Below are positions 1 to 64,000 of a DNA stretch of 64,000 nt, piece after piece. The DNA comes from an uncultured Alphaproteobacteria bacterium. Lineage in GTDB: Bacteria; Pseudomonadota; Alphaproteobacteria; GCA-2731375. Position 1 is the first letter of the stretch. Each line of letters begins with the position of its first letter. Both the position numbers and the translations under genes were made by a program. The DNA lies in NCBI GenBank assembly GCA_951812805.1, contig CATOSZ010000005.1, positions 310,001-374,000 of the forward strand, read 5' to 3'. The notes beneath the pieces were generated by a model that saw only the letters and a program-made list of their open reading frames with translations, was not told the DNA's origin and searched no databases.

Positions 1-608
1 GCGCGCAGCACCGCCTCGCCCTCGGCGACGAAGCCGTCATGGCCCTCGTTCAACAACCGCACCACCTGGCGCTTGGAGATCTTGATGCCGAGGTCGTCCA
101 AGAGCCGCGCCAAGCGCTCCGCGCTGGTCTGGCCGCCATGATAGAGCGCCAGCACGAAACGCCTGAGCGCCGGGCCGAAGTGGCCGCGCGTCCCCGCCGG
201 CAGCGGCGCCACGATCGTGGCCCCCTCGGGCGTCAGCCAGCGCTCGCGGCGTAACAGGACAGTGTTCGGCCGGCAGAGCAGGTCCTGAACCAGATAGTCT
301 TCATAGCCCTTGAAGCGCGAGCCCGCCGGCACGGCGGCCCGGACGATCCGCCTCTCGTCGATGGGAACCCGGCCCTTCTTGGCCCGCCGTCCCGCCTTCC
401 GCCCCGTCCGGCCCCGGGATACGGCCTGCTTGTCCATGCCGCTCGGCTTGATATCCGGTGGCCCGGAAAGGCCTTTGAGACGGCGGATCTCTTCGCGCAA
501 TGTCGCGTTCTCGGCACGCAGGGCCGCCTGCTCCTCAAGCAGCGTCAGAACCAGCGCCTTCAGGGCGGCGACATCAAGATCGTCGAGATCCGGAAGCGAT
601 TCGGCCAT
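1..608 (-). CDS. IS66-like DDE transposase, 3' end cut by window edge
   Basis: Reading leftward from an ATG at 608, the frame stays open to the window edge (about 202 codons), so this is the N-terminal part of a longer protein. Residues about 12-50 form a leucine-rich heptad region typical of IS66-type transposase N-termini. A basic Lys/Arg-rich stretch follows, then the conserved block FKGYEDYLVQDL and a segment reading ISKRQVVRLLNEG that matches the helix-turn-helix part of large IS66-related transposases. No terminal inverted repeat is visible before 608 that would fix the element end. The catalytic DDE part lies outside the window, so activity cannot be judged. The family call rests on remembered motif patterns; a related DDE family is possible. 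Confidence 0.65.
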   Translation of the reverse strand, partial: MAESLPDLDDLDVAALKALVLTLLEEQAALRAENATLREEIRRLKGLSGPPDIKPSGMDKQAVSRGRTGRKAGRRAKKGRVPIDERRIVRAAVPAGSRFKGYEDYLVQDLLCRPNTVLLRRERWLTPEGATIVAPLPAGTRGHFGPALRRFVLALYHGGQTSAERLARLLDDLGIKISKRQVVRLLNEGHDGFVAEGEAVLR

Positions 609-751
609 GACGGGATCGAATCACAGACCTCCCGCCGCGAACATCGATATCTGGTCACTTGACGCGGAAGCCTCACAAGATGTGGCCGTTGAGACTCACC
701 CCTATACCCAGGCCAGATCCCCCCGTCCCCAGGCCCGGCCTTTTGCCCCGG

Positions 752-2365
752 TTACACAAAATCCGCCAGCTCGTCACTGTCTGAATCAAAACCGCGGAAC
801 GTCACGACCGCCACGTTACCATCAAACTCGCCATCATTCGCCTTATAACTAAAACTATCTTCGAATACGAAATTCGGACCTGGTTGATACATATAACCAC
901 CATTGGACAACAATGTCAGCTCACCATGCTCGACGTCATCTAAGAGATTAACAACAAGGATGTCACGATTATGGTCAATATCATTCCGCAACACACCAAA
1001 TTCACGCACTGGATGATTGTGCACAAAGTATCCGGCGACAGTAAAGACATTATCGCTGGATATGGGCGCGACATTGATGGGGCGTATGGTCACTGCAGAA
1101 CTATGACTCAGCCCCCCTTCTTCCTGAATCTCATATCCGAATATCTCATCGTATGTAAAAAATTCCGGCGCCGTAAAAACAAAACTACCATCTGGTTCCC
1201 AGATCAACGTCCCCACATCGGGCGGCGAAATATTTACCACTTCGAGAGGATCCCCCTCAACATCCCTATCGTTCTCTAGCACGCCGTTCTCTGCGTCGAC
1301 TACCAAACTTTGCCCTGGCGCTACCGCGTAGCTATCCCGCTCCATAATTGGTTGATAGTTGAATGTCACCGTGGTCGTGTTACCCATGACAAAGCCATCA
1401 CTCAGCTTGTATGTGAAGGATACCGGCACCGTGGGGCTGGGTGGCGGAGTAAAAGTCAGATTGCTCCCCGCTGCGCCCAATGTACCCGTCGTAGGTGGTG
1501 ACACGACAATAACTTCAAGATTATCCCTATCAGGATCGACATCGTTACCTTGTACATGATGAGTGCGAGGTCGATCGTGCGGAATCGAAAAATGATCGGG
1601 ATTTGCGATTGGAGCTGAGTTCGGCAACGGAATTGACCGGCTCATTGTCCAGCTGCCGTGGAGCTCTAAACTCACGCCGTCGCGCGTCTCTGACTCGAAG
1701 ACGGTGCCGCTCGCTGTTTTCGTCGATTCGTCGAGCGCGCCAGACACTTGAAGAGCGTCAAACAAAATGCCTGACATGACACCTTGGGAGTCTACGGAAA
1801 CAGGCCCCATCTCTATAATATTCTCGCCGTCAATCGTCGTATCTACGACGGCAAAACCACTCCCCAACGCTGAGAGGAATAACGAAATCGTCCCTTCAAC
1901 CGTGGAGAATAATGTTCCATCGATAAAGATTTCCATTTCAAGCGGCCCTGAGTAAAGACCCGCCGACAGGCTATGCGATCCTTCTCTCGGCCACTCGGAA
2001 GCCCGAAAAGTGGAAGATTGACCCGATCGTTCGACCGCTCCTACTATCGTGAAGGCATTGAACTGCCCGGACAATCGTTGAAAAACACCATCGGGCGAAT
2101 CGTGAAAAAAAGTACCGTCGCTTGTAACTGGCACATCCTCGTATACCATGCCTTCGCCTTGAAAGTTATGATTCCATACCGCAACGGTCATATTACCGCT
2201 GGGCGGAAGAATTGCGGCAATCGACATAGATGACGATACACTATCCATATTCTGAAAAAACATCCCTGCAATATCTTCCTGAGCAGCAAGCGCGAAGGAC
2301 GGGGTCGCGACCGCCAGAAAGGTCATGGCCAGAATCAAATTTTCTAGTCTTTCAAAATGTCTCAT
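752..2365 (-). CDS. secreted protein with tandem Ig-like (VCBS/cadherin-like) repeats
   Basis: A 537-residue protein. I start it at the ATG at 2365 because this puts a hydrophobic signal peptide (residues about 9-27, ending FALAAQ) at the N-terminus. Residues 28-250 are an unrecognised beta-rich domain. Residues about 251-530 hold three tandem Ig-like repeats of the type found in bacterial adhesins. Each begins near a PIANPD, MERDSYAV or SSDNVFTV segment and contains a GxL-type strand, an 'N D' or 'GDPLEV' turn and a FTYK/FGYE/FSYK strand. Such repeats often bind calcium and space domains on the cell surface. No transmembrane anchor, sortase signal or RTX repeats are visible, and the acidic C-terminus DSDSDELADFV might act as a type I secretion tail, which is speculative. 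GC is clearly lower than in the metabolic genes further right, suggesting acquisition by transfer. The function is unknown beyond probable surface or secreted location. Confidence 0.75.
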   Translation of the reverse strand: MRHFERLENLILAMTFLAVATPSFALAAQEDIAGMFFQNMDSVSSSMSIAAILPPSGNMTVAVWNHNFQGEGMVYEDVPVTSDGTFFHDSPDGVFQRLSGQFNAFTIVGAVERSGQSSTFRASEWPREGSHSLSAGLYSGPLEMEIFIDGTLFSTVEGTISLFLSALGSGFAVVDTTIDGENIIEMGPVSVDSQGVMSGILFDALQVSGALDESTKTASGTVFESETRDGVSLELHGSWTMSRSIPLPNSAPIANPDHFSIPHDRPRTHHVQGNDVDPDRDNLEVIVVSPPTTGTLGAAGSNLTFTPPPSPTVPVSFTYKLSDGFVMGNTTTVTFNYQPIMERDSYAVAPGQSLVVDAENGVLENDRDVEGDPLEVVNISPPDVGTLIWEPDGSFVFTAPEFFTYDEIFGYEIQEEGGLSHSSAVTIRPINVAPISSDNVFTVAGYFVHNHPVREFGVLRNDIDHNRDILVVNLLDDVEHGELTLLSNGGYMYQPGPNFVFEDSFSYKANDGEFDGNVAVVTFRGFDSDSDELADFV

Positions 2366-2991
2366 CGACCGGCAATCTCGCAGATAATTACGGGGAAAAT
2401 TCAATAGGCCTCAGCGTCGTTGAGAAGACGTCGACCGCAAACAGGACCAAAGACCAACAGCGCAAGCCGGCCCTCAAAGGTCTCCTCCTCCCAACAGCGA
2501 CAAGACATGATCAACCGCACAGATACATATGAGAGAATTTAGTTAAGACGGAACCCCATCCCCTTTTCTCATCAAGGCACGATTCCGCAAGCACCGATCT
2601 CCGCTGCCGATCTTAGCACGGATAGCATTAGCTGTGGAGACCAAAAAGATTGCTCTCACTGCCGATAATTTGGATAATGGGGACGCTGTAGTCGAGACTC
2701 CCATGAGGTCAACGCAAGTTGCACTCATGGATCCAATACGGGAGATTGTCGGCTCATTGATTCAAGTTCCGACAGGTCTGGACATAGGCTCGCTCTCTCA
2801 ACACCGCCTGGATGAAGCACCCGGCCAATCTAATGACATCGAGGGTGTGGTGCTGTTAGCGAATTTTCTGGAGTTCTAAGTCTCGACAGACGTAGGCGAA
2901 GGCCAAAGTACATTAGGATTGACATAAATCGGGTTGGCTGCCTCTTTTCTGCGCCATGATGTTGTGGTTTTATGGCGCTGGAGCGCGAGAT
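2366..2991. other. gene-poor stretch between secreted protein and dead IS630
   Basis: About 600 bases of moderately AT-rich sequence. A GTG-started 81-codon frame on the plus strand (2634-2879) and a 61-codon frame on the minus strand (2543-2728) overlap here. Neither has a convincing ribosome site or a recognisable motif. I see nothing I can name, and the lower GC matches the adjacent acquired gene. Confidence 0.5.
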
Positions 2992-3954
2992 ATGGAGTAC
3001 GGATACCCGTTGGATCTTCGCAAACGGATTGTCGCGGAAGCCGAGGCGACGGGTTCGGCCCGCGCAGCAGCACGGCGATATGGGGCGAGCCCATCGTGTG
3101 GGATCACACTGGTCGCGCAATGGCGGAAGACGGAGAGCCTGGAGCCTGGGCAGTTTGGCGGCCAAAAGAAGCGGAAGCTGGCGGACGACGAAGGCTGGCT
3201 GCACGACGTGATGACGGCGGAACCGGATATCACGCTGGCCGAGCTGCGTTCTCGGCTGGCTGAAATGGGCATCGAGATCTTCCGGCAAAGCATCGACGAC
3301 ACGCTGCATGCGTTGGGTTACCGCTATAAAGAAGGACCACGCACGCGGCGGAACAAGAACGCGCCGACGTGGCGGGGAAGCGCGTTCATTGGCGCAATTG
3401 GCAGCATTGCACCGCCGTTGACAGCTGTGGCCGGAGCGGTTCGTCTTTGTCGATGAAACCGAGGCCAAGACGAACATGGCCCGGCTTCGAGGGCGCAGCA
3501 TCGAAGGCACGCGGCTCAAGGCCGCCGTCCCCTGTGGACGCTGTAAGACCACAACACTCGTCGCCGGATCGCGCAGCACGGGCCTGACCGCCCGCCCGGT
3601 GCTCGATGGGGCCGTGAACGGTCCCACCTTCGAAGGCCGATGTCGAGCAGATGTTGGCCCCGAGCCTGTGCCCGGGCGACGTCGCCATCATGGGCAACCT
3701 ATCGAGCCATAAGGTCCACGGCGTCCACCAGGCGATCAAGGCCAAGAAGGCTTTCTTGCTGTACCTGCCGCCCTATTCTCCCGATCTCAATACCAGCGAG
3801 AGGACCTTCTCAAAGCTGAAGGCCTTGCTTCGAAAAGTCGCCGCCAGAACGCGTGAGGAACTCGAACGTGGAATCGCCAACGCCATGGATCTGTTCTCGC
3901 CTCAAGAATGCCTGAACGTCACCAAGCACGCTGGATATGATCGATATCAGTCCT
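2992..3954 (+). pseudogene. IS630-family transposase, frameshifted and active-site-dead
   Basis: The reading starts at ATG 2992 with the IS630 N-terminal helix-turn-helix (YPLDLRKRIVAEAEATG, then ARRYG). It runs in frame to about 3340, then shifts frame at least twice: blocks around 3476-3640 continue in one frame and 3651-3956 in another. The last block has the family signature YLPPYSPDLN and the catalytic Glu region (SERTFSKLK). The second catalytic Asp, normally in a DNLSSH motif, reads GNLSSH here. The gene is therefore broken by both frameshifts and loss of a catalytic residue, and the copy cannot move itself. No clean inverted repeats were found at its borders. Confidence 0.85.
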
Positions 3955-3959
3955 GACAT

Positions 3960-4388
3960 GCTCTAGGCTTTATGGCGCGGGAGCCGCTGTCGGCTACGAC
4001 GGGTTCAATATGAATGCCGAGGCTCTTGCAGTAGGCTGACGGCAGATTCCTGGGAAGCGAGAGCGCTTTCGCCTTCCTCATCGGCGAAGGTCCCGCAGAA
4101 CGCGACGTCCGAGCGGTCGTCAATAGCAGAATGGAGAAACGCCCAACCGACGTCCCGGGAGTTGGATTGGCCGGTGCGATGGGCTGCACGCTCGAAACCG
4201 CGCACGGGCCCCAGGAGGAGCCGATCATCACGTCCAGTGCCGTAACGCTCTGACGCGGCCTGCCGATGGGACCTGGAGCGCAGTACCCAAACAACCCAGC
4301 ATCGACAAAGGATCGGTTGTTTCGGCCCGTCTAACCCGGATCGTCCGGCTTGCCGAGCCACCTGGACCCAATTCGGGCCCACTGCCAA
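3960..4388 (-). pseudogene. integrase-core (IS481/IS3-like) transposase fragment, frameshifted
   Basis: On the minus strand two overlapping frames together give a recognisable integrase-core piece. One frame reads AFLHSAIDDRSDVAFCGTFADEEGES, which matches the 'IDD.SR.AF...DEK..S' core strand around the first catalytic Asp. The other continues with SLGIHIEPVVADSGS, the degenerate form of the 'V.TDNGS.Y' strand around the second Asp, where TDNG has decayed to ADSG. The shift between frames and the missing N- and C-termini show a dead remnant. It abuts the IS630 remnant, so this stretch is a graveyard of insertion sequences. Confidence 0.65.
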
Positions 4389-4520
4389 ACATTCAACTCA
4401 TATTGCCTCGTAATGACATGATTTCCAACCGCGAAGCAGTTGGAACCATAGGCTTCACATATTATCGTCCTTGTGAATCATCAATGTCCATTGGTCTTAG
4501 GCCGTTACGCCTATCGCCAG

Positions 4521-4889
4521 CTACTGGCTCGACGGCAGCAATCGAATATGTTGCACTTTCACAAAACGATTTGCACTGTCGACGCATTCATCTTCATCAA
4601 TTATCTCGATGACGATCAAGCGATTCAATGCGGTTGCCATAAGAAGAATGGCATACATTTCTTTGAAGTCATTGTTGTTTTCTGTTTTGTCGATTCCGAA
4701 AATCGTAGGTTGGCTGCATGTTGTCGGGAATGACACCTGTTCGCCATTCTTCAATGCGGTAACACGTATATATTCGGGACCCCCAACCCAAATTTCCTCC
4801 ACCTCAAGGTTTCGAACAACCCCAGCTGACGCCGCTTCCGACAAGAAAAGCGCCAACGCAATCGTCAAAATGTGAAATCCCACTCTCAT
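4521..4889 (-). CDS. small secreted protein, unknown function
   Basis: A 122-residue protein. The start at 4889 gives a clear signal peptide (MRVGFHILTIALALFLSEAASA), and an AGAGGTAGGG-like ribosome site lies just upstream. The mature part is a short beta-rich domain with only two cysteines, in TTCSQ and DECVDS. They are placed so that one disulfide across the periplasmic domain is likely. A segment FKEMYAILLMATALNRLIVIEI resembles a widespread class of uncharacterised 100-140 residue exported proteins with a MYA.LL..A...K hallmark. The neighbours are IS remnants, and GC is much lower than in the rest of the window, so it probably arrived by horizontal transfer. No function can be given. Confidence 0.65.
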   Translation of the reverse strand: MRVGFHILTIALALFLSEAASAGVVRNLEVEEIWVGGPEYIRVTALKNGEQVSFPTTCSQPTIFGIDKTENNNDFKEMYAILLMATALNRLIVIEIIDEDECVDSANRFVKVQHIRLLPSSQ

Positions 4890-5765
4890 GATTGACCCTA
4901 CCTCTATGTCAAACCCATGCGCCACCAATATACATTACCTTGAAATATAGGCTAGCAATTTATATTCAGAATGTCAATTCACTATTCCACAACACCTTCC
5001 ATGCATCGGTTCCTGGTCCGTGTCTGTTCCGACACGAGAGGCCAGAAATTGCGCAAAGGTACTCTCTAGCCAATGCTGCCATTATTACATATATCAATAT
5101 AAATACATATTTATTCTTTATAGTTGCTGCCTCGGCTAACGGCGACCAACCGGAGCGGGGTCAATCTTTTCAACTGGATGTCCCGGATACCTTAGGTGAC
5201 ATAATCCAAAGAAAAAATGTAGCAGTACGGAGGCGATGGGTGGCGAGTAAGACGGATTGCCGAGGTGGTCAGCGAGGACGGGAACGGATCCGGGTTTTAC
5301 GGCAGCCGAGGCCACTCTGATTTCGGAAGCGCCCGAGCCGAGCAACGTCTCATTGGAGACCGTCGACCTGCCCTCGTGGACATAGCGGGTGCCAAGCCCT
5401 TCGGCGTCTGCCCCTCTTCGCATACGCGGCGCACGGTCTCGGTGCGACTATGCCGGATCAGGGGCACATTCTTGAGGATGTCCCTTCGGCCTCTCCGTGG
5501 AAACTTCCGATGCGCCAATCAACGGTTTCCTCGGTCCGGGCCGAGTGGACAACCTATTGAGAGATCATAGCTAGCCCGCATCCCTTGACATGCCGCCCCG
5601 CACAACCGAGCGCGCCAGCTGCAGTCACCGCCACCTCATCCTCCATTCTTGCAACGCCACAAGTCATGACCTTTGCAAAACTTGTGATTGCCACATTGCA
5701 GAGGAGGTCGCCGACAGAACAGAGTACGCGTGACACCACCCGGCCTTCACCAAATCGATGGTGAC
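4890..5765. other. gene-poor stretch, AT-rich then GC-rich
   Basis: Positions 4930-5130 are strikingly AT-rich for this genome; 5250-5765 return to high GC. Short open frames exist on both strands (for example 5265-5570 plus, 5297-5518 minus, 5554-5739 minus), but none has a ribosome site plus a recognisable domain. The sharp composition change near 5.2 kb is probably the border between the acquired segment on the left and the core genome on the right. Confidence 0.5.
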
Positions 5766-7418
5766 CTATTCGGCGGCGACCGCTTCCCCGCCGCCCATCT
5801 CGAACCCTTCATAGCCCTTGGCGGCGATCTCGTCACAGGTCCGCTTGAAGCGATCGAAGCCGCCGACATAGGGCATGAACACCCGCGGCTTGCCCGGGAT
5901 GTTGGCGCCGACGTACCAGGAATTGGCCAGCGGATAGAGCGTCCGGTTGGCGACCTCGTTGTTGTGCTCGACCCAGGCGTCCTCGGCCTGCTGGGTGACT
6001 TCGAAGCGGGAATGGCCGTGCTCGCGCATGTGGGTGAGGCAGTCGACGATCCAGTCCGTGTGTTGCTCGGCGCCGAGGATCATCTGCGCCTTGACCGAGG
6101 GGCTCTGCGGTCCGGTGATCATGAACAGGTTCGGGAAGCCCGCCATCGCCAGGCCGAGATAGCAGCGCGGGCCGCCCTCCCACTTCTCCTGGATGGTGAG
6201 GCCGCGGCCGTTCGACATCTCGATGTCGCGCAAGGCCCCGGTCATGGCGTCGAAGCCGGTAGCGAAGACCAGGGCGTCGAGCTCGTATTCGCTGCCGTCG
6301 GCGAGCCGTAGGCCTTTGGCCGTGATCTCCTCGATCGGCGCCTTGCGGACGTCGACCAGGTCGACGGTCTCGCGGTTGTAGGTCTCGAAATAGCCGGTAT
6401 CGAGGATCAGCCGCTTGGTGCCGATCGGGTGGTCGTAGGGGGTCAGCTTCTCCGCCGTCTCCGGGTCCTTGACGGTCTCGCGGATCTTCTGACGCACGAA
6501 CTCGCAGGCGGTCTCGTTCGCCTCCCGGCTCGTGAACAGGTCGTTGTAGGTATAGAGAAAGCTGATGGAGCCGCCTTCCGCCCACTTGCTTTCATAGGCG
6601 GCCTCGCGCTCCTCCGCGCTGACCTCCAGCGCCGATTGGCTGGGCGGCGGATATCCGGCAATGCCGAAGGGGGTGTCATAGGCGGCCTGGCGGCGATCGT
6701 CGTATTCGGCCTTGTGGCGTGCCTCCGTCGTCTTGTCCATGGGCGCGTTGCGCGCCGGCAGGCTGAACTGCGGGGTGCGCTGGAAGACCGTGAGGTGCGC
6801 GGCCTGGGCGGCGATGATCGGGATCGACTGCACACCGGACGAGCCGGTACCGATGCTGCCGACCCTGAGGCCGGAGAAGTCGACCCCCTCATGCGGCCAG
6901 AGGCCGGTGTGGTACCACTTGCCCTCGAAATTCTCGAGGCCCTTGACGTCGGGCACCCGCGGGGTCGAGAGGTTGCCCGTCGCCATGACGCAGAAACGGG
7001 CCCGGTGGCTTTCCCCGCGTTCGGTCCCGATCACCCATTGCCGGGCCGCCTCGTCGAAATGGGCTGAAGTCACCCGGGTCTCGAAAACCACATCGCGGCG
7101 CAGGTCGTGGCGGTCGGCGACGTGATTCACATAGCGCAGGATCTCCGGCTGGGTACCGTAGCGTTCCGGCCATTCCCATTCCTGCTGCAGGTCGGAATCG
7201 AAAGAATAGGAATACTCCAGGCTTTCGACGTCGCAACGGCAACCCGGATAGCGATTCCAGTACCAGGTACCACCGACCCCGTCGCCGGCTTCCAGGACCT
7301 TGACGCTGAGGCCCATGGCGCGAATTCGGTGCAGGGCATAAAGGCCGCTGACCCCCGCGCCGATAATGACGACGTCGAGGTCGAGGTTGCTCTGCTGAGG
7401 TGCGGTGGCGTCGGACAT
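5766..7418 (-). CDS. flavin monooxygenase, Baeyer-Villiger type
   Basis: A 550-residue class B flavoprotein monooxygenase, of the group that uses FAD, NADPH and O2 to insert oxygen next to a ketone. The start at 7418 is preceded by a CTGGAG ribosome site; an upstream in-frame ATG at 7442 lacks one. The FAD-binding GAGVSG lies at residues 20-25. The aromatic/YPGCRCD block lies at 51-63. The Baeyer-Villiger fingerprint FEGKWYHTGLWP lies at 164-175, and the NADPH-binding GTGSSG at 190-195. The C-terminal ATGFD motif is also present. The length is normal for cyclohexanone/phenylacetone-type enzymes. It stands alone on the minus strand, with no esterase or alcohol dehydrogenase beside it to suggest a substrate. 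The family is certain; the ketone is unknown. Confidence 0.92.
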   Translation of the reverse strand: MSDATAPQQSNLDLDVVIIGAGVSGLYALHRIRAMGLSVKVLEAGDGVGGTWYWNRYPGCRCDVESLEYSYSFDSDLQQEWEWPERYGTQPEILRYVNHVADRHDLRRDVVFETRVTSAHFDEAARQWVIGTERGESHRARFCVMATGNLSTPRVPDVKGLENFEGKWYHTGLWPHEGVDFSGLRVGSIGTGSSGVQSIPIIAAQAAHLTVFQRTPQFSLPARNAPMDKTTEARHKAEYDDRRQAAYDTPFGIAGYPPPSQSALEVSAEEREAAYESKWAEGGSISFLYTYNDLFTSREANETACEFVRQKIRETVKDPETAEKLTPYDHPIGTKRLILDTGYFETYNRETVDLVDVRKAPIEEITAKGLRLADGSEYELDALVFATGFDAMTGALRDIEMSNGRGLTIQEKWEGGPRCYLGLAMAGFPNLFMITGPQSPSVKAQMILGAEQHTDWIVDCLTHMREHGHSRFEVTQQAEDAWVEHNNEVANRTLYPLANSWYVGANIPGKPRVFMPYVGGFDRFKRTCDEIAAKGYEGFEMGGGEAVAAE

Positions 7419-7535
7419 GGATATCACTCCAGAGGATGGCATGCCGCGCCCGAGCTGATCGGCGCGGCAAAGGCGGGATCGACCGATAGGTGTCTAGGCA
7501 ACAATATCTCCGAATCCCCCGCGCGCGGTCAAATC

Positions 7536-9305
7536 CTACGATTCGCCCGCGTCGTTCGGACCAGCCCGCGGCAGGAGTATTTCGACGGTGGTCCCCTCCC
7601 CCTCCGTGCTGTCGAGCACGACGTGGCCGCCCGACTGCTTGGCGAAGCCGTAGACCATGGAGAGGCCCAGGCCGCTGCCGGCGCCGACCTCCTTCGTCGT
7701 GTAGAACGGTTCGAACGCGTGGCTGAGGTCGTGCGCGCTCATGCCGCTGCCATCGTCGATGACGGCGAGACTGACGTAGTCGCCCGGGCGCATCTCCACC
7801 TCCCCGTCGAGTTCATCGTCATCCAGACGACGATTGTGGCAGCGCAGGGTCAGCGTTCCACCGGCCGGCATGGCGTCGCGGGCGTTGATCGCCAGATTGA
7901 GCAGGGCGCTCTCCACCTGGCCCGGATCGGCGACGGTGGGCCAGAGATCAGCGGTCACCTCGATCTCCACACGAACGGTGTCGCCCAAGGTACGGGTCAA
8001 CAGATCCGTCATGCCATGCACCAGGGCCGCGAGGTCGAAGGCCCGTGGGCTCAATGGTTGCCTGCGAGAGAAGGCCAGCAGGCGCTGCGTCAACTCCGCG
8101 CCTCGCCGTCCCGCGCGCAATATCGCGGCGACCCGCTCGTCGCCCTCGTCGGCGCGCGCCAGCATCTCGGCATTACCCAACACGACGGCCAGCAGATTGT
8201 TGAAGTCGTGCGCGACGCCACCGGTCAGTCGGCCGACGAGCTCCACGTTCTGCGCCCGGCGCAACCCAGCCTCGGCCCGGCGCTGTTCGCTGACGTCGGT
8301 GGTAATCCCGCCGATCGCTTCGACGGCCCCCATGCCGTCGACGATGGGATAGCGCACGGTGCGCAGACTTCGCACCTCTTCGTCGTCGCCGGTGACCGTG
8401 TGTTCGCTTTCCAACGGCCGGGCGGTGGCGAGAACCTCCTCGTCGTCGCGCCGCTCGTGCTCGATCTCCGTCGCGGGCAGAATGTCGGCCAACGCACGGC
8501 CGATGACGTCCGCCTCGCGCCGACCGTACCGATCTTCCCAAGCCTGGTTGACGAGGAGGAACCGGCCCGCCGTATCCCGCAGGAAGATCTCCGCCGGCGA
8601 GGCGGCGATCAACGTGCGAAAGCGCAACTCCGCCCGGCGCAATTCCTCGCCACGCTCGCGCACCCGCGCCTCCAGGGTCCGGCTCAGCAGGTCGAGCTGG
8701 CGGCGCTCCAGAAACAGAATGGCGATCACGCCGAAGCCGAGCAGCAGGGCGATGATCAGAAAGACGAGAAGGGTGCGATGCAATTCCTCATGCTTGTCGT
8801 GCATGCGACCGCGCAAGGCGGCCTGCCGCATGACCGATTCCATCGTCACGGCATGGACCGGCTCGATGAGCCCGCGCAGGGCATGCTTCACCGCCCCGAT
8901 CGACGCCGTATCATGCGACTCCAACCCGGCGACCGTCGCTTCAAGATCATCAAGAACGCGCCTTAAGTTTGCGATCAGCGCCTCGGCGCCGGGGAGCCCG
9001 AGGTAATAGCGGCCGGTCTGGCCGGTGGAATTGGTATCCACCCGACTCCAAAGAACATTGAACCGATCCGACAGAACGTCGTGGTCCACCCTCGGATCGC
9101 CCTCGGCGAAACGATCGAGATAATCGATCAGGATCAACAGCTCGTAGTCGACCTGAAAGGCCAGGCCGGTCAGGTTTTCGCGGAAATGGTTCCGTGCGCG
9201 GTCTTGCTCTTGCGTCAAAACGTTGATCGAAACGAACGCGCCCGCCGAAAAGACAGCGATGGCCACCAACAACAGCCGGTTCAGATTTCTCAGGAGCCGG
9301 GACAT
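7536..9305 (-). CDS. membrane sensor histidine kinase with PAS domain
   Basis: A 589-residue sensor kinase. TM1 is at residues about 10-29 and a helical periplasmic sensing region at 30-178. TM2 is at about 179-199, followed by a short coiled coil and a PAS domain at about 228-345. The histidine-containing helix has the phospho-acceptor His366 in GVAHDFNN. The ATPase domain carries the N-box NLAINARDAMP, the G1 box DDGSGM and the G2 box GSGLGLS. This AHDFNN class usually signals to a response regulator or a fused receiver. The protein ends at the ATPase domain and no regulator is adjacent, so it is an orphan in this window. It begins 22 bases after the molybdopterin-domain-like gene and is almost surely co-transcribed with it. 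The stimulus is unknown. Confidence 0.92.
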   Translation of the reverse strand: MSRLLRNLNRLLLVAIAVFSAGAFVSINVLTQEQDRARNHFRENLTGLAFQVDYELLILIDYLDRFAEGDPRVDHDVLSDRFNVLWSRVDTNSTGQTGRYYLGLPGAEALIANLRRVLDDLEATVAGLESHDTASIGAVKHALRGLIEPVHAVTMESVMRQAALRGRMHDKHEELHRTLLVFLIIALLLGFGVIAILFLERRQLDLLSRTLEARVRERGEELRRAELRFRTLIAASPAEIFLRDTAGRFLLVNQAWEDRYGRREADVIGRALADILPATEIEHERRDDEEVLATARPLESEHTVTGDDEEVRSLRTVRYPIVDGMGAVEAIGGITTDVSEQRRAEAGLRRAQNVELVGRLTGGVAHDFNNLLAVVLGNAEMLARADEGDERVAAILRAGRRGAELTQRLLAFSRRQPLSPRAFDLAALVHGMTDLLTRTLGDTVRVEIEVTADLWPTVADPGQVESALLNLAINARDAMPAGGTLTLRCHNRRLDDDELDGEVEMRPGDYVSLAVIDDGSGMSAHDLSHAFEPFYTTKEVGAGSGLGLSMVYGFAKQSGGHVVLDSTEGEGTTVEILLPRAGPNDAGES

Positions 9306-9327
9306 GATACCGCCGTCGCCCGCGCCA

Positions 9328-9846
9328 TCAGCGCACCGTCAGTCGCTTCAACTGCCAGATCCCACGGGCGTAGTAGGTCTCATTGCGCAAGGCCGGATTG
9401 TCCGACCAGGGATAGATGATCCACAGCGGGCCCTTCTCGCGCACCGACATATAGTCACCGTTCAACTTCAAGGCGACGATGGGACCGTGTGCCGCCGCGT
9501 CGGATAGCGGAATGTCGACGGCATAATCGTTGATCGCCACCGCACGCATCCGATCTCCGCGCGCGCCGACAACGTGTAGCAACGCCTGGAGGGAAACGCC
9601 CTCGAAGCGCGATAGACCATCGGTCCAGGGCGTTTCTGTGACGATCTCGACGACATCCAATGCCTCCAGCATGGCTTTGTCGAAACGTGCCCCACCGGCC
9701 CCGTCGTTGGGGACGGCGATGGCCCCGTCGACGAGGAGCAGCACACGACCCGTCGGCCGGTCCAAGGCCGACGCGAAGCCCGGCATTCCCAACGCGCCCC
9801 ATCCCACCGCCAGCACGACCACCAGACAACGCCCAAAGATTTCCAT
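9328..9846 (-). CDS. periplasmic molybdopterin-oxidoreductase-domain-like protein
   Basis: A 172-residue protein. The start at 9846 has an AAAGGAG ribosome site and yields a signal peptide (residues 1-26, ending GFASA). The mature part resembles a minimal sulfite-oxidase-type molybdopterin-binding fold: an early RVLLLVDG strand, a 'FEGVSLQALLHVVGA' segment, an 'INDYAVDIPLSD' block and a C-terminal 'GPLWIIYPW ... IWQLKRLTV' block. These are the conserved pieces of short 'oxidoreductase molybdopterin-binding' proteins often found beside GGDEF or histidine kinase genes. No cysteine that could ligate molybdenum is visible, so I infer a ligand-binding partner for the kinase rather than an enzyme. 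It is the first gene of a two-gene operon with the kinase. Confidence 0.65.
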   Translation of the reverse strand: MEIFGRCLVVVLAVGWGALGMPGFASALDRPTGRVLLLVDGAIAVPNDGAGGARFDKAMLEALDVVEIVTETPWTDGLSRFEGVSLQALLHVVGARGDRMRAVAINDYAVDIPLSDAAAHGPIVALKLNGDYMSVREKGPLWIIYPWSDNPALRNETYYARGIWQLKRLTVR

Positions 9847-9930
9847 TGCCGAAACTCCTTTCGCACTGCACGAACTCGGCGAGCCGACATGACCCCGTAT
9901 CCAAACCCACCATACAGATAAGTCTCTTAA

Positions 9931-9958
9931 TTGAAACATAACGCCTTTATCATACACT
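9931..9958 (+). promoter_or_regulatory. candidate sigma70 promoter for the 10.0-14.1 kb operon
   Basis: TTGAAA at 9931-9936 and TACACT at 9953-9958 are separated by 16 bases, in an AT-rich divergent intergenic region. It points at the amidohydrolase operon, leaving a leader of about 70 bases. Judged by eye only. Confidence 0.5.
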
Positions 9959-10036
9959 AGTATGTCGGCGGAGATTTGGATTTCCGCCCGACGAGCCGCT
10001 AGACTCGCGTCCGTCACTTGGGGGGAGGAGGCGCTC

Positions 10037-11044
10037 ATGGCCGGCATCGAAGAGGCCCGCGTCATCGACGTGCATGCCCACGTGGTCCTCGCCGAGACGA
10101 TGGGCACCGCCGGCGCGCACGGCCCGGAAATCTCCATCGGGCCCGACGGCATCCCCCGCTTCCGGGTCTGCGACTATGTGCTGGACGGCGTGCGCTACGA
10201 GGGCAGCCCCTTCATGGACGTCGGCCTTCGTTTGTCGCGCATGGACCAGGCCGGCATCGACTACCAGCTGCTATCGCCCAATCCGTTGACCTACTTCCAC
10301 CATGTCGGCACTGCGGACGCGCTCGCCTTCTGCCGGATGAACAACGAGGGCGTGGCGGCGATCCGCCAGGCCTATCCCGACCGGCTCGGCGGTTTCGCCG
10401 CGCTGCCGATGCAGGACATCGGCGCGGCCTGCGAGGAGTTGCGCCGCGGCGTCGAGGAGCTGGGCCTGGCCGCCGGCTATATCGGCACCGACACCGGCCG
10501 GCCGCTGCACGATGCGGAGATGGACCGCTTCTACGAGACCTGCGTGGCGCTCGACGTGCCCTTGTTCCTGCACCCGGCGCCGGCCGGGATCGACGGGCCG
10601 GCGGGCGATCCCAACCTGAAGCATTTCGACCTCGACGTGGTCATCGGCTTTGCCGCGCAGGAGGCGATCGCCGCCGCCTCGCTGATCTACGGCGAGGTGC
10701 TGGATCGTTTCCCCACCCTCGACATCTGCATGAGCCATGGCGGCGGCTCGACCGCCTTTCTGATCGGCCGCATGGCGCGCGCCGCCGAGCGCCGCCCCTG
10801 GTCGCCCGAACAGCTCCGGCCCGAAGGGGCGTTCGAGGAACGGTTTCGCCGGCTCTGGTTCGACACGCACCTGAACGCGCCCGCCTCCCTCGCTTTGCTG
10901 CGCAGCCTGATCGACGAAGCGCATCTGGTCTACGGCACCAACTTCGTCGGCTGGGACGCGCCGGACGCGGCGGGGGGCGCGCCGCCCGACCCGAGCCTCG
11001 CCGACAATGCCCGCCGCCTGCTGCGGCGCGAATCGCGGAGTTGA
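10037..11044 (+). CDS. metal-dependent amidohydrolase (ACMSD-like, Amidohydro_2)
   Basis: A 335-residue TIM-barrel hydrolase or decarboxylase. I use ATG 10037 because a GGGGGAGGAG ribosome site sits before it; the frame extends upstream without one. The metal-binding motif DVHAHV is at residues 11-16 (His13, His15). A barrel histidine appears in FLHPAP and another in SHGGGS. The last expected Asp region reads YGTNFVGWD rather than GTDFP. This subfamily includes 2-amino-3-carboxymuconate-semialdehyde decarboxylase and 5-carboxyvanillate or gamma-resorcylate decarboxylases, so ring-acid decarboxylation or hydrolysis of a ring-cleavage product is likely. It is the first gene of a four-gene operon ending in a Rieske oxygenase, which supports a role in aromatic breakdown. 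The substrate is not known. Confidence 0.85.
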   Translation: MAGIEEARVIDVHAHVVLAETMGTAGAHGPEISIGPDGIPRFRVCDYVLDGVRYEGSPFMDVGLRLSRMDQAGIDYQLLSPNPLTYFHHVGTADALAFCRMNNEGVAAIRQAYPDRLGGFAALPMQDIGAACEELRRGVEELGLAAGYIGTDTGRPLHDAEMDRFYETCVALDVPLFLHPAPAGIDGPAGDPNLKHFDLDVVIGFAAQEAIAAASLIYGEVLDRFPTLDICMSHGGGSTAFLIGRMARAAERRPWSPEQLRPEGAFEERFRRLWFDTHLNAPASLALLRSLIDEAHLVYGTNFVGWDAPDAAGGAPPDPSLADNARRLLRRESRS

Positions 11045-11048
11045 CCTC

Positions 11049-12398
11049 ATGAGCGCTGCGACCCTGTTCGAGAACGCGACCCTGATCGACGGCACCGGCG
11101 CCCCGCCCCGCGCCGAGGCGCTGCTGGTCACGGACGGGCGGATCGCCGCCCTCGGCGCCGAGGCCGAGGCGCGTGCCGACGAGGGCACGACGCGGATCGA
11201 CGCCACCGGCATGAGCCTGATGCCCGGCCTGATCGACGCCCATTGCCATCTGGCCTTCGACGACGCGCAGAGCAACACGGAACTCTTCCACCAGCGCCGC
11301 AACGCGCTCTCGGCCCTGGTCGCCGCGCACAACGCGAAGAAGCTGATCCGCGCCGGCGTCACCGGGATCCTCGATCCCGACTCGACCTTCGAGAACATGA
11401 TCGACCTGCGCGACGCCATCGATCTCGGCGTGGCGGAAGGCCCGCGCATGGCCTGCGGCGCCTATGCGCTGATCACCTCGATCGGCGGCACCGCCGGGCG
11501 ATTGATCAACGACAGCGGCATCACCGGCTTCTACATGGCGGTCAACGGCGCGGACGAGATCGTCGCCGAGGTCCGTCGGCAGATCAAATACGGCGCCGAC
11601 TGGATCAAGGTGCACGTCACCGGCGTCGTGCCACGCCAAGCCCACAAGGGCGAGATGTGCGCCTGGAGCGATGCGGAACTTCGGCTGATCTGCGATACCG
11701 CGCACGACCTGGACACGCCGGTGATGGGTCATTGCCGCGGTGCCGACGCCACCCGGCGCGCGGCCGAGGCGGGCTTCGACATGCTGCTACATGCGACCTT
11801 GATGGACGAAGCGGCGCTGGAAGCGGTGGTCGCACGCAAGGTGCCCCTGGTGCCGACGCTGACCCTGCTCGCCAACCTGGTCGACTTCGGCGCCCGGGTC
11901 GGCTCCTCGGCCTCGCTGATCGACCTGCTCGCGCACGAGCTGGAGGCGAGCGCGGACACGCTCACCCGGGCCCACAAGGCCGGCGTGCCGATGCTGTGCG
12001 GCAGCGAAAGCGGCTTCTCCCTCGTGCCCTACGGCGAATGGCATTACCGCGAGATGGAGGTCTTCATCCGCTATCTCGGCATGACGCCGCTGGAGGCGAT
12101 CCATTGCGCCACATCGCAAGGCGCGCGGGCGCTGCGCCTGGAGGGCGAGGTGGGCGAGCTGGTGGTCGGCCGCCGCGCCGATCTGATCGCGGTACAGGGC
12201 GATCCCACGGCCGACGTCACCATCCTCGGTGAGGCCGGGCGCATCGCCCATGTGATGATCGACGGCACGCTGCGCGACCTCTCTCCGCTGCCGGAACGCA
12301 AGCCGATTTCGGGCTGGCGGGTGGCGAGCTTCGGCCAGCGCCTCGACCGGGCCGCGGCCTTCGGGCCGGGCACCGAGCGGGCACGCGCGGCGGAATAG
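11049..12398 (+). CDS. amidohydrolase (imidazolonepropionase/prolidase-like, Amidohydro_1)
   Basis: A 449-residue metal-dependent hydrolase starting four bases after the previous stop. It has the N-terminal beta-sandwich half (residues about 5-55, GTGAPP then ADGR-type loop). PGLIDAHCHLAFDD carries the metal-binding HxH. A barrel Lys is in KYGADWIKVHVTG, followed by His in VMGHCRG and in LLHATLMDE. The C-terminal sandwich ends VGELVVGRRADLIAVQGDP. This pattern is typical of imidazolonepropionase-like amidohydrolases, which act on many cyclic amides, carbamates and organophosphates. Two unrelated amidohydrolases in a row followed by a Rieske oxygenase suggest stepwise handling of an N-containing ring compound. 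That is inference from context. Confidence 0.85.
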   Translation: MSAATLFENATLIDGTGAPPRAEALLVTDGRIAALGAEAEARADEGTTRIDATGMSLMPGLIDAHCHLAFDDAQSNTELFHQRRNALSALVAAHNAKKLIRAGVTGILDPDSTFENMIDLRDAIDLGVAEGPRMACGAYALITSIGGTAGRLINDSGITGFYMAVNGADEIVAEVRRQIKYGADWIKVHVTGVVPRQAHKGEMCAWSDAELRLICDTAHDLDTPVMGHCRGADATRRAAEAGFDMLLHATLMDEAALEAVVARKVPLVPTLTLLANLVDFGARVGSSASLIDLLAHELEASADTLTRAHKAGVPMLCGSESGFSLVPYGEWHYREMEVFIRYLGMTPLEAIHCATSQGARALRLEGEVGELVVGRRADLIAVQGDPTADVTILGEAGRIAHVMIDGTLRDLSPLPERKPISGWRVASFGQRLDRAAAFGPGTERARAAE

Positions 12399-12414
12399 AC
12401 GAGGAGATGAAAGC

Positions 12415-12975
12415 ATGACCGACAGCCTGAGCCTGGAACGCCGGATCGACCGGCTGGAAGCCCGCGCCGAGATCGCCGAGTTGATCCAACGCTACGGCAT
12501 CGCCTGCGACGACCATGACATCGACGAGCTCGGCCCTCTCTTCACCGAGACGGCGCGCATGGGAACGCGGAACGGGCTGATGGGCGCCGAGGGCCGCGAG
12601 GCGATTCTGGCGATGTTCCGCCAGGTGCTGGCGACCCGTGGCCCCTCCTTCCACTGGACGCATGATCATTCCGTCACCTTCGACGACGCCGACCCCGACC
12701 GGGCACAGGGCCTGGTGCTGAGCCATGCGGAGACCTGTCCCGACGGCGAAGTCTCCGTCGCCGCCATGCGCTATCACGACGACTACCGCCGGGTGGACGG
12801 CCGCTGGCTGTTCGAAGCGCGGGAGATCCACTTCCTCTATTACGTGCCGGTCAGCGCCTACCCGAGCGTGCTGCACGGGCCGAACCGCATGCATGTCGGC
12901 GGCGAACCGCGCCCGGCCGACTATCCCGAGGCGCTGCCCGCCTGGCGGAAGTTCTTCGCCGAGGCGGCGGAATAG
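12415..12975 (+). CDS. SnoaL-like / NTF2-fold protein
   Basis: A 186-residue protein. The N-terminal helix LERRIDRLEARAEIAELIQRYGIACDDHD and the following 'LFTETARM' strand are the signature of SnoaL_4-type nuclear-transport-factor-2 folds. Members of this fold act as small isomerases, dehydratases or hydroxylase partners. The beta subunits of ring-hydroxylating oxygenases share this fold. The next gene is a Rieske oxygenase alpha subunit, so this protein may serve as a beta-like subunit or as a separate processing enzyme. It is longer than a typical single-domain SnoaL because of a proline-rich tail. Seventeen bases separate it from the upstream gene and 14 from the downstream one, so it belongs to the operon. 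Confidence 0.8.
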   Translation: MTDSLSLERRIDRLEARAEIAELIQRYGIACDDHDIDELGPLFTETARMGTRNGLMGAEGREAILAMFRQVLATRGPSFHWTHDHSVTFDDADPDRAQGLVLSHAETCPDGEVSVAAMRYHDDYRRVDGRWLFEAREIHFLYYVPVSAYPSVLHGPNRMHVGGEPRPADYPEALPAWRKFFAEAAE

Positions 12976-12989
12976 CGGGGTCCGCCGTA

Positions 12990-14141
12990 ATGCGAAACGA
13001 CACGGACCGCATGATGGACCTGGCCCGACGCGCGCTCGCCCACTTCCAGGCCCGCACGACCGACCAGGCCGACGACATCATGCGCCAGCCGGTCGCGGCC
13101 TATTGCGATCCCGCGCGCTATGCGGCGGAAACGCAGCGCATCTTCAAGCGCCTGCCGCTCGCCCTGGCGCTGTCGCTGGAGCTGCCGGAGGTGGGCAGCT
13201 GGCGGGCGACCGAAATGCTCGGCATCCCGGTGCTGATGGTCCGGGGCGAGGACGGGCGGGTGCGCGCCTTCCTCAACGCCTGCCGCCATCGCGGCGCGCC
13301 GGTCTGCCCCGAGGGGCAAGGCCGGGGCAAGAGCTTCACCTGCCCCTATCACGCCTGGGCCTACGACACGCAGGGCGCCCTCGTCGCCGTATACGGCGAA
13401 CACACTTTCGGCGAGGTCGACCGGGCGAGCCACGGGCTGCTCGAGCTGCCCTCGGCCGAGCGCCTGGGCCTGGTCTGGGTGGCGCTCGAAGCGGACGCCG
13501 CCTTCGACATCGACGACTGGCTCGGCGATTTCGCCGACGAGCTCGCCCACCTCGACCTCGAGAACTGGCACCTCTTCGAACAGCGCGACCTGGCGGGGCC
13601 GGGCTGGAAGGTGACCTGGGACGGCTACCTCGAGGCCTATCACCACAACTCCCTGCACGGCCGCACCGTCGGCAAATACACCATCGGCAACCTGCTGCTG
13701 CACGACGTCTGGGGCCCGCACCAGCGCATCACCTTCGGGCGGCGCAGCCTGGCCGAGCTGGTCGACCAACCGGAAAGCGCGTGGGAGCCGGAAAAGCACG
13801 TCCGCCTGATCCACTCGGTGTTCCCCAACCTCTCCTTCTCCGGCGTGGTCGGCGACCATCTGCTGGTAAGCCAGCTGTTCCCCGGACCGACGCCGGCGAC
13901 CACGCTCACCCGCCAAACCATCCTCGCCGCGACGCCGCCCGAGAGCGCGGAGGCCGCGGCGGCGAGCCGGCTGTTCTCCGACATGGTCCTGCAGGCGGTC
14001 CGCGACGAGGACTACGACATGGGCTTCCGCATCCAGGCCGGCCTGCGCGCGGGCGGCGAGCGCGACTTCCTCTACGGCCGCAACGAGCCGGCGGTGCAGC
14101 ACTACCACCGCATGGTCGCGGCGTTCGCGGAGACGCGCTGA
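12990..14141 (+). CDS. Rieske-type ring-hydroxylating oxygenase, large subunit
   Basis: A 383-residue oxygenase. The Rieske [2Fe-2S] ligands are CRHRGAPVCP (Cys and His) at about residues 94-103 and CPYHAW at about 113-118. The mononuclear iron site is recognisable as DGYLEAYHHNSLHG, giving the two His ligands, with a downstream Asp expected near residue 330. The length and order (Rieske first, catalytic SRPBCC domain second) fit aromatic-ring dioxygenases and O-demethylases. No reductase or ferredoxin gene is in the operon, so electrons must come from elsewhere. It is the last gene of the operon with two amidohydrolases and a SnoaL-fold protein. The substrate is probably an aromatic or N-heterocycle, by inference. 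Confidence 0.9.
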   Translation: MRNDTDRMMDLARRALAHFQARTTDQADDIMRQPVAAYCDPARYAAETQRIFKRLPLALALSLELPEVGSWRATEMLGIPVLMVRGEDGRVRAFLNACRHRGAPVCPEGQGRGKSFTCPYHAWAYDTQGALVAVYGEHTFGEVDRASHGLLELPSAERLGLVWVALEADAAFDIDDWLGDFADELAHLDLENWHLFEQRDLAGPGWKVTWDGYLEAYHHNSLHGRTVGKYTIGNLLLHDVWGPHQRITFGRRSLAELVDQPESAWEPEKHVRLIHSVFPNLSFSGVVGDHLLVSQLFPGPTPATTLTRQTILAATPPESAEAAAASRLFSDMVLQAVRDEDYDMGFRIQAGLRAGGERDFLYGRNEPAVQHYHRMVAAFAETR

Positions 14142-14189
14142 AAGAGCCTTGCGTTCCCGCCGATTATCGGCTATCCGACCGCCTCCGGT

Positions 14190-14266
14190 GGCGGGGTAGC
14201 TCAGCTGGTTAGAGCAGCGGAATCATAATCCGCGTGTCGGGGGTTCAAGTCCCTCCCCCGCTACCA
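14190..14266 (+). tRNA. tRNA-Met (CAT), elongator type
   Basis: 77 nt with encoded CCA. The acceptor stem GGCGGGG pairs with CCCCGCT (one G-T pair) and the D stem is GCTC/GAGC. The anticodon stem GCGGA/TCCGC holds the loop ATCATAA, anticodon CAT. The T arm is GGGGG TTCAAGT CCCTC. Elongator Met is favoured because acceptor position 1 is paired; a CAT-bearing tRNA-Ile2 cannot be fully excluded from sequence alone. Confidence 0.93.
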
Positions 14267-14307
14267 AACAACACGAAAACGCGTTTGAAAACGTGGTGGC
14301 CTCGATC

Positions 14308-15102
14308 ATGGATCAGTTCTATAGGGGCGCCGACTCGCTCTTCGTCAGGGCCTATGACGCGTTCTATGGCGCCGAGCGATCGCAGTTTGCCGGCGACGTC
14401 GCCTTTTATACGGCGCTGGCGAACGACGGTGCGGGGCCTGTCCTGGAACTCGCCTGCGGTACGGGCCGCATCGCCCTGCCGCTCGCCGAAGCCGGCCACC
14501 GGGTTACCGGCCTCGACCTCTCCGAGGGCATGCTGGCCGTCGCCCGCAATAAATCACAGGCCCTGCCGGCATCCATCCGCGATCGACTGCACTTGGCCGA
14601 AGGCGATATGGCGTCGTTCGAGCTCGAGGCGCGCTTCGCGTCGATCATCGTCGCCTTCCGATCGTTCCAGCATCTCCGGACGATCGAACAGCAACGCGCC
14701 GCGCTCGCCGCCATGCGCCGGCACCTGACACCGGGCGGGCGGCTGGCCCTGCATCTGTTCGACCCCCGCCTGGAATTCCTCGTCGAGGGAAGTGCCACGC
14801 CGCCACCGAGCGAAGGTGTCGATGTCGCGAGCGGCCACCGCTTCGTCGGCCGCATGACCGAGACCCGCTTCGACCACCTGGCCCAGTTGCGGCACGACGA
14901 CTGGCACTACGCGGAATTCGACGCCGACGGCGCACAGGTGGCCGAGGCGGAACGGCGCATGGTCCTGCGCTGGACCTGGCGCTGGGAACTGCACCACCTG
15001 CTGGCACTCTCCGGCTTCGAGGTCGAGAACGAATTCAGCGACTTCCACGGCACGCCACCGGCCTACGGCAAAGAGCTGATCGTCGTCGCACGAGCGAGAT
15101 GA
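14308..15102 (+). CDS. class I SAM-dependent methyltransferase
   Basis: A 264-residue protein from ATG 14308; GTG codons at 14293 and 14296 could add up to five residues, and no strong ribosome site decides between them. The SAM-binding motif I is VLELACGTGRIALPLA (about residues 45-60). The acidic motif II is VTGLDLSEGML, and LTPGGRLALHLFDPR follows as the post-III strand. The C-terminal part, rich in Trp and Arg (RWTWRWELHHLL), is typical of small-molecule or lipid methyltransferases of the Methyltransf_25 group. It sits alone just after a tRNA gene. The methyl acceptor cannot be told. Confidence 0.88.
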   Translation: MDQFYRGADSLFVRAYDAFYGAERSQFAGDVAFYTALANDGAGPVLELACGTGRIALPLAEAGHRVTGLDLSEGMLAVARNKSQALPASIRDRLHLAEGDMASFELEARFASIIVAFRSFQHLRTIEQQRAALAAMRRHLTPGGRLALHLFDPRLEFLVEGSATPPPSEGVDVASGHRFVGRMTETRFDHLAQLRHDDWHYAEFDADGAQVAEAERRMVLRWTWRWELHHLLALSGFEVENEFSDFHGTPPAYGKELIVVARAR

Positions 15103-15138
15103 TCGGCCCACCTCGATCCCAAAGATGAACCACCTGAT

Positions 15139-15208
15139 TGGGGTCAAGTCTTGCTTTTTGCATACATCGGAAATTCCTGATGAAGGCAAAAAGCAAGACT
15201 TGACCCCA
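15139..15208. repeat. 70-bp palindrome, REP/RAYT-type element
   Basis: A perfect 23-base inverted repeat, 15139-15161 against 15186-15208, surrounds a 24-base loop. The arm begins TGGGGTCAAGTCTTGC. Arms of this kind are known next to REP-associated tyrosine transposase (Y1) genes and as free-standing mobile palindromes. No transposase is adjacent here. It may also fold in the transcript downstream of the methyltransferase gene. Confidence 0.7.
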
Positions 15209-15385
15209 TTTTTCGATTTCCGGTGAGGGTCTCCGGTCGACGGCGTATGCCGGCGTTGCCGGATACGCCGGCCGCGTGACCTGTGAAGACGCGGGGATTC
15301 CTGTTACCCCTATCGCGAACCGATAAACGTGGCCGCCGGCATCGAGCCGGGTCGCGGCCTTGGACACAGCAGGAGGAGAAGGCGC

Positions 15386-16324
15386 ATGCGGGCGGTCGGA
15401 GTGATGAGACATGGCGGGCCCGAGGTGCTCGAGGTCGTCGAGGTGCCCGAATGCCATGCCGGGCCCGGCCAGGTTCGCCTGCGGGTGCAGGCGGCGGCGG
15501 TCAATCCGACCGATGTGATGGCGCGGAACGGTAGCCGGGCCGAGCAGCAGAAGCTCGATCCACCGCCCTATGTGCCGGGCATGGACGCCGCGGGGATCGT
15601 CGACGAGGTCGGCGAGGGCGTGGCGACCGGGGTCCGGGTCGGCGATGCGGTCATGGCCATGGTGGTGCCGCACGCCGCGCACGGCGCCTACCGGGAGCAG
15701 ATCGTCCTCGATCAGCGCGCGGTCGTCCCGGCACCGGCCGGTACCGGACCGGTCGAGGCCTGCACCCTGCCTATGAACGGGCTGACGGCGCGCCTGTCGC
15801 TCGACCACCTGGCGCTGGCGCCCGGGCAGATTTTGGCGGTGACCGGGGCGGCCGGGGCCTACGGCGGCTATGTCATCCAGCTCGCCAAGGCCGAGGGGCT
15901 GACCGTGATCGCCGATGCGAGCGCGGCGGACGAGGCGCTGGTCGCCGCCCTCGGCGCCGATATCGTCGTCGCGCGCGGGCCCGACGTCGCGGCGCGCATT
16001 CGCGAGCATTTCCCCGACGGGGTCGACGGCCTCGCCGACGGCGCGGTGCAGAACGAGGCGGTGATCGCCGCGGTCCGCGACGGCGGCGCCTTCACCGCGG
16101 TGCGCGGTTACGAGGGCACGGGGGAGCGCGGCATCCGCTTTACCCAGACCTGGGTCCGCTCCTACGACGGCGAGTACGAGAAGCTCGACGCGCTCCGCCT
16201 CCTGGTCGAGGCGGGGACGCTCAGCCTGCGCGTCGCCGACACCGTGCCGCCGGAACGCGCGGGCGATGCCCATGCCCGCCTGGAAGCCGGCGGCACCCGC
16301 GGCCGCCTCGTCATCACCTTCTGA
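15386..16324 (+). CDS. zinc-independent alcohol dehydrogenase / quinone oxidoreductase
   Basis: A 312-residue medium-chain dehydrogenase/reductase with an AGGAGGAGAA ribosome site just before ATG 15386. The N-terminal GroES-like domain ([14 protein letters not shown], then [13 protein letters not shown]) lacks the Cys/His zinc ligands of true alcohol dehydrogenases. The Rossmann nucleotide motif reads [17 protein letters not shown] (about residues 151-167), the AxxGxxG form of NADPH:quinone reductases. The length is close to the family's usual 320-340. It lies in a rightward group with an MFS transporter and an amidase, but the 90-base gap leaves co-transcription open. It likely reduces a quinone or enone; the substrate is unknown. 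Confidence 0.88.
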
Positions 16325-16416
16325 GCCAGAACTGGCCTCAGAGGCCTTTGCGAATTGGTGCTTTTCAGGAGGCCGATTTTCCGTCATCACCGTGGCGGGC
16401 AACGAGGTGGCGGCGG

Positions 16417-17670
16417 ATGGCGCAGGCGCATATCGGCATCGAGGCGGGCGGGGAGCCGGCCGGCGGGCGGGCGCGGGAGCGCGGCATCCTGGGGCTGATC
16501 TCCGCCGGTCATTTCCTCAGCCACTTCTATGCCCTGCTGCTGCCGCCGCTGTTTCCCCTGCTGAAGACGGAATTCGGCGTCTCCTACGCCGAGCTCGGCC
16601 TGGCGGTGACCGCTTACGCGCTGGTGGGCGGCATCCTGCAGGCCCCGGTCGGCGTGCTGGTGGACCGGAAGAGCGCGAGCCGGGTGCTGATCGCCGGCCT
16701 GGCGCTCAACGCGGGCGCCATCCTGCTGATCGGCGTTACCGACGCCTTCTGGCTGCTGCTCTTGCTCTCGCTTCTCGCCGGCATCGGCAACAGCGTCTTT
16801 CACCCGGCCGACTACGCCATCCTCAGCCGCGGCATCGACGAGCGGCGGCTCGGCCGTGCCTACGCGGTGCATACCTTCTCCGGCTTCCTCGGCGGTGCCT
16901 GCGCACCGGTCGCCGTGCTGGCGATGATCCAATGGATGGACTGGCGCGACGCGCTCGTCCTGTTCGGTCTCGCAGGCTTCGTCGTCGCCGGCGCGATGGC
17001 GCTCCGCCAACGCCTGCTCGACGGGCTCGCCGCGGGTGAGGCGGGGGCAGCGGCGGCCAGGCCGGCGCCCGGGCGTCTGGCCGAGGAGCTGCGCATCCTC
17101 GCCCGCCCGCCGATCCTGCTGTTCCTCGCCTTCTTCGTCTTCTACGGCATTTCCAGCGGCGGCCTGCTGGCCTTCACCGCCTCCGGCCTGATCGACCTGC
17201 TCGGCTTCGGCCTCGACGCGGCGAACCTGGCGCTCACCGGCCATCTCTTCGGCGTCGTCATCGGCATTGCCGGCGCCGGCGTCATCGTCGACCGCTACCG
17301 CAATCACGTAGCGACCATCTCCCTCTCGCTGCTGCTGGCCGCGCTCGCCGCCGTGCTGCCCGTCACCCTCGCCCTGCCCGAAGCGGGGATCATCGCCGCG
17401 ATGACCGTTGCCGGCATCGGCCTCGGCGCGGCCCTGCCGGCCCGCGACCTGCAGCTGAAGGCGATCATCCCGGCGGATTCGGTCGGCAAGGTGTTCGGCT
17501 TCGTCTTCGTCGGCTATTCGCTCGGAATCTCAATCGCCCCGCCGATCTTCGGCCTCGTCCTCGATTCCGGCGAGCCCGCCTGGGTGTTCTGGCTGGCCGG
17601 CCTGTTCGCCCTGCTGGCGATCGCCGCCGTCGCCGCCTCGGGACGCCTGTCGAAACCCCTCACCGTTTGA
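16417..17670 (+). CDS. MFS transporter
   Basis: A 417-residue major facilitator protein from ATG 16417, with a GAGGTGG ribosome site; the frame extends upstream to a TTG with no support. Twelve hydrophobic segments are visible. The loop between TM2 and TM3 carries the MFS signature GVLVDRKSASR. The second-half equivalent is GVIVDRYRNH. TM1 begins ISAGHFLSHFYALLLPPLFPLL, a form seen in the fosmidomycin-resistance/oxalate-type exporters. A 14-base gap links it to the downstream amidase, so it may import the amide or export the product. The substrate cannot be assigned. Confidence 0.9.
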   Translation: MAQAHIGIEAGGEPAGGRARERGILGLISAGHFLSHFYALLLPPLFPLLKTEFGVSYAELGLAVTAYALVGGILQAPVGVLVDRKSASRVLIAGLALNAGAILLIGVTDAFWLLLLLSLLAGIGNSVFHPADYAILSRGIDERRLGRAYAVHTFSGFLGGACAPVAVLAMIQWMDWRDALVLFGLAGFVVAGAMALRQRLLDGLAAGEAGAAAARPAPGRLAEELRILARPPILLFLAFFVFYGISSGGLLAFTASGLIDLLGFGLDAANLALTGHLFGVVIGIAGAGVIVDRYRNHVATISLSLLLAALAAVLPVTLALPEAGIIAAMTVAGIGLGAALPARDLQLKAIIPADSVGKVFGFVFVGYSLGISIAPPIFGLVLDSGEPAWVFWLAGLFALLAIAAVAASGRLSKPLTV

Positions 17671-17684
17671 AGGAGCCGAACGCC

Positions 17685-19109
17685 ATGACCGACACCCGAC
17701 CGCTGTGGCAATGGGGCGCCCTGGACCTCGCCGAGGCCATCGCCGCCGGGACGATTTCCAGCCGGGACGCTGTCGGCGCGGCGTTGGACCGCATGGCCGA
17801 GGTGAACGGGCACATCAACGCCGTGGTCGACGACATGAGCGGAGAGGCCGCGACCGAGGCCGCCGCCCTCGACGAGGCGCAGGCGCGCGAGGGCACCGTC
17901 GGCCCGCTGCACGGTGTGCCGATCACCATCAAGGAGAACATCGACCAGGCCGGTCGCGCGACGCCGAACGGCGTGCCGGCCTTCAAGGACATCGTCGCGG
18001 GCGAGGATTCGCCCGTCGTCCGCAACCTGAAGGCGGCCGGCGCCGTCGTCATCGGTCGGACCAACACGCCCGAATTCTCGATGCGCGGGACCACGGTGAA
18101 CCCGCTGCATGGCCGCACCCACAACCCCTGGCATGCCGAGGCTTCCGCCGGCGGCTCCTCCGGCGGCGCTTCGGCGGCGGTCGCCTCGGGCATGGGCGCG
18201 CTCGGCCACGGCAACGACATCCTCGGCTCGCTGCGCTTTCCGAGCTACGCCTGCGGCCTGGCGACGGTGAAGCCCGGGCTCGGCCGCACGCCCGCCTACA
18301 ATCCGAGTGCTGCGGCGGAACGCGGCCTGATGGCCCAGCTGATGAGCGTGCAGGGCCTGATCGCGCGCCGGGTCCGCGACGTCCGCCTCGGCATGCGGGC
18401 GCTCGTCCGCTACGACGCCCACGATCCCTGGATGGTGGAGATGCCCTTCGACGGCCCGCCGCTGGAAGGGCCGATCCGGGTTGCGATGACCAAGAACGCC
18501 TTTGGTTTCGAGCTGCATCCGGGCGTCAGCCAAGCCCTCGATACCGCGCGCGAGGCGCTGATCGATGCCGGCTACCGGGTCGAATTGGTCGAGCCGCCCT
18601 TCATTCGCGAGGCGGCGCTCGCCGGCGCGCGCTGCCTGCTGGGCGAAATGAAGGTCCTGATGGACCCGGACATCCGCAAGTACGGCAGCGAAGAGGTGAC
18701 CCGGATCTTCGACGACTACTATGCCTATTTCGGCCCCTTGGAGGGCGACGACCTGTTCCGGGCCATGGCCGAGCGCAACCGCCACTGCCGGGCCTGGACG
18801 CTCTTTCTGCAGGACTACCCGCTGGTCCTCACCCCGTTCATGCCGAAGCCGATCTTCACTTGGGACCGGGATACACAAGGCCTCGACGGTGTCGGCGAAG
18901 TCCTGGGCAGCGCCCTCAACTGTTTCGCCATGAACTATCTCGGCCTGCCCGCCACCAACGTGCCGGCGAACGAGGCCGATGGGCTGCCGATCGGCGTACA
19001 GATCGTCGGCCGCCGTTTCCGCGAGGACATGATCCTCGACGCCGCCGAGGCGATCGAGGATCGGGTGGGGGTGATGACCGACCGGCTCTGGGCCCGGGAC
19101 GATATTTAA
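17685..19109 (+). CDS. amidase signature family enzyme
   Basis: A 474-residue amidase with an AAGGAG ribosome site before ATG 17685. The catalytic Ser-cisSer-Lys triad is visible: Lys in GVPITIKENID (about residue 87), cis-Ser in SAGGSSGGAS (about 161-170) and nucleophile Ser in GNDILGSLRFPS, which departs slightly from the usual GTDxGGSxRxP. The C-terminal half has ALNCFAMNYLGLPATNVP and GVQIVGRRFREDMIL, both standard. The enzyme hydrolyses an amide to acid and ammonia; members include aryl- and aliphatic amidases, and GatA is excluded by context. It follows an MFS transporter by 14 bases and is ended by a strong hairpin. Confidence 0.92.
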   Translation: MTDTRPLWQWGALDLAEAIAAGTISSRDAVGAALDRMAEVNGHINAVVDDMSGEAATEAAALDEAQAREGTVGPLHGVPITIKENIDQAGRATPNGVPAFKDIVAGEDSPVVRNLKAAGAVVIGRTNTPEFSMRGTTVNPLHGRTHNPWHAEASAGGSSGGASAAVASGMGALGHGNDILGSLRFPSYACGLATVKPGLGRTPAYNPSAAAERGLMAQLMSVQGLIARRVRDVRLGMRALVRYDAHDPWMVEMPFDGPPLEGPIRVAMTKNAFGFELHPGVSQALDTAREALIDAGYRVELVEPPFIREAALAGARCLLGEMKVLMDPDIRKYGSEEVTRIFDDYYAYFGPLEGDDLFRAMAERNRHCRAWTLFLQDYPLVLTPFMPKPIFTWDRDTQGLDGVGEVLGSALNCFAMNYLGLPATNVPANEADGLPIGVQIVGRRFREDMILDAAEAIEDRVGVMTDRLWARDDI

Positions 19110-19137
19110 ATCGGATCACGTTTGATCCGCAGCGCTC

Positions 19138-19213
19138 GGCCACCCCGCGCGCCCGTCCCAACTACCCGTCGAGTGTACCTTTGGGGTGGTTGGGACGGGG
19201 GCGCGGGGTGGCC
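19138..19213. terminator. long hairpin between convergent genes, likely bidirectional terminator
   Basis: A 30-base inverted repeat: 19138-19167 pairs with 19184-19213 with only two mismatches around a 16-base loop. It lies between the stop of the amidase gene and the end of the leftward reductase gene. There is no T-tract, so it may also be a mobile palindrome used as a terminator. Confidence 0.7.
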
Positions 19214-19234
19214 GGTATCGGACAAAGACAAACG

Positions 19235-20293
19235 CTAGTTTGCGGCAGCGCGGTTCTTGTCCACCCAGGAGCTGACCAGGGCCACCGTCTCGTCGACCGC
19301 GTCTGACTGCATGCCCTTCTGGCCGGCGATGGTCTTCACCAGGAGGTCGGTGCGCTCAATGTTCGGCGCACCGGCGGCGAGCGCACGTGCCGCCGAAGAG
19401 GGCCGGATCAGGCCGTTGGCGGCGGCGGCGTATTTCTCGAACGGCACCAGGTCCGCCGGATCGGCACCCATGGACGCGCAGACCTCGCCGACCCAGTTGT
19501 AGACCGAGCGGCTCAATTCCGCGTCGCTGTGCACCGCGTCCTTGATGGCACGCATGTCGTCGCGCTGGATGCAGCGATAATTGCCGGTCAACAGCATGCT
19601 CCATTTGGCGAGCGGCACGAAGACCGAGTCGTGCACCTTCAGCTTGACCGGCAACTCCAGGCCCTCGTGGCGCACCGCTTCGATGTCGGCCTGCAGCTCG
19701 CGCAGGATGGCGGTGTGGTCGTCCGACTCGAACCGGGCCGCTTTGAAGTTGGTCGGCAGGCTTACCTGCAGCACGTTCAGCGCTTCCTCCGGCGGGCGGA
19801 AGGCCTGGGGATCTGGGCTGCACAGCGTCATCAGCGCCGGGTCGAAGCCGTCCCAGACCGTCGGATCGGTATAGCAGTCGCGCAGGCTCGCGACGTCGAG
19901 CCCGGGAATGCGCGCCATGTAGGGCAACGGCGGCATATTCATGATCGACATGCAGGGCGTGCCGCTCGCCGCGACACGGGCCAGCAGCTCGCGTACGCCG
20001 GGGGAACGATACTGCGGCTCCTGCATCGCCAGCGCGACGAGATCATAGGCACCGGGATCTGCCTCCTCCGGCCCGCAGGCCGACAGGGTGCCCGGCAGCG
20101 TCCGGGAATCGATCTCGACCGGCGCGTCGCGCCCGCGCACCGGCAGGCGAACCCGGATCCCCTCCGCGTTGATCAGCGCCACCTCTTCCGGCAGGCAGAC
20201 CATGCAGGCGGAATGACCGGCCAAGGCCATCTTGGTCGCCAACAGCGACCCGTAGGACGCCCCCAAAATCAAGGTGTTTCGTTTTTGGCTCAT
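19235..20293 (-). CDS. ketopantoate-reductase-like NAD(P)-dependent oxidoreductase
   Basis: A 352-residue protein. I start at ATG 20293 (MSQKRN), preceded by GGGGATGG; the frame continues upstream without a better site. The N-terminal Rossmann motif is TLILGASYGSLLATKMALAGH, the GxxxxG form common to ApbA/PanE-like reductases. A helical C-terminal domain contains KVHDSVFVPLAKWSMLLTGNYRC, reminiscent of the ketopantoate reductase substrate-binding part, but the standard catalytic Lys/Asn/Glu set cannot be aligned with confidence. Opine dehydrogenases are a possible alternative. Its upstream region has been separated from the divergent LLM gene by two insertion sequences, so its promoter may have been altered. 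Confidence 0.6.
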   Translation of the reverse strand: MSQKRNTLILGASYGSLLATKMALAGHSACMVCLPEEVALINAEGIRVRLPVRGRDAPVEIDSRTLPGTLSACGPEEADPGAYDLVALAMQEPQYRSPGVRELLARVAASGTPCMSIMNMPPLPYMARIPGLDVASLRDCYTDPTVWDGFDPALMTLCSPDPQAFRPPEEALNVLQVSLPTNFKAARFESDDHTAILRELQADIEAVRHEGLELPVKLKVHDSVFVPLAKWSMLLTGNYRCIQRDDMRAIKDAVHSDAELSRSVYNWVGEVCASMGADPADLVPFEKYAAAANGLIRPSSAARALAAGAPNIERTDLLVKTIAGQKGMQSDAVDETVALVSSWVDKNRAAAN

Positions 20294-20398
20294 AACCATC
20301 CCCGTCTTTGTCCGTCGACCCGTGCCGGCCGCGATTTGTTTCGTCCCCCGCCACGGCGGCGCGATAGTGCGCATTCGGGCTGCATGGGGTCAAGGTGG

Positions 20399-21539
20399 TG
20401 TCCGGGTTCACTACATATGAGACGACGAGGTCTTCTTGGCTGTGATTTCGAGAAGATACTCTTTGGGGGTTTTGCCTTTCAAGGCTCCATGAGGCCTGAA
20501 GGTGTTGTAGGTGTTGGCGAACTTGTCGATCTGCGGGTTTAGTTTGTCGAGCTGGTCCTCGATGTCATGGCAGGCGTAGAACTCGTAGCGCCACGACCCG
20601 TTGGCTCGCTCGACGCCGCCATTGAGCTGCGGCGTCCTCGGCGGCAAGACATAGACGGGGATCTTCCGGCTCGCGCAGGCGGCCTCGAACTCGGCCATGA
20701 ACTCCGATCCACCGTCGACCTGGATGGCCTTCACGGGGAAGGGCAGGTCGGCCACGAGCTTGTCGAGGAAGCTCTCGGCGTTTCTGGCGGTCGCTCTGCG
20801 GAAGGCCTTGGCACAGGTGAAGCGGCTGACGGGATCGTAGGCGGTGAACTGCTTGACCGTGCGCTCCCCGGTCGGCGTGACGCTCAAGGTGTCGAGCTGG
20901 ACCAGATCGCCGGGGGCCGTTGCCTTCATCCCCTTCGGCAAACGCTTGGCGTGTGGGCGCTTGGCTCTCTTGCCCTTGGCGCGTCGGCGAGCCACGGGCA
21001 CGGGCACAATGACGCCGCGCGCGACCAGATGGGCGAGCATCCGACCAACGGTGCTGTCCGACAAGGTGAAGCCCTCTCGGCGCAGCAGCGGTCCGAGCTT
21101 GGCCTTGCCCCACATCGGGAAGTCGCGGCGCAGCCGTTCAAGCCGACGCAGCACCGCGCTCGACCACTCTCGGCGACGACGACGGCGAGGGGCACGCGAG
21201 CGCGGCTCCAACCGCTCGTCCCAGCGATAGAGCGTGCTACGCGGCTCGCCCACCGCCTGGGCCGCCGCCTCGGCCGTCAAGCCGTCACGCCGGGCCCGAT
21301 GCCAACGCCGGACGGCGTCGCGTCTGAACGCTACGCATTTAGTGTCGGGCTCCGCGTTCAGACGCGACGCCGTCCTCCAACCCCTGATAACATGTCGGGG
21401 CAGGCCAAAAACCTGCATGGGGATCTCCTTCAAGCTGTTGGTCTCGCAACTCACAGCTTCGGAGATCCCCGCCTCTGCCGCCAGAGGCCCGTCTCACATC
21501 TATCTGAACCTAGTCAGGTGGGGGGCAGTGGTCGGGACA
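20399..21539 (-). mobile_element. IS481-family insertion sequence
   Basis: About 1.14 kb. The ends read TGTCCGGG at 20399 and, inverted, TGTCCCGA from 21539, with imperfect similarity beyond. This fits the TGT...ACA ends of IS481 elements, although the borders are tentative. One intact transposase gene fills it. No target duplication is seen. Confidence 0.7.
20411..21454 (-). CDS. IS481-family transposase
   Basis: A 347-residue DDE transposase, apparently intact. An N-terminal helix-turn-helix region (LTAEAAAQAVGEPRSTLYRW) is followed by an HTH_32-type domain. The integrase core holds the first Asp in DLVQLDTLSV, the second in IQVDGGSEFMAEF and the Glu in TPQLNGGVERANG. The C-terminal NTFRPHGALKGKTPKEYL is typical of the family. 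An internal ATG at residue 13 (MQVFGLPRH) is an alternative start. The gene is read leftward and its stop lies 12 bases inside the element end. It could be active. Confidence 0.92.
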   Translation of the reverse strand: MSCETNSLKEIPMQVFGLPRHVIRGWRTASRLNAEPDTKCVAFRRDAVRRWHRARRDGLTAEAAAQAVGEPRSTLYRWDERLEPRSRAPRRRRRREWSSAVLRRLERLRRDFPMWGKAKLGPLLRREGFTLSDSTVGRMLAHLVARGVIVPVPVARRRAKGKRAKRPHAKRLPKGMKATAPGDLVQLDTLSVTPTGERTVKQFTAYDPVSRFTCAKAFRRATARNAESFLDKLVADLPFPVKAIQVDGGSEFMAEFEAACASRKIPVYVLPPRTPQLNGGVERANGSWRYEFYACHDIEDQLDKLNPQIDKFANTYNTFRPHGALKGKTPKEYLLEITAKKTSSSHM

Positions 21540-21547
21540 TTCATTCA

Positions 21548-21555
21548 TTTTGAAG
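21548..21555. repeat. IS66 target site duplication, left copy
   Basis: TTTTGAAG directly left of the IS66 end. The identical octamer lies at 24096-24103. Eight bases is the standard duplication for IS66. Confidence 0.92.
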
Positions 21556-21617
21556 GTACGCATCCGGCCAAGACCACGGTCGGCTCGGATTGACGGAGCG
21601 CGGCTGCGGGGAACGGA

Positions 21618-23177
21618 TCAGGCGGCGATGTTGTTGGGTGTCGCGGCTTTCCAGTTCCAGGGCAGGAGTTGGTCGATCGCCTTTGCCGGATGGTCGTTGA
21701 TGCGGCGCAGCACGTCTTCGAACCAGGCGCGAGGGTCGACGTCGTTGAGGCGGGCGGTTTCGATCAGGGTGTAGACGGCGGCGGCGCGCTCGGCGCCCCG
21801 GTCGGAACCGGCGAAGGTCCAGTTGCGCCGGCCGACGGCGATGCCCCGGAGCGCGCGCTCGGCGGCATTGTTGGTGAGGCAGATGCGACCGTCGGCCAGG
21901 AACGCCGTGAAGCTCGGCCAGCGCTTGAGCATGTAATCCATGGCCTTGGCGACGGCGCTGCCCGAGGACAGTTTGGCGCGTTCCGTCCGCATCCATTTCC
22001 CGAGGTCGTCGACCAGTGGGCGGACGCGGGCCCGGCGGATCCCGCGACGGCGCTCCGCCGTGTCGCCGTTGATCTCGGCCTCGATGGCGAAGATCTCGTC
22101 GATGCGGCGCACCGCGTCGCGGGCCATCGGCGCCCGGATCGCCTTGCCGAGATCGGCCAGCTCGAAGAACTTGCGCCGGCTGTGAGCCCAGCACGAGGCC
22201 TCGATAAGCGGCGCCGGTTGGCGTCCCTTCGCATAGAGGGCGTTGAAGCCGCTGTAGGCATCGGCCTGGAGGATGCCGGACCAGACCTCCAGATGACCCC
22301 GGGGATGCCGGCCGGCCCGATCCCGGGAGTAGAAGTAGAGCGCCGCCGGCGGGTCGCTGCCGGCGAAGGGACGGTCGTCGCGGACGTAGGTCCAGATCCT
22401 GCCCTTGACCGTCTTCTTCCTGGCCAGCACCGGCACCGGCGTCTCGTCGCCATGCAGCCGTTCGGCGGCCAGCACATGGGCCCGGATGCGCTCGTGCAAC
22501 GGCCGAAGCGTGGCGCAGCAGGCGCCGACCCAATCCGCCAAGGTCGAGACGTCGAGCTCGATACCCTCGGCGGCGAAGGCCCGGCTCTGCCGGGTGAGCG
22601 GCAGGTGCATGGCGAACTTGTCGTTGAGGACCGTCGCCAGCAGGCCGGGACCGGCGCGCCCGCGCGGGATCGCGTGGTGCGGCGCCGGCGGCTGGCTGAT
22701 CGTCTCGCAGGCCCGGCAGCTGAACTTCTCCCGCACCGTCTGCACCACCTTCCACTGGCGGGGCACCAGCTCCAGGCTCTCGGTGACGTCTTCCCCGAGC
22801 TTCACCAGCTTGTCGCCACCGCAGCAAGAGCAGAACTCGGGGCCGGGCAGCACGACCCGCTCGCGCGGCAGGTGGGCCGGCAGCGGCGCCCGCTTGGGCT
22901 TGCGTCGGGTGAAGCCGCGCACCGTCGTGCCGTCGTCGGCCTCGCCCGGGCCCGCGCTCTCGGCCGTCGCCGTCTCCAGCTCCTCAAGTTGCAGTTCCAG
23001 CTGCTCCAGCAGGTGGGCGCCACGCTCGGAGGAACGGCCATACTGCTCGCGGCGCAGCTTGGCGATCTGCAGCTTCAGATGTTCGACTTCCAGTTCGGCC
23101 CGCGTCCGTGCCGCCCGTTCCTCGGCCAGGGCGTCGCGCAGGCGGGCGTTCTCTTCGAGGACATCGGCGCTGGTCAT
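21618..23177 (-). CDS. tnpC: IS66 transposase TnpC
   Basis: A 519-residue IS66 transposase. An N-terminal leucine-zipper region (residues about 5-75) includes the hallmark KLRREQYGRSSER. A zinc-finger domain follows (FCSCCGG and FSCRACE). The DDE core is LHGDETPVPVL for the first Asp, ILQADAYSGFNALY for the second and a Glu in LTNNAAERALRGIAVGRRNWTFAGSD. The C-terminal tail DHPAKAIDQLLPWNW is the IS66 C-terminal domain. The gene is full length and should be functional. It is the last gene of the tnpABC set. Confidence 0.97.
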   Translation of the reverse strand: MTSADVLEENARLRDALAEERAARTRAELEVEHLKLQIAKLRREQYGRSSERGAHLLEQLELQLEELETATAESAGPGEADDGTTVRGFTRRKPKRAPLPAHLPRERVVLPGPEFCSCCGGDKLVKLGEDVTESLELVPRQWKVVQTVREKFSCRACETISQPPAPHHAIPRGRAGPGLLATVLNDKFAMHLPLTRQSRAFAAEGIELDVSTLADWVGACCATLRPLHERIRAHVLAAERLHGDETPVPVLARKKTVKGRIWTYVRDDRPFAGSDPPAALYFYSRDRAGRHPRGHLEVWSGILQADAYSGFNALYAKGRQPAPLIEASCWAHSRRKFFELADLGKAIRAPMARDAVRRIDEIFAIEAEINGDTAERRRGIRRARVRPLVDDLGKWMRTERAKLSSGSAVAKAMDYMLKRWPSFTAFLADGRICLTNNAAERALRGIAVGRRNWTFAGSDRGAERAAAVYTLIETARLNDVDPRAWFEDVLRRINDHPAKAIDQLLPWNWKAATPNNIAA

Positions 23178-23248
23178 GGGCGGGAGTGAATCAGACCCCG
23201 CGCCCGCCCGCCAGACCTATTGCGCCGACCGAGTCGATATGCCGCGCC

Positions 23249-23599
23249 TCAGCCCGCCCGCTCCGGACGCCGGGTCAAGCGCGGGTGACGCCAGTCGATC
23301 CCGTCCAGCATGTAGGCCAGCTGCGCCGAAGAGATCGCCACGGCGCCCCCGCCATGAGCCGCCGGCCAGACGAAGCGGCCGTGCTCCAAGCGCTTGGCAT
23401 AAAGCGACATGCCCACCCCGTCGTGCCACAGGATCTTCAACAGATCGCCCCGACGGCCCCGGAAGACAAACAGGTCACCCGCATGCGGGTCCCGGCCCAA
23501 CGCCTCCTGGACCTGCAAGGCCAGCGTGTTCATGCCGCGACGCATGTCCGTCACGCCCGAGGCCAGCCACACCCGCACATCGCCGCGAACCGGGATCAT
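23249..23599 (-). CDS. tnpB: IS66 accessory protein TnpB
   Basis: A 116-residue TnpB (IS66 Orf2) with the unmistakable opening VRVWLASGVTDMRRGMNTLA. The core DLFVFRGRRGDLLKILWHDG and the GMSLYAKRLEHGRFVWP segment follow. TnpB is needed for IS66 transposition, but its biochemical role is not established. Its start overlaps the tnpA stop by four bases (ATGA), implying translational coupling, and 71 bases separate it from tnpC. Confidence 0.96.
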   Translation of the reverse strand: MIPVRGDVRVWLASGVTDMRRGMNTLALQVQEALGRDPHAGDLFVFRGRRGDLLKILWHDGVGMSLYAKRLEHGRFVWPAAHGGGAVAISSAQLAYMLDGIDWRHPRLTRRPERAG

Positions 23600-23982
23600 C
23601 GCCGCGCCAGGGCCGAGAACACCCGGCCAAGCGCCGAGGCGTCCACGCCCGCGTCCACCATCACCCGCGCGCCGCAGCCGAGCTCGATCGTCATTCGCCC
23701 CGACCCGACCGACGGAGCCGGCGCCGAGGGACCCCGCTCGTCCGCCACCACGGTCACCGGAACCAGGCCGCCGGCACCGCCCAGCAAACCCTCGCGGTAG
23801 AGCTTGCGCCAGGCGAACACCTGGTTCGCGTTCACATCGTGCCGACGCGCCACCACCGATGCCGACGCGCCCGGCTCCAGGCTCTCCAGGACAATCCGAC
23901 GCTTCTCCGCCAAAGGCCAGCGACGCCGGGGCTGGGACGCCGTGCGCCTGTCGCCGGCAGGGAGATCTTCTTCGTCCACCAT
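23596..23982 (-). CDS. tnpA: IS66 accessory protein TnpA
   Basis: The small IS66 Orf1 protein: an HTH_8/Tnp_1-type DNA-binding domain with KRRIVLESLEPGASASVVARRHDVNANQVFAWRKLYREG, then a C-terminal strand region MTIELGCGARVMVDAGVD that matches the family. The start is uncertain. ATG 23982 gives MVDEEDL; ATG 23997 and GTG 24030 lie in frame upstream within a short repeated GGGCAC-GAGTTTG segment. None has a clear ribosome site. The gene overlaps tnpB by four bases. Confidence 0.9.
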   Translation of the reverse strand: MVDEEDLPAGDRRTASQPRRRWPLAEKRRIVLESLEPGASASVVARRHDVNANQVFAWRKLYREGLLGGAGGLVPVTVVADERGPSAPAPSVGSGRMTIELGCGARVMVDAGVDASALGRVFSALARR

Positions 23983-24095
23983 CAAACTCGTGCCCATCTT
24001 CAAACTCGTGGACACGAACGAAGTGCCCACTTCAGAAGAGGGGAGACTCGGAAATTACCGGAGCACCGACAAGGCGGTGCTCACCGGATGCGTAC

Positions 24096-24103
24096 TTTTG
24101 AAG
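24096..24103. repeat. IS66 target site duplication, right copy
   Basis: TTTTGAAG directly right of the IS66 end, identical to the copy at 21548-21555. Confidence 0.92.
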
Positions 24104-24173
24104 TACGATCTCCTACGAAATGGAGACACTCCGCCCGTAGTGCGCTTGCCAAGCCGACGCACCACCATCCCCC

Positions 24174-24201
24174 TTGGCTTTCGCGGTCGCTGCGTTAGAT
24201 T
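24174..24201 (+). promoter_or_regulatory. candidate promoter for the LLM oxidoreductase gene
   Basis: TTGGCT at 24174-24179 and TAGATT at 24196-24201 with a 16-base spacer, 30 bases before the start codon. It lies outside the IS66 element, so the insertion would not have destroyed it. Judged by eye. Confidence 0.4.
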
Positions 24202-24230
24202 TCGGACCCGTCGGCTACGGGAGAGAGATC

Positions 24231-25154
24231 ATGGCGGAGAAACATATCGAGTTCGGCACGGCGTTACGCTCGCCCTATGACGTGGCGGCGCAGGCGAAAC
24301 GGATCGAGGACCTGGGATTCGACATCCTCGGCTGCGGCGAGCACGTCAGCTTCTATGTCGACACGGCGAACGGCTTCATCTCGCTCTCCGTGGCGGCGGG
24401 GGCGACCTCGACCATCCGGCTGATGAGCACGATCACCCTGGTGCCGCTCTATCCCGCGGCCTTGCTGGCGAAGCTCGGCGCTTCCCTCGATGTCGCCTCG
24501 GGCGGGCGCTATACGCTCGGTGTCGGCGTCGGCGGCGAGTTCCCAAAGGAGTTCGAGGCCTGCGGCGTGCCGGTGAAGGAGCGCGGCGCGCGGACCGACG
24601 ACGCACTCGAAGTCGTCACCCGGACCTGGAGCGGGACCAACGTCACCTACGACGGCCGCTTTACCAAGCTGGACGACTTCTCGCTGAAGCCCCTGCCGAT
24701 CCAGAAGCCGCGGCCACCGATCTGGGTCTCGGGCCGGACGGATGCGGCGATGCGCCGGGCCGCGCGCTATGGCGACGGCTGGCTGCCCTACATGTACACG
24801 CCCGAGCACGTCGCCCAGAGCATCGAGAAGATCAAGGCCGCGGCCGAAGAGGCGGGGCGCGACATCTCCGACTTCACCTTCGGTCTCTACGTCTTCACCG
24901 CCGTGCACGAGGACAACGACACCGGCGTCAAATTCGCGGTCGACCGCCTGAGCCGGCAGTACAACCAGGACTTCTCCAAGCTGGTGCATCGCTATGCGCT
25001 GGCCGGCGATCCGGCGGCCTGCCGGGCCCGGCTGCAGGAATATATCGACGCCGGCGCCACCTCGATCTTCGTCTCCGCCGCCTGCCCCGACGACTATATC
25101 GATACCAACCTGGAGCTGATCGCCAGCGAGATCATCCCGGCGTTCCGGGACTGA
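24231..25154 (+). CDS. LLM-class (luciferase-like, F420/FMN) oxidoreductase
   Basis: A 307-residue bacterial-luciferase-fold enzyme, started at ATG 24231 after a GGGAGAGAG ribosome site. Family blocks are visible. LGFDILGCGEHV is the second strand. TSTIRLMSTITLVPLYPAALLAKLGASLDVASGGRYTLGVGVGGEFPKEFEACG is present in short consecutive motifs. A final ARYGDGWLPYMYTPE segment follows. This subgroup contains F420-dependent reductases and FMN monooxygenases; the genome's ability to make F420 cannot be judged from this window. It faces away from the ketopantoate-reductase-like gene, the two being split by IS481 and IS66. The substrate is unknown. Confidence 0.88.
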   Translation: MAEKHIEFGTALRSPYDVAAQAKRIEDLGFDILGCGEHVSFYVDTANGFISLSVAAGATSTIRLMSTITLVPLYPAALLAKLGASLDVASGGRYTLGVGVGGEFPKEFEACGVPVKERGARTDDALEVVTRTWSGTNVTYDGRFTKLDDFSLKPLPIQKPRPPIWVSGRTDAAMRRAARYGDGWLPYMYTPEHVAQSIEKIKAAAEEAGRDISDFTFGLYVFTAVHEDNDTGVKFAVDRLSRQYNQDFSKLVHRYALAGDPAACRARLQEYIDAGATSIFVSAACPDDYIDTNLELIASEIIPAFRD

Positions 25155-25163
25155 CGGCGCGCC

Positions 25164-26489
25164 CTACAGCTCGACCGCGCCGGCGCGGCGGATCGATTTC
25201 AGCTCGCGGTTGACGGCGAAGCCGAGGATAGGGTCGGGCGGCAGCCAGGCCGCCTTGGCGAGGGAGAGCTGGGTGGAGAGCAACGCGCTTTCCGCGCCGG
25301 CGATGTAGTCGGCCAGCAGCTTGCCGGTGATCGAGCCGCGCGCGACGGGACCGGCATCGCCCGCGACGACGCCCCAGGCGCCCTCGGCGAGCCTGCCGAA
25401 GAGCGCGCCCTGGTTGCGCGTGTAGGCGATGGAGCCGCCCCAGTTGTGCTCGAACTCGAGATCGCCGAGCGCCGGCCAGCGGGCCCTGAGGGCCTTGCGG
25501 TGATTGTCGATCGCCTCGCCCGGCACCGCCGGGGGACGACGGCCGGGGCGGGAATAGTCGAACGAGTTGCGGATCAGCAGGCGATGGTCGCGGGTCAGGC
25601 GGACGGTGGAGCCGTTGTGCGAGGCCGGCAGCAGGCCGAGCTCGTCGGTTTCGGGGAAGTGCGCCGCCTTTTCTTCCGCGCTCAGTGCGCGGGTCATCGA
25701 GCCATAGGTGGCGACCGCGAGCGTGCGGCCGCGAAAGCCGCCGAGCCCGCCGGTATAGCAACCGCCGGCCAAAATCAGCCGGTCCGCCGTCACCTCGCCC
25801 GCATCGCAGACCAGTTGGAAGCCATCGCCGCGGCGATGGATGGCGGTCACCAGGGTCTCCTCGCGGAGGTCGACATTGACCGGCAGGGTCGCCGCCAGGC
25901 CGCGCACCACGGCGGCCGGCTGCACGATGGCGTTGCCCGCGGCCCAGAGGCCGGAATGGTAGAAGGACGTGCCCGTCAGGCGGCGTAGCGCCGTCGCGTC
26001 ATAGTCGCGGATCTCGGTGCCGACGCGCTGGTGCGCGGCGCGGACGTCGGCCAGGTGATGGTCGCCGTCGGACCCGGCGGAGACATAGAGGCGGCCCCAT
26101 TCGCTCCAGTCGCATTGGATCTGATGCTCGGCGACGAGGCGGCGCAGCTCGTCGACGCCGGCGCTCAACACTTCGGCATAGCGGCGCTCGAAGTCGTGGT
26201 CGGCGCCGCTGCCGACGCCGTGCGGGCTGTAGTTCAGCACGAAGCCGGAGTTGCGGCCCGAAGCGCCGAGGCCGACCCGGGTCGCCTCCAGCAGCACGAT
26301 CCGCTGGTCGGGATAATGCTCGGCCAACCGGCGCGCCGCGGCGAGACCGCAGACGCCGGCCCCGACGATCGCCCAGTCCGCCGCTTCCGGACCGGCGACG
26401 GGCCGCGCCGGCGGCGGTGCGGGAAGCAGGTTGTACCAGCCGCAATCGGCATGCTCGACCGGCAGGTCGCGAATGGTCCCGAACTTCAT
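25164..26489 (-). CDS. FAD-dependent oxidoreductase (glycine/D-amino-acid oxidase type)
   Basis: A 441-residue DAO-family flavoprotein. The FAD motif WAIVGAGVCGLAAARRLAEHYP is at residues about 39-60, followed by VLLEATRVGLGASGRNSGFVLN, the strand and loop seen in amine and amino acid oxidases such as PuuB/OrdL. The C-terminal FAD contact is GDAGPVARGSITGKLLADYIAG. It starts 15 bases after the tenA stop and so ends the long leftward operon. Next to tenA it might oxidise an amine released from pyrimidine salvage, or act like a ThiO-type glycine oxidase. It is longer than ThiO, so I keep the general call. Confidence 0.88.
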   Translation of the reverse strand: MKFGTIRDLPVEHADCGWYNLLPAPPPARPVAGPEAADWAIVGAGVCGLAAARRLAEHYPDQRIVLLEATRVGLGASGRNSGFVLNYSPHGVGSGADHDFERRYAEVLSAGVDELRRLVAEHQIQCDWSEWGRLYVSAGSDGDHHLADVRAAHQRVGTEIRDYDATALRRLTGTSFYHSGLWAAGNAIVQPAAVVRGLAATLPVNVDLREETLVTAIHRRGDGFQLVCDAGEVTADRLILAGGCYTGGLGGFRGRTLAVATYGSMTRALSAEEKAAHFPETDELGLLPASHNGSTVRLTRDHRLLIRNSFDYSRPGRRPPAVPGEAIDNHRKALRARWPALGDLEFEHNWGGSIAYTRNQGALFGRLAEGAWGVVAGDAGPVARGSITGKLLADYIAGAESALLSTQLSLAKAAWLPPDPILGFAVNRELKSIRRAGAVEL

Positions 26490-26504
26490 GGCTGCCGCCC
26501 CCCT

Positions 26505-27176
26505 CTAGTCCTGCAGCTCGAGGCCCATGTCCCAGAACGCGGCCTCCAGCCGGGTCGCCTGGCGGAACGTGCGGGCAAGCGCCGCGAAACGCTGTTCGGT
26601 ACCGCGGCTCTCGGCTAGCCGTTCCAACTGCGCTATCGCGCCCTCGGCCACGTCGGCATACTCCGGGCCCGCATACATCTCGATCCATGCGGCATAGGGA
26701 TTGCCGGTGAGGTCGCCCGCGGCGGCGAGCGCGCTGCCGATCTCGCCGTAGCCGACGACACAGGGGGCGAGCGCCACATAGAGATCGAGGATGTCGCCGG
26801 CCATGCCGCAATCGAGCACGAAGCGGGTATAGGCCATCGTCGCGCGGGCTTCCGGCAAGGCCTCCATCTCCGCCTCGCTCAGGCCCCAGCCGGCGCAGAA
26901 CTTCACATGCAGGCTCATCTCGACGTCGAGCAGGCCCTTGACGATATCGGCGGCGGCCCGCATGTCGGCGAGCGTCTCGGACTTGTAGACGGCGAGCGCG
27001 TAGGCCCGGGCGAAGTGGATGAGGAAGAGATAGTCCTGCGCCAGGTAATGGCGGAACGCCGCCTCCGGCAGGTCGCCGCGGCCCAACGCCTGCACGAAAG
27101 GATGCTCCGTATAGGCCCGCCAGTCGCCGGCGCAGGTCGCCTTCAAACGCTCGAAATAGCTGTTGCCCGCGGTCAT
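26505..27176 (-). CDS. tenA: TenA family protein (aminopyrimidine aminohydrolase / thiaminase II)
   Basis: A 223-residue all-helical TenA protein. The family residues can be placed: AQDYLFLIHFARAYA (Asp48 region), HVKFCAGWGLSE, the nucleophile Cys139 in LAPCVVGYGEIG, and a late Glu in ATRLEAAFWDMGLE. TenA hydrolyses 4-amino-5-aminomethyl-2-methylpyrimidine to the hydroxymethyl form in thiamin salvage. Its neighbours are a ferredoxin and a cysteine desulfurase upstream and a DAO-type flavoprotein downstream. Placing it with sulfur-handling genes suggests an operon supporting thiamin (pyrimidine plus sulfur donor), which is inference. Confidence 0.9.
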   Translation of the reverse strand: MTAGNSYFERLKATCAGDWRAYTEHPFVQALGRGDLPEAAFRHYLAQDYLFLIHFARAYALAVYKSETLADMRAAADIVKGLLDVEMSLHVKFCAGWGLSEAEMEALPEARATMAYTRFVLDCGMAGDILDLYVALAPCVVGYGEIGSALAAAGDLTGNPYAAWIEMYAGPEYADVAEGAIAQLERLAESRGTEQRFAALARTFRQATRLEAAFWDMGLELQD

Positions 27177-27187
27177 GGCCGAGGTCG

Positions 27188-27523
27188 TCAGGTCAGCAGC
27201 ATGTTGCGGGTCTGCGCCGGCAGCTGGACGGTGAGACCGTCGATCTCCGCCGTGATCTCGATCTGGCAGCCGAGGCGGGACGTCTTGGTCAGACCCGAGG
27301 CGAGGTCGAGCATGTCGATCTCGTCCTCGCTCGGCGCTTCCAGCCGTTCGTAATAGTCCGGCTCGACAATGACGTGACAGGTCGAGCAGGCCATGCAGCC
27401 CTCGCAGGCCCCCTCGATGTCGATGCCGTTCAGATGCGCGATCTCCAGCACGGTCATGCCGAGATCCGCCTCGACTTCCTTGCGCACCGTTCCGTCGGTG
27501 CTGACGAAGACCATCTTGGCCAT
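27188..27523 (-). CDS. adrenodoxin-type [2Fe-2S] ferredoxin
   Basis: A 111-residue ferredoxin from ATG 27523, with a GGGGAGCC ribosome site. The cluster ligands follow the Isc-type ferredoxin spacing: ACEGCMACSTCHV gives C-x5-C-x2-C and the fourth Cys is in RLGCQIEIT. Conserved flanking blocks are GIDIEGACEG and EDEIDMLDLASG. This type feeds electrons to Fe-S cluster assembly, P450s and, by analogy, Rieske systems. It lies directly downstream of the cysteine desulfurase, so a role in cluster assembly is the best guess. An extra Cys in the ligand loop (CEGC) is common in the family. Confidence 0.93.
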   Translation of the reverse strand: MAKMVFVSTDGTVRKEVEADLGMTVLEIAHLNGIDIEGACEGCMACSTCHVIVEPDYYERLEAPSEDEIDMLDLASGLTKTSRLGCQIEITAEIDGLTVQLPAQTRNMLLT

Positions 27524-27560
27524 GGCCGGCTCCCCTCCCCGCGTCATCGGAATATGGTGA

Positions 27561-28694
27561 TCAGGCGGCGTCCGCCCGCGTGCCCTGGCGGGCATAGATG
27601 TCGCCCCAGACCTCGACGAAGCGATCGACGTCCGCCGCCGTGCTGGCCCAGCCGAGGCTGAAACGGACCGCCGTCGTCGCCTCCTCGTCCGGCACGCCCA
27701 TCGCCTCGAGCACGTGACTGGCCGAAACCTTGCCGGAGGAACAGGCGGACCCGGCGCTGATCGCGACGCCGGCGAGGTCGAACTGCATCACCTGAGTGTC
27801 CGAGCGTACGCCCGGCATGGACAGGCACGAGGTGTTCGGCAGCCGCGGCGCCTCGATGCCGAAGACACGGCGGGCGGGCGCAATGGCGGCGACCCGGCGC
27901 TCCATGTCGTCGCGCAACTCGGCAAGCGCGGCGAAACGGTCGAGGCCTTCGAGCGCCAGCTCGCACGCCCGGCCGTATCCAGCCGCGCCGGCCACGTTCT
28001 CGGTGCCGGAGCGGCGGCCCCGCTCCTGCCCGCCGCCGACGATCTCGGCCGCCAGGTTCATTTCCTCGCGCAGCACCAGGACGCCGATGCCCTGGGGCCC
28101 GCCGATCTTGTGCGCGGTCAAGGTCATCAGGTCGACACCCAACCGGTTGATGTCGACCGGGATCTTGCCGGCCGCCTGCACCGCGTCACAATGCACCAGC
28201 GCGCCATGACGGTGCGCGATCTCGGTCAATTCCGCTACCGGTTCGATCACGCCGGTCTCGTTGTTCGCCAGCATGACGGAAACGAGGGCCGGCTTGTCCG
28301 CCGCGGCCAGCGCCGCTTCGAGCGCCTCCGGCAGGACCCGTCCCGCACCGTCGACGGGCAGGATCACGGCGCCGGAATCGCGCAGCATCGCCGGTGCCAG
28401 CACGGCGCCATGCTCGACGCCCGAAATCATCAAACGCCGATCGCCGACGCCCTTCAATGCCAGATTGTCCGACTCCGTCCCGCCCGAGGTAAAGATGACG
28501 TTCTCCGCCGCCGCACCCACCAGGGCGGCGATCTTGGCCCGCGCATCCTCGACGACAAGGCGCGCCTTCTGGCCCGGCTGGTGGATCGAGGAGGCATTGC
28601 CGACCTCGCCCATCACGGCGGCCACCGTCTCGATCACCTCCGGGCGCGCGCGCGCGGTCGCGTTGTAATCCAAATAGACGTGCTGACTGCTCAC
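27561..28694 (-). CDS. iscS: cysteine desulfurase (IscS/NifS type)
   Basis: A 377-residue PLP enzyme taking sulfur from cysteine for Fe-S cluster and thiamin assembly. It opens VYLDYNATARARPEV. Residues 94-97 form the VEHG region that stacks on PLP. PLP-binding Lys196 is in LTAHKIGGPQGIG, and catalytic Cys318 in ISAGSACSSGKVSASHVL, the mobile loop of group I desulfurases. It follows iscR by 21 bases. A scaffold gene (iscU), iscA and the hsc chaperones are absent; the next genes are a ferredoxin and tenA. It could supply sulfur to a SUF system encoded elsewhere. The IscS-like class is clear; the exact partner is not. Confidence 0.93.
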   Translation of the reverse strand: MSSQHVYLDYNATARARPEVIETVAAVMGEVGNASSIHQPGQKARLVVEDARAKIAALVGAAAENVIFTSGGTESDNLALKGVGDRRLMISGVEHGAVLAPAMLRDSGAVILPVDGAGRVLPEALEAALAAADKPALVSVMLANNETGVIEPVAELTEIAHRHGALVHCDAVQAAGKIPVDINRLGVDLMTLTAHKIGGPQGIGVLVLREEMNLAAEIVGGGQERGRRSGTENVAGAAGYGRACELALEGLDRFAALAELRDDMERRVAAIAPARRVFGIEAPRLPNTSCLSMPGVRSDTQVMQFDLAGVAISAGSACSSGKVSASHVLEAMGVPDEEATTAVRFSLGWASTAADVDRFVEVWGDIYARQGTRADAA

Positions 28695-28715
28695 CTGTCC
28701 CTCGCCTCTCGATTC

Positions 28716-29198
28716 TCAATCTCCGCCGAGCATGACCGCACGCGGCGCCTCGGCCATTCTGTCCCTCTCCACCCGCCGGGCACAAGGCGAAAGCCGCCCT
28801 TGCGCGACATCGGCCAAGGTGACGGACGCAAGAAAGCGCTCCACCTCGTCACCGAGCGCGGCCCAGAGGTCATGGGTATCACAACTCCGGCCGCCCGACA
28901 GGCAGCCGCCCGCACCGGACTCGCACCGGGTCATGCGGGCCGGCGCCTCGACCGCATGCACGACATCGGCGACAGCAATGCCCTCGGCCGCGCGGGCCAG
29001 CACATAACCGCCGCCGGGTCCGCGTACGCTCCTCACCACGCCGGCACGGCGCAGGCGTCCGAACAATTGTTCCAGGTAGGACAGCGATATCTCCTGCCGG
29101 CGGGCGATTTCGGCGAGCGCCATCGGCGTCTCCCTTTCCCGCCCGGCCAGCTCGACGGCGGCCATCACCGCATAGCGCGCGCATGTCGACAGTTTCAC
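28716..29198 (-). CDS. iscR: Rrf2-family Fe-S regulator, IscR-like
   Basis: A 160-residue transcription regulator read from a GTG at 29198, behind a GGGGGAGGAG ribosome site. The frame is open far upstream through cysE, but only this start gives the Rrf2 N-terminus VKLSTCARYAVMA. The winged helix continues EISLSYLEQLFGRLRRAGVVRSVRGPGGGYVLA. Cluster ligands match IscR: Cys92, Cys99 and Cys106, followed by THDLW (His109). In E. coli IscR the [2Fe-2S] form represses the isc operon. A matching operator lies over the promoter upstream of cysE, so this protein probably represses its own operon when clusters are plentiful. Confidence 0.92.
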   Translation of the reverse strand: MKLSTCARYAVMAAVELAGRERETPMALAEIARRQEISLSYLEQLFGRLRRAGVVRSVRGPGGGYVLARAAEGIAVADVVHAVEAPARMTRCESGAGGCLSGGRSCDTHDLWAALGDEVERFLASVTLADVAQGRLSPCARRVERDRMAEAPRAVMLGGD

Positions 29199-29239
29199 CG
29201 CGTCACTCCTCCCCCAAGGCTCCTCCCGCCGCCGCACAT

Positions 29240-29980
29240 TTAGTCTTCGCGCGGCGTCTCCTCTTCCCCCGACACCGGCTTCGGCGGTTCCCAGTCCGCC
29301 AGGTGCGCGTCCCCCAGACGACGTTCCAGCTCCTCGATCCGCATCGACAACGTCTGCACCCGGTCCATCAGCGCTTCCGTGACGTGTTGCATGGGATCGC
29401 GCACGTCGGCGCTGGTGCCATAGGCCGCGAAGCCCTCCGAATCCGCCTGGCGGCGGGCCTGGCGGGCCGGAATGCCGACGACGGTGGCACCTTCCGGTAC
29501 GTCCTGCAGCACGACGGAATTGGCGCCGACACGGGCACATCGGCCGACGGTGATCGGCCCCAGGATCTGCGCGCCGGAGCCGACGATGACCCGGTCCCGC
29601 AGCGTCGGGTGGCGTTTTTGGCTGCGCTGGCTGTCGGAATCGATCGAGGGCGCGATGCCGCCCAACGTGACGTCGTGATAGAGCGTGACGTCGTTGCCGA
29701 TTTCGCTGGTCTCCCCGATAACGACACCGAGGCCGTGGTCGATGAAGAAGCCGCGGCCGATACGGGCGGCGGGATGGATCTCGATACCGGTGATCGTCCG
29801 CGCGACATAGGACAGCAGCCGCGCCGGCAGCCGCAGGCGACGGTTCCACAGCCAATGGGCAACGCGATAGACCAGGACCGCGTGGAAGCCCGGATAGGTG
29901 AGAACCACCTCGTGGACCGACGTCGCCGCCGGATCGCGTGCCATGCAGGCGGCAATGTCGTCTTTCAATGTTTTCCACAT
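29240..29980 (-). CDS. cysE: serine O-acetyltransferase
   Basis: A 246-residue left-handed beta-helix acetyltransferase making O-acetylserine for cysteine synthesis. An N-terminal helical domain ([16 protein letters not shown]) precedes hexapeptide repeats [43 protein letters not shown], which hold the active-site His and the conserved [19 protein letters not shown]. The C-terminus carries a heptad coiled coil ([23 protein letters not shown]) and an acidic tail longer than in the E. coli enzyme. It is the first gene of the leftward operon, followed 41 bases later by iscR and then iscS. Cysteine supply and cysteine use are thus placed under one control. Confidence 0.95.
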
Positions 29981-30050
29981 GGCGTATCCCGCCCCGCTGG
30001 GTTACAAACGCGCTTCGATGCGCCTATTTCCGCGAAGTACCCTTGGTTGG

Positions 30051-30079
30051 TAGATAGTTTACCCGACCTGGTGGGTCAA
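30051..30079 (-). promoter_or_regulatory. sigma70-type promoter of the cysE-iscR-iscS operon
   Basis: Read leftward: -35 TTGACC (30074-30079), 17-base spacer, -10 TATCTA (30051-30056). This is the best sigma70 match I saw in the window. It leaves a leader of about 65 bases before cysE, and the IscR-like box covers the -35 element and the spacer. Confidence 0.75.
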
Positions 30080-30083
30080 GTAT
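30059..30083. promoter_or_regulatory. IscR type-1-like operator
   Basis: A 25-base site that fits 18 of 25 positions of the known E. coli type-1 IscR consensus, including TACCCGAC in the left half and GTCAAGTAT in the right. It overlaps the -35 element and spacer of the leftward promoter, a position expected for repression. I compared it with the consensus from memory. Confidence 0.65.
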
Positions 30084-30133
30084 TCGCCAGGCCCATCCTG
30101 AGCGCAAGAGACGAGGTTCGACGGGACGCGAGC

Positions 30134-30784
30134 ATGCGAGAGATCATCTTCACCGGACCGGCCGGGCGGCTCGAAGGCCGCTATCATCAGCAGGACGACC
30201 GCAACGCGCCCATTGCGCTGGTCCTCCACCCGCACCCACAATACGGCGGGACGATGAACAACAAGGTCGTCTACAACACCTATCAGACCTTCGTCGGCCG
30301 CGGATTTTCGGCGCTGCGCTTCAATTTCCGCGGCGTCGGGCGCAGCCAGGGCAGCTATGACGGCGGCGGCGGCGAGTTGTCGGACGCGGCCTCGGCGCTC
30401 GACTGGCTACAAAGCACCAACCCCAATTCCAAAGGCTGCTGGATCATCGGCTATTCCTTCGGCTCCTGGATCTCCATGCAGCTATTGATGCGCCGGCCTG
30501 AGATCAGCGGCTTCATCTCGATCTCGCCGCCGGCCAACATCTTCGACTTCTCCTTCCTCGCGCCCTGCCCCTCCTCCGGCCTGATCCTGCACGGGACGTC
30601 GGACGAGCTGGTACCGCTGGAGGAGGTCGACAAGCTGCACGAACGGCTCTCGCAGCAGCGCGGCATCACGATCGAGTACCAGACGATCCGGGGCGCCGGT
30701 CACTTCTTCGAGACCCAGCTCGACAAGGTCGGCGACATCGTCGGCAATCATGTCGACGCCGCCCTGGCGCGTTTCGCCGCCTGA
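30134..30784 (+). CDS. alpha/beta hydrolase
   Basis: A 216-residue alpha/beta hydrolase. The oxyanion/early strand VLHPHPQYGGTMNNKVV and the RFNFRGVGRSQG loop are typical of the group often found divergent from iron-sulfur or cysteine loci in alphaproteobacteria. The nucleophile elbow is GYSFGSW (Ser about residue 101), the acid is likely Asp in HGTSDELVPLE, and the His is in GAGHFFE near the end. It is divergent from cysE across the IscR-box region, so it may share that regulation. The substrate is unknown; esterase or thioesterase activity is possible. Seventeen bases separate it from xth. Confidence 0.88.
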   Translation: MREIIFTGPAGRLEGRYHQQDDRNAPIALVLHPHPQYGGTMNNKVVYNTYQTFVGRGFSALRFNFRGVGRSQGSYDGGGGELSDAASALDWLQSTNPNSKGCWIIGYSFGSWISMQLLMRRPEISGFISISPPANIFDFSFLAPCPSSGLILHGTSDELVPLEEVDKLHERLSQQRGITIEYQTIRGAGHFFETQLDKVGDIVGNHVDAALARFAA

Positions 30785-30800
30785 TGACGGGAAAGCCGCC

Positions 30801-31571
30801 ATGCGGATCGCGACCTGGAACGTGAACTCGATCAAGGCCCGCCTGCCGCGCGTGCTGGAATGGCTGCAGGAGGCCGCCCCCGACGTCGCTTTGTTGCAGG
30901 AGATCAAGGTCCAGGACGAGGGCTTCCCGGCCGAGCCGATCGAGGATCTCGGCTACAACGTGCTCGCGCACGGGCAGAAGAGCTACAACGGCGTCGCCAT
31001 CCTCTCGAAACGGCCGATCGAGGATCCCCTGATCGGCCTGCCGGGCGACGATGGTGACGAACAGGCCCGCTATCTCGAGGCGACGGTCGGCACCGTGCGC
31101 GTCGCGGCGATCTATCTACCGAACGGCAATCCGACCGACGGCGACAAGTTCACCTATAAACTCAACTGGATGGATCGCCTGAGAGAGCGGGCACAAACCC
31201 TTCTCGAAACACAGGAAAGCATCGTTCTTGGTGGCGACTACAACGTCTGCCCGCTGGACGATGACTGCTGGGATCCCGTGGGCTTCGCCGACGACGCGCT
31301 CTGCCGACCGGAAAGCCGCGCCCGCTTCAACGCGTTGCTCCACCTCGGCCTGACGGAGGCGTTTCGCGCCCAGCACCCGGGCGAAATCGCGTATAGCTAT
31401 TGGGACTATCAGGCCGGCGCCTGGCAAAAGGATCACGGCCTGCGCATCGACCATCTGCTGCTCAGCCCCGAGGCCGCCGACCGGTTGATCGAGACCGGCA
31501 TCGATAAACGCCCGCGCGGCCGCGAACGGCCGTCCGACCACACCCCGGTCTGGTGCGAACTGTCCGAATAG
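30801..31571 (+). CDS. xth: exodeoxyribonuclease III (AP endonuclease)
   Basis: A 256-residue ExoIII-type nuclease for repair of abasic sites. Motifs appear in order: RIATWNVNSIKARLPRVLEWL, LLQEIKVQDEGFP (metal-binding Glu), IYLPNGNPTD, VLGGDYNVCPLDDD (catalytic Asp-x-Asn), and GLRIDHLLLSP. The final RERPSDHTPVWCEL carries the catalytic His. The length is normal. It follows the alpha/beta hydrolase by 17 bases and is probably co-transcribed with it. Confidence 0.96.
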   Translation: MRIATWNVNSIKARLPRVLEWLQEAAPDVALLQEIKVQDEGFPAEPIEDLGYNVLAHGQKSYNGVAILSKRPIEDPLIGLPGDDGDEQARYLEATVGTVRVAAIYLPNGNPTDGDKFTYKLNWMDRLRERAQTLLETQESIVLGGDYNVCPLDDDCWDPVGFADDALCRPESRARFNALLHLGLTEAFRAQHPGEIAYSYWDYQAGAWQKDHGLRIDHLLLSPEAADRLIETGIDKRPRGRERPSDHTPVWCELSE

Positions 31572-31584
31572 ATCGCGGGCATCC

Positions 31585-32118
31585 CTAAAGCGTGACCCAG
31601 CCGGGCGGCGGCGTATCGCCCGGATGCAGGGCGCCGCAGCCGGCGCAGGTTCGCGCCGCGACATCGGCGTGGAAGGCGGCGAACAGCGGCGGCAGGTCGG
31701 CAACGATATCCTCGACCCGGCTCTCGACCCGGTGCAGCAGGGTGCCGCAGGCAAAGCAAAACCACTCGAAGCCGTCGAGGACACCCGGCGGGCGCGGCGA
31801 TTCCACCACCAGGCCGAGGGAGCCCGGCACCGGGCGCTGCGGCGAATGGCGGGTGTGCGGCGGCAGCAGGAAGACCTCGCCCTCGCGGATCACGACGTCC
31901 TCGAAGCCACCGTCGCGATGCAGCTTCAACACCATGTCGCCCTTCATCTGATAGAAGAACTCCTCGACCGCATCGTCGTGAAAATCGGTCCGCGTGTTCG
32001 GGCCGCCCACCACCATCACCGTCATGTCGGCGCCGGGGAAGAGGGCCTTGTTGCCGACCGGCGGGCGCAGCGACGGCGCATTCTCCTCGAGCCAGCGCTG
32101 GAAATCGAATGGCCGCAT
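31585..32118 (-). CDS. nbaC: 3-hydroxyanthranilate 3,4-dioxygenase
   Basis: A 177-residue cupin dioxygenase that opens the ring of 3-hydroxyanthranilate on the kynurenine route. Catalytic iron ligands His47, Glu53 and His91 are in FHDDAVEEFFYQ and TRHSPQRP, with Arg43 and Arg95 placed as in the Cupriavidus enzyme. The bacterial-type second iron site is complete: CFACG (Cys121, Cys124) and CAGCG (Cys158, Cys161). No other kynurenine or nitrobenzoate genes adjoin it: exonuclease III is convergent on one side and a PhyH dioxygenase faces away on the other. The ACMSD-like amidohydrolase at 10 kb is too far to be co-regulated. Confidence 0.94.
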   Translation of the reverse strand: MRPFDFQRWLEENAPSLRPPVGNKALFPGADMTVMVVGGPNTRTDFHDDAVEEFFYQMKGDMVLKLHRDGGFEDVVIREGEVFLLPPHTRHSPQRPVPGSLGLVVESPRPPGVLDGFEWFCFACGTLLHRVESRVEDIVADLPPLFAAFHADVAARTCAGCGALHPGDTPPPGWVTL

Positions 32119-32199
32119 GATTGTCCTCCGCTTGGTTCGGCTCGGGTCCCGGGTCTATGCTAGCCGACGATCGGCCACAGCTGAAACGAGGGGGACGCC

Positions 32200-33102
32200 A
32201 TGTTGATCGCGGATGTGTTGACGCACCCGGCGCGCACGATGGCCTCGGCCACGCGCGACCAATTCGTCGAAGAGGGATGTTGCGTCGTCGAGGGGGTCAT
32301 CTCGGACGACTGGGTACGCCGTCTGAACGGCGCGATGGACGCCATGGTCGAGGAAAGCTGCCGGGTCGCCGAAACCGACACCAAGTTCATTCTGGAACAG
32401 GGCCACACGGCCGAGACGCCCAAGCTGCGTCGCTTGAACAGCCCGCAGGCGCATCATGCCGACTTTCTCGCCTTCATGGCCGAGTCCGCCTCGGCCGACG
32501 TCGCCGCCGACGTCTGCGGTCCCGACGTGAAGTTCTATCACGGCAAGCTCAACTTCAAATGGCCGAAGGGCGGCCAGCGTTTCGACTGGCACCAGGACAT
32601 CCAGGCCTGGCCGCACACCGACTACAGCCCGGTCACCATCGGCGTGCTGTTGGAAGACTGCGGCCCCGAGCAGGGACCGTTGCTGGCGATCCGCGGCAGC
32701 CACAAGGGTGAGCTCTATTCCATGTACGACGCGGAGCGGAACTGGGTCCTGAAGATCCCGGAAGACGACCTCCCCGCCGGTTGGGAAAAGGATGTCGTTC
32801 AGCTGACCGGGCCGGCCGGCTCCCTCGTGCTGTTGAACTGCCGGGTCATCCACGGCTCGAAGGCCAACCGCTCGGCCCGTATGCGGCCCTTGCTGTTGAA
32901 CGTCTACAGCTCCGCCGACAGCTTTCCCTATCGCGCGCAGCCGATCCCCAGCCCGCAGGACGGGATGCTGGTCCGCGGCGAACCGGCCCGCTTTTCCAGC
33001 ATCGACCCCCGGCCCTGCGAGGTCCCGCCCGACTGGTCCGCCGGCTATGTCGGTCCCTGGGCCTTCCAGAACCGCGAGAGCGAGATGGCCGCGGCCGAGT
33101 AG
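32200..33102 (+). CDS. phytanoyl-CoA dioxygenase (PhyH) family protein
   Basis: A 300-residue Fe(II)/2-oxoglutarate oxygenase. The iron ligands are in FDWHQDIQAWP (HxD, about residues 129-131) and CRVIHGSKANRS (distal His), and the 2-oxoglutarate-binding Arg follows in RSARMRPLL. The family part VTIGVLLEDCGPEQGPLLAIRGSHKG is well kept. PhyH relatives include EctD and hydroxylases of small amino acids and natural products. It is a single gene, divergent from the 3-hydroxyanthranilate dioxygenase. The substrate cannot be told; the C-terminal PPDWSAGYVGPWAFQN is common in uncharacterised bacterial PhyH proteins. Confidence 0.92.
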   Translation: MLIADVLTHPARTMASATRDQFVEEGCCVVEGVISDDWVRRLNGAMDAMVEESCRVAETDTKFILEQGHTAETPKLRRLNSPQAHHADFLAFMAESASADVAADVCGPDVKFYHGKLNFKWPKGGQRFDWHQDIQAWPHTDYSPVTIGVLLEDCGPEQGPLLAIRGSHKGELYSMYDAERNWVLKIPEDDLPAGWEKDVVQLTGPAGSLVLLNCRVIHGSKANRSARMRPLLLNVYSSADSFPYRAQPIPSPQDGMLVRGEPARFSSIDPRPCEVPPDWSAGYVGPWAFQNRESEMAAAE

Positions 33103-33112
33103 CGCGAAGGCC

Positions 33113-33862
33113 TCAGCCCGCCGAGCCGCCGCGCGCGGTGCGCCAGCGCTTGTAGGCGATCGGCAGCAGGCTCAACACGGCGAGACCGACGAGGGCGCCG
33201 ATGACCTCGGGGGTCAACGCGGCTTGGGGCGAGAAGGCCTCCGTGCTATCGAGCACGTCGCCGAGGCCCGCGCCGACCAGGGCGAAGACGAAGGCGCCGG
33301 GGATGATGCCGATGAAGGTCGCCGCGACATAGACCCAGGTGCCGACGCCGAGGAAGGACGGCACCAGGTTGACGACGAAGAAGGGAAAGATCGGCACCAG
33401 GCGCAGGACCAGCAGGTAGCTGAAGGCGTTTTCGCGGAAGCCGGCTTCCAGCTTGGCGACGAAGGGCCCGGCACGATCGCGCAGCAGGTCGGCGAAGGCG
33501 CTGCGCGCGGCGAGGAAGATCCCCGTGGCGCCAAGGGTCGCGCCGACCACGATCAGCGTCGAGCCGAGGACCGAGCCGAAGAGAAATCCGCCGGCGATGG
33601 ACAGCACCAGCCCGCCCGGCACCGAAAGCGCCGTCGCGACCGCATAGATCGCCATGAAGGCGAGCGCGGCGAGCAGCGCGTTCTCGGCGACGAAGCCCGT
33701 CAGCAGAGCCCGGTTCTCGCGCAAGGCTTCGAAGGTGAGGAAGCGATCGAGGTCGAAGGCGAAGACGAGGCCCAGCGCCGCCGCGATGACGACGAGGGGG
33801 ACCAGGCGGCGCGCCAGGCCCGGCTTGGCCGGGGCGGCGAGGGTGGTATCGCTGTCTGTCAT
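33113..33862 (-). CDS. VTT/SNARE-associated (TVP38/TMEM64) membrane protein
   Basis: A 249-residue inner-membrane protein from ATG 33862, with a GGGAGAG ribosome site. It has the VTT-domain core: SVPGGLVLSIAGGFLFGSVLGS, LGATGIFLAARSAFADLL, then LRLVPIFPFFVVNLVPSFLGV and the re-entrant IPGAFVFALVGAGLG. Five to six membrane segments are visible. VTT proteins in bacteria and eukaryotes are linked to lipid scrambling or transport. It follows the flavin reductase-like gene by 20 bases and probably forms an operon with it and the cupredoxin-like gene; such VTT/reductase pairs recur in other bacteria, as far as I recall. Confidence 0.9.
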   Translation of the reverse strand: MTDSDTTLAAPAKPGLARRLVPLVVIAAALGLVFAFDLDRFLTFEALRENRALLTGFVAENALLAALAFMAIYAVATALSVPGGLVLSIAGGFLFGSVLGSTLIVVGATLGATGIFLAARSAFADLLRDRAGPFVAKLEAGFRENAFSYLLVLRLVPIFPFFVVNLVPSFLGVGTWVYVAATFIGIIPGAFVFALVGAGLGDVLDSTEAFSPQAALTPEVIGALVGLAVLSLLPIAYKRWRTARGGSAG

Positions 33863-33882
33863 GGTCTTGCTCTCCCGCCCGC

Positions 33883-35310
33883 TCAACCGAAATATCCGAG
33901 AAAACGGACGAGCTTGCGTGTGCGCTCCGAAAACAGGGTCTCTGTGAACGAGGCACCGGCGGCCCGCTTGGAGACTTCCGCCAGGGTTGGATAGGGCACG
34001 ATCATGTCCGCGACGGCGCCGATCTTCAGCTTCTGTTCGATCGCCAGGATCCAGGGGGCCAGCAGCTCGCCCGCGTGCGGGCCGGCGATGCCGGCACCCA
34101 GGATGCGGCCCCGCCGGCCGAGCACGACCTTGACCAATCCCTCGGTCGCGCGCTCGGCCCTGGCGCGATCGTTCTCCTCGAACGACCAGGTGACGACGCG
34201 CACGTCCTGTTCACCGGCCGCGCGGGCTTCCGCCTCGCTAAGCCCGACATGGGCGATTTCCGGGTCCGTATAGGTCACCCGCGGCACGCCGCTATTGCGG
34301 GCCTTCGCCGGCAGGCGGAACAACGCGTTGCGGATGACGATGCCCGCCTGGTGGCCGGCCATATGGGTGAACTGGGCCCCGCCGGCGACGTCGCCGATGG
34401 CGAAGACGCGCCGGTTGCTGGTCCGCATGCGAGCGTCGACCGCGATGCCGCGCTCGGAATGCTCGATGCCGGCCGTGTCGAGGCCGAGGCTTTCGACGTT
34501 CGCCCGGCGGCCGGCAGCGACCAGCAGGTGCGAGCCTTCGAAATGTTCCATCCCCGCCCCGCTCTCGACGATGACGCGGACGCCGTTGCCGAGACGCGCG
34601 ACGTTTTCGATCCGCGCGCGCTCGCGCAGTTCGATGCCCTCGGCAGCGAGGCGGCGGATCGCCACCTCGGCCAGGTCCGGGTCCTCGCGGCCGAGGATCG
34701 TCGCGGCCTCCAAGACCGTGACGCGGGCGCCGAGGCGGCGGTGGGCCTGCGCCAGCTCCATACCGATCGGGCCGCCGCCGATGACGATCAGGTGTTCGGG
34801 CGCGGCATCGAGATCGAACACGGTCTCGTTGGTGAGGTAGGGCACATCCTCGAGCCCGCGGATCGGCGGTACGCCGGCGCGGCTGCCGGTGGCGACGACG
34901 AAGCGGCGGGCCCGCACACGCGTGCCGGCGGCCTCGATCTCGCCCGGTCCGGTGAAACGGGCCGACGCCTGGATGACCCGGACGCCCAGACTCTCGAAGC
35001 GCTCGACGCTGTCGTGCGGGGCGATACCGGCGATGGTGTCCTTGACGTGAGCGTGTACGGCGGCGAAATCGATCGTCGGTTCATGCCCGTTGACGCCGAA
35101 GCGCCCCGACGTGCGCACGGTCTCGGCGGCCTGCGCCGCGGCGATCAGCGCCTTCGAGGGCACGCAGCCGGTGTTCAGGCAATCACCGCCCATCGCGCCC
35201 TTCTCGGCCAGGACGACCTTGGCGCCCAGTTGCGCCGCGCCGGCCGCCACGGAAAGCCCGCCCGAGCCGCCGCCGATGACCGCGATGTCCACTTTGATCA
35301 GTTCACCCAT
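33883..35310 (-). CDS. pyridine nucleotide-disulfide oxidoreductase, mercuric-reductase-like
   Basis: A 475-residue class I flavoprotein disulfide reductase. I start at ATG 35310 (AGGAGTGG ribosome site); the open frame runs far upstream through the neighbouring gene and is not used. The FAD motif is DIAVIGGGSGGLSVAAGAAQ and the redox-active pair Cys44/Cys49 is in GGDCLNTGCVPSKAL. The NAD(P) motif is LIVIGGGPIGMELAQ, the second FAD motif is RRVFAIGDVAGG, and the dimer interface YPTLAEVSKRAAG is MerA-like. There is no N-terminal metal-binding HMA domain and no C-terminal vicinal cysteine pair, so true mercury reduction is unlikely. It sits between cupredoxin-like and VTT genes. Confidence 0.9.
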   Translation of the reverse strand: MGELIKVDIAVIGGGSGGLSVAAGAAQLGAKVVLAEKGAMGGDCLNTGCVPSKALIAAAQAAETVRTSGRFGVNGHEPTIDFAAVHAHVKDTIAGIAPHDSVERFESLGVRVIQASARFTGPGEIEAAGTRVRARRFVVATGSRAGVPPIRGLEDVPYLTNETVFDLDAAPEHLIVIGGGPIGMELAQAHRRLGARVTVLEAATILGREDPDLAEVAIRRLAAEGIELRERARIENVARLGNGVRVIVESGAGMEHFEGSHLLVAAGRRANVESLGLDTAGIEHSERGIAVDARMRTSNRRVFAIGDVAGGAQFTHMAGHQAGIVIRNALFRLPAKARNSGVPRVTYTDPEIAHVGLSEAEARAAGEQDVRVVTWSFEENDRARAERATEGLVKVVLGRRGRILGAGIAGPHAGELLAPWILAIEQKLKIGAVADMIVPYPTLAEVSKRAAGASFTETLFSERTRKLVRFLGYFG

Positions 35311-35339
35311 GACGCCACTCCTCACGCGTTCGAGACACT

Positions 35340-35813
35340 TCAACCCTTGACGACGAGCTTGTAGTCCGGCGTCGAATTCAGCGGGCAGGAATAGAGGTAC
35401 TCGCCCGGCTCCAGCGTGATGGCGTAATCGCGCGAGGCGCCGGTGTGCAGCCCGCCGCCGGAAACGCTCGGCAGGGTGGCGCGACCAATGAGCCCGTCGC
35501 CGCGCAGCCAGAAGCCGAGCGGATAGGGCACGTTCTTGTTGGTCACGCGGAAGACGTAGCTGCCGGCCGCGAGTTCGATGGTCTTCGCCGTGGCCAGGCG
35601 TCCGTCGGCGGTCTTGTTGTTGATCCGCTCGCAGTCGCGCTTGGCCGACGGCTTGTAGCCGTGATCGAGCGCACCCTCGGGCTCGAGGAACTGGCAACCG
35701 GTCTGGGTCAGCTCGATGATCTTGGCCCCGCCCGCCGCCTGGGCGCCGCCCGCCGCGAGCCCCAGTGCCAGGGCCGCCGCGCCCGCGAGGGCACCGATGG
35801 AATACCGTTTCAT
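35340..35813 (-). CDS. periplasmic cupredoxin-like protein
   Basis: A 157-residue exported protein from ATG 35813 (GGAGGACG ribosome site), with a signal peptide over residues 1-26 (AGGAQA). The mature domain has cupredoxin-like strands: KTIELAAGSYVFRVTNKNVPYPLGFWLRG, then ITLEPGEYLYSCPLNSTPDYKLVVKG. The C-terminal C-P-L-N loop resembles the copper-binding loop (Cys, then His, Met) of cupredoxins, but the His and Met ligands are missing, so type 1 copper binding is doubtful. Two other cysteines (TGCQF, KRDCERI) could form a disulfide. It is the first gene of an operon with the flavin reductase-like and VTT genes. Confidence 0.65.
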   Translation of the reverse strand: MKRYSIGALAGAAALALGLAAGGAQAAGGAKIIELTQTGCQFLEPEGALDHGYKPSAKRDCERINNKTADGRLATAKTIELAAGSYVFRVTNKNVPYPLGFWLRGDGLIGRATLPSVSGGGLHTGASRDYAITLEPGEYLYSCPLNSTPDYKLVVKG

Positions 35814-35988
35814 GCGTTCGTCCTCCGTCATCAAGTCGTCGTCATCGCCGCCCACAGCGGCCCTATTGCCGAGATGGGCAGCGCGGATATGGGCAGGTGT
35901 GACGGCGGTCACAATTCACATCGCGATGACATCGAGTTGAGGCAACGTGATGGTCCCCAGGCGGCGGCCGCGCAGCGTCGGGCATCGC

Positions 35989-36016
35989 TTGCCAATTTCG
36001 ATATTTTCCCTAGAAT
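35989..36016 (+). promoter_or_regulatory. candidate promoter for the GT-C-like membrane protein gene
   Basis: TTGCCA at 35989-35994 and TAGAAT at 36011-36016, with a 16-base spacer, in an AT-rich patch just before the gene. TAGAAT recurs 21 bases further on (36032-36037). Confidence 0.5.
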
Positions 36017-36049
36017 AAAATACTTATTCACTAGAATACACATGTATGC

Positions 36050-37522
36050 ATGGCAACATTGTCGATAACGGATCGGCACAATGCGTCCCTCGCGCCACCG
36101 GCGCCGCTCTGGCAGCTGATCCATCTCTCAAACGGGCTGTTTCTGCTCGCGCTCAACAGCCTGCCGTTTGCCGTTCGGCTGGTGCTGCTGGCACTGTATG
36201 CCGTGCATGTCTGGCACGGTGCGCGCCGACAGGCCGTGTGGGCCGCCCCATCGCGAGGGACGCTGGCTTTCGCCGTGGCCCTGGTCATCCTGCTGGCACT
36301 CGAGAAATTCGCCTACCTGGAAGCGGGCTGGCAGTCGATTCCGAACTGGGATTATCTCAAATACAACGCGCTGCTGACCGATATTGCCCGTGCGCCCCTG
36401 CACCCGGAGGTCGGAATCGCGGGCGAGCGCCACGCCCTTTCCTATTACTATGCCATCTACCTGCCTGCGATCTGGGCCGTCGCGGCACTGGAGGCCGCCG
36501 GCCTGCTCCCCGCCCCCGACGTCTTCGTCTTGCAAGCCGCCTTCAATGGCTGGTTCGTTCTATTGCTGGCGGCCATTCTTTTGGCGATCGATCGCCTGGT
36601 CGGCCGGCGCACGGCGCTCGCCTTCGTCGCGGCGCTGGTCCTGCTGGGGGGCCTGGATGGGTTGGGACTGCTCCTCCTGCCGGCGGTGGAGGGAACGCTG
36701 TTCAGTGGCGACATCCAGAAGGGCGGCATCGACGACTACTTCTATCCGATCCGAATTCAGGATTTCACCAGCGCTTTTTTTTGGCTGCCGGGACACGTAA
36801 CAACTGGGATGTTTGCGCTTTTCTGCCTGATAGGTTGTCAGCTAAAGCCAACACCTCGTCTAGGTCTATATGCCATCCCCTGTTTGATCTTTATCTTATC
36901 GACATCCCCTTTGATCTTTGTCTCCTTGACGCTTTATCTGGCGGCGCTGATGCGCGAACGATATCTCCGCTTCACCGTCCTCGGTCCGCTCTCCTGGCTT
37001 GCGTTGCTGCTGATCCTCGCCGGGTTCGCCCACTTCTTCGCCAGCGACACGGCGCCGCGTCTGCGCTACCTGTTCTCGGCCCACCTTCTCGACTACGGCG
37101 CCGGCAAGTTCGCGCTCGTGCTGGTTCAGGAACTGGGACCGTTTCTCGCCCTCGGCCTCGTGCTCCGCATTGCCGCGCCCGACTATTGGCTTTCCATCTT
37201 CTGGCTGCTGCTGCTCTCCCTGGTCGGTAGCGAGAACACGATCATGGTCGCCGGCATCCTGCCGCTGCTGGTCATGCTCTGGCGGATCGGGGAGCGGGTC
37301 GCGCATGGACCATTACATATCGGGCGCGCCATCGCGCTCGCCGTCATGGTAGCGCTCTATCTGCCCTCGCTCGTCGCCAATTGGGCGGAGCATGCCGATC
37401 TCGCCGGCCACCGCCTGCCGATGACCGCGGCGGCGGCACGCGGCGAGACGACACCGGTCATGCCGGCGGTGCTGCGACAATATGTTCGCCGCTCTTCTCG
37501 ACCGATCGGGAATGCTGAATAG
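36050..37522 (+). CDS. polytopic membrane protein, possible GT-C-type glycosyltransferase
   Basis: A 490-residue protein with about eleven to twelve hydrophobic segments. The first large loop holds SIPNWDYLKYNALLTDIARAPLHPEV, an acidic loop after TM1-2, followed by RHALSYYYAIYLPA. This arrangement resembles GT-C glycosyltransferases of unknown specificity. The middle of the gene, 36775-36940, is much more AT-rich than the rest and contains a run of eight T bases (36775-36782), coding for FF. The C-terminus ends with a short basic tail. The neighbours are unrelated. I do not recognise the gene, and the GT-C label is a fold-level guess. Confidence 0.6.
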   Translation: MATLSITDRHNASLAPPAPLWQLIHLSNGLFLLALNSLPFAVRLVLLALYAVHVWHGARRQAVWAAPSRGTLAFAVALVILLALEKFAYLEAGWQSIPNWDYLKYNALLTDIARAPLHPEVGIAGERHALSYYYAIYLPAIWAVAALEAAGLLPAPDVFVLQAAFNGWFVLLLAAILLAIDRLVGRRTALAFVAALVLLGGLDGLGLLLLPAVEGTLFSGDIQKGGIDDYFYPIRIQDFTSAFFWLPGHVTTGMFALFCLIGCQLKPTPRLGLYAIPCLIFILSTSPLIFVSLTLYLAALMRERYLRFTVLGPLSWLALLLILAGFAHFFASDTAPRLRYLFSAHLLDYGAGKFALVLVQELGPFLALGLVLRIAAPDYWLSIFWLLLLSLVGSENTIMVAGILPLLVMLWRIGERVAHGPLHIGRAIALAVMVALYLPSLVANWAEHADLAGHRLPMTAAAARGETTPVMPAVLRQYVRRSSRPIGNAE

Positions 37523-37527
37523 CCGGC

Positions 37528-38073
37528 TCAGCCGTTGATTTTCGTCGCCCAGTCGCGAAGCGCCGCCATTTGCAGGCCGATCAGCTCGCGCGCCGTCTCG
37601 TCCGTCAGGCGGCCGGCATCGTCGAAAGCCGCGCCGGCGCCGCCGACCATCACTTCCGGCTTGTTGAGAATTCGCCCGTTCAGGAAAATGAAGACCTGGC
37701 GCAAGTGATACTGCGCCCGCGCCGTGCCGAGCTTGCCGGCGCTGGCGCCGAGAATGGCGATGGGTTTGTCGTCGAAGGGCTGCTCCGGCGGGCGCGAGGC
37801 CCAGTCGATGGCGTTCTTCAACACGCCGGAGAAGGAGTAGTTGTACTCCGGCGTCGAAATCAGCAGCGCGTCCGCCGCGCGAATCGCCGCCTTGAAGGCG
37901 TCGACGGCGGGCGGCATGCCGGCCGCCTCCACGTCGCCGTCATAAAGCGGCAGCCCCGAGATATCCACGATCTCGACCGTCACGCCATCGGGCGCCAGGG
38001 CCGCCGCCTCGCGCAGCAAAGCCGTATTGAACGACGCCTTCCGCAAACTGCCGGAAATTCCCAGAACCTTCAT
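37528..38073 (-). CDS. NADPH-dependent FMN reductase (chromate/quinone reductase type)
   Basis: A 181-residue flavodoxin-like reductase from ATG 38073, with a GAGGGAGC ribosome site. The FMN phosphate loop is GISGSLRKASFNTALL and the isoalloxazine-contacting loop is STPEYNYSFSGVLKNAIDWASRP, a hallmark of the ChrR/YieF group. Then ILGASAGKLGTARAQYHLRQV follows. These enzymes reduce quinones, chromate or azo compounds and protect from oxidative stress. It is convergent with the membrane protein and divergent from the TPR gene. Confidence 0.92.
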   Translation of the reverse strand: MKVLGISGSLRKASFNTALLREAAALAPDGVTVEIVDISGLPLYDGDVEAAGMPPAVDAFKAAIRAADALLISTPEYNYSFSGVLKNAIDWASRPPEQPFDDKPIAILGASAGKLGTARAQYHLRQVFIFLNGRILNKPEVMVGGAGAAFDDAGRLTDETARELIGLQMAALRDWATKING

Positions 38074-38234
38074 CACCAGCTCCCTCGCCCGATCCAACGC
38101 GGCGGCCAGTCAACCATGTTCACATGTCGGCGTCGACCGCCATCGCACGCACTCGAACGAAAATAGGAAGGTGGCATCTGCCGGCCGGCGGAAATACAAT
38201 ACGGCCAGACAGACCTTTTCGATTGGAAGGATTC

Positions 38235-39155
38235 GTGGACGTGAAACGGACCCTGGCCCTGCTTACCCTCGCTATGCTGATCACCGTTCCGGCGAGTGGC
38301 GAGAGCGAGTACAAGAAGATGGCGCGCGCCTGTTCAAAGGCCGCAGCGGCACCGGAGAAAGCGGTCAAGTCGTGCGGCTGGCTGCTGGACGTGAGCACGC
38401 TCGGCGAACGGAACCGGTCTTCCGTGCATTACCTGCGCGGTGTGGCGCATTTCGTCTTGGAGGCGTGGGAAGCCGCGCGTTCGGACTTCACAACGGCCAT
38501 CCACTTTCAGTCTCGCAACGCGCCGGCCTATGTCGCGCGCGGCAGCACCTACTTCCAGCAGGAGCGTTACGAGGAGGCGATCCGCGACTTCAACCTCGCG
38601 ATCAAGATCCAGCCCAACCTGTCCCGCGCCTTCAACAACCGGGCCAACAGCCAGGTCAAGATCGGCAAATACGAGAGCGCGCTCGGCGATTACGAGAAGG
38701 CGATCCGCTTCCGCTCCAAGTTCATCACCGCTTTCATCGATCGCTCGCTCGCCAATCGCCATGCCGATCGGCACGAGGAGGCCGACGAGGATATTCGCAA
38801 GGCCATGCATATTTCCGATGGCAGCGCGGAGGCCTACAACGCGCTCGCCTGGCATTTCGCCACGGCCGATCACGCCCAGGCGCGCAACGGCGAGAAGGCG
38901 GTGACCTTCGCCAAGCGCGCGGTCGAGTTGCAGGCGATCCCGATTTTCATCGACACGCTCGCCGCGGCCCACGCCGAGGCGGGGCAGTTCGAAGACGCGG
39001 TGCGGGAGCAGAAGCGGGCCATCGAGCTCTTCGAGACGAACGACAAGGAAGACAGCGGAAGCCGCATGGCCGGATTGAAGAGCCGTCTCGAACTCTATCG
39101 CAGTGGCCAGGCCTACCGTGCCGGACCCGAGGCGCCGCCGGCCGGCCAGCGTTGA
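38235..39155 (+). CDS. TPR-repeat periplasmic protein
   Basis: A 306-residue protein from GTG 38235, chosen because GGAAGG sits before it and it yields a signal peptide (VKRTLALLTLAMLITVPASG). Three to four TPR motifs follow: HYLRGVAHFVLEAWEAARSDFTTAIHF, YVARGSTYFQQERYEEAIRDFNLAIKI, FNNRANSQVKIGKYESALGDYEKAIRF and a divergent DRSLANRHADRHEEADEDIRKAMHI. The latter half (NGEKAVTFAKRAVEL, IDTLAAAHAEAGQFEDAVREQKRAIEL) is a known partner of tetratricopeptide adaptors. The gene is followed four bases later by a pyridoxamine-oxidase-like gene. It is probably an adaptor; the partner is unknown. Confidence 0.82.
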   Translation: MDVKRTLALLTLAMLITVPASGESEYKKMARACSKAAAAPEKAVKSCGWLLDVSTLGERNRSSVHYLRGVAHFVLEAWEAARSDFTTAIHFQSRNAPAYVARGSTYFQQERYEEAIRDFNLAIKIQPNLSRAFNNRANSQVKIGKYESALGDYEKAIRFRSKFITAFIDRSLANRHADRHEEADEDIRKAMHISDGSAEAYNALAWHFATADHAQARNGEKAVTFAKRAVELQAIPIFIDTLAAAHAEAGQFEDAVREQKRAIELFETNDKEDSGSRMAGLKSRLELYRSGQAYRAGPEAPPAGQR

Positions 39156-39159
39156 GACC

Positions 39160-39639
39160 ATGGCGGATGCATCACCACTCACGGCCTTGTCGGAACCGGT
39201 CGCCCGGGAACTCCTGGCCTCGCGCATCCCGGCCCGCCTGGCCTATGGCGGGCGCGATGGCACGCCGCGGGTCCTGCCGATCTGGTTCGTCTGGCGCGAC
39301 GGCGCTTTCATCCTGGCGAGCCGGGCCGATGCGCCGAAGGTCGCCGCGCTCAGGCGTCGCCCCGAGGTGGCCCTGACCATCGACGGCGACACCCCGCCCT
39401 ACCGCTGTCTACAGGTCCGCGGGACGATCGGAATCGAGGTCGTGGACGGCCTGGTGCCGGAATATGTCGAGGCCGCACACCATTACTACGGCCGCCGCGC
39501 CGGCGATCTCTGGCTCGCCCGCATGGCCGCGGCCAGCCCGCGCATGGCACGGCTGACCCTCACGCCGACCTGGGCGCGGTTGCTGGACATCGCCAGCGTC
39601 ATGCCGGAACTGGTGGAGGCACTGGCCGCCTCGGACTGA
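39160..39639 (+). CDS. pyridoxamine 5'-phosphate oxidase-like (split-barrel FMN/F420) protein
   Basis: A 159-residue split-barrel protein from ATG 39160. The signature runs LLASRIPARLAYGGRDGTPRVLPIWFVWRDGAFILASRADAPKVAALRRRPEVALTID, kept here in short consecutive motifs of the PNPOx superfamily, followed by LQVRGTIGIEVVDG. Members bind FMN, F420 or heme and act as small reductases. The ribosome site is weak; the gene starts four bases after the TPR stop and may be translationally coupled. Given the LLM-type enzyme at 24 kb, F420 use is possible but unproven. Confidence 0.86.
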   Translation: MADASPLTALSEPVARELLASRIPARLAYGGRDGTPRVLPIWFVWRDGAFILASRADAPKVAALRRRPEVALTIDGDTPPYRCLQVRGTIGIEVVDGLVPEYVEAAHHYYGRRAGDLWLARMAAASPRMARLTLTPTWARLLDIASVMPELVEALAASD

Positions 39640-39645
39640 GGAAGA

Positions 39646-40386
39646 TCAGTTCCGATACTCGGGCGCTTCGCGATCGAGAATGCGTTGCAATGCCGTAAAA
39701 TGGCGCTCGGCGACGTTTGCGCGTTCCTCGGCATATTGTTCCTTCACCGATGCGCGCACCTCGTCCGAGATCATCTTCAGCTTGCCGCCGGTGGAGCGGG
39801 CGAGCACCTGGAACATCGCCGCGCGCTCCAGGTAGTAGAGGTCGTTGAAAGCCTCGGCGACGTTGGCGCCGGCCACCAGAATGCCGTGGTTGGCCATGAA
39901 GCAGACGCTCTTGTTGCCGAGCTTGCGGGCCAGCCGATCGCCCTCGTCGCAATCGAGGGCGAGACCGTCGTAGTCGTCGTCATAGGCGATCCGCTCGTCG
40001 AAGGAGAGGGCGTTCTGCTCACACATCTCCAGCCGCCCGCCCTCCAGCAAGGTGAGGGCCGTCGCATAGGGCATGTGGGTGTGCAGCACGCAGACGGCGC
40101 TCGGCACGCCGATATGAACCCGGCTGTGGATGAAGAAGGCGGTCGGCTCCACCCAGTTGTCGCCCTCCAGGACTTCGCCCTCGGCGTTGCACAACACCAG
40201 CGACGAGGCGTCGATCTCCGACCAGTGATAGCCGTAGGGATTGATCAGAAAACGGTTGCCCCGCATTTGCCCGTCCTCGTCCGGCACGGCGAGGGAAAAG
40301 TGGTTGTCGACACCCTCGTGCAGGTCCAGGCGTGCAGCCCAGCGCAGCGCGCAGGCGAGCTGTTGGCGTTGTTCCATGAGTTGCAT
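39646..40386 (-). CDS. class II aldolase/adducin-family protein
   Basis: A 246-residue metal-dependent aldolase fold. Zinc ligands are in VCVLHTHMPYATAL (HxH) and the later NHG of CFMANHGILVAG. The family blocks DNHFSLAVPDEDG and LINPYGYHWSEIDASSLVL are intact. Family members cleave or epimerise sugar phosphates such as fuculose- or ribulose-5-phosphate, and some act on 3-deoxy acids. The start at 40386 has GAGGGG upstream. It lies in the same direction as the IclR gene, 84 bases downstream, so the regulator may control it too. Confidence 0.9.
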   Translation of the reverse strand: MQLMEQRQQLACALRWAARLDLHEGVDNHFSLAVPDEDGQMRGNRFLINPYGYHWSEIDASSLVLCNAEGEVLEGDNWVEPTAFFIHSRVHIGVPSAVCVLHTHMPYATALTLLEGGRLEMCEQNALSFDERIAYDDDYDGLALDCDEGDRLARKLGNKSVCFMANHGILVAGANVAEAFNDLYYLERAAMFQVLARSTGGKLKMISDEVRASVKEQYAEERANVAERHFTALQRILDREAPEYRN

Positions 40387-40470
40387 GTCTTCGGGCCCCT
40401 CCCTCGAGTACGGTGACGTCGCGCGGACGCTACCGCCACGCGGCGCCCGGGGCAAGGCCGTCACGTCTGT

Positions 40471-41232
40471 CTAGTCCGCCTCACCAACCTCGCGCAGCCG
40501 GATGGCGGCGCCAACCTTGGTGGAGAGGCGCAGCAACTCCTCCCCGACCCGGCGGCGGCGGGCTTCGGTGAAGCGGCGGATCGGGCCGGTGGCACCGATC
40601 GAGAAGATGGCGCCGACGTTGCCGATACGGATCGGCACGGCGACGGAGGAGACGCCCATCTCGATCTCCTCCACGCATTCGGCCCAGCCCTGGTCGCGGA
40701 TGGCGGCGAACTCGGCCTCCAACGCTTCCCGGCCGATCTTGGTGTGCTGGGTATAGGCGCGCAGCGGGCCCTCGAAGATCGCCTCGCGGAACTCGGCCTC
40801 GGCGAAGGCGGCGATCGCCTTGGAACAGGAACAGGCATGCATCGGGCGGAAGCCGAGGCCGGGATGGATATAGGCCCGTGCCGGGTCCGCCGGCGTTTCG
40901 ACATGGATGATCTCGACCCCGGACTCGCGAAAGCGCGAGAGGAAGACCGCCTCGCCGAAGCCGATCGCCGCCTCGCGCAGGGTCGGGATCGCGGCGCGGC
41001 GCACGTCGCTGTCGGCCTGGCCGAGCAAGGCGATCCGGGTCAGCCGTTCGCCGATCAGATAGCGCGACGCGCCCTCGACATCCTCCAAAAGCCGATGTGC
41101 CGCGAGGGTTCGCAGCAGCCGATAGCAGGTCGGCCGGGGCAGCCCCGTCGCCTGCTGGACCTCACCCGCCGAGACCGGACGGCCGGCGACGGCGATGGCT
41201 TCGAGAACGGTGATGAGGCGATCGAGATGCAT
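40471..41232 (-). CDS. IclR-family transcriptional regulator
   Basis: A 253-residue regulator. The N-terminal winged helix is LDRLITVLEAIAVAGRPVSAGEVQQATGLPRPTCYRLLRTLAAHRLL (residues about 4-50). The C-terminal effector domain contains SRFRESGVEIIHVETPADPARAYIHPGLGFRPMHACSCSKAIAAF and ends in a SSVAVPIRIGNVGAIFSIGATGP strand, both usual for IclR. It is divergent from the SBP56-ferredoxin operon across a 101-base gap with a small palindrome, so it likely controls that operon and the class II aldolase behind it. The effector is probably a small acid. Confidence 0.93.
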   Translation of the reverse strand: MHLDRLITVLEAIAVAGRPVSAGEVQQATGLPRPTCYRLLRTLAAHRLLEDVEGASRYLIGERLTRIALLGQADSDVRRAAIPTLREAAIGFGEAVFLSRFRESGVEIIHVETPADPARAYIHPGLGFRPMHACSCSKAIAAFAEAEFREAIFEGPLRAYTQHTKIGREALEAEFAAIRDQGWAECVEEIEMGVSSVAVPIRIGNVGAIFSIGATGPIRRFTEARRRRVGEELLRLSTKVGAAIRLREVGEAD

Positions 41233-41251
41233 AATTTCTCACTCTACAGAC

Positions 41252-41266
41252 ATTTGTCCTACAAAT
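41252..41266. promoter_or_regulatory. palindrome in IclR/SBP56 intergenic region, possible operator
   Basis: ATTTGT-CCT-ACAAAT, a perfect 6-base inverted repeat with a 3-base centre in the 101-base divergent gap. A TATATT hexamer lies downstream at 41282-41287 facing the SBP56 gene. IclR operators are short palindromes, so this is a fair candidate. Confidence 0.45.
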
Positions 41267-41333
41267 CGAGACAAAAGGCGCTATATTATGGCAGATGCGG
41301 TGGGGGCCGCACCTTTCGGGGAGGGACGAGGTG

Positions 41334-42701
41334 ATGACGGACGCGTGCGAGACGGTCTGCTGTGGGCCGGGCTATGCCTCGCCGGCGGAGGCGATGCGGG
41401 CGCCGCGGGAAAAGCTGCTCTATACCGTCGCGCTCTATATCGGTACCGGCATCCAGAAGCCGGACTATCTCGCCACCATCGACGCCGACCCGGAGAGCGC
41501 GACCTACTCCCAGGTGATCAGCCGGCTGGAGATGCCGGGCATCGGCGACGAGTTGCACCATATGGGCTGGAACGCCTGCTCCTCCTGCCACGACGACGCG
41601 ACCAAGGAACGGCGCTATCTGATCGTGCCGGGGGTTCGCAGCTCCAACCTGCATATCGTCGACTGCGCCGCCGACCCCAAGGCCCCGCGCCTGCACAAGG
41701 TCATCTCCGGCGACGAGATCAAGGCGAAGACCAATCTCTCGGCGCCGCACACGGTGCATTGCCTGGGCTCGGACATCATCATCTCCATGCTGGGCGACGC
41801 CAAGGGCGAGGCGCCCGGCGGCTTCCTCCACATCAACGAGGATTTCGAGATCGTCGGACGCTGGGAAAACGACCTGGGCGCGATGAAGTTCAACTACGAT
41901 TTCTGGTACCAGCCGCGCCACAACGTCATGGTCTCCTCCGAATGGGCGGCACCCAATACCTTCATGCCGGGCTTCGACCTGGAGGAGGTCGGGCACCTGA
42001 AATACGGCCGCGAGCTGCACTTCTGGAACTTCGAGGAGAAGCGGGTCGAGCAGTCGATGTACCTCGGCGAGGACGGGCTGGTGCCGCTGGAGGTCCGCTT
42101 CCACCACGACCCCGACTCGCACCACGGCTTCTGCGGCGCCGCGCTCTCCTCCAACATCATCCATTGGTACAAGGACGCGGACGGCCGGTGGATCTGGGAA
42201 AAGATCATCGACGTCGAAAACGAACGCCACCCGGAATGGCCGATCCCCCTGCCGGGCGTCATCAGCGTGATCCTGATTTCGATGGACGACCGCTTTCTCT
42301 ACTTCTGCAACTGGCTGCACGGCGACATCCGCCAATACGACATCACCGATCCCTCGAACCCCAAATTCACCGGCCAGGTCTGGATGGGCGGCCTGTTGAA
42401 CAAGGCGCCGGAGGTGAACGGGCGCAAGATCACCGGCGGGCCGCAGATGATCCAGCTCTCCCTCGACGGCAAGCGGCTCTACGTCACCACCTCCCTGTTT
42501 TCGACCTGGGACAACCAGTTCTATCCGGAGATCCGCACCAACGGCGGCTGCATGGTGATGGTCGATTGCGATACCGAGTCGGGCGGCATGTCGATCAACC
42601 CGGACTTCTTCGTCGATTTCGGCAAGGAGCCGAACGGTCCCGCACGCTGTCACGAGACGCGCTATCCAGGCGGCGACTGCACCTCGGACATCTGGGTCTG
42701 A
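41334..42701 (+). CDS. selenium-binding protein 1 (SBP56) / methanethiol oxidase family
   Basis: A 455-residue SBP56 protein, strongly similar to human SELENBP1. It begins CCGPGYASPAEAMRAPREKLLY and has LHHMGWNACSSCHDD. The rest carries the family hallmarks YDFWYQPRHNVM and FCNWLHGDIRQYDITDPSNP, then GGPQMIQLSLDGKRLYVTTS and the very conserved C-terminal ETRYPGGDCTSDIWV. SELENBP1 and bacterial MtoX oxidise methanethiol to H2S, H2O2 and formaldehyde. Bacterial MtoX is usually exported; here I see no signal peptide, so it is probably cytoplasmic. It heads an operon with a ferredoxin and a CoA-binding-domain protein and faces an IclR regulator. The substrate is likely a sulfur compound, by family. 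Confidence 0.93.
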   Translation: MTDACETVCCGPGYASPAEAMRAPREKLLYTVALYIGTGIQKPDYLATIDADPESATYSQVISRLEMPGIGDELHHMGWNACSSCHDDATKERRYLIVPGVRSSNLHIVDCAADPKAPRLHKVISGDEIKAKTNLSAPHTVHCLGSDIIISMLGDAKGEAPGGFLHINEDFEIVGRWENDLGAMKFNYDFWYQPRHNVMVSSEWAAPNTFMPGFDLEEVGHLKYGRELHFWNFEEKRVEQSMYLGEDGLVPLEVRFHHDPDSHHGFCGAALSSNIIHWYKDADGRWIWEKIIDVENERHPEWPIPLPGVISVILISMDDRFLYFCNWLHGDIRQYDITDPSNPKFTGQVWMGGLLNKAPEVNGRKITGGPQMIQLSLDGKRLYVTTSLFSTWDNQFYPEIRTNGGCMVMVDCDTESGGMSINPDFFVDFGKEPNGPARCHETRYPGGDCTSDIWV

Positions 42702-42706
42702 CGGCG

Positions 42707-43072
42707 ATGGCCTATACCGTTACGCTCGCCAACCGAGACGGCACCCGCATTGCCGTGCCAGCGGGGGAGCCGCTGCTGGACACGCTCGAGGCCCGGGACG
42801 TCGACCTGCCCTACGGCTGTCGCTATGGCGGCTGCATCTCCTGCGCGGCGAAGCTGCTGGCGGGCGAGGTCGACCAGTCCGACGGCGTCGCCCTCAACGG
42901 CCGGCAGCTGAAGGCCGGCTACGTGCTGTTGTGCGTGGCCCTGCCGCTTTCGGACCTCACCCTCGAGATCGGCGTCGAGAGCCACGACGACCTCTACCGA
43001 AACCCGTTCGCAAGCCCGCTTCGCGCGGACGAGCTGAAGCCCGGCCTGGTGCCGGAGGAGAGCCTCAGATGA
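42707..43072 (+). CDS. plant-type [2Fe-2S] ferredoxin
   Basis: A 121-residue ferredoxin starting five bases after the SBP56 stop. The ligands follow the chloroplast/ring-hydroxylase pattern: PYGCRYGGCISCAAKL gives C-x4-C-x2-C, and the fourth Cys is in GYVLLCVALPLSDL. The N-terminal strand VTLANRDGTRIAVPAGEPLLDTLEARDVDLPYG is typical. A C-terminal extension of about 25 residues is present. Pairing a 2Fe-2S ferredoxin with an SBP56 protein is unusual; it may accept or give electrons in the oxidation step. Its stop overlaps the next start by four bases (ATGA). Confidence 0.92.
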   Translation: MAYTVTLANRDGTRIAVPAGEPLLDTLEARDVDLPYGCRYGGCISCAAKLLAGEVDQSDGVALNGRQLKAGYVLLCVALPLSDLTLEIGVESHDDLYRNPFASPLRADELKPGLVPEESLR

Positions 43073-43518
43073 ACCACGACGAGCCCTATAGCGAGCAATA
43101 CCTCGGCGACATCCTGAAGTCGGTGAAGACCATCGCCATGGTCGGCGCCAGCTCGGACCCGACCAAATTCAGCTATGGCGTGCTGCGGGTGCTGCACGAG
43201 ACCGGCTACGACATGATCCCGGTCAACCCGCGCGAGGCCGGCGCGGAGATCCGCGGCTTGGAGTGCAAGCCGTCCCTGAAGGACATCGACCGGCCAATCG
43301 ACATGGTGCAGGTCTTCCGCACCAGCCAGGCGGCCTACGACGTGGCAGAGGAAGCGGTCGAGGTCGGCGCCAAGGTGCTGTGGATGCAGATCGGCGTGCG
43401 CAACGACGAGGCCGCCGCCCTGGCGGAGGCGGCCGGCATGAAGGTGGTGATGAACCGCTGCCCGAAGATCGAGCTGTTCCGTCCCTTCTGGAAACCGCGG
43501 CTGAACCAGCAGATCTAG
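43069..43518 (+). CDS. CoA-binding-domain protein (YccU-like)
   Basis: A 149-residue Rossmann-fold protein of the CoA_binding_2 family. It contains VKTIAMVGASSDPTKFSYGVLRVLHETGYDMIPVNPREAG, then IDMVQVFRTSQAAYDVAEEAVEVGAKVLWMQIGVRN, and ends MKVVMNRCPKIELFRP. These features match the single-domain proteins related to succinyl-CoA synthetase alpha. Biochemical roles are poorly known; some are linked to CoA-thiol metabolism. The start overlaps the ferredoxin stop by four bases, so it is translationally coupled to the SBP56 operon. Confidence 0.92.
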   Translation: MNHDEPYSEQYLGDILKSVKTIAMVGASSDPTKFSYGVLRVLHETGYDMIPVNPREAGAEIRGLECKPSLKDIDRPIDMVQVFRTSQAAYDVAEEAVEVGAKVLWMQIGVRNDEAAALAEAAGMKVVMNRCPKIELFRPFWKPRLNQQI

Positions 43519-43579
43519 TTTCCCCGGGCTGAGGCGCTAGGATATCCCGACGATGAACAATCGACGGGGAGGACGCGGC

Positions 43580-44299
43580 ATGGCCGAGCGGGTTCTGGTG
43601 ACGGGGGGATCGCGCAACATCGGGCGCGGGATCTGTGAACGGCTGGTCGAGGACGGCTACGAGGTCGTGCAGTTCGACGTGCTGGCGCCGGAGAACCCGG
43701 ACGCCGGGCGCTTCGTCGAGGTCGACCTCGGCGACGAGGCGGCGACCGCCGCGGCCCTCGACGCGCTGCTGGCCGACGGACCGGTAACCCGCCTCGTCAA
43801 CAACGTCGGCATCTTCGTCAACGCCGTCACCATCGACGACGTCGACCTGGACGACTTCGACCGGATCATGCGCCTCAACGCCCGGGTCGCCGTGCAATGC
43901 ACCAAGGCGCTGGTGCCGGGCATGCGGGCGGAACACTTCGGCCGCATCGTCTCGATCGCCAGCCGGGCCGCGCAGGGCATGGCCAAGCTCACCGCCTACG
44001 GGGCCTCCAAGGCCGCCGTCGCCACCATGGCGCGGACCTGGGCGCTGGAGTTGGGGAACGACGGCATCACCTCCAACTCGATCGCGCCGGGGCCGATCGA
44101 CACGGACATGCTGCGCGCGGCCAATCCACCGGGCAGCCCGCAGGAACAGCAGCTGATGGCGACCATCCCCGTCGGCCGTGCCGGCCAGCCGGCCGACATC
44201 GCGCATGCGGCAAGTTTCCTGCTCGACGAACGCTCCAGCTTCATCACCGGCCAGGCACTCTTCGTCTGCGGCGGCATGTCGATCGGCCGGCTGCTCTAG
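43580..44299 (+). CDS. short-chain dehydrogenase/reductase (first copy)
   Basis: A 239-residue SDR from ATG 43580, with a GGGGAGGA ribosome site; an upstream ATG at 43553 lacks one. Motifs are VLVTGGSRNIGRGICERL (TGxxxGxG), LVNNVGIF (NNAG form), the catalytic Ser in RIVSIASRAAQG, and Tyr/Lys in TAYGASKAAVATMA. The C-terminus is complete. The first 66 residues are about 87 percent identical to those of the next open frame, so this is a tandem duplicate. It lies 61 bases after the CoA-binding gene and may be part of that operon. The substrate is unknown, probably a ketone or alcohol of the same pathway. Confidence 0.93.
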   Translation: MAERVLVTGGSRNIGRGICERLVEDGYEVVQFDVLAPENPDAGRFVEVDLGDEAATAAALDALLADGPVTRLVNNVGIFVNAVTIDDVDLDDFDRIMRLNARVAVQCTKALVPGMRAEHFGRIVSIASRAAQGMAKLTAYGASKAAVATMARTWALELGNDGITSNSIAPGPIDTDMLRAANPPGSPQEQQLMATIPVGRAGQPADIAHAASFLLDERSSFITGQALFVCGGMSIGRLL

Positions 44300-44301
44300 T
44301 C

Positions 44302-44502
44302 GTGGTCGAGCGGGTCCTGGTCACCGGCGGCTCCCGCAATATAGGTCGCGGGATCTGCGAACGGCTGGTCGCCGACGGTTACGAGGTCGTGCAGTTCGAT
44401 GTCCTGGCGCCGGAAAACCCGGAGGCAGGGCGCCACGTCGCCGTCGACCTCGCCGATCGGGCGGCGACGGCAGCGGCCCTCGACGCCCTGCTGGCCGAGG
44501 GG
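44302..44502 (+). pseudogene. second SDR copy, cut by IS21 end
   Basis: Starts at GTG 44302, two bases after the first copy's stop, and repeats its opening (VERVLVTGGSRNIGRG, then VVQFDVLAPENPEAGR). It runs 67 codons to LLAEG. At 44503 the IS21 left terminus begins, and the frame then reads into IS sequence and stops by 44559. The missing 170 residues are nowhere else in the window, so the gene was truncated by the IS event. The two copies differ at about nine of 66 positions. Confidence 0.9.
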
Positions 44503-44618
44503 TGTGAATCGGCATGCAAAACTGACCCACTTTGGTGGGTTATGAGCGGTAAGAATTGACCCACCTGGAACGCTAGCATCCGCACGGAACAGTGCGGAGG
44601 AAAGAGCAGGTGGTATTG

Positions 44619-46118
44619 ATGGAAAGCGTATTGAAGATCCGACGTTGGATATTACGGGAGGGTCGGAGTATCCGATCTGTATCTCGTCAGACTGGTTTGT
44701 CGCGGAACACGATTAAGAAGTATCTGAAGGACGGCGATCCACCGAGCTATCAGCGGCGCGTTTCACCCGTCCGGCGTAAGCTTAGCGATGGCTTCGCCAG
44801 CCGGCTTCGGGCGCTCTTTGAGCAGGACCTGGGGCGCCCGCGCCGTGAGCGCCGGACGGCCAAGAAGCTTTATGAGCAGCTTGTGTCGGAAGGCTATAGC
44901 GGATCCTACTCGACGGTTCAGAGGTTTGTCCGCGACCTGAAGCGTTCTGGCGCCGGATCGGGGGATGCGTTCATTCCGTTGCACTTTACGGCAGGTGACG
45001 CGCTCCAGTTTGACTGGAGCACGGAATACGCTGTCCTGGGCGGTGTCGAGCAGAAGGTAAAGGTTGCCCACTTCCGCCTATGTCATAGCCGCAAGCCCTT
45101 TGTTGTTGCCTATCCCAGCGAATCTCAGGAGATGGTGCTGGACGCCTTTGCACGGGCGATGTCTTTCTATGGCGGCGTACCGCGCCGGGTGATCATCGAC
45201 AACCCCAAGACGATGGTAACCTATGTTTCGCGCTCTAAGGACCGTGTGTTCCATCCGCGCTTTCTGGCGTTGATGAACCACTATGTGATGGAACCGGTTG
45301 CTTGCACACCCGCGGCGGGGTGGGAGAAGGGTCAGATTGAGAACCAGGTTGGGTTCCTGCGGGGACAGCTGTTTGCGCCCAAGCCCGCCTTTGACGATCT
45401 GGATGCGCTGAACGGCTGGTTGCGTCTGCGCTGCGAGGAATTGGCGAATCGCGCCCACCCCGAACAATCGGATCGCAAGATCTCGGACGTGTTCGCAGAC
45501 GAGTGCGCCGAACTGCGTCCCCTGGGCCGGGCTTTTGACGGCTATGTTGAGAAGGCCGCTCGTGTCCGCTCTACCTGTCTGGTCCAATATGCCACCAATC
45601 GCTATAGCGTCCCCTCCCGGTTCGCCGGGGAGCTTGTCTCTCTGCGCGCCTATGCGGACCGGATCGTGGTTGTGTCAGGGCAGAATGTGATTGCCGAGCA
45701 CAAGCGCCGCTTTACCCGCAACGCCAGCTATTTCGAGCCCTGGCATTACCTGCCCCTACTCGACCGCAAGCCCGGCGCGCTGAGAGATGGCGCGCCCTTT
45801 GTGGGTTGGCAATTGCCTGAGGCGATGCACCGGGTCAGGGCGCATTACATGGCCGGCAAAGGCGGGGACCGGGAGTTTGTCGATCTGCTCCTGCTGGCCC
45901 AGGATCACGGGATCGAGGTGGTCGAGATAGCCTGTGAACTGGCCGTGGAGCAGAACACGCTGCGCCTTCCGGCCATCATCAATCTGATCAACCAACTGGT
46001 GGAGCCGGTCATCGCGCCATGGGGCGAGAGCCACGCCTATCCGCAACTGACCTTGCGGCCCGAAGCGGACTGCAAGCGCTATGAGACGCTGTGCGTTGCC
46101 GGGGAGGCCGTCGCATGA
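44619..46118 (+). CDS. istA: IS21 transposase IstA
   Basis: A 499-residue IstA. The N-terminal helix-turn-helix ([20 protein letters not shown]) and a second DNA-binding region precede the integrase core. The core has the first Asp in [13 protein letters not shown], the second in [11 protein letters not shown] and the Glu in [14 protein letters not shown]. The C-terminal domain with [22 protein letters not shown] is intact. I start at ATG 44619; GTG 44592 is an alternative. It overlaps istB by four bases (ATGA). It appears functional. Confidence 0.95.
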
Positions 46119-46846
46119 AAGCTTTGATAGACCAACTGATCGCCCTGAGGCTGTATGGAATGGCGGCTTGCGCCGAAGCTTTGCTGGCCGCGCGCAAGCC
46201 GCCAAGTCTGACCACTGCGATAAAGCAACTGATCGACGCCGAGACTGTAGAGCGCCGGGTGCGCTCTATCCAGCACCAAATGCGGGCCTCGAAGTTCCCC
46301 CACCATAAGGACTTCGCCACTTTCGATTACGGCCTAGCCGCCGTCACCCAAGCGCAAATCGACCCCTTCTGCTCAGGGCAGTTCACCCAGGAGGCCCACA
46401 ACCTCATTCTGGTGGGCGGAACCGGTACGGGCAAAACCCACATCGCCATTGCTCTGGGGACGCTGTTGATCAATCAGGGAAAGAAGGTCCGTTTCTTCAA
46501 CGCCGTCGATCTGATCAATGCGATGATCAAGGAACAGGCCGAAGGCAACGCCGGCAAGATCATCCGGCAACTGACGGCCATGGATTGCGTCATCATCGAC
46601 GAACTGGGCTATATCCCATTCCCCAAATCCGGCGGTGCGCTCTTGTTCCACCTGATCAGCAAACTCTATGAGAAGACCAGCGTCATCATCACCACCAATC
46701 TGGAGTTCGGGGAATGGGTCTCCGTCTTCGGAGATGCAAAAATGACAACCGCGTTGCTGGATCGTGTAACGCATCACTGCGCAATCATCGAAACAGGCAA
46801 CATGTCTTACCGCTTCGCACAAAGCAAACAGCGACGACAAAAGTAG
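46115..46846 (+). CDS. istB: IS21 helper ATPase IstB
   Basis: A 243-residue AAA+ ATPase that assembles on DNA and controls IS21 target choice. Walker A is [20 protein letters not shown] and Walker [13 protein letters not shown], followed by [13 protein letters not shown] (sensor 1) and [20 protein letters not shown] (sensor 2 Arg). The N-terminal helical region ([16 protein letters not shown]) is typical. Its start overlaps the istA stop by four bases. It is intact. Confidence 0.96.
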
Positions 46847-46860
46847 CCGCCCTGTAAGCA

Positions 46861-46909
46861 AAGCCCCAGGCTGATCCGCTATATGGAGCCAATCAGCCTG
46901 GGGGCTTTC
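46861..46909 (+). terminator. hairpin after istB
   Basis: AAAGCCCC-AGGCTGAT (46861-46876) pairs with its complement at 46893-46909, with one bulged base and a 16-base loop. It lies 14 bases after the istB stop. No T-run follows beyond CTTT, so termination is probable rather than certain. Confidence 0.65.
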
Positions 46910-46944
46910 ATCGCAAAGGCGGGCAAATCAAAACGGGTCCTGTA

Positions 46945-47233
46945 CAGATTGTTCTGCAAAAGGGGTTTCGTAGCTGGGGCACAAGTCCGGGCCGATGGGG
47001 TGGATGAGCTGCCTCCGGCTGGTCCGGGCTCTCGCGATCGAAATCCATGAGGACTGGCTGGATGCCAACCGCTAGCTCAACATGATCCATCTCAAGGAGA
47101 GCAAAAGCGAACGCATCCAGAAAGCCGCCTGACGGCGGCTCGGCATGCCTGGCGCTCCGAGCAATCGAAATCTCCGCGCCAGGCATGCCGGTGGCCCTCA
47201 TCGGCAGCCATGACAAACTTGCAGAACAGTCTG
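46945..47233. mobile_element. deleted IS256-like element remnant
   Basis: Fifteen-base inverted ends match at 14 positions: CAGATTGTTCTGCAA at 46945-46959 and, inverted, CAGACTGTTCTGCAA at 47219-47233. Between them is only about 260 bp, holding the tail of a mutator-type transposase. It is a MITE-like internal deletion derivative, inside the IS21 composite. Confidence 0.55.
46995..47132 (+). pseudogene. C-terminal scrap of IS256/mutator-type transposase
   Basis: The frame from 46995 reads LVRALAIEIHEDWLDANR, then a TAG where a Tyr codon is expected, then LNMIHLKESK and a final TGA at 47130-47132. This matches the C-terminal end of IS256-family transposases as I remember it ('...IHEDWLEANRYLNM..LKEHKK'). 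The N-terminal 85 percent is absent and a nonsense codon has appeared, so it is dead. Confidence 0.55.
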
Positions 47234-47301
47234 GACACTACTTCAAAAGCTCATTGCCACTTCAAGAACCCCACCTGATCCCCACGTTCCGCCGCCGGCC
47301 C

Positions 47302-47409
47302 GGTTGTCCCGGTGGGCCCACAGGCCCCTCCCACGCGGCTTCGCTCCGCGTAACGCAAAGCGCTACACGAAGCCGCGCGGGGCCCTCCCGTGGACTACCG
47401 GGACAACCT
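47302..47409. repeat. nested inverted repeats of unknown role inside IS21 composite
   Basis: An outer pair GGTTGTCCCGGT (47302-47313) and its complement with one extra G (47397-47409) encloses a perfect inner pair CGCGGCTTCG (47334-47343) and CGAAGCCGCG (47368-47377). The whole can fold into one long GC-rich cruciform. It lies between the IS256-like remnant and ISAs1. Confidence 0.6.
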
Positions 47410-47435
47410 CCGTCGAAGCAAGGGAGGGGGGGGGC

Positions 47436-48643
47436 AGGGCAATCGCATTTCAGAATTTGCCGAGGAGTGACAGGAGATAGTCGTTGTTCCAAGCGGCGAT
47501 TTTGAACTTGGCGCGCAGCGAGTCTTTTCGTGGATCCTTTCGCATGACATTGAGCGCCATGTGGCGCAGGACGGCGAGATTGTGCGGTCCATTGTCCTTG
47601 CGGGTTCTGTCTTGGTCTTCGTTCATTTGGACATCGAGGCACCAGTGCAGGCGGTTTTCGACCCCCCAGTGCGCCCGGGCAACGGGATTGAAGCGCTCGG
47701 CGTCGAGCGGCTGGCTGAGCAGGTAGTAGGCGGTTTCGCTCGACGTCTTCTCCGCGCACTCGCGGGTCCGGGTGACTTTGGCGACCGCCTTCAGGCCCGG
47801 CCAATGATGGCGCTCTTGCAGCCACTCGACGTGGCTGGAGACGAGAGCGGCACGGGTCTCGATGCGGCCATGATCGCCATCGACCGTGGTGTCGGTGGTG
47901 GTCGCTTCGGCTTTCGGATCGTCGAGGAAGGTTCTCACGTCGTCATGCAGCGTGCCTTGATTGCCCTTCAACGCCAGGGCGTAGTCACCCCCCTGCTCGA
48001 TAATCTGGCTGGCGATGGCGCGCTGGCAATTGAGGGCGTCCACGGTCACGATCGTCCCCTCGAGGCTCAATAGTTTCAACAGCTTCGGCACGGCGGTGAT
48101 CTCGTTGGACTTGGCGTCGGTGGCGACTTGCCCCAACACCAGCCGCTGATCACAGCCCCAGGCCGAGACCATATGCAGCGCCGACGTGCCGCTCGCCTTG
48201 TCGTAGGATCGCCGCACCACCTTGCCGTCGATCGCAATGACCCCTTGGCAGGTCTCGGAAAAGCGCGCCATGAAGCGCTGGAAGCAGGCGCCGAACGCCT
48301 CCGGATCCAGCAACCGGAACACCCGGCTGAAGGTGTCGTGGCTCGGCACGCCATGTTCGAGTACGAGAAATTCCCGCAGGAACGCCTCCTTTTCACGCGC
48401 GAAGATCGCCATGTCGACCGCCGTCTGACCGCCCGAGAGGACCGTGCACAGGGCGATCGTCAAGATCTCCAGCAGATCGTGACGCCCGGCATTGCCAGTC
48501 CGCGGATCCTCGAGACCCTCAAAGCACTCCAGAAAGCCTTCCATCGCAACCTCCACCCGTGAAAAGACCGGGTAGAATCGATTCGCGCCAATACCTCAAG
48601 ATCAAACACGCACGTCAAGGCAATTCCAAATGCGATTCCCCTG
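47436..48643 (-). mobile_element. ISAs1-family insertion sequence with 10-bp duplication
   Basis: 1208 bp. The ends match: CAGGGCAATCGCATTT at 47436 and, inverted, CAGGGGAATCGCATTT from 48643. AGGGGGGGGG flanks both sides (47426-47435 and 48644-48653), the right length for ISAs1, although the G-run makes it low in information. It is inserted in the G-rich stretch just inside the IS21 right end and carries one intact transposase. Confidence 0.88.
47450..48556 (-). CDS. ISAs1-family transposase
   Basis: A 368-residue DDE transposase with the family opening FEGLEDPRTGNAGRHDLLEILTIALC. GVIAIDGKVVRRSYDK carries the first Asp, and TIVTVDALNCQRAIASQI the second, followed by GGDYALALKGNQGTLHDDV. The C-terminal Glu is in RAHWGVENRLHWCLDVQMNEDQDRTRK. 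It is full length and probably active. An internal ATG at residue 5 gives an alternative start. Confidence 0.96.
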   Translation of the reverse strand: MEVAMEGFLECFEGLEDPRTGNAGRHDLLEILTIALCTVLSGGQTAVDMAIFAREKEAFLREFLVLEHGVPSHDTFSRVFRLLDPEAFGACFQRFMARFSETCQGVIAIDGKVVRRSYDKASGTSALHMVSAWGCDQRLVLGQVATDAKSNEITAVPKLLKLLSLEGTIVTVDALNCQRAIASQIIEQGGDYALALKGNQGTLHDDVRTFLDDPKAEATTTDTTVDGDHGRIETRAALVSSHVEWLQERHHWPGLKAVAKVTRTRECAEKTSSETAYYLLSQPLDAERFNPVARAHWGVENRLHWCLDVQMNEDQDRTRKDNGPHNLAVLRHMALNVMRKDPRKDSLRAKFKIAAWNNDYLLSLLGKF

Positions 48644-48701
48644 AGGGGGGGGGGTCAATTTTGCACGCCGATAGGGGGTCAGAATTAAATGCTGATTGAC
48701 A

Positions 48702-49229
48702 CGCCTTGTCATCGAACGGCAGATCCGCCAGTTGGATCATGCCGACGCCGTCGAGCCAGTGGAATCCGCCCGCGTCGAACGAACCCGAGAAGGTGCCGGT
48801 GACGACCAGACCGTCGGCGGAAATGCCGTTACCGAACGTGTCCGCACCCGTGCCCGGCAAGGGGCCGAGGTCGGACATCACGCCGCCATTCCAACGGAAG
48901 GCACGACCGCCGGCCGGCGTGCCGCTGGAGCCCGAGACGAAGCTACCGTCTCCCGAGGCGTCGCGGGCCTGGCTGGTAACGCCGCCCGGCAGGAAGCCCA
49001 GCCCTTCCAATACCAGGGGGTTCGCCGCGCGCCAGCGATAGGCTTCGAGATTGCTTTCCCCGACGACGGTCATGCCGTCGGCCGAAATGCCGTAGCCGGT
49101 ACTGTAGGGCCCGGCCGCGTCGGGGTCGAGGAAGCCAAGTCCGAAAAACTCCTGCGCCCGGACCGGCGCCGCCGCCACGCCGCAGGCCAGGGCACCCACG
49201 ACGACGAGGTCGCGCAATTCTCTGTACAT
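48702..49229 (-). pseudogene. exported HAF-repeat-type protein, 3' end cut by IS21
   Basis: From ATG 49229 (GGGGGACG ribosome site), the protein has a signal peptide over residues 1-25 (AAAPVRA). It then carries HAF-type beta repeats: FFGLGFLDPDAAGPYSTGYGISADGMTVVGES, VLEGLGFLPGGVTSQARDASGDGSFVSGSSG, and DLGPLPGTGADTFGNGISADGLVVTGTF. The 'GISADG' and 'LG.LPGG' motifs are the family signature. After FDDK at 48702 the frame enters the IS21 end and terminates at 48615, so the remaining repeats and any C-terminal anchor are lost. Such proteins are often surface or secreted, some with PEP-CTERM tails. Confidence 0.82.
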
Positions 49230-49343
49230 TCGTCCCCCTTGCCCCGGCCATGCGGCGGGGTCATTACACCAGAGGATCAAATTATCACGAATTGTCGCCC
49301 ATCGGCGAAAGAAAGGCGCGCGATCGGAGGCCGCTTCCCCCTC

Positions 49344-49568
49344 TCAGGAAAAGAACTCCCGGACGTCCATCTCGATCACGCAAAAGATCGAACAGTCATG
49401 GCTCACCCGCATCCAGGGCGAGGTCGAGAACAGGCCGATGGCGCCCGCGATGACGCCCGCGACGATGATGAAGAGGACAATCGCGCGGATCGTCTGGAAG
49501 GCCGAATAGCCTTCCTCCTCCAGGTCGTCCCACTCCAGCTTGCCGCCGCCCTTGTCGTCGTCACTCAT
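49344..49568 (-). CDS. small single-pass membrane protein
   Basis: A 74-residue protein with an acidic, glycine-rich N-terminus (SDDDKGGGKLEWDDLEEEG). One hydrophobic segment (IRAIVLFIIVAGVIAGAIGLF, about residues 28-48) and a short tail with two cysteines follow. The start lies 11 bases after the stop of the upstream alcohol dehydrogenase gene, both read leftward, so the two are likely co-transcribed. I do not recognise the family. Confidence 0.6.
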   Translation of the reverse strand: MSDDDKGGGKLEWDDLEEEGYSAFQTIRAIVLFIIVAGVIAGAIGLFSTSPWMRVSHDCSIFCVIEMDVREFFS

Positions 49569-49578
49569 CGCGCGCGCC

Positions 49579-50628
49579 TCACGGCACCAGGACCACGCGG
49601 CCGACGATGCGGCCGGCCTGCAGGTCTTCGAGCGTCTGCTGCGCCTCCCCCATGCCGCGCGCGGCGACGGGCAGCGGCTTCACCTTGCCGGACTTCACCA
49701 GCGCCATCAGTTCCGCCATCTCGGCCGGGCTGCCGGTGATGGAACCACGCAGCGAAATGTTCTTCAGCGGGAACATCGCAACCGACATGTCGAAGGAGCC
49801 GCCGAACAGGCCGACGACGACCATCTCGCCGTTGGCCGCCAGGCAGGACATGCCGAACTGGGTCGAAGGACCGGAGCCGACGAAGTCGACGACCGCCGCG
49901 GCGCCGCCGCCGGTCATCGCCATCACCTGCTTGCGTGCGCCGTCCGCCGTCGGGTTGATGACATGCGCAGCACCGGCGGCCTTCGCCGCCTCCAGTTTGG
50001 CCTCGTCGATGTCGGCAACGACGATCTCCGTGTCCATCATCGCCTGCGCGATCATCAGGCCGGCGAAACCGACGCCGCCGGCACCGACGATCAGCAGCTG
50101 ATTCCCCGTCGCCAGCTCGCGTACTTTATTCAGGGCGCCGAAGGCGGTGATGCCGGAACAGGCATAGGTGCAGGCGAGTTCCGTCGACACGTCGCCATAG
50201 TCGTAGAGATAGCGCGAATGGGGCACCGTCACATGGCTGGCGTAGCCACCGTCGACATGCACGCCGAGCTGCGCCGGCTTGGCGCAGAGATGTTCGTCGC
50301 CACGCGCGCAAATCGCGCAGTCGCCACAGCCGATCCAGGGATAGGCGATGCGCCGGTCGCCGGGCTTAACGTCGGCGACGTTCGGGCCGACCGCCTCGAC
50401 CTCGCCGACGATCTCGTGGCCGAGGGTGAAGGGCAAATCGCGCAGCCGCGTGATGTCGGCCTTGCGCCCGCCGCCGAGATCGAAATAGCCCTCCCACAGA
50501 TGGAGGTCCGAATGGCAAACGCCGCTCGCCGTGATTTTGAGCAGGACCTCGTCGCCCTCCGGCACCGGCGTGGCGCGCTCCAGCGCCTCCAGCGGCTTGC
50601 CGTATTCCGTGATCTGATAGCTGAGCAT
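49579..50628 (-). CDS. zinc-dependent alcohol dehydrogenase
   Basis: A 349-residue medium-chain dehydrogenase from ATG 50628 (GGCGGAG ribosome site). Catalytic zinc ligands are Cys in SGVCHSDLHLWEGYF, His in TLGHEIVGEVEAVG, and a Cys in ACTYACSGITAFGA. The structural zinc site is complete: GCGDCAICARGDEHLC. The NAD motif is LLIVGAGGVGFAG, with an acidic VVADIDEAKLEAAK strand favouring NAD over NADP. It reduces or oxidises an unknown primary or secondary alcohol. It is divergent from the BBE-type flavoprotein, 156 bases away. Confidence 0.94.
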   Translation of the reverse strand: MLSYQITEYGKPLEALERATPVPEGDEVLLKITASGVCHSDLHLWEGYFDLGGGRKADITRLRDLPFTLGHEIVGEVEAVGPNVADVKPGDRRIAYPWIGCGDCAICARGDEHLCAKPAQLGVHVDGGYASHVTVPHSRYLYDYGDVSTELACTYACSGITAFGALNKVRELATGNQLLIVGAGGVGFAGLMIAQAMMDTEIVVADIDEAKLEAAKAAGAAHVINPTADGARKQVMAMTGGGAAAVVDFVGSGPSTQFGMSCLAANGEMVVVGLFGGSFDMSVAMFPLKNISLRGSITGSPAEMAELMALVKSGKVKPLPVAARGMGEAQQTLEDLQAGRIVGRVVLVP

Positions 50629-50784
50629 TTCTCCGCCCCTCCGAACCAACCTCGCCATCACCGGTTATAGAACCTTTGTCGCGCGTTAGGAATCTCCGCG
50701 TATTGCCGGCGGGGCCACGCGGCTGGACGGCACCGAGGCCTGGCTGCTAGCGTCGACGCCAGGCTGCCGCCAGGGGGGAATATC

Positions 50785-52398
50785 ATGGCTTTGAGCACTT
50801 CGAGCAAGGATCGCCGCGATGCGGCGTTCTCCGCCGTGATCAACGGCCTGCCCGCCTCGCATTTCGGCCCGGACGGACGCCATCGCGACGCCCTCGACGC
50901 GCTGCAAAGACAGTTCAACGGACGCATCGTCGTGCCCGGCGACACCGACTATGACCAGGACCGAAAACTGTCCAATCCGGTGTTCGACTTTCACCCGATG
51001 GCGATCATCTACTGCACGTCGGAGGTCGATGTCGGTCTCACGTTGCAGTTCGTGCGCAATCAGGGCGTCCCGTTTTCGCTGCGTTCCGGCGGTCACTGCA
51101 CGGCGGGATTCTCGGGCAGCAACGGCATCATGATCGACGTCAAGGCACTGAACGACATCCATATCGATGCCGAGGCTCTCACCGCCACGGTCGGCTGCGG
51201 CGTCGAGTTCGGCACATTTCAGCAGGCCCTCGATCACTATGGCCTCAACGTTCCGGGCGGCGAGTGTTCGGACGTCTGCGTCGGCGGCTATGTCCAGGGC
51301 GGCGGCTTCGGTTTCACAGCCGTGAAATACGGCGTCAGCTGCGACAACGTCATCGCGGCCCGCGTGATGCTGGCCGATGGCTCGATTCTGGTCGCGAACG
51401 AGGCCGTGAACCCGGACTTGCTCTGGGCGACCTGCGGCGGAACGGGCGGCAATTTCGGCGTGCTGCTCTCGGTGACCTATCGGCTGCACGAGTTCCGCAT
51501 CGGCTTCGGCTTCGCCGTCACCTGGGCCCTGGATACGCCCGTGAACATCGCCCTGGCGGCCGACGCCCTGATGACCATGCAAGCGCGCTACATGGTGGAT
51601 AGAACGTTCGGTCCCGACATGACGCTGCAGATCCACATCGGATTCCAAGATGTGGACGATGGCGACGCGATGGCACCGTTCCTGATGGTACGCGGGCTCT
51701 ATGCGGGCGATCCCGCGGACGGGCCGGGGCTGATCGCGCCGCTGAAAGGTTTGCCGGGGGTCGTGGCGGACCAGGGCTGGGAACAGGTCGCCAGCTTCTA
51801 TGTGCTGAACAAGATGCTGTTGAACCGGCCTCAGGGCATGCCGCCGATGCCCCCCGGACCCGATCCGCTGGAGGACAAGTCGTCACATTACGTCGCCCGC
51901 GACCTGACGCTCGCCGAGTGGACGGAAATGCTGACCTATATGACGACGTCGGTGCCGAACCGCGCCTTCGCCTATATGGAAGTCTATGGCGGCGCGATCC
52001 GCGAGGCGCCGCCCCTGAAGAACGCCTTCATCCATCGCGACGTCGCCTTCAACCTGGTGATGGACGTCTTCTGGAAGAGCGAGTCGGAGCGCGGCGAGAG
52101 CGAGGCGTTTCTGGCCGGTTGGAACAAAATGGTGCAGCCCTATTGGAACGGCCACATCTACCAGAACTATCCCTCGACGGACGAGCCGAACTATGCCACG
52201 GCATTCTGGGGCGAGGCCTATCCCGTTCTCCAACGCGTGAAGGCCAAGTACGATCCGCACGACCTGTTCACCTTCGCCCAGGCGGTACGCGGCGATGCAA
52301 CCGCCCAACTGCCGGGCGACACGCCGGCGAACGTCGCGAAAGCTCTGCAGTCGCCGCCTGTCGTCACAACGGGCCTGACGCCGTTCTCGGAAATGTAG
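50785..52398 (+). CDS. FAD-linked oxidase, berberine-bridge-enzyme type
   Basis: A 537-residue flavoprotein, start ATG 50785 after a GGGGGG stretch. The N-terminal FAD-binding domain contains FSLRSGGHCTAGFSGSNG, with His104 the likely 8-alpha-histidyl link, and GGECSDVCVGGYVQGGGFG, whose Cys161 could give a second covalent bond (bicovalent FAD). The C-terminal BBE domain is present: NYPSTDEPNYATAFWGEAYPVLQRVKAKYDPHDLF. Such oxidases act on sugars, alcohols or alkaloids and make H2O2. No export signal is seen. Convergent with the large cyclase-like gene; the pair is closed by a GC-rich hairpin. Confidence 0.9.
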   Translation: MALSTSSKDRRDAAFSAVINGLPASHFGPDGRHRDALDALQRQFNGRIVVPGDTDYDQDRKLSNPVFDFHPMAIIYCTSEVDVGLTLQFVRNQGVPFSLRSGGHCTAGFSGSNGIMIDVKALNDIHIDAEALTATVGCGVEFGTFQQALDHYGLNVPGGECSDVCVGGYVQGGGFGFTAVKYGVSCDNVIAARVMLADGSILVANEAVNPDLLWATCGGTGGNFGVLLSVTYRLHEFRIGFGFAVTWALDTPVNIALAADALMTMQARYMVDRTFGPDMTLQIHIGFQDVDDGDAMAPFLMVRGLYAGDPADGPGLIAPLKGLPGVVADQGWEQVASFYVLNKMLLNRPQGMPPMPPGPDPLEDKSSHYVARDLTLAEWTEMLTYMTTSVPNRAFAYMEVYGGAIREAPPLKNAFIHRDVAFNLVMDVFWKSESERGESEAFLAGWNKMVQPYWNGHIYQNYPSTDEPNYATAFWGEAYPVLQRVKAKYDPHDLFTFAQAVRGDATAQLPGDTPANVAKALQSPPVVTTGLTPFSEM

Positions 52399-52400
52399 CC

Positions 52401-52418
52401 GCCGGCCGACTGGCCGGC
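52401..52418. terminator. GC-rich hairpin between convergent genes
   Basis: GCCGGCC at 52401-52407 pairs perfectly with GGCCGGC at 52412-52418 around a four-base loop, directly between the two stop codons. There is no T-tract. Confidence 0.5.
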
Positions 52419-52423
52419 CCCGT

Positions 52424-55400
52424 TCAGGCGGTCGCGCCGACCGGCGTCGCGCTCACTTCCCGGCGTAGCGCCTCGGCCTCCCGCCACTCGGCGGAGAGCG
52501 GATCGTCCGCCCAATCGTGCAGCAAGTCCCCGAGGGCGGCCTGCGCCGCCGGCCGATCTCCGTCGTCCAGCTCGGCGCGGACCAAGGACAGCACGGCGCG
52601 CCGCTCATAGGTCGGCAAGCCGATGGACCTGGCGATCTCGATGGCCTTGCGGAACGCCGACAGGGCCTCTTGCAACCTGCCGGCCCTGGCCTTGATCAGC
52701 AGCTCGCCACGCACGCGATGCAATTCGGGCTCGATCCAGATCTCGCCGTAAGCGCCGTAGGAATCGATCGCCGTGTCGATGGCGCCGAGCCCGTCGGCCG
52801 GACGGTTGGCCATCGCATGGGCCTGGGCCAAAATCAGGAGGCCTCGCGTGCGGAAGGTGCCGTAGGCGAGCCGGTCGATCTCGCCGACCGCATGGCTACA
52901 GGTGGCGAGGCCTTCCTCCACCGCGCCGTCCCGGACCTGGAGGAAGCCCGACAGAACGCCGGTGATGGCGACCCAGACGGGAACATGATGCCGCTCGGCC
53001 ATGTCCCGCGCGACGGCGACCTCTTCGGCGAGCCGGTCCCAGTCGCACCGATAGTAGGACAGCACCGCGCTCCAGCCGTGCACGATGGTGATCTGGAACG
53101 GATTGCTCAACCGCTTGCCAATGGCGAGCGAGCGGTCCCGCCACGCGACCGCCTCGGCGCTCTCGCCACGCAGCCATTGGATGATCGCCACGCCCATCGC
53201 GCACATGAAACCGGGGTGCTGCCCGAGTGCCGAAAGCGCCGCATCATGCTCTTCGGGCGGATCGCTTTCATAGAGTTCCGCGCCCTCGCGAAGCAGATCG
53301 TAGGCCTCGGGCATCCGCCATTGCTGGTAGAGCGTGACACCGAGCGTCATGCAGGCCTTGATGCGAAGGTCGTTGTTGCCGAGCCGCGCCGCCAGGCCCT
53401 GCAGCAACTCACCGACCCCGTGCGCGTCGTCCTGGGCCCCACTGGCGGCGTAGTAACGCCACAGGCCGACCAGTGCGGGAAAGAGCTCTTCCGAATCCCG
53501 CACCCCCGTGGCGAGCGAACGCGCGCGGGAATAGGCCTGCTCCACCTCGGGCGAGCTTTGCCCCTGCGCCACCATCAGTGCGGCGCCCCGCGCCACCTGC
53601 AGCTGAAATTCACGCTGGTCCCGTTCGGCCGTGTCGTCGAGCAGGGAGAGCTGATTCAAGGCCGCCCTCAGATGGCCGAGTGCTTCCTTGTTCTCACAGC
53701 GGCTGATCGCGCGCTCGCCCGCGCGCTGCCAGAGCGTGATCGCCCTGTCGCTGTCGCCGGCCTCGGCGAAATGACGCGCCGGCGTCTCCGGTTCGTTGGC
53801 GAGCACTTCGGGGAAGTGCTCTTCGAGCGCGCCCGCGATCCGCTTGTGCAGGTGGCGACGGTCGTCGGCGATCAGGCTGGCGTAGGTGGCGTCGCGGAAG
53901 AGGGCGTGCTTGAACTCGTAGATCACCTCAGGGCTAGCCGCACGCTCGAAGATCAACTCGGCGTCGACCAGGCGATCGAGCGCCTCCCGCAGCGTGGAGG
54001 CCGGCGCCGTCGACACGGCCGCCATCAGGCCGTAGGAGAATTGCCGGCCGACGGCGGCGCCGATCTGCGCAACCTCCTTCGCCGAGGAGAGACGGTCGAG
54101 ACGGGCGATCAGAGACGCCCGCAAGGTCGGCGGAATGTCGACCGAGGTCATCGGGCCGCTCAACAGAAGCTCGTCGCCCTCTTGCTCGAGCAGTCCGCTC
54201 TCGAGCACGGTCTTGGTCAGCTCCTCGATGTAAAGGGGAATGCCGTCGGCCCGTTCGACGATTTGCGCGACGAGTTCCGTCCCCAACGGTTTGCCGGCAG
54301 CGACACCGACGACGAGGGCCACGGCCTCGGTGTTGTCGAGGCGGCCGAGCGCCGTCGACGAGACGTGGCCGTACCGCGGCCAGGGCGGCGTGAACTCCGG
54401 GCGCGCGGTGGCCAGGATCAGCAGGTTCAGGCCCGCCAGCCCGTCGACCACCAGCGACAACAGCTCCAGCGACGTGGCATCCATCCATTGCAGATCCTCG
54501 AAGATCAACAGGACCGGCCGTCGCGCGCACAACCCCTTCAGGTTGGCGAACAGCGCATCGAGTGTACGGCTCTTCAGCTGTTGCGGCGTGAGGTCCGGCG
54601 CCGGCACCCCCTCGCCATGAGGGATGGACAGCAGGGACGCATAGAGCGGCACGTCTTCCGCGAGGTCGGAACTCGAGCGTGCCAGCAACGCCTCCAGTTT
54701 CGCGAGCTTCTCCGCCGTGCCGTCGGCGCGGCCGATCCCGGCCACCCGATTGATCTGGCCGATGATCGGGTGCAGCGCGCTGTCCCGGTGGTAGGGCGAG
54801 CAATGATAGGTGAGGCAGGTATAGTCCTGGCCACGAAGTCGCTCCTCCATGGCGTGGCCGATCCGCGACTTGCCGATCCCCGCCTCGCCGGTGACGAGCA
54901 CGAGACGGCCCTGGCCCCGGCACGCCAGGTCCCAGCGCCGTTCGATCAGCTCGATCTCTTCGTCTCGCCCGAATATTTGCGATACGCCTTCCTGGTTGCG
55001 CGCTTCGAAGCGGCTTTCCTCCACGCTTACACGCAGCACGCGGCGAAGGTGGGCGGGTACCGCGAAACCCTTCACCGCATGCGATCCGAGGTCTTCGTAT
55101 TCGAAACGTCCGCCGACCAGTTCGTAGGTTGCGGTCGAGATCACCAAGGTGTCCGGCTCGGCCAGCGTCTGCAGCCGTGAGGCGAGGTTGGCCGTCTCGC
55201 CGATCACCGTATTGCGCTGGGCGACGCCGCCCGCGACGAGGTCGCCGATGACGACCTCGCCCGAGGCGATACCGATGCGGCATTGCAACCTCAGGTCCTC
55301 GGCCGGTCGCAATTTCCGGACGGCGTCGATGATCTCGAGGCCCGCGCGGACGGCCCGTTCGGCATCGTCCTCATGCGCCGTCGGATAGCCGAAATAGGCC

Positions 55401-55792
55401 AGGACTCCGTCGCCGAGATAGGCCCCGACCATGCCCTCGAGCCGCGTGATCTCGGCGGCACAGCAGGAAAGGAAGCTGGAGATGAGATCCCTGTTGGCCT
55501 CCGCATCCATCTGGGTGGAGAGCGCACTGGACCCGACCATGTCGCAGAACATCACGCTGATGTGGCGACGCTCCGCCTGCGCCTGCGGGGCGGGTTCCGG
55601 GATATCGGGTTTGGCGGGAGGCGCCACCCCGGCGGATGGGGACGGAAGCGCGACACCGCAATCGGAACAGAACTTCGCCGTCGCCGGATTGGCATGACCG
55701 CAGGAGGGACAGACGCGCGCGAGGGACATCCCGCACTCCATGCAAAACTTGAAGCCGTCCTCGACGTGGGACTGGCAGCCAGGACACTGCAT
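52424..55792 (-). CDS. zinc-ribbon/class III cyclase-like/ATPase/TPR signalling protein
   Basis: A 1122-residue protein. Residues 3-45 hold two zinc ribbons (Cys3/6/17/20 and Cys28/31/42/45). Residues about 75-255 are a class III nucleotide cyclase domain: metal Asp84 in FCDMVGSS and Asp128 in YLGDGVLAYFGYP, and transition-state Asn202 and Arg206 in GETANLASRLQ. The base-selecting Lys seen in related proteins (AKYMGDG) is Ala124 here. Residues about 275-530 are an AAA_16-type ATPase with Walker A GEAGIGKS at 302-309 and Walker B LLIFEDLQWMD. The C-terminal 500 residues are TPR-like helices. The family works as cytoplasmic sensors with unknown outputs. It is convergent with the BBE-type gene. 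Confidence 0.93.
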   Translation of the reverse strand: MQCPGCQSHVEDGFKFCMECGMSLARVCPSCGHANPATAKFCSDCGVALPSPSAGVAPPAKPDIPEPAPQAQAERRHISVMFCDMVGSSALSTQMDAEANRDLISSFLSCCAAEITRLEGMVGAYLGDGVLAYFGYPTAHEDDAERAVRAGLEIIDAVRKLRPAEDLRLQCRIGIASGEVVIGDLVAGGVAQRNTVIGETANLASRLQTLAEPDTLVISTATYELVGGRFEYEDLGSHAVKGFAVPAHLRRVLRVSVEESRFEARNQEGVSQIFGRDEEIELIERRWDLACRGQGRLVLVTGEAGIGKSRIGHAMEERLRGQDYTCLTYHCSPYHRDSALHPIIGQINRVAGIGRADGTAEKLAKLEALLARSSSDLAEDVPLYASLLSIPHGEGVPAPDLTPQQLKSRTLDALFANLKGLCARRPVLLIFEDLQWMDATSLELLSLVVDGLAGLNLLILATARPEFTPPWPRYGHVSSTALGRLDNTEAVALVVGVAAGKPLGTELVAQIVERADGIPLYIEELTKTVLESGLLEQEGDELLLSGPMTSVDIPPTLRASLIARLDRLSSAKEVAQIGAAVGRQFSYGLMAAVSTAPASTLREALDRLVDAELIFERAASPEVIYEFKHALFRDATYASLIADDRRHLHKRIAGALEEHFPEVLANEPETPARHFAEAGDSDRAITLWQRAGERAISRCENKEALGHLRAALNQLSLLDDTAERDQREFQLQVARGAALMVAQGQSSPEVEQAYSRARSLATGVRDSEELFPALVGLWRYYAASGAQDDAHGVGELLQGLAARLGNNDLRIKACMTLGVTLYQQWRMPEAYDLLREGAELYESDPPEEHDAALSALGQHPGFMCAMGVAIIQWLRGESAEAVAWRDRSLAIGKRLSNPFQITIVHGWSAVLSYYRCDWDRLAEEVAVARDMAERHHVPVWVAITGVLSGFLQVRDGAVEEGLATCSHAVGEIDRLAYGTFRTRGLLILAQAHAMANRPADGLGAIDTAIDSYGAYGEIWIEPELHRVRGELLIKARAGRLQEALSAFRKAIEIARSIGLPTYERRAVLSLVRAELDDGDRPAAQAALGDLLHDWADDPLSAEWREAEALRREVSATPVGATA

Positions 55793-55943
55793 CAGGCTTC
55801 ATTCCCCCCAATCAAAATCCGCGCGTATGAATCGTAAACGTCAGTGCGGTATACGCTACCCGGCCGCGGTCGCGACGACAACTGACGGTACGACGAGACG
55901 CCGTCCCAAAGGTGGCCGGAAGCGCGACGACGCGCGGCCGTGT

Positions 55944-56348
55944 TCAGGCCTCGGGATGGGGGATCAACCGGCAGACACAGCTCGCCGTGGCCAACAGATT
56001 GTCCGCCTCGTCGAGGATCCGCCCCTCGCAATAGACCGTGCGCCGGCCGCCGCCGGTGCGCACCGCTTCGCAGCGCACGCGGCCCTGGCCGACGGGCGCG
56101 ATGAAGTTTGTCGTCAACGACAACGTGATGGAGAACAGCCGCTCGCCCGTCGTCTCGCGCGGCACGGCGGCGATCGTCATGGTGATGTCCATCAACGCCG
56201 CGGTGGTCCCGCCATGGGCGACACCGGCCGCGTTGGTATGGGCCGGGCCGACGACCATCGCCGTCACCGCGCGGCCGTCGGCGCGCGCCGTGACGGTGAC
56301 GCCGAGTTCGCGGGCGAGTTCGCTTCCCGGATCGGGGTCGACGCTCAC
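55944..56348 (-). CDS. PaaI-type hotdog thioesterase
   Basis: A 134-residue hotdog-fold protein. It starts at GTG 56348, overlapping the mmsB stop by four bases (GTGA). The family motif is TNAAGVAHGGTTAALMDITMTIA, with the HGG turn and the catalytic Asp in MDIT, then FSITLSLTTNFIAPVGQGRVRCEAV and a CEGRILDEADNLLATASC strand. PaaI-type enzymes cleave acyl- or aryl-CoA thioesters. As the last gene of the valine operon it may release CoA from stalled intermediates. Confidence 0.88.
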   Translation of the reverse strand: MSVDPDPGSELARELGVTVTARADGRAVTAMVVGPAHTNAAGVAHGGTTAALMDITMTIAAVPRETTGERLFSITLSLTTNFIAPVGQGRVRCEAVRTGGGRRTVYCEGRILDEADNLLATASCVCRLIPHPEA

Positions 56349-57235
56349 CCCTCGCCCTGCAACATCTTGATGATGCCGGAGAAGTCCATCTGCGCGTTGC
56401 CGGCCCCCTCGAAGAGGGAGTAGGCGGCGAGCGCCGCGGCGCCGAGCGGCGTCGCCAGCTTGGCGCCCTGCGCCGCGTCCTGCGCGAGGCGCAGGTCCTT
56501 CGCCATCATCTCGACGGTGAAGCCCGGCTGATAGTCGCGGTTGGCGGGCGAGGTCGGCACCGGACCCGGCACCGGGCAATAGCTGGTCAGCGCCCAGGTC
56601 TGGCCCGAGGCGGTCTTGACGATATCGAACAGCGATTGCGCATCGAGGCCGAGGCGCTGGCCAAGGGTGAAGGCCTCGCCGGTGACGATCATTGCCGCGC
56701 CCAGGATCATGTTGTTGCAAATCTTGGCGACCTGGCCGGCGCCGGCGTCGCCCGCGTGGAAGATGTTGCCACCCATGATGTCGAGGATCGGCTTGGCCCG
56801 CGCGAAGGCCGCCGCCGTGCCGCCACACATGAAGGTGAGCGTGCCGGCCTCCGCCCCGCCGACACCGCCGGAGACCGGCGCGTCGATCATCTCGAAGCCC
56901 GCCGCCGCCGCCGCCGCATGCGCCGCGCGGGCGCTGTCGACGTCGATGGTCGAGGAATCGATCAGCAGCGTGCCCGCGGCGCTGGCGGCGATGACGCCGT
57001 CCTCGCCGGTATAGACGGCGCGCACGTGCCCGCCCGCCGGCAGCATGGTGACCACCATCTCGGCGCCGGCCACCGCATCGGCCACGGAGGCGGCGCGCCG
57101 CGCGCCCACCTGCACCACCAGGTTCAGCTTCTCCTCGTCCAGGTCGAAGGCGGCCAGCTCGTGGCCCGCCTGCACCAGATTGCGGGCCATCGGGCCGCCC
57201 ATGTTGCCGACGCCGATAAAACCGATCTTGGTCAT
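56345..57235 (-). CDS. mmsB: 3-hydroxyisobutyrate dehydrogenase
   Basis: A 296-residue NAD-dependent dehydrogenase oxidising 3-hydroxyisobutyrate to methylmalonate semialdehyde in valine breakdown. It opens KIGFIGVGNMGGPMARNLVQAGH (GxGxxG). The substrate signature is IDAPVSGGVGGAEAGTLTFMCGG, and the catalytic Lys is in GQVAKICNNMILGA. NRDYQPGFTVEMMAKDLRLAQDAA is the standard C-terminal part. The start at 57235 overlaps the upstream stop by four bases and its own stop overlaps the thioesterase start. Full length. Confidence 0.95.
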   Translation of the reverse strand: MTKIGFIGVGNMGGPMARNLVQAGHELAAFDLDEEKLNLVVQVGARRAASVADAVAGAEMVVTMLPAGGHVRAVYTGEDGVIAASAAGTLLIDSSTIDVDSARAAHAAAAAAGFEMIDAPVSGGVGGAEAGTLTFMCGGTAAAFARAKPILDIMGGNIFHAGDAGAGQVAKICNNMILGAAMIVTGEAFTLGQRLGLDAQSLFDIVKTASGQTWALTSYCPVPGPVPTSPANRDYQPGFTVEMMAKDLRLAQDAAQGAKLATPLGAAALAAYSLFEGAGNAQMDFSGIIKMLQGEG

Positions 57236-58316
57236 TGCCGCTCTCCCTCGTTGTCCGAAGCCGGATCCCCGGGCAACACCAGGTCGCCCCCGTCCGGCAT
57301 GATGTCGAAATATCGTGCGACGTCGCCCGCGGTGACCTCGCCCAGGCGCGCGGGCGACCAGCGGGGCGATTGATCCTTGTCGATCACCACCGCGCGCACG
57401 CCCTCGTACATGTCGTGCCCGGCGAGGCAGGTGAGCGCCATGCGAAACTCCATGCGCATCACATCGTTGAACGACAACCCGGCCCCGGCGCGGATCTGCC
57501 GGAAGGCGATCAGCAGGCTGGTCGGCGACTTGGCCGCGACGACGTCGTGTTGTTTCGCCGCCCATTCGCCGCCGTCGGCCGCCAACGCCGCCAGGATCGC
57601 CTCGACGGAGTCGTCCGCGAACAGGCAGTCGATCTCGCCGCGCACCGGATCCAGGCGGCCCGGCCCCGGATCCTCGGCGAAGCCGCCGACCAGGGCCCGC
57701 GCCGCCGCCAGGTCGCCCGGCGGCGCCGCGCGGAAGGCAGCCTCCAGCTCGTCCAGCCGCGCGCTCGGCACATAGGCGTCCGCGATGCCGAGGGCGAGGG
57801 CGTCGGCGTGCCCGATGCGCGCACCGGTCAGCGCCATGAACATTCCCGCCGCGCCCGGCAGGCGGGGCAGGAAATAGCCGCCGCCGACATCGGGGAACAG
57901 GCCGATGCCCGTCTCCGGCATCGCCAGCATCAGCCGTTCCGTCACCACGCGCAGGCCGCCGTGTACCGAGAGGCCGACACCGCCGCCCATGACGATGCCG
58001 TCCATCAGCGCGACATAAGGCTTGGCGAAATGGTGGATGCGGGCGTTCAGGCGGTATTCGTCGTGGAAAAAATCGCGCGGGTAGGCCTCCCCCGCCCGGC
58101 CGGCATCGTACAGGCGCTGGATATCGCCGCCGGCGCAGAAGGCGCGCTCGCCTTCCCCCTTGATCAGCACGGCCCGGCAGGCGTCGTCCGCGGCGGCCGC
58201 GACCAGGGCCGCATCGAAGCTGCGCGCCATCTCGAGGGTGAGCGCGTTCAAGGCCTTCGGGCGGTCGAGCGTCGCGACCAGAAGGCCCCCGCCCGACTCC
58301 AGCCGGAGATCCCCGC

Positions 58317-58320
<4 letters not shown>
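57232..58320 (-). CDS. 3-hydroxyisobutyryl-CoA hydrolase (enoyl-CoA hydratase family)
   Basis: A 362-residue crotonase-fold enzyme, longer than a hydratase and matching the HIBCH length. Oxyanion-hole blocks are [13 protein letters not shown] and [21 protein letters not shown]-type catalysis is indicated by [24 protein letters not shown] (Glu and Asp). The C-terminal helical part [38 protein letters not shown] is typical. It removes CoA from 3-hydroxyisobutyryl-CoA. Both ends overlap neighbours by four bases. Confidence 0.94.
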
Positions 58321-60682
<2,362 letters not shown>

Positions 60683-60732
60683 ACAGCGGGGCGTCGGCGA
60701 CAATATATCACAAATTTGTCACGGCTATGTGA

Positions 60733-60760
60733 TTGCAAGTGTTTTCCTGAACGCTATCTA
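60733..60760 (+). promoter_or_regulatory. candidate promoter for small exported protein
   Basis: TTGCAA at 60733-60738 and TATCTA at 60755-60760 with a 16-base spacer, 92 bases before the start codon. Judged by eye. Confidence 0.45.
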
Positions 60761-60851
60761 GTGGTCGAGACTCGGATGCATATACCGGGCATCGCGCTTC
60801 GGCGCGGTGTCGCCGGCCCGCTCACGGGGTCGGGATAACGAGGTGTCGAAA

Positions 60852-61169
60852 ATGATGATTTTGAAAAACATGGCGGCGGGCGCGGTTGCCGCGCTCGTCC
60901 TAGTGGCGACTCCGCTCGCGGCAGAGGCGCCGGACGCCGGCAAGTGCCTGCATCACGCCGAGATGGCGGTCTATCTCGATCGCGCCTTCAGCGAGGCGCG
61001 CGTCGCGGTGGCGCGGCTGGAGAACGGCAACAAGATGGAACTCTTCGCCTCGCGCCGGGGCAGCTGGACGCTGGTCGAGCGGCTGCCGGGCGGCGATAGC
61101 TGCATTCAGGCGCACGGCAGCCAGATGCAGGTGGAGCGCAAGAACGACACCAAGCGCCCCGCCGGCTGA
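60852..61169 (+). CDS. small exported protein, unknown function
   Basis: A 105-residue protein. ATG 60852 (with another ATG at 60855) follows an AGGTG ribosome site and gives a signal peptide (MMILKNMAAGAVAALVLVATPLAAEA). The mature part has two cysteines (GKCLHHAEM and DSCIQAH) that likely form a disulfide, and a GSWTLVERLPGGDSC strand. This small two-cysteine domain recurs in alphaproteobacteria beside unrelated genes; no function is known. It is convergent with the cytochrome P460 gene. Confidence 0.7.
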   Translation: MMILKNMAAGAVAALVLVATPLAAEAPDAGKCLHHAEMAVYLDRAFSEARVAVARLENGNKMELFASRRGSWTLVERLPGGDSCIQAHGSQMQVERKNDTKRPAG

Positions 61170-61183
61170 ACCGCCGCGCGTCG

Positions 61184-61822
61184 TCAGGGACGATATTTCC
61201 GCGGCACGTAATAGAGATAGTCGTATTTGGCTTTTATCTTGTGGCAGGCGTGGCAGTAGTCCATGTCGCGCGCGTTGTCGCCGGCGCTATCGCCCGCGAA
61301 GCTGCCGTCGGGCAGGATTTCGGCATACCGCCAATCGGCGGTCCTGGGACTTTTGCCCGGCGCCAGCTTTTCCATGATGAAGAGCGCGGCGCCGAACACC
61401 TCGCCCTCCTTGGTCACGGTGAAGCTGTCCTTGGCGAAGATGGCGCCGGCCGGCATCTGCACGCCGCGCGACATGGCGTCATAGCCCTTGGCCTTGGCGT
61501 TGGCGTAATTGTTGACGTAGCGGTTGCCGTGCGTCGCCGAGAGATAGGGCGCCTTGTTGTAGCGGCGCCATTTGCGAAACCGCTTGGCGGTGGTCGATTC
61601 CGACATCGCGTAGAAGGTCGTCAATTCCTCGGAAATCGACTGGTAGATTTGTTCCGCCTTCTCGGCGGTGAGCTGGCCTGGGTTTTCGATCGTGATGTGT
61701 TCGGTTTCCCGCAGCTCGCCATCGTCGGACTGCGCGCCGACGCCCGACGCCAGCGCCGCCACACCCAATAGGGCCACCAGCCCCACGATTCCACGCTTCA
61801 ACACCGACCGTTTCATCATCAT
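61184..61822 (-). CDS. cytochrome P460-family c-type heme protein
   Basis: A 212-residue periplasmic heme protein; three ATG codons in a row (61822, 61819, 61816) can serve as start. The signal peptide ends GVGA (about residue 30). The single c-type heme motif CHACH is near the C-terminus, followed by KIKAKYDYLYYVP, the P460 tail. Upstream blocks PAGAIFAKDSFTVTKEGEVFGAALFIMEKL and GKSPRTADWRYAEILPDG match the P460 fold. P460 proteins oxidise hydroxylamine or act in NO handling; the Lys that crosslinks heme in true P460 cannot be assigned. The gene is single. Confidence 0.88.
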   Translation of the reverse strand: MMMKRSVLKRGIVGLVALLGVAALASGVGAQSDDGELRETEHITIENPGQLTAEKAEQIYQSISEELTTFYAMSESTTAKRFRKWRRYNKAPYLSATHGNRYVNNYANAKAKGYDAMSRGVQMPAGAIFAKDSFTVTKEGEVFGAALFIMEKLAPGKSPRTADWRYAEILPDGSFAGDSAGDNARDMDYCHACHKIKAKYDYLYYVPRKYRP

Positions 61823-61969
61823 AGCGCCTCGTGTCCGGGCCCCCTCCTCATTCTGGTCACGCAGGCGCGGGGGGAACAGGGCCAATCCGACGCCTCACGC
61901 ACAGTTTATCATCCATTTCGTCGCTTGGAGGCGGGCACGAAATCGGCTAGTGAGAAACCGGTCGCCGAC

Positions 61970-62045
61970 GCCGGTGTAGCTCAGCTGGTAGAGCAGGGGT
62001 TTTGTAAACCTCAGGTCGGGGGTTCGAGTCCCTCCGCCGGCACCA
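61970..62045 (+). tRNA. tRNA-Thr (TGT)
   Basis: 76 nt with encoded CCA. The acceptor stem GCCGGTG pairs with CGCCGGC and the D stem is GCTC/GAGC. The anticodon stem GGGGT/ACCTC holds the loop TTTGTAA with anticodon TGT. The T arm has the GGTTCGAGTCC core. All arms fold. Confidence 0.95.
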
Positions 62046-62179
62046 TGATTTCCCACACAGCGGCAGTGCCACGATCGAGATGGGGGCGGCCGCCGGGACG
62101 CCCGACCTCGACCGCTTAAGCCCTTCTTAACCGCGTCTGGTTACGCTTGCGCAGGGTTAACGGCCCGCCGGGGAGGCCC

Positions 62180-62803
62180 ATGCGCATCGGTGTCGACTTC
62201 GACAATACTCTCGCCTGTTACGACGAGCTGTTCGCGGCGTTGGCGAGCGAGGAAGGCCTGCTGTCGCGCACGCCGCCCGGCGGCAAGCGCGGGGTGCGCG
62301 ATGCGGTTCGCAAGCTGCCGGACGGCGAGCTCGCCTGGCGCCGCCTCCAGGGCCTCGCCTATGGCCGCCACATGGCGCGGGCGACCTTGTTTCCAGGCGC
62401 GGGCGAAACGCTTGCCCGCTGGCGGGGCGAGGGCGCGCGGATTTTCATCATCAGCCACAAGACCCGGGTCTCCGCCGACGATCCCCGCGGCGTGGACCTG
62501 CGTCGCCAAGCCATGGCCTGGCTACGCGCGCACGATCTGGTGGGCGCGGAAACGGCACCGGTCCGCGCCGAGGACGTCTTCTTCAACGACAATCGCGCGG
62601 ACAAGCTCGCGCGGATTGCGCGGCTCGGCTGCGACCTCTTCGTCGACGACCTGGAGGAGGTGTTTCGCGAACCCGCCTTTCCCCCCGCCACCGTGGCGGT
62701 CCTGTTCGATCCGCACGGCACCACCACCGCCGCCGGCCCCTGGCATCGGATCGACGCCTGGTCCGAGCTGAACCGCAGGGAGGCCGCCGGTGCCGCCGCC
62801 TGA
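62180..62803 (+). CDS. HAD-superfamily hydrolase
   Basis: A 207-residue HAD protein from ATG 62180 (GGGGAGG ribosome site). Motif I is RIGVDFDNTLACYDELF with the nucleophile and general acid Asp pair. Motif II is IFIISHKTR. The acidic DLFVDDLEEVF motif IV closes the site. The cap is small, so a small phosphorylated sugar or nucleotide is the likely substrate. Its stop overlaps the next start by 14 bases, so it is co-transcribed with a phosphotransferase and a transketolase; together they suggest making or repairing a special sugar. Confidence 0.85.
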   Translation: MRIGVDFDNTLACYDELFAALASEEGLLSRTPPGGKRGVRDAVRKLPDGELAWRRLQGLAYGRHMARATLFPGAGETLARWRGEGARIFIISHKTRVSADDPRGVDLRRQAMAWLRAHDLVGAETAPVRAEDVFFNDNRADKLARIARLGCDLFVDDLEEVFREPAFPPATVAVLFDPHGTTTAAGPWHRIDAWSELNRREAAGAAA

Positions 62804-63752
62804 AGCCATCGCCGAAACCCTGTTGGGGGGCCGCGTCGGCCGGCTCGAACGGCTGCCGGGCGGCGGCAACAACCGGCTCTATCGTCTGCGGGCGGAGGAT
62901 GGGCGCGACTTCGCCCTGAAGACCTACGCCCGCGACCGGGACGATGCCCGCGACCGGTTGGGAGCGGAGTTCGGCGGCCTCGACTTCCTCTGGTCCCGGG
63001 GCGAGCGGCGCGTGCCGCGCCCCATCGCCGCCGACAGAAGCGCAGGCGTCGCCCTCTACGACTGGATCGACGGCGAGGCGGTGACGACGCCCGGGCCGGC
63101 GGACCTCGCCGCCGTCGTCGATTTCGTCTCGGCGTTGCGCCGTGCCGGCGAAGCGCCGGAGGCCCGGGCCTTGCCGCTCGCCTCGGAGGCCTGCCTTTCC
63201 GGGCGCGAGATCCTGCGCCAGATCGCGGCCCGCCGCACGAGCCTCGGCGCCGTCGGCGACCCGGCGTTGCGTCGCTTTCTGCTGGAGCGTTTCGACCCGC
63301 TGCATGCCCGACTCGCAGGCCGGCTGCCCCTGGACCCCGAACCGGAGATCCCGCCCGAGGCGCGCCTGCTGTCGCCTTCCGACTTCGGCTTTCACAATGC
63401 GCTGCGCCGGCCGGACGGCGCCCTGGTCTTCCTCGACTTCGAATATTTCGGCTGGGACGATCCCGCCAAGCTGATCGCCGACTTCGAGCTGCACCCCGCC
63501 ATGGGCCTGAGCCCGGAGATGGCCCGCACCTTCCGCGCCGAGGTGCTGGCGCTGTTCCCCGACCAACCGGCGCTCGGCGCGCGCGTCGCGACGTTGCGCC
63601 CGCTCTTCGCGCTGCGCTGGAGCCTGATCGTGCTGAACCCCTTCCTTCCCCAGGGCCGGCGCCGGCAAGACTTTCTGGCGGACGGCGGCGCCCTGGACGT
63701 GCTGTGCCGGCGCCGCCTGGCGACGGCCGATGCCGTGCTTTCCCCGCTCTGA
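62790..63752 (+). CDS. APH-type phosphotransferase (kinase)
   Basis: A 320-residue aminoglycoside-phosphotransferase-fold kinase starting at GTG 62790 (GGGAGG ribosome site). The glycine loop is LPGGGNNRLYRLR and the ATP-binding Lys is in FALKTYARD. The Brenner motif reads SPSDFGFHNAL (Asp catalytic, Asn metal), and the DFE metal motif is FLDFEYFGWDDP. Substrates in the fold are sugars, choline, amino acids and drugs; drug resistance is not implied. The start lies within the HAD gene and it is followed 13 bases later by a transketolase. Confidence 0.88.
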   Translation: MPPPEAIAETLLGGRVGRLERLPGGGNNRLYRLRAEDGRDFALKTYARDRDDARDRLGAEFGGLDFLWSRGERRVPRPIAADRSAGVALYDWIDGEAVTTPGPADLAAVVDFVSALRRAGEAPEARALPLASEACLSGREILRQIAARRTSLGAVGDPALRRFLLERFDPLHARLAGRLPLDPEPEIPPEARLLSPSDFGFHNALRRPDGALVFLDFEYFGWDDPAKLIADFELHPAMGLSPEMARTFRAEVLALFPDQPALGARVATLRPLFALRWSLIVLNPFLPQGRRRQDFLADGGALDVLCRRRLATADAVLSPL

Positions 63753-63765
63753 CGAAAGGCTGCCC

Positions 63766-64000
63766 ATGATTCCCGAACCCCTTCGCATGCACCGCGAACT
63801 CGAGGCCCGCCTGGCGACGCCGCCACTGGACGAGCGTTCGCTGGCGCTCCGCCGTCTGGCCTTCCGCGGCATGGTCGGCGGCGAGCGCGGGCATCTCGGC
63901 TCCGCCTTTTCGGCGATCGAAATCCTGCGGGTGCTGTACGACGACATCATGGTGCACCGTGCCGATGAACCCGACTGGGCCTTGCGCGACCGGGCGATCC
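63766..64000 (+). CDS. transketolase N-terminal subunit, 5' part
   Basis: The first 78 codons of a transketolase-like protein, open at the window edge. The thiamin-diphosphate entry segment RGMVGGERGHLGSAFSAIEILRVLYDDIMVHR matches small split transketolases, where an N-terminal and a C-terminal subunit are separate genes. Those are typical of sugar-nucleotide or vitamin-type pathways rather than the pentose cycle. The AAAGGC ribosome site precedes ATG 63766. The rest lies beyond the window. Confidence 0.82.
   Translation, partial: MIPEPLRMHRELEARLATPPLDERSLALRRLAFRGMVGGERGHLGSAFSAIEILRVLYDDIMVHRADEPDWALRDRAI

Follow-up and report, generated by a model that had tools for sequence, protein, structure and literature searches.

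What does a small exported protein with a molybdenum-enzyme-like fold do directly in front of a sensor kinase gene, and do the two work together? The question arises from a stretch of 64,000 nucleotides of an uncultured alphaproteobacterium (the window), in which a sequence-only reading had placed the two open reading frames 22 bases apart. Their coordinates were confirmed on the minus strand, and the locus consists of the following features:

7536..9305, minus strand: sensor histidine kinase, 589 aa (Pfam, sensor profile, AlphaFold model of residues 1-230)
8616..9305, minus strand: kinase residues 1-230, with TM1, PruR-receptor domain and TM2 (alignments and model)
9306..9327, minus strand: gap of 22 bases between pruR and the kinase gene (coordinates)
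9328..9846, minus strand: PruR-type periplasmic pterin-binding protein (P0001), 172 aa (phmmer to 7kos, model superposition, alignment)

The exported protein and its predicted pterin pocket

The reading frame of the exported protein encodes 172 aa from an ATG at 9846, with an upstream opening possible as far as 10152. Its N-terminus (MEIFGRCLVVVLAVGWGALGMPGFASA) is a hydrophobic stretch ending in ASA, and residues 1-27, read by eye, are likely a signal peptide, giving the secretion signal and the length of about 170 aa expected of a PruR protein. The sole cysteine, C7, lies within this signal peptide and leaves the mature chain without any. The absence of a molybdenum-binding cysteine had already been noted from the sequence; it agrees with PruR and disagrees with a sulfite oxidase-family molybdenum enzyme, in which a cysteine ligates the metal. 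Pfam PF00174 scores 23.0 bits on the protein, just below the cut-off of 24, and for want of one bit the protein would go unnamed in a simple domain scan; an NCBIfam scan of P0001 assigned no family.

In a phmmer search against solved structures, the protein matched the PDB entry "Pterin Binding Protein" 7kos, the PruR of Agrobacterium tumefaciens (7KOS/7KOU), with an E-value of 1.6e-41, and further PDB sequence matches were 7rkb (4e-36), 7kp2 (3e-26), and 7kom (1.6e-22). An AlphaFold model built on a 41-row alignment (pLDDT 89.6) matched 7kos with a TM-score of 0.95-0.98, normalised by target, and superposed on this A. tumefaciens structure at 0.6-1.4 Å; the values for 7kos_D, 7kou_A, and the neopterin-containing 7rkb are 0.6-0.8 Å. 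PruR structures fill the first seven ranks of the fold search and come from Agrobacterium, Klebsiella, and two species of Vibrio. They are followed, from an E-value of 1e-6 on, by sulfite oxidases and dehydrogenases, and the sulfite oxidase-type core fold makes up most of ranks 8-45. The fold proposed by the sequence-only reading is thus borne out, and sequence and predicted structure agree in identifying the exported 172-aa protein as PruR, a periplasmic pterin-binding protein.

The primary paper behind the account of PruR is reportedly Greenwich et al. (2024, PNAS), cited here, like Feirer et al. (2015), through a review. In the consulted part of that review, PruR is described as a periplasmic protein of SUOX-type fold that lacks a Mo-ligating cysteine and binds a reduced pterin, in A. 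tumefaciens in a pocket with Asn102, Tyr104, and Trp160 (PMC13259868). The aligned residues of the window protein are N106, Y108, and W164, and these three, together with Q165, are invariant among 41 PruR homologues (alignment A2). By homology, the ligand would probably be a reduced pterin, a tetrahydromonapterin-like compound.

The kinase and the conserved gene pair

According to the same part of the review, PruR docks on the periplasmic domain of a neighbouring protein, either DcpA, which is of the GGDEF-EAL type, or, in DTB, a sensor kinase, the PruR-DTB regulator combining a DcpA-type periplasmic domain with a sensor kinase and, optionally, PAS and receiver domains (PMC13259868). The kinase of the window has this layout, with TM1 at about residues 8-30, a periplasmic helical PruR-receptor domain at about 31-178, and TM2 at about 179-200 (TM limits by eye), followed by PAS (PAS_4, 235-343), HisKA (358-416), and HATPase_c (460-580) domains in Pfam, which together provide a histidine kinase output. 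H366 is the likely phospho-acceptor and is invariant in alignment A1, which comprises 40 loci and the genome's two own kinases (42 members). Pfam detected no receiver domain in the kinase, and no receiver remnant was seen in three frames over the 145 bases past its stop codon.

The helical periplasmic sensor suggested from the sequence stood up to modelling: residues 1-230 are almost entirely helical in the AlphaFold model m5e3eb60e85f1 (pLDDT 92.6). A profile of 37 other PruR-adjacent sensor domains, with the own kinase excluded, matched kinase residues 40-190 with 61.6 bits, compared with 7.7 bits for the best of 200 shuffles of the first 230 residues, and two further kinases from this genome that served as decoys were absent among the matches listed for this profile. 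A larger profile, likewise excluding the own kinase, gave 99.9 bits over residues 23-204. These leave-out profiles, which include GGDEF-type partners, identify the kinase by homology as a PruR receptor with a DcpA-type helical domain. Searched against PDB chains, the sensor domain had no sequence match, and a fold search returned only weak matches.

As in PruR-DTB, pruR comes first and the kinase second in a two-gene unit, on the same strand, and no terminator-like site was found in 7350-10050. The pair is flanked by a divergent amidohydrolase gene (PF04909), whose frame starts at 9962 on the plus strand, and, 93 bases past the kinase, by a minus-strand gene resembling flavin-binding monooxygenases (5766-7442). 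In agreement with the sequence-only reading, no response regulator adjoins the pair: all 84 receiver-domain matches of the genome fall outside the window, the closest of those on this contig at a distance of about 22.9 kb.

The two genes also stay together in relatives. In 41 of the 43 loci of a first search for close PruR homologues, the two genes are adjacent and ordered as in the window, which argues that the pairing is not due to chance. Pfam was run on 40 of the 41 signalling partners, omitting L011 owing to its frame-shifted kinase, and assigned 39 as kinases and one as a GGDEF-EAL protein. The two exceptions are L016, where nothing kinase-like occurs in the 905 bases remaining on the contig piece, and L040 (5001-5492), where an insert interrupts the pruR homologue near its 3' end and carries a transposase-like ORF, IS66-like by eye, on the opposite strand. 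In a wider draw of 118 loci from the class and phylum, the chosen downstream ORF was a kinase (n = 84) or a GGDEF protein (n = 21) by profile in 105 loci, a kinase lay elsewhere in the stretch in five, and neither was found in eight; in three of these eight, the receptor domain is present but joined to a different output. The distribution of the pair is nonetheless patchy: of 61 genomes examined, 9 have a match, this genome among them. None of the 14 other genomes of the family that were searched has a relative, so the pair is not a core trait of the family.

A second, diverged pair is encoded on the same contig (L047:4111-4671 and 4682-6496, corresponding to G000:C5:142110-144495). Its 187-aa PruR matches 7rkb at 1.1e-15, with Asp replacing the pocket Asn, and the kinase 7 bases downstream is a HisKA-HATPase-receiver hybrid with no WX7E motif at the aligned place.

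Several other PruR loci found along the way differ in output or genetic setting. PruR homologues are followed by receptor-domain proteins (119, 67, and 104 bits, respectively) at L107:508-2625 (plus strand), L090:849-2726 (minus strand), and L095:514 onward (plus strand). The output in L107 and L090 consists of a PAS domain and a class III nucleotide cyclase (PF00211), and L095 contains a similar cyclase stretch in another frame after a run of N. The two configurations given in the available text of the review are c-di-GMP enzymes and kinases (PMC13259868), and no PruR-cyclase pair was found in a paper search or in that text when searched for adenylate cyclase, cAMP, and nucleotidyl cyclase (PMC13259868). 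Such pairs would connect periplasmic pterins to cAMP or cGMP. PruR with a hybrid sensor kinase is also encoded on conjugative plasmids of Enterobacteriaceae, namely E. coli pPO125 (L202) and K. pneumoniae NZ_CP101767.1 (L203). The genes lie close to conjugation genes and are preceded by an HTH gene and a hypothetical gene. A PruR-like match occurs in 624 plasmid records, of which 264 are named Klebsiella and 390 are typed conjugative. At L200:6154-7224, on the A. tumefaciens plasmid pAtCFBP6623a, an HD-domain phosphohydrolase gene follows a PruR-kinase pair, possibly indicating a c-di-GMP output for a pair of the kinase type. Outside the Proteobacteria, Phycicoccus sonneratiae, an actinobacterium by name, encodes a PruR-like protein with an apparent lipoprotein signal beside a hybrid kinase (L043:5001-5423 and 5431-7692), whose receptor domain scores weakly (14.6 bits).

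Receptor motif, receiver domain and co-variation

The WX7E motif is present in the vast majority of receptors, though not in all, according to the part of the review consulted (PMC13259868). In the window kinase, it is replaced by GX7E (G47, E55), in which the Trp is missing and the Glu is kept; further receptor residues noted are Q51 and W86-S87-R88. Trp occupies this position in 140 of 154 pairs and is absent in 14. These 154 pairs are what was left once 17 identifiers had been excluded by hand because the partner was truncated, mis-framed, or absent or the alignment doubtful (L040, L043, L045, L046, L161, the second pair of this genome, and eleven more; L016 has no partner). Gly is also found at the Trp position in L069, L083, and L091 (all family f42), L169, and L045. 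A receiver domain is present in 40 of the 42 A1 members, the two without it being the window kinase and, presumably, the GGDEF-EAL protein, and five of seven other kinase partners scanned are likewise receiver-less.

PruR itself carries a Trp at position 147 (YPW vs. YPY/YPF), a state found in 8 of the 154 pairs, with Tyr or Phe in 97. A receptor lacking the WX7E Trp accompanies six of the eight PruRs with W147, compared with 8 of the 146 without it. Among the excluded pairs, the genome's second pair and L043 break this pattern, having R instead of the W and lacking W147, and L046 has F at the W position with no clean PruR alignment at 147. A compensatory swap, in which receptor W47 was lost as PruR W147 was gained, found no significant support: its mutual information was unremarkable, with a z-score of 1.4 (rank 2688 of 33415), and on the PruR tree the three well-supported independent contrasts agreed in direction 1.8 times on average and were never significant.

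A second, stronger association concerns receptor W86. PruR 147 is neither Tyr nor Phe in 39 of the 40 pairs with W86 (Tyr or Phe in one), compared with 18 of the 114 pairs without it (Tyr or Phe in 96). Once kinship was allowed for, this association was not significant, with three supported contrasts on the PruR tree and five on the sensor tree. In the list of highest mutual information, PruR positions 147, 153, 159, and 162 recur with receptor positions 26, 30, 43, 46, 54, and 86, but receptor positions far along the chain (e.g. 122, 158, and 200) are also present, so that the list is not a clean interface. Given the few supported contrasts and the lack of significance with kinship, the co-variation is only a lead; the coupling of PruR 147 with receptor 86 is at most a hint at an interface. 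Somewhat speculatively, the loss of the WX7E Trp (to G or F), the gain of PruR W147, and the presence of W86 could mark a scattered branch with a rebuilt PruR-receptor interface and private pairing, perhaps for a different pterin or an opposite switch, although we consider this rather doubtful. If true, it would point to the contact surface of the PruR-receptor complex, for which structure searches found no solved example, and the co-variation offers specific residue changes to try in this complex.

Proposed function and comparison with known systems

Based on the identity of both parts, the fold, the pocket residues, the receptor-domain homology, and the conserved gene pairing, it is highly probable that the window genes form a PruR-kinase pair of the PruR-DTB kind, in which exported PruR, once loaded with a reduced pterin, docks on the kinase and sets its activity. 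For this particular pair, ligand binding, docking, the direction of the switch, and the output and its target would follow by homology. The small protein would be exported and take up the pterin in the shrunken cofactor pocket of its sulfite-oxidase fold. Pterin-loaded PruR would then dock on the kinase's helical sensor in the periplasm and shift the helices that run via TM2 into the PAS and HisKA domains, thereby setting the kinase activity (autophosphorylation of H366). As the kinase has no receiver and no regulator adjoins, the recipient of its phosphate would probably be a response regulator or a phosphotransfer protein whose gene lies elsewhere. The suggestion of the sequence-only reading that a retired enzyme fold serves as the ligand-binding half of a receptor pair was therefore right in outline, although it did not name the family and the principle is already published (PMC13259868). 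Neither of the two outcomes that would have spoken against it, a missing fold match or separation of the genes in relatives, was observed.

Elsewhere in the genome, a short-chain dehydrogenase/reductase (SDR; G000:C3:293872-294576) overlaps the FolB gene (PF02152, 2e-25) and exceeds the cut-off of NF006597 (297 vs. 281 bits). It contains TGAGKRIG, which fits TGX3RXG, a motif that we take to be the pteridine reductase signature. It falls short of the cut-offs of two "pteridine reductase" models of NCBIfam, with 166 of the required 288 bits and 99 of the required 321.7 bits, and a genome search with TIGR02685 and NF006598 returned dozens of SDRs (62 and 52 rows, this one included), none above cut-off. 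On sequence grounds, it is a fair candidate for a pteridine reductase. Its presence counts in favour of the PruR-kinase reading; its scores below cut-off count against it, as do the Gly in the receptor motif, the lack of relatives in the family, and the loci in which pruR has no such partner (L016 and 8 of the 118).

Three other explanations of the locus have to be weighed. That the pocket is re-used for a small molecule other than a pterin, with GX7E reflecting this change, would accommodate the altered motif, the W147 of PruR where most homologues have Tyr or Phe (97/154), and the patchy distribution. However, the Asn, Tyr, and Trp named in the consulted part of the review are all kept (PMC13259868), and the close superposition at 0.6-0.8 Å extends to the neopterin-bound 7rkb, making a non-pterin ligand unlikely. 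Decay of the unit would likewise explain the Gly in the receptor, the missing receiver domain, which only one other A1 partner presumably shares (2/42), and the lack of homologues in sister genomes (0/14), and the pair would then be heading for loss. Yet both reading frames are intact, H366 and the ATPase domain are kept, receiver-less kinase partners are common elsewhere (5/7 scanned), and five other loci share the Gly state, so that we regard decay as quite improbable.

It is scarcely credible that the exported protein has remained a molybdenum-cofactor enzyme and lies beside the kinase by happenstance. The PF00174 match and homologues annotated as "molybdopterin-dependent oxidoreductase" would fit such an enzyme, but the mature chain has no cysteine, its nearest structures are pterin-binding PruR proteins, the kinase pairing is conserved, and the genome encodes a separate full-length MsrP-type enzyme (C3:285047; NF003767, 409 bits). 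MsrP and sulfite oxidase enzymes (PF00174) have the core fold in common with PruR; they are much larger, ligate molybdenum through a cysteine, and are catalytic.

The preferred reading, a PruR-kinase pair, has parallels in other systems. QseG-QseE and XylFII-LytS follow the same principle, in that the helical periplasmic domain of a kinase serves as docking site for an exported partner, and the window sensor has weak fold similarity to them (E-values of 8.5e-3 and 7.3e-2, respectively). The partner proteins in these two systems have folds other than that of PruR. Closer is PruR-DcpA of A. tumefaciens (7KOS, Atu3496), whose PruR is 46-47% identical in the model superposition, with the same pocket residues and gene order; a GGDEF-EAL enzyme that acts on c-di-GMP provides the output in that system, whereas in the window it is a histidine kinase. 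The study of periplasmic pterin sensing is young, and in the part of the review consulted a worked-out mechanism is given only for this c-di-GMP branch with DcpA (PMC13259868). The compact, receiver-less kinase with its altered receptor motif lends itself to testing whether docking needs WX7E, although the window pair is itself ordinary for its kind. The nearest likeness is to PruR-DTB as described in the accessible text (e.g. Ruegeria pomeroyi WP_011045932.1; PMC13259868), with which it shares two genes in the order PruR first, an exported protein of about 170 aa without Mo-ligating cysteine, and a partner with DcpA-type periplasmic, PAS, HisKA, and HATPase domains, while differing in the Gly in place of the WX7E Trp and in the absence of a receiver domain. 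The pair is thus real, well-formed, and known as a kind, with small departures only, and it has every testable feature of PruR-DTB except the WX7E Trp.
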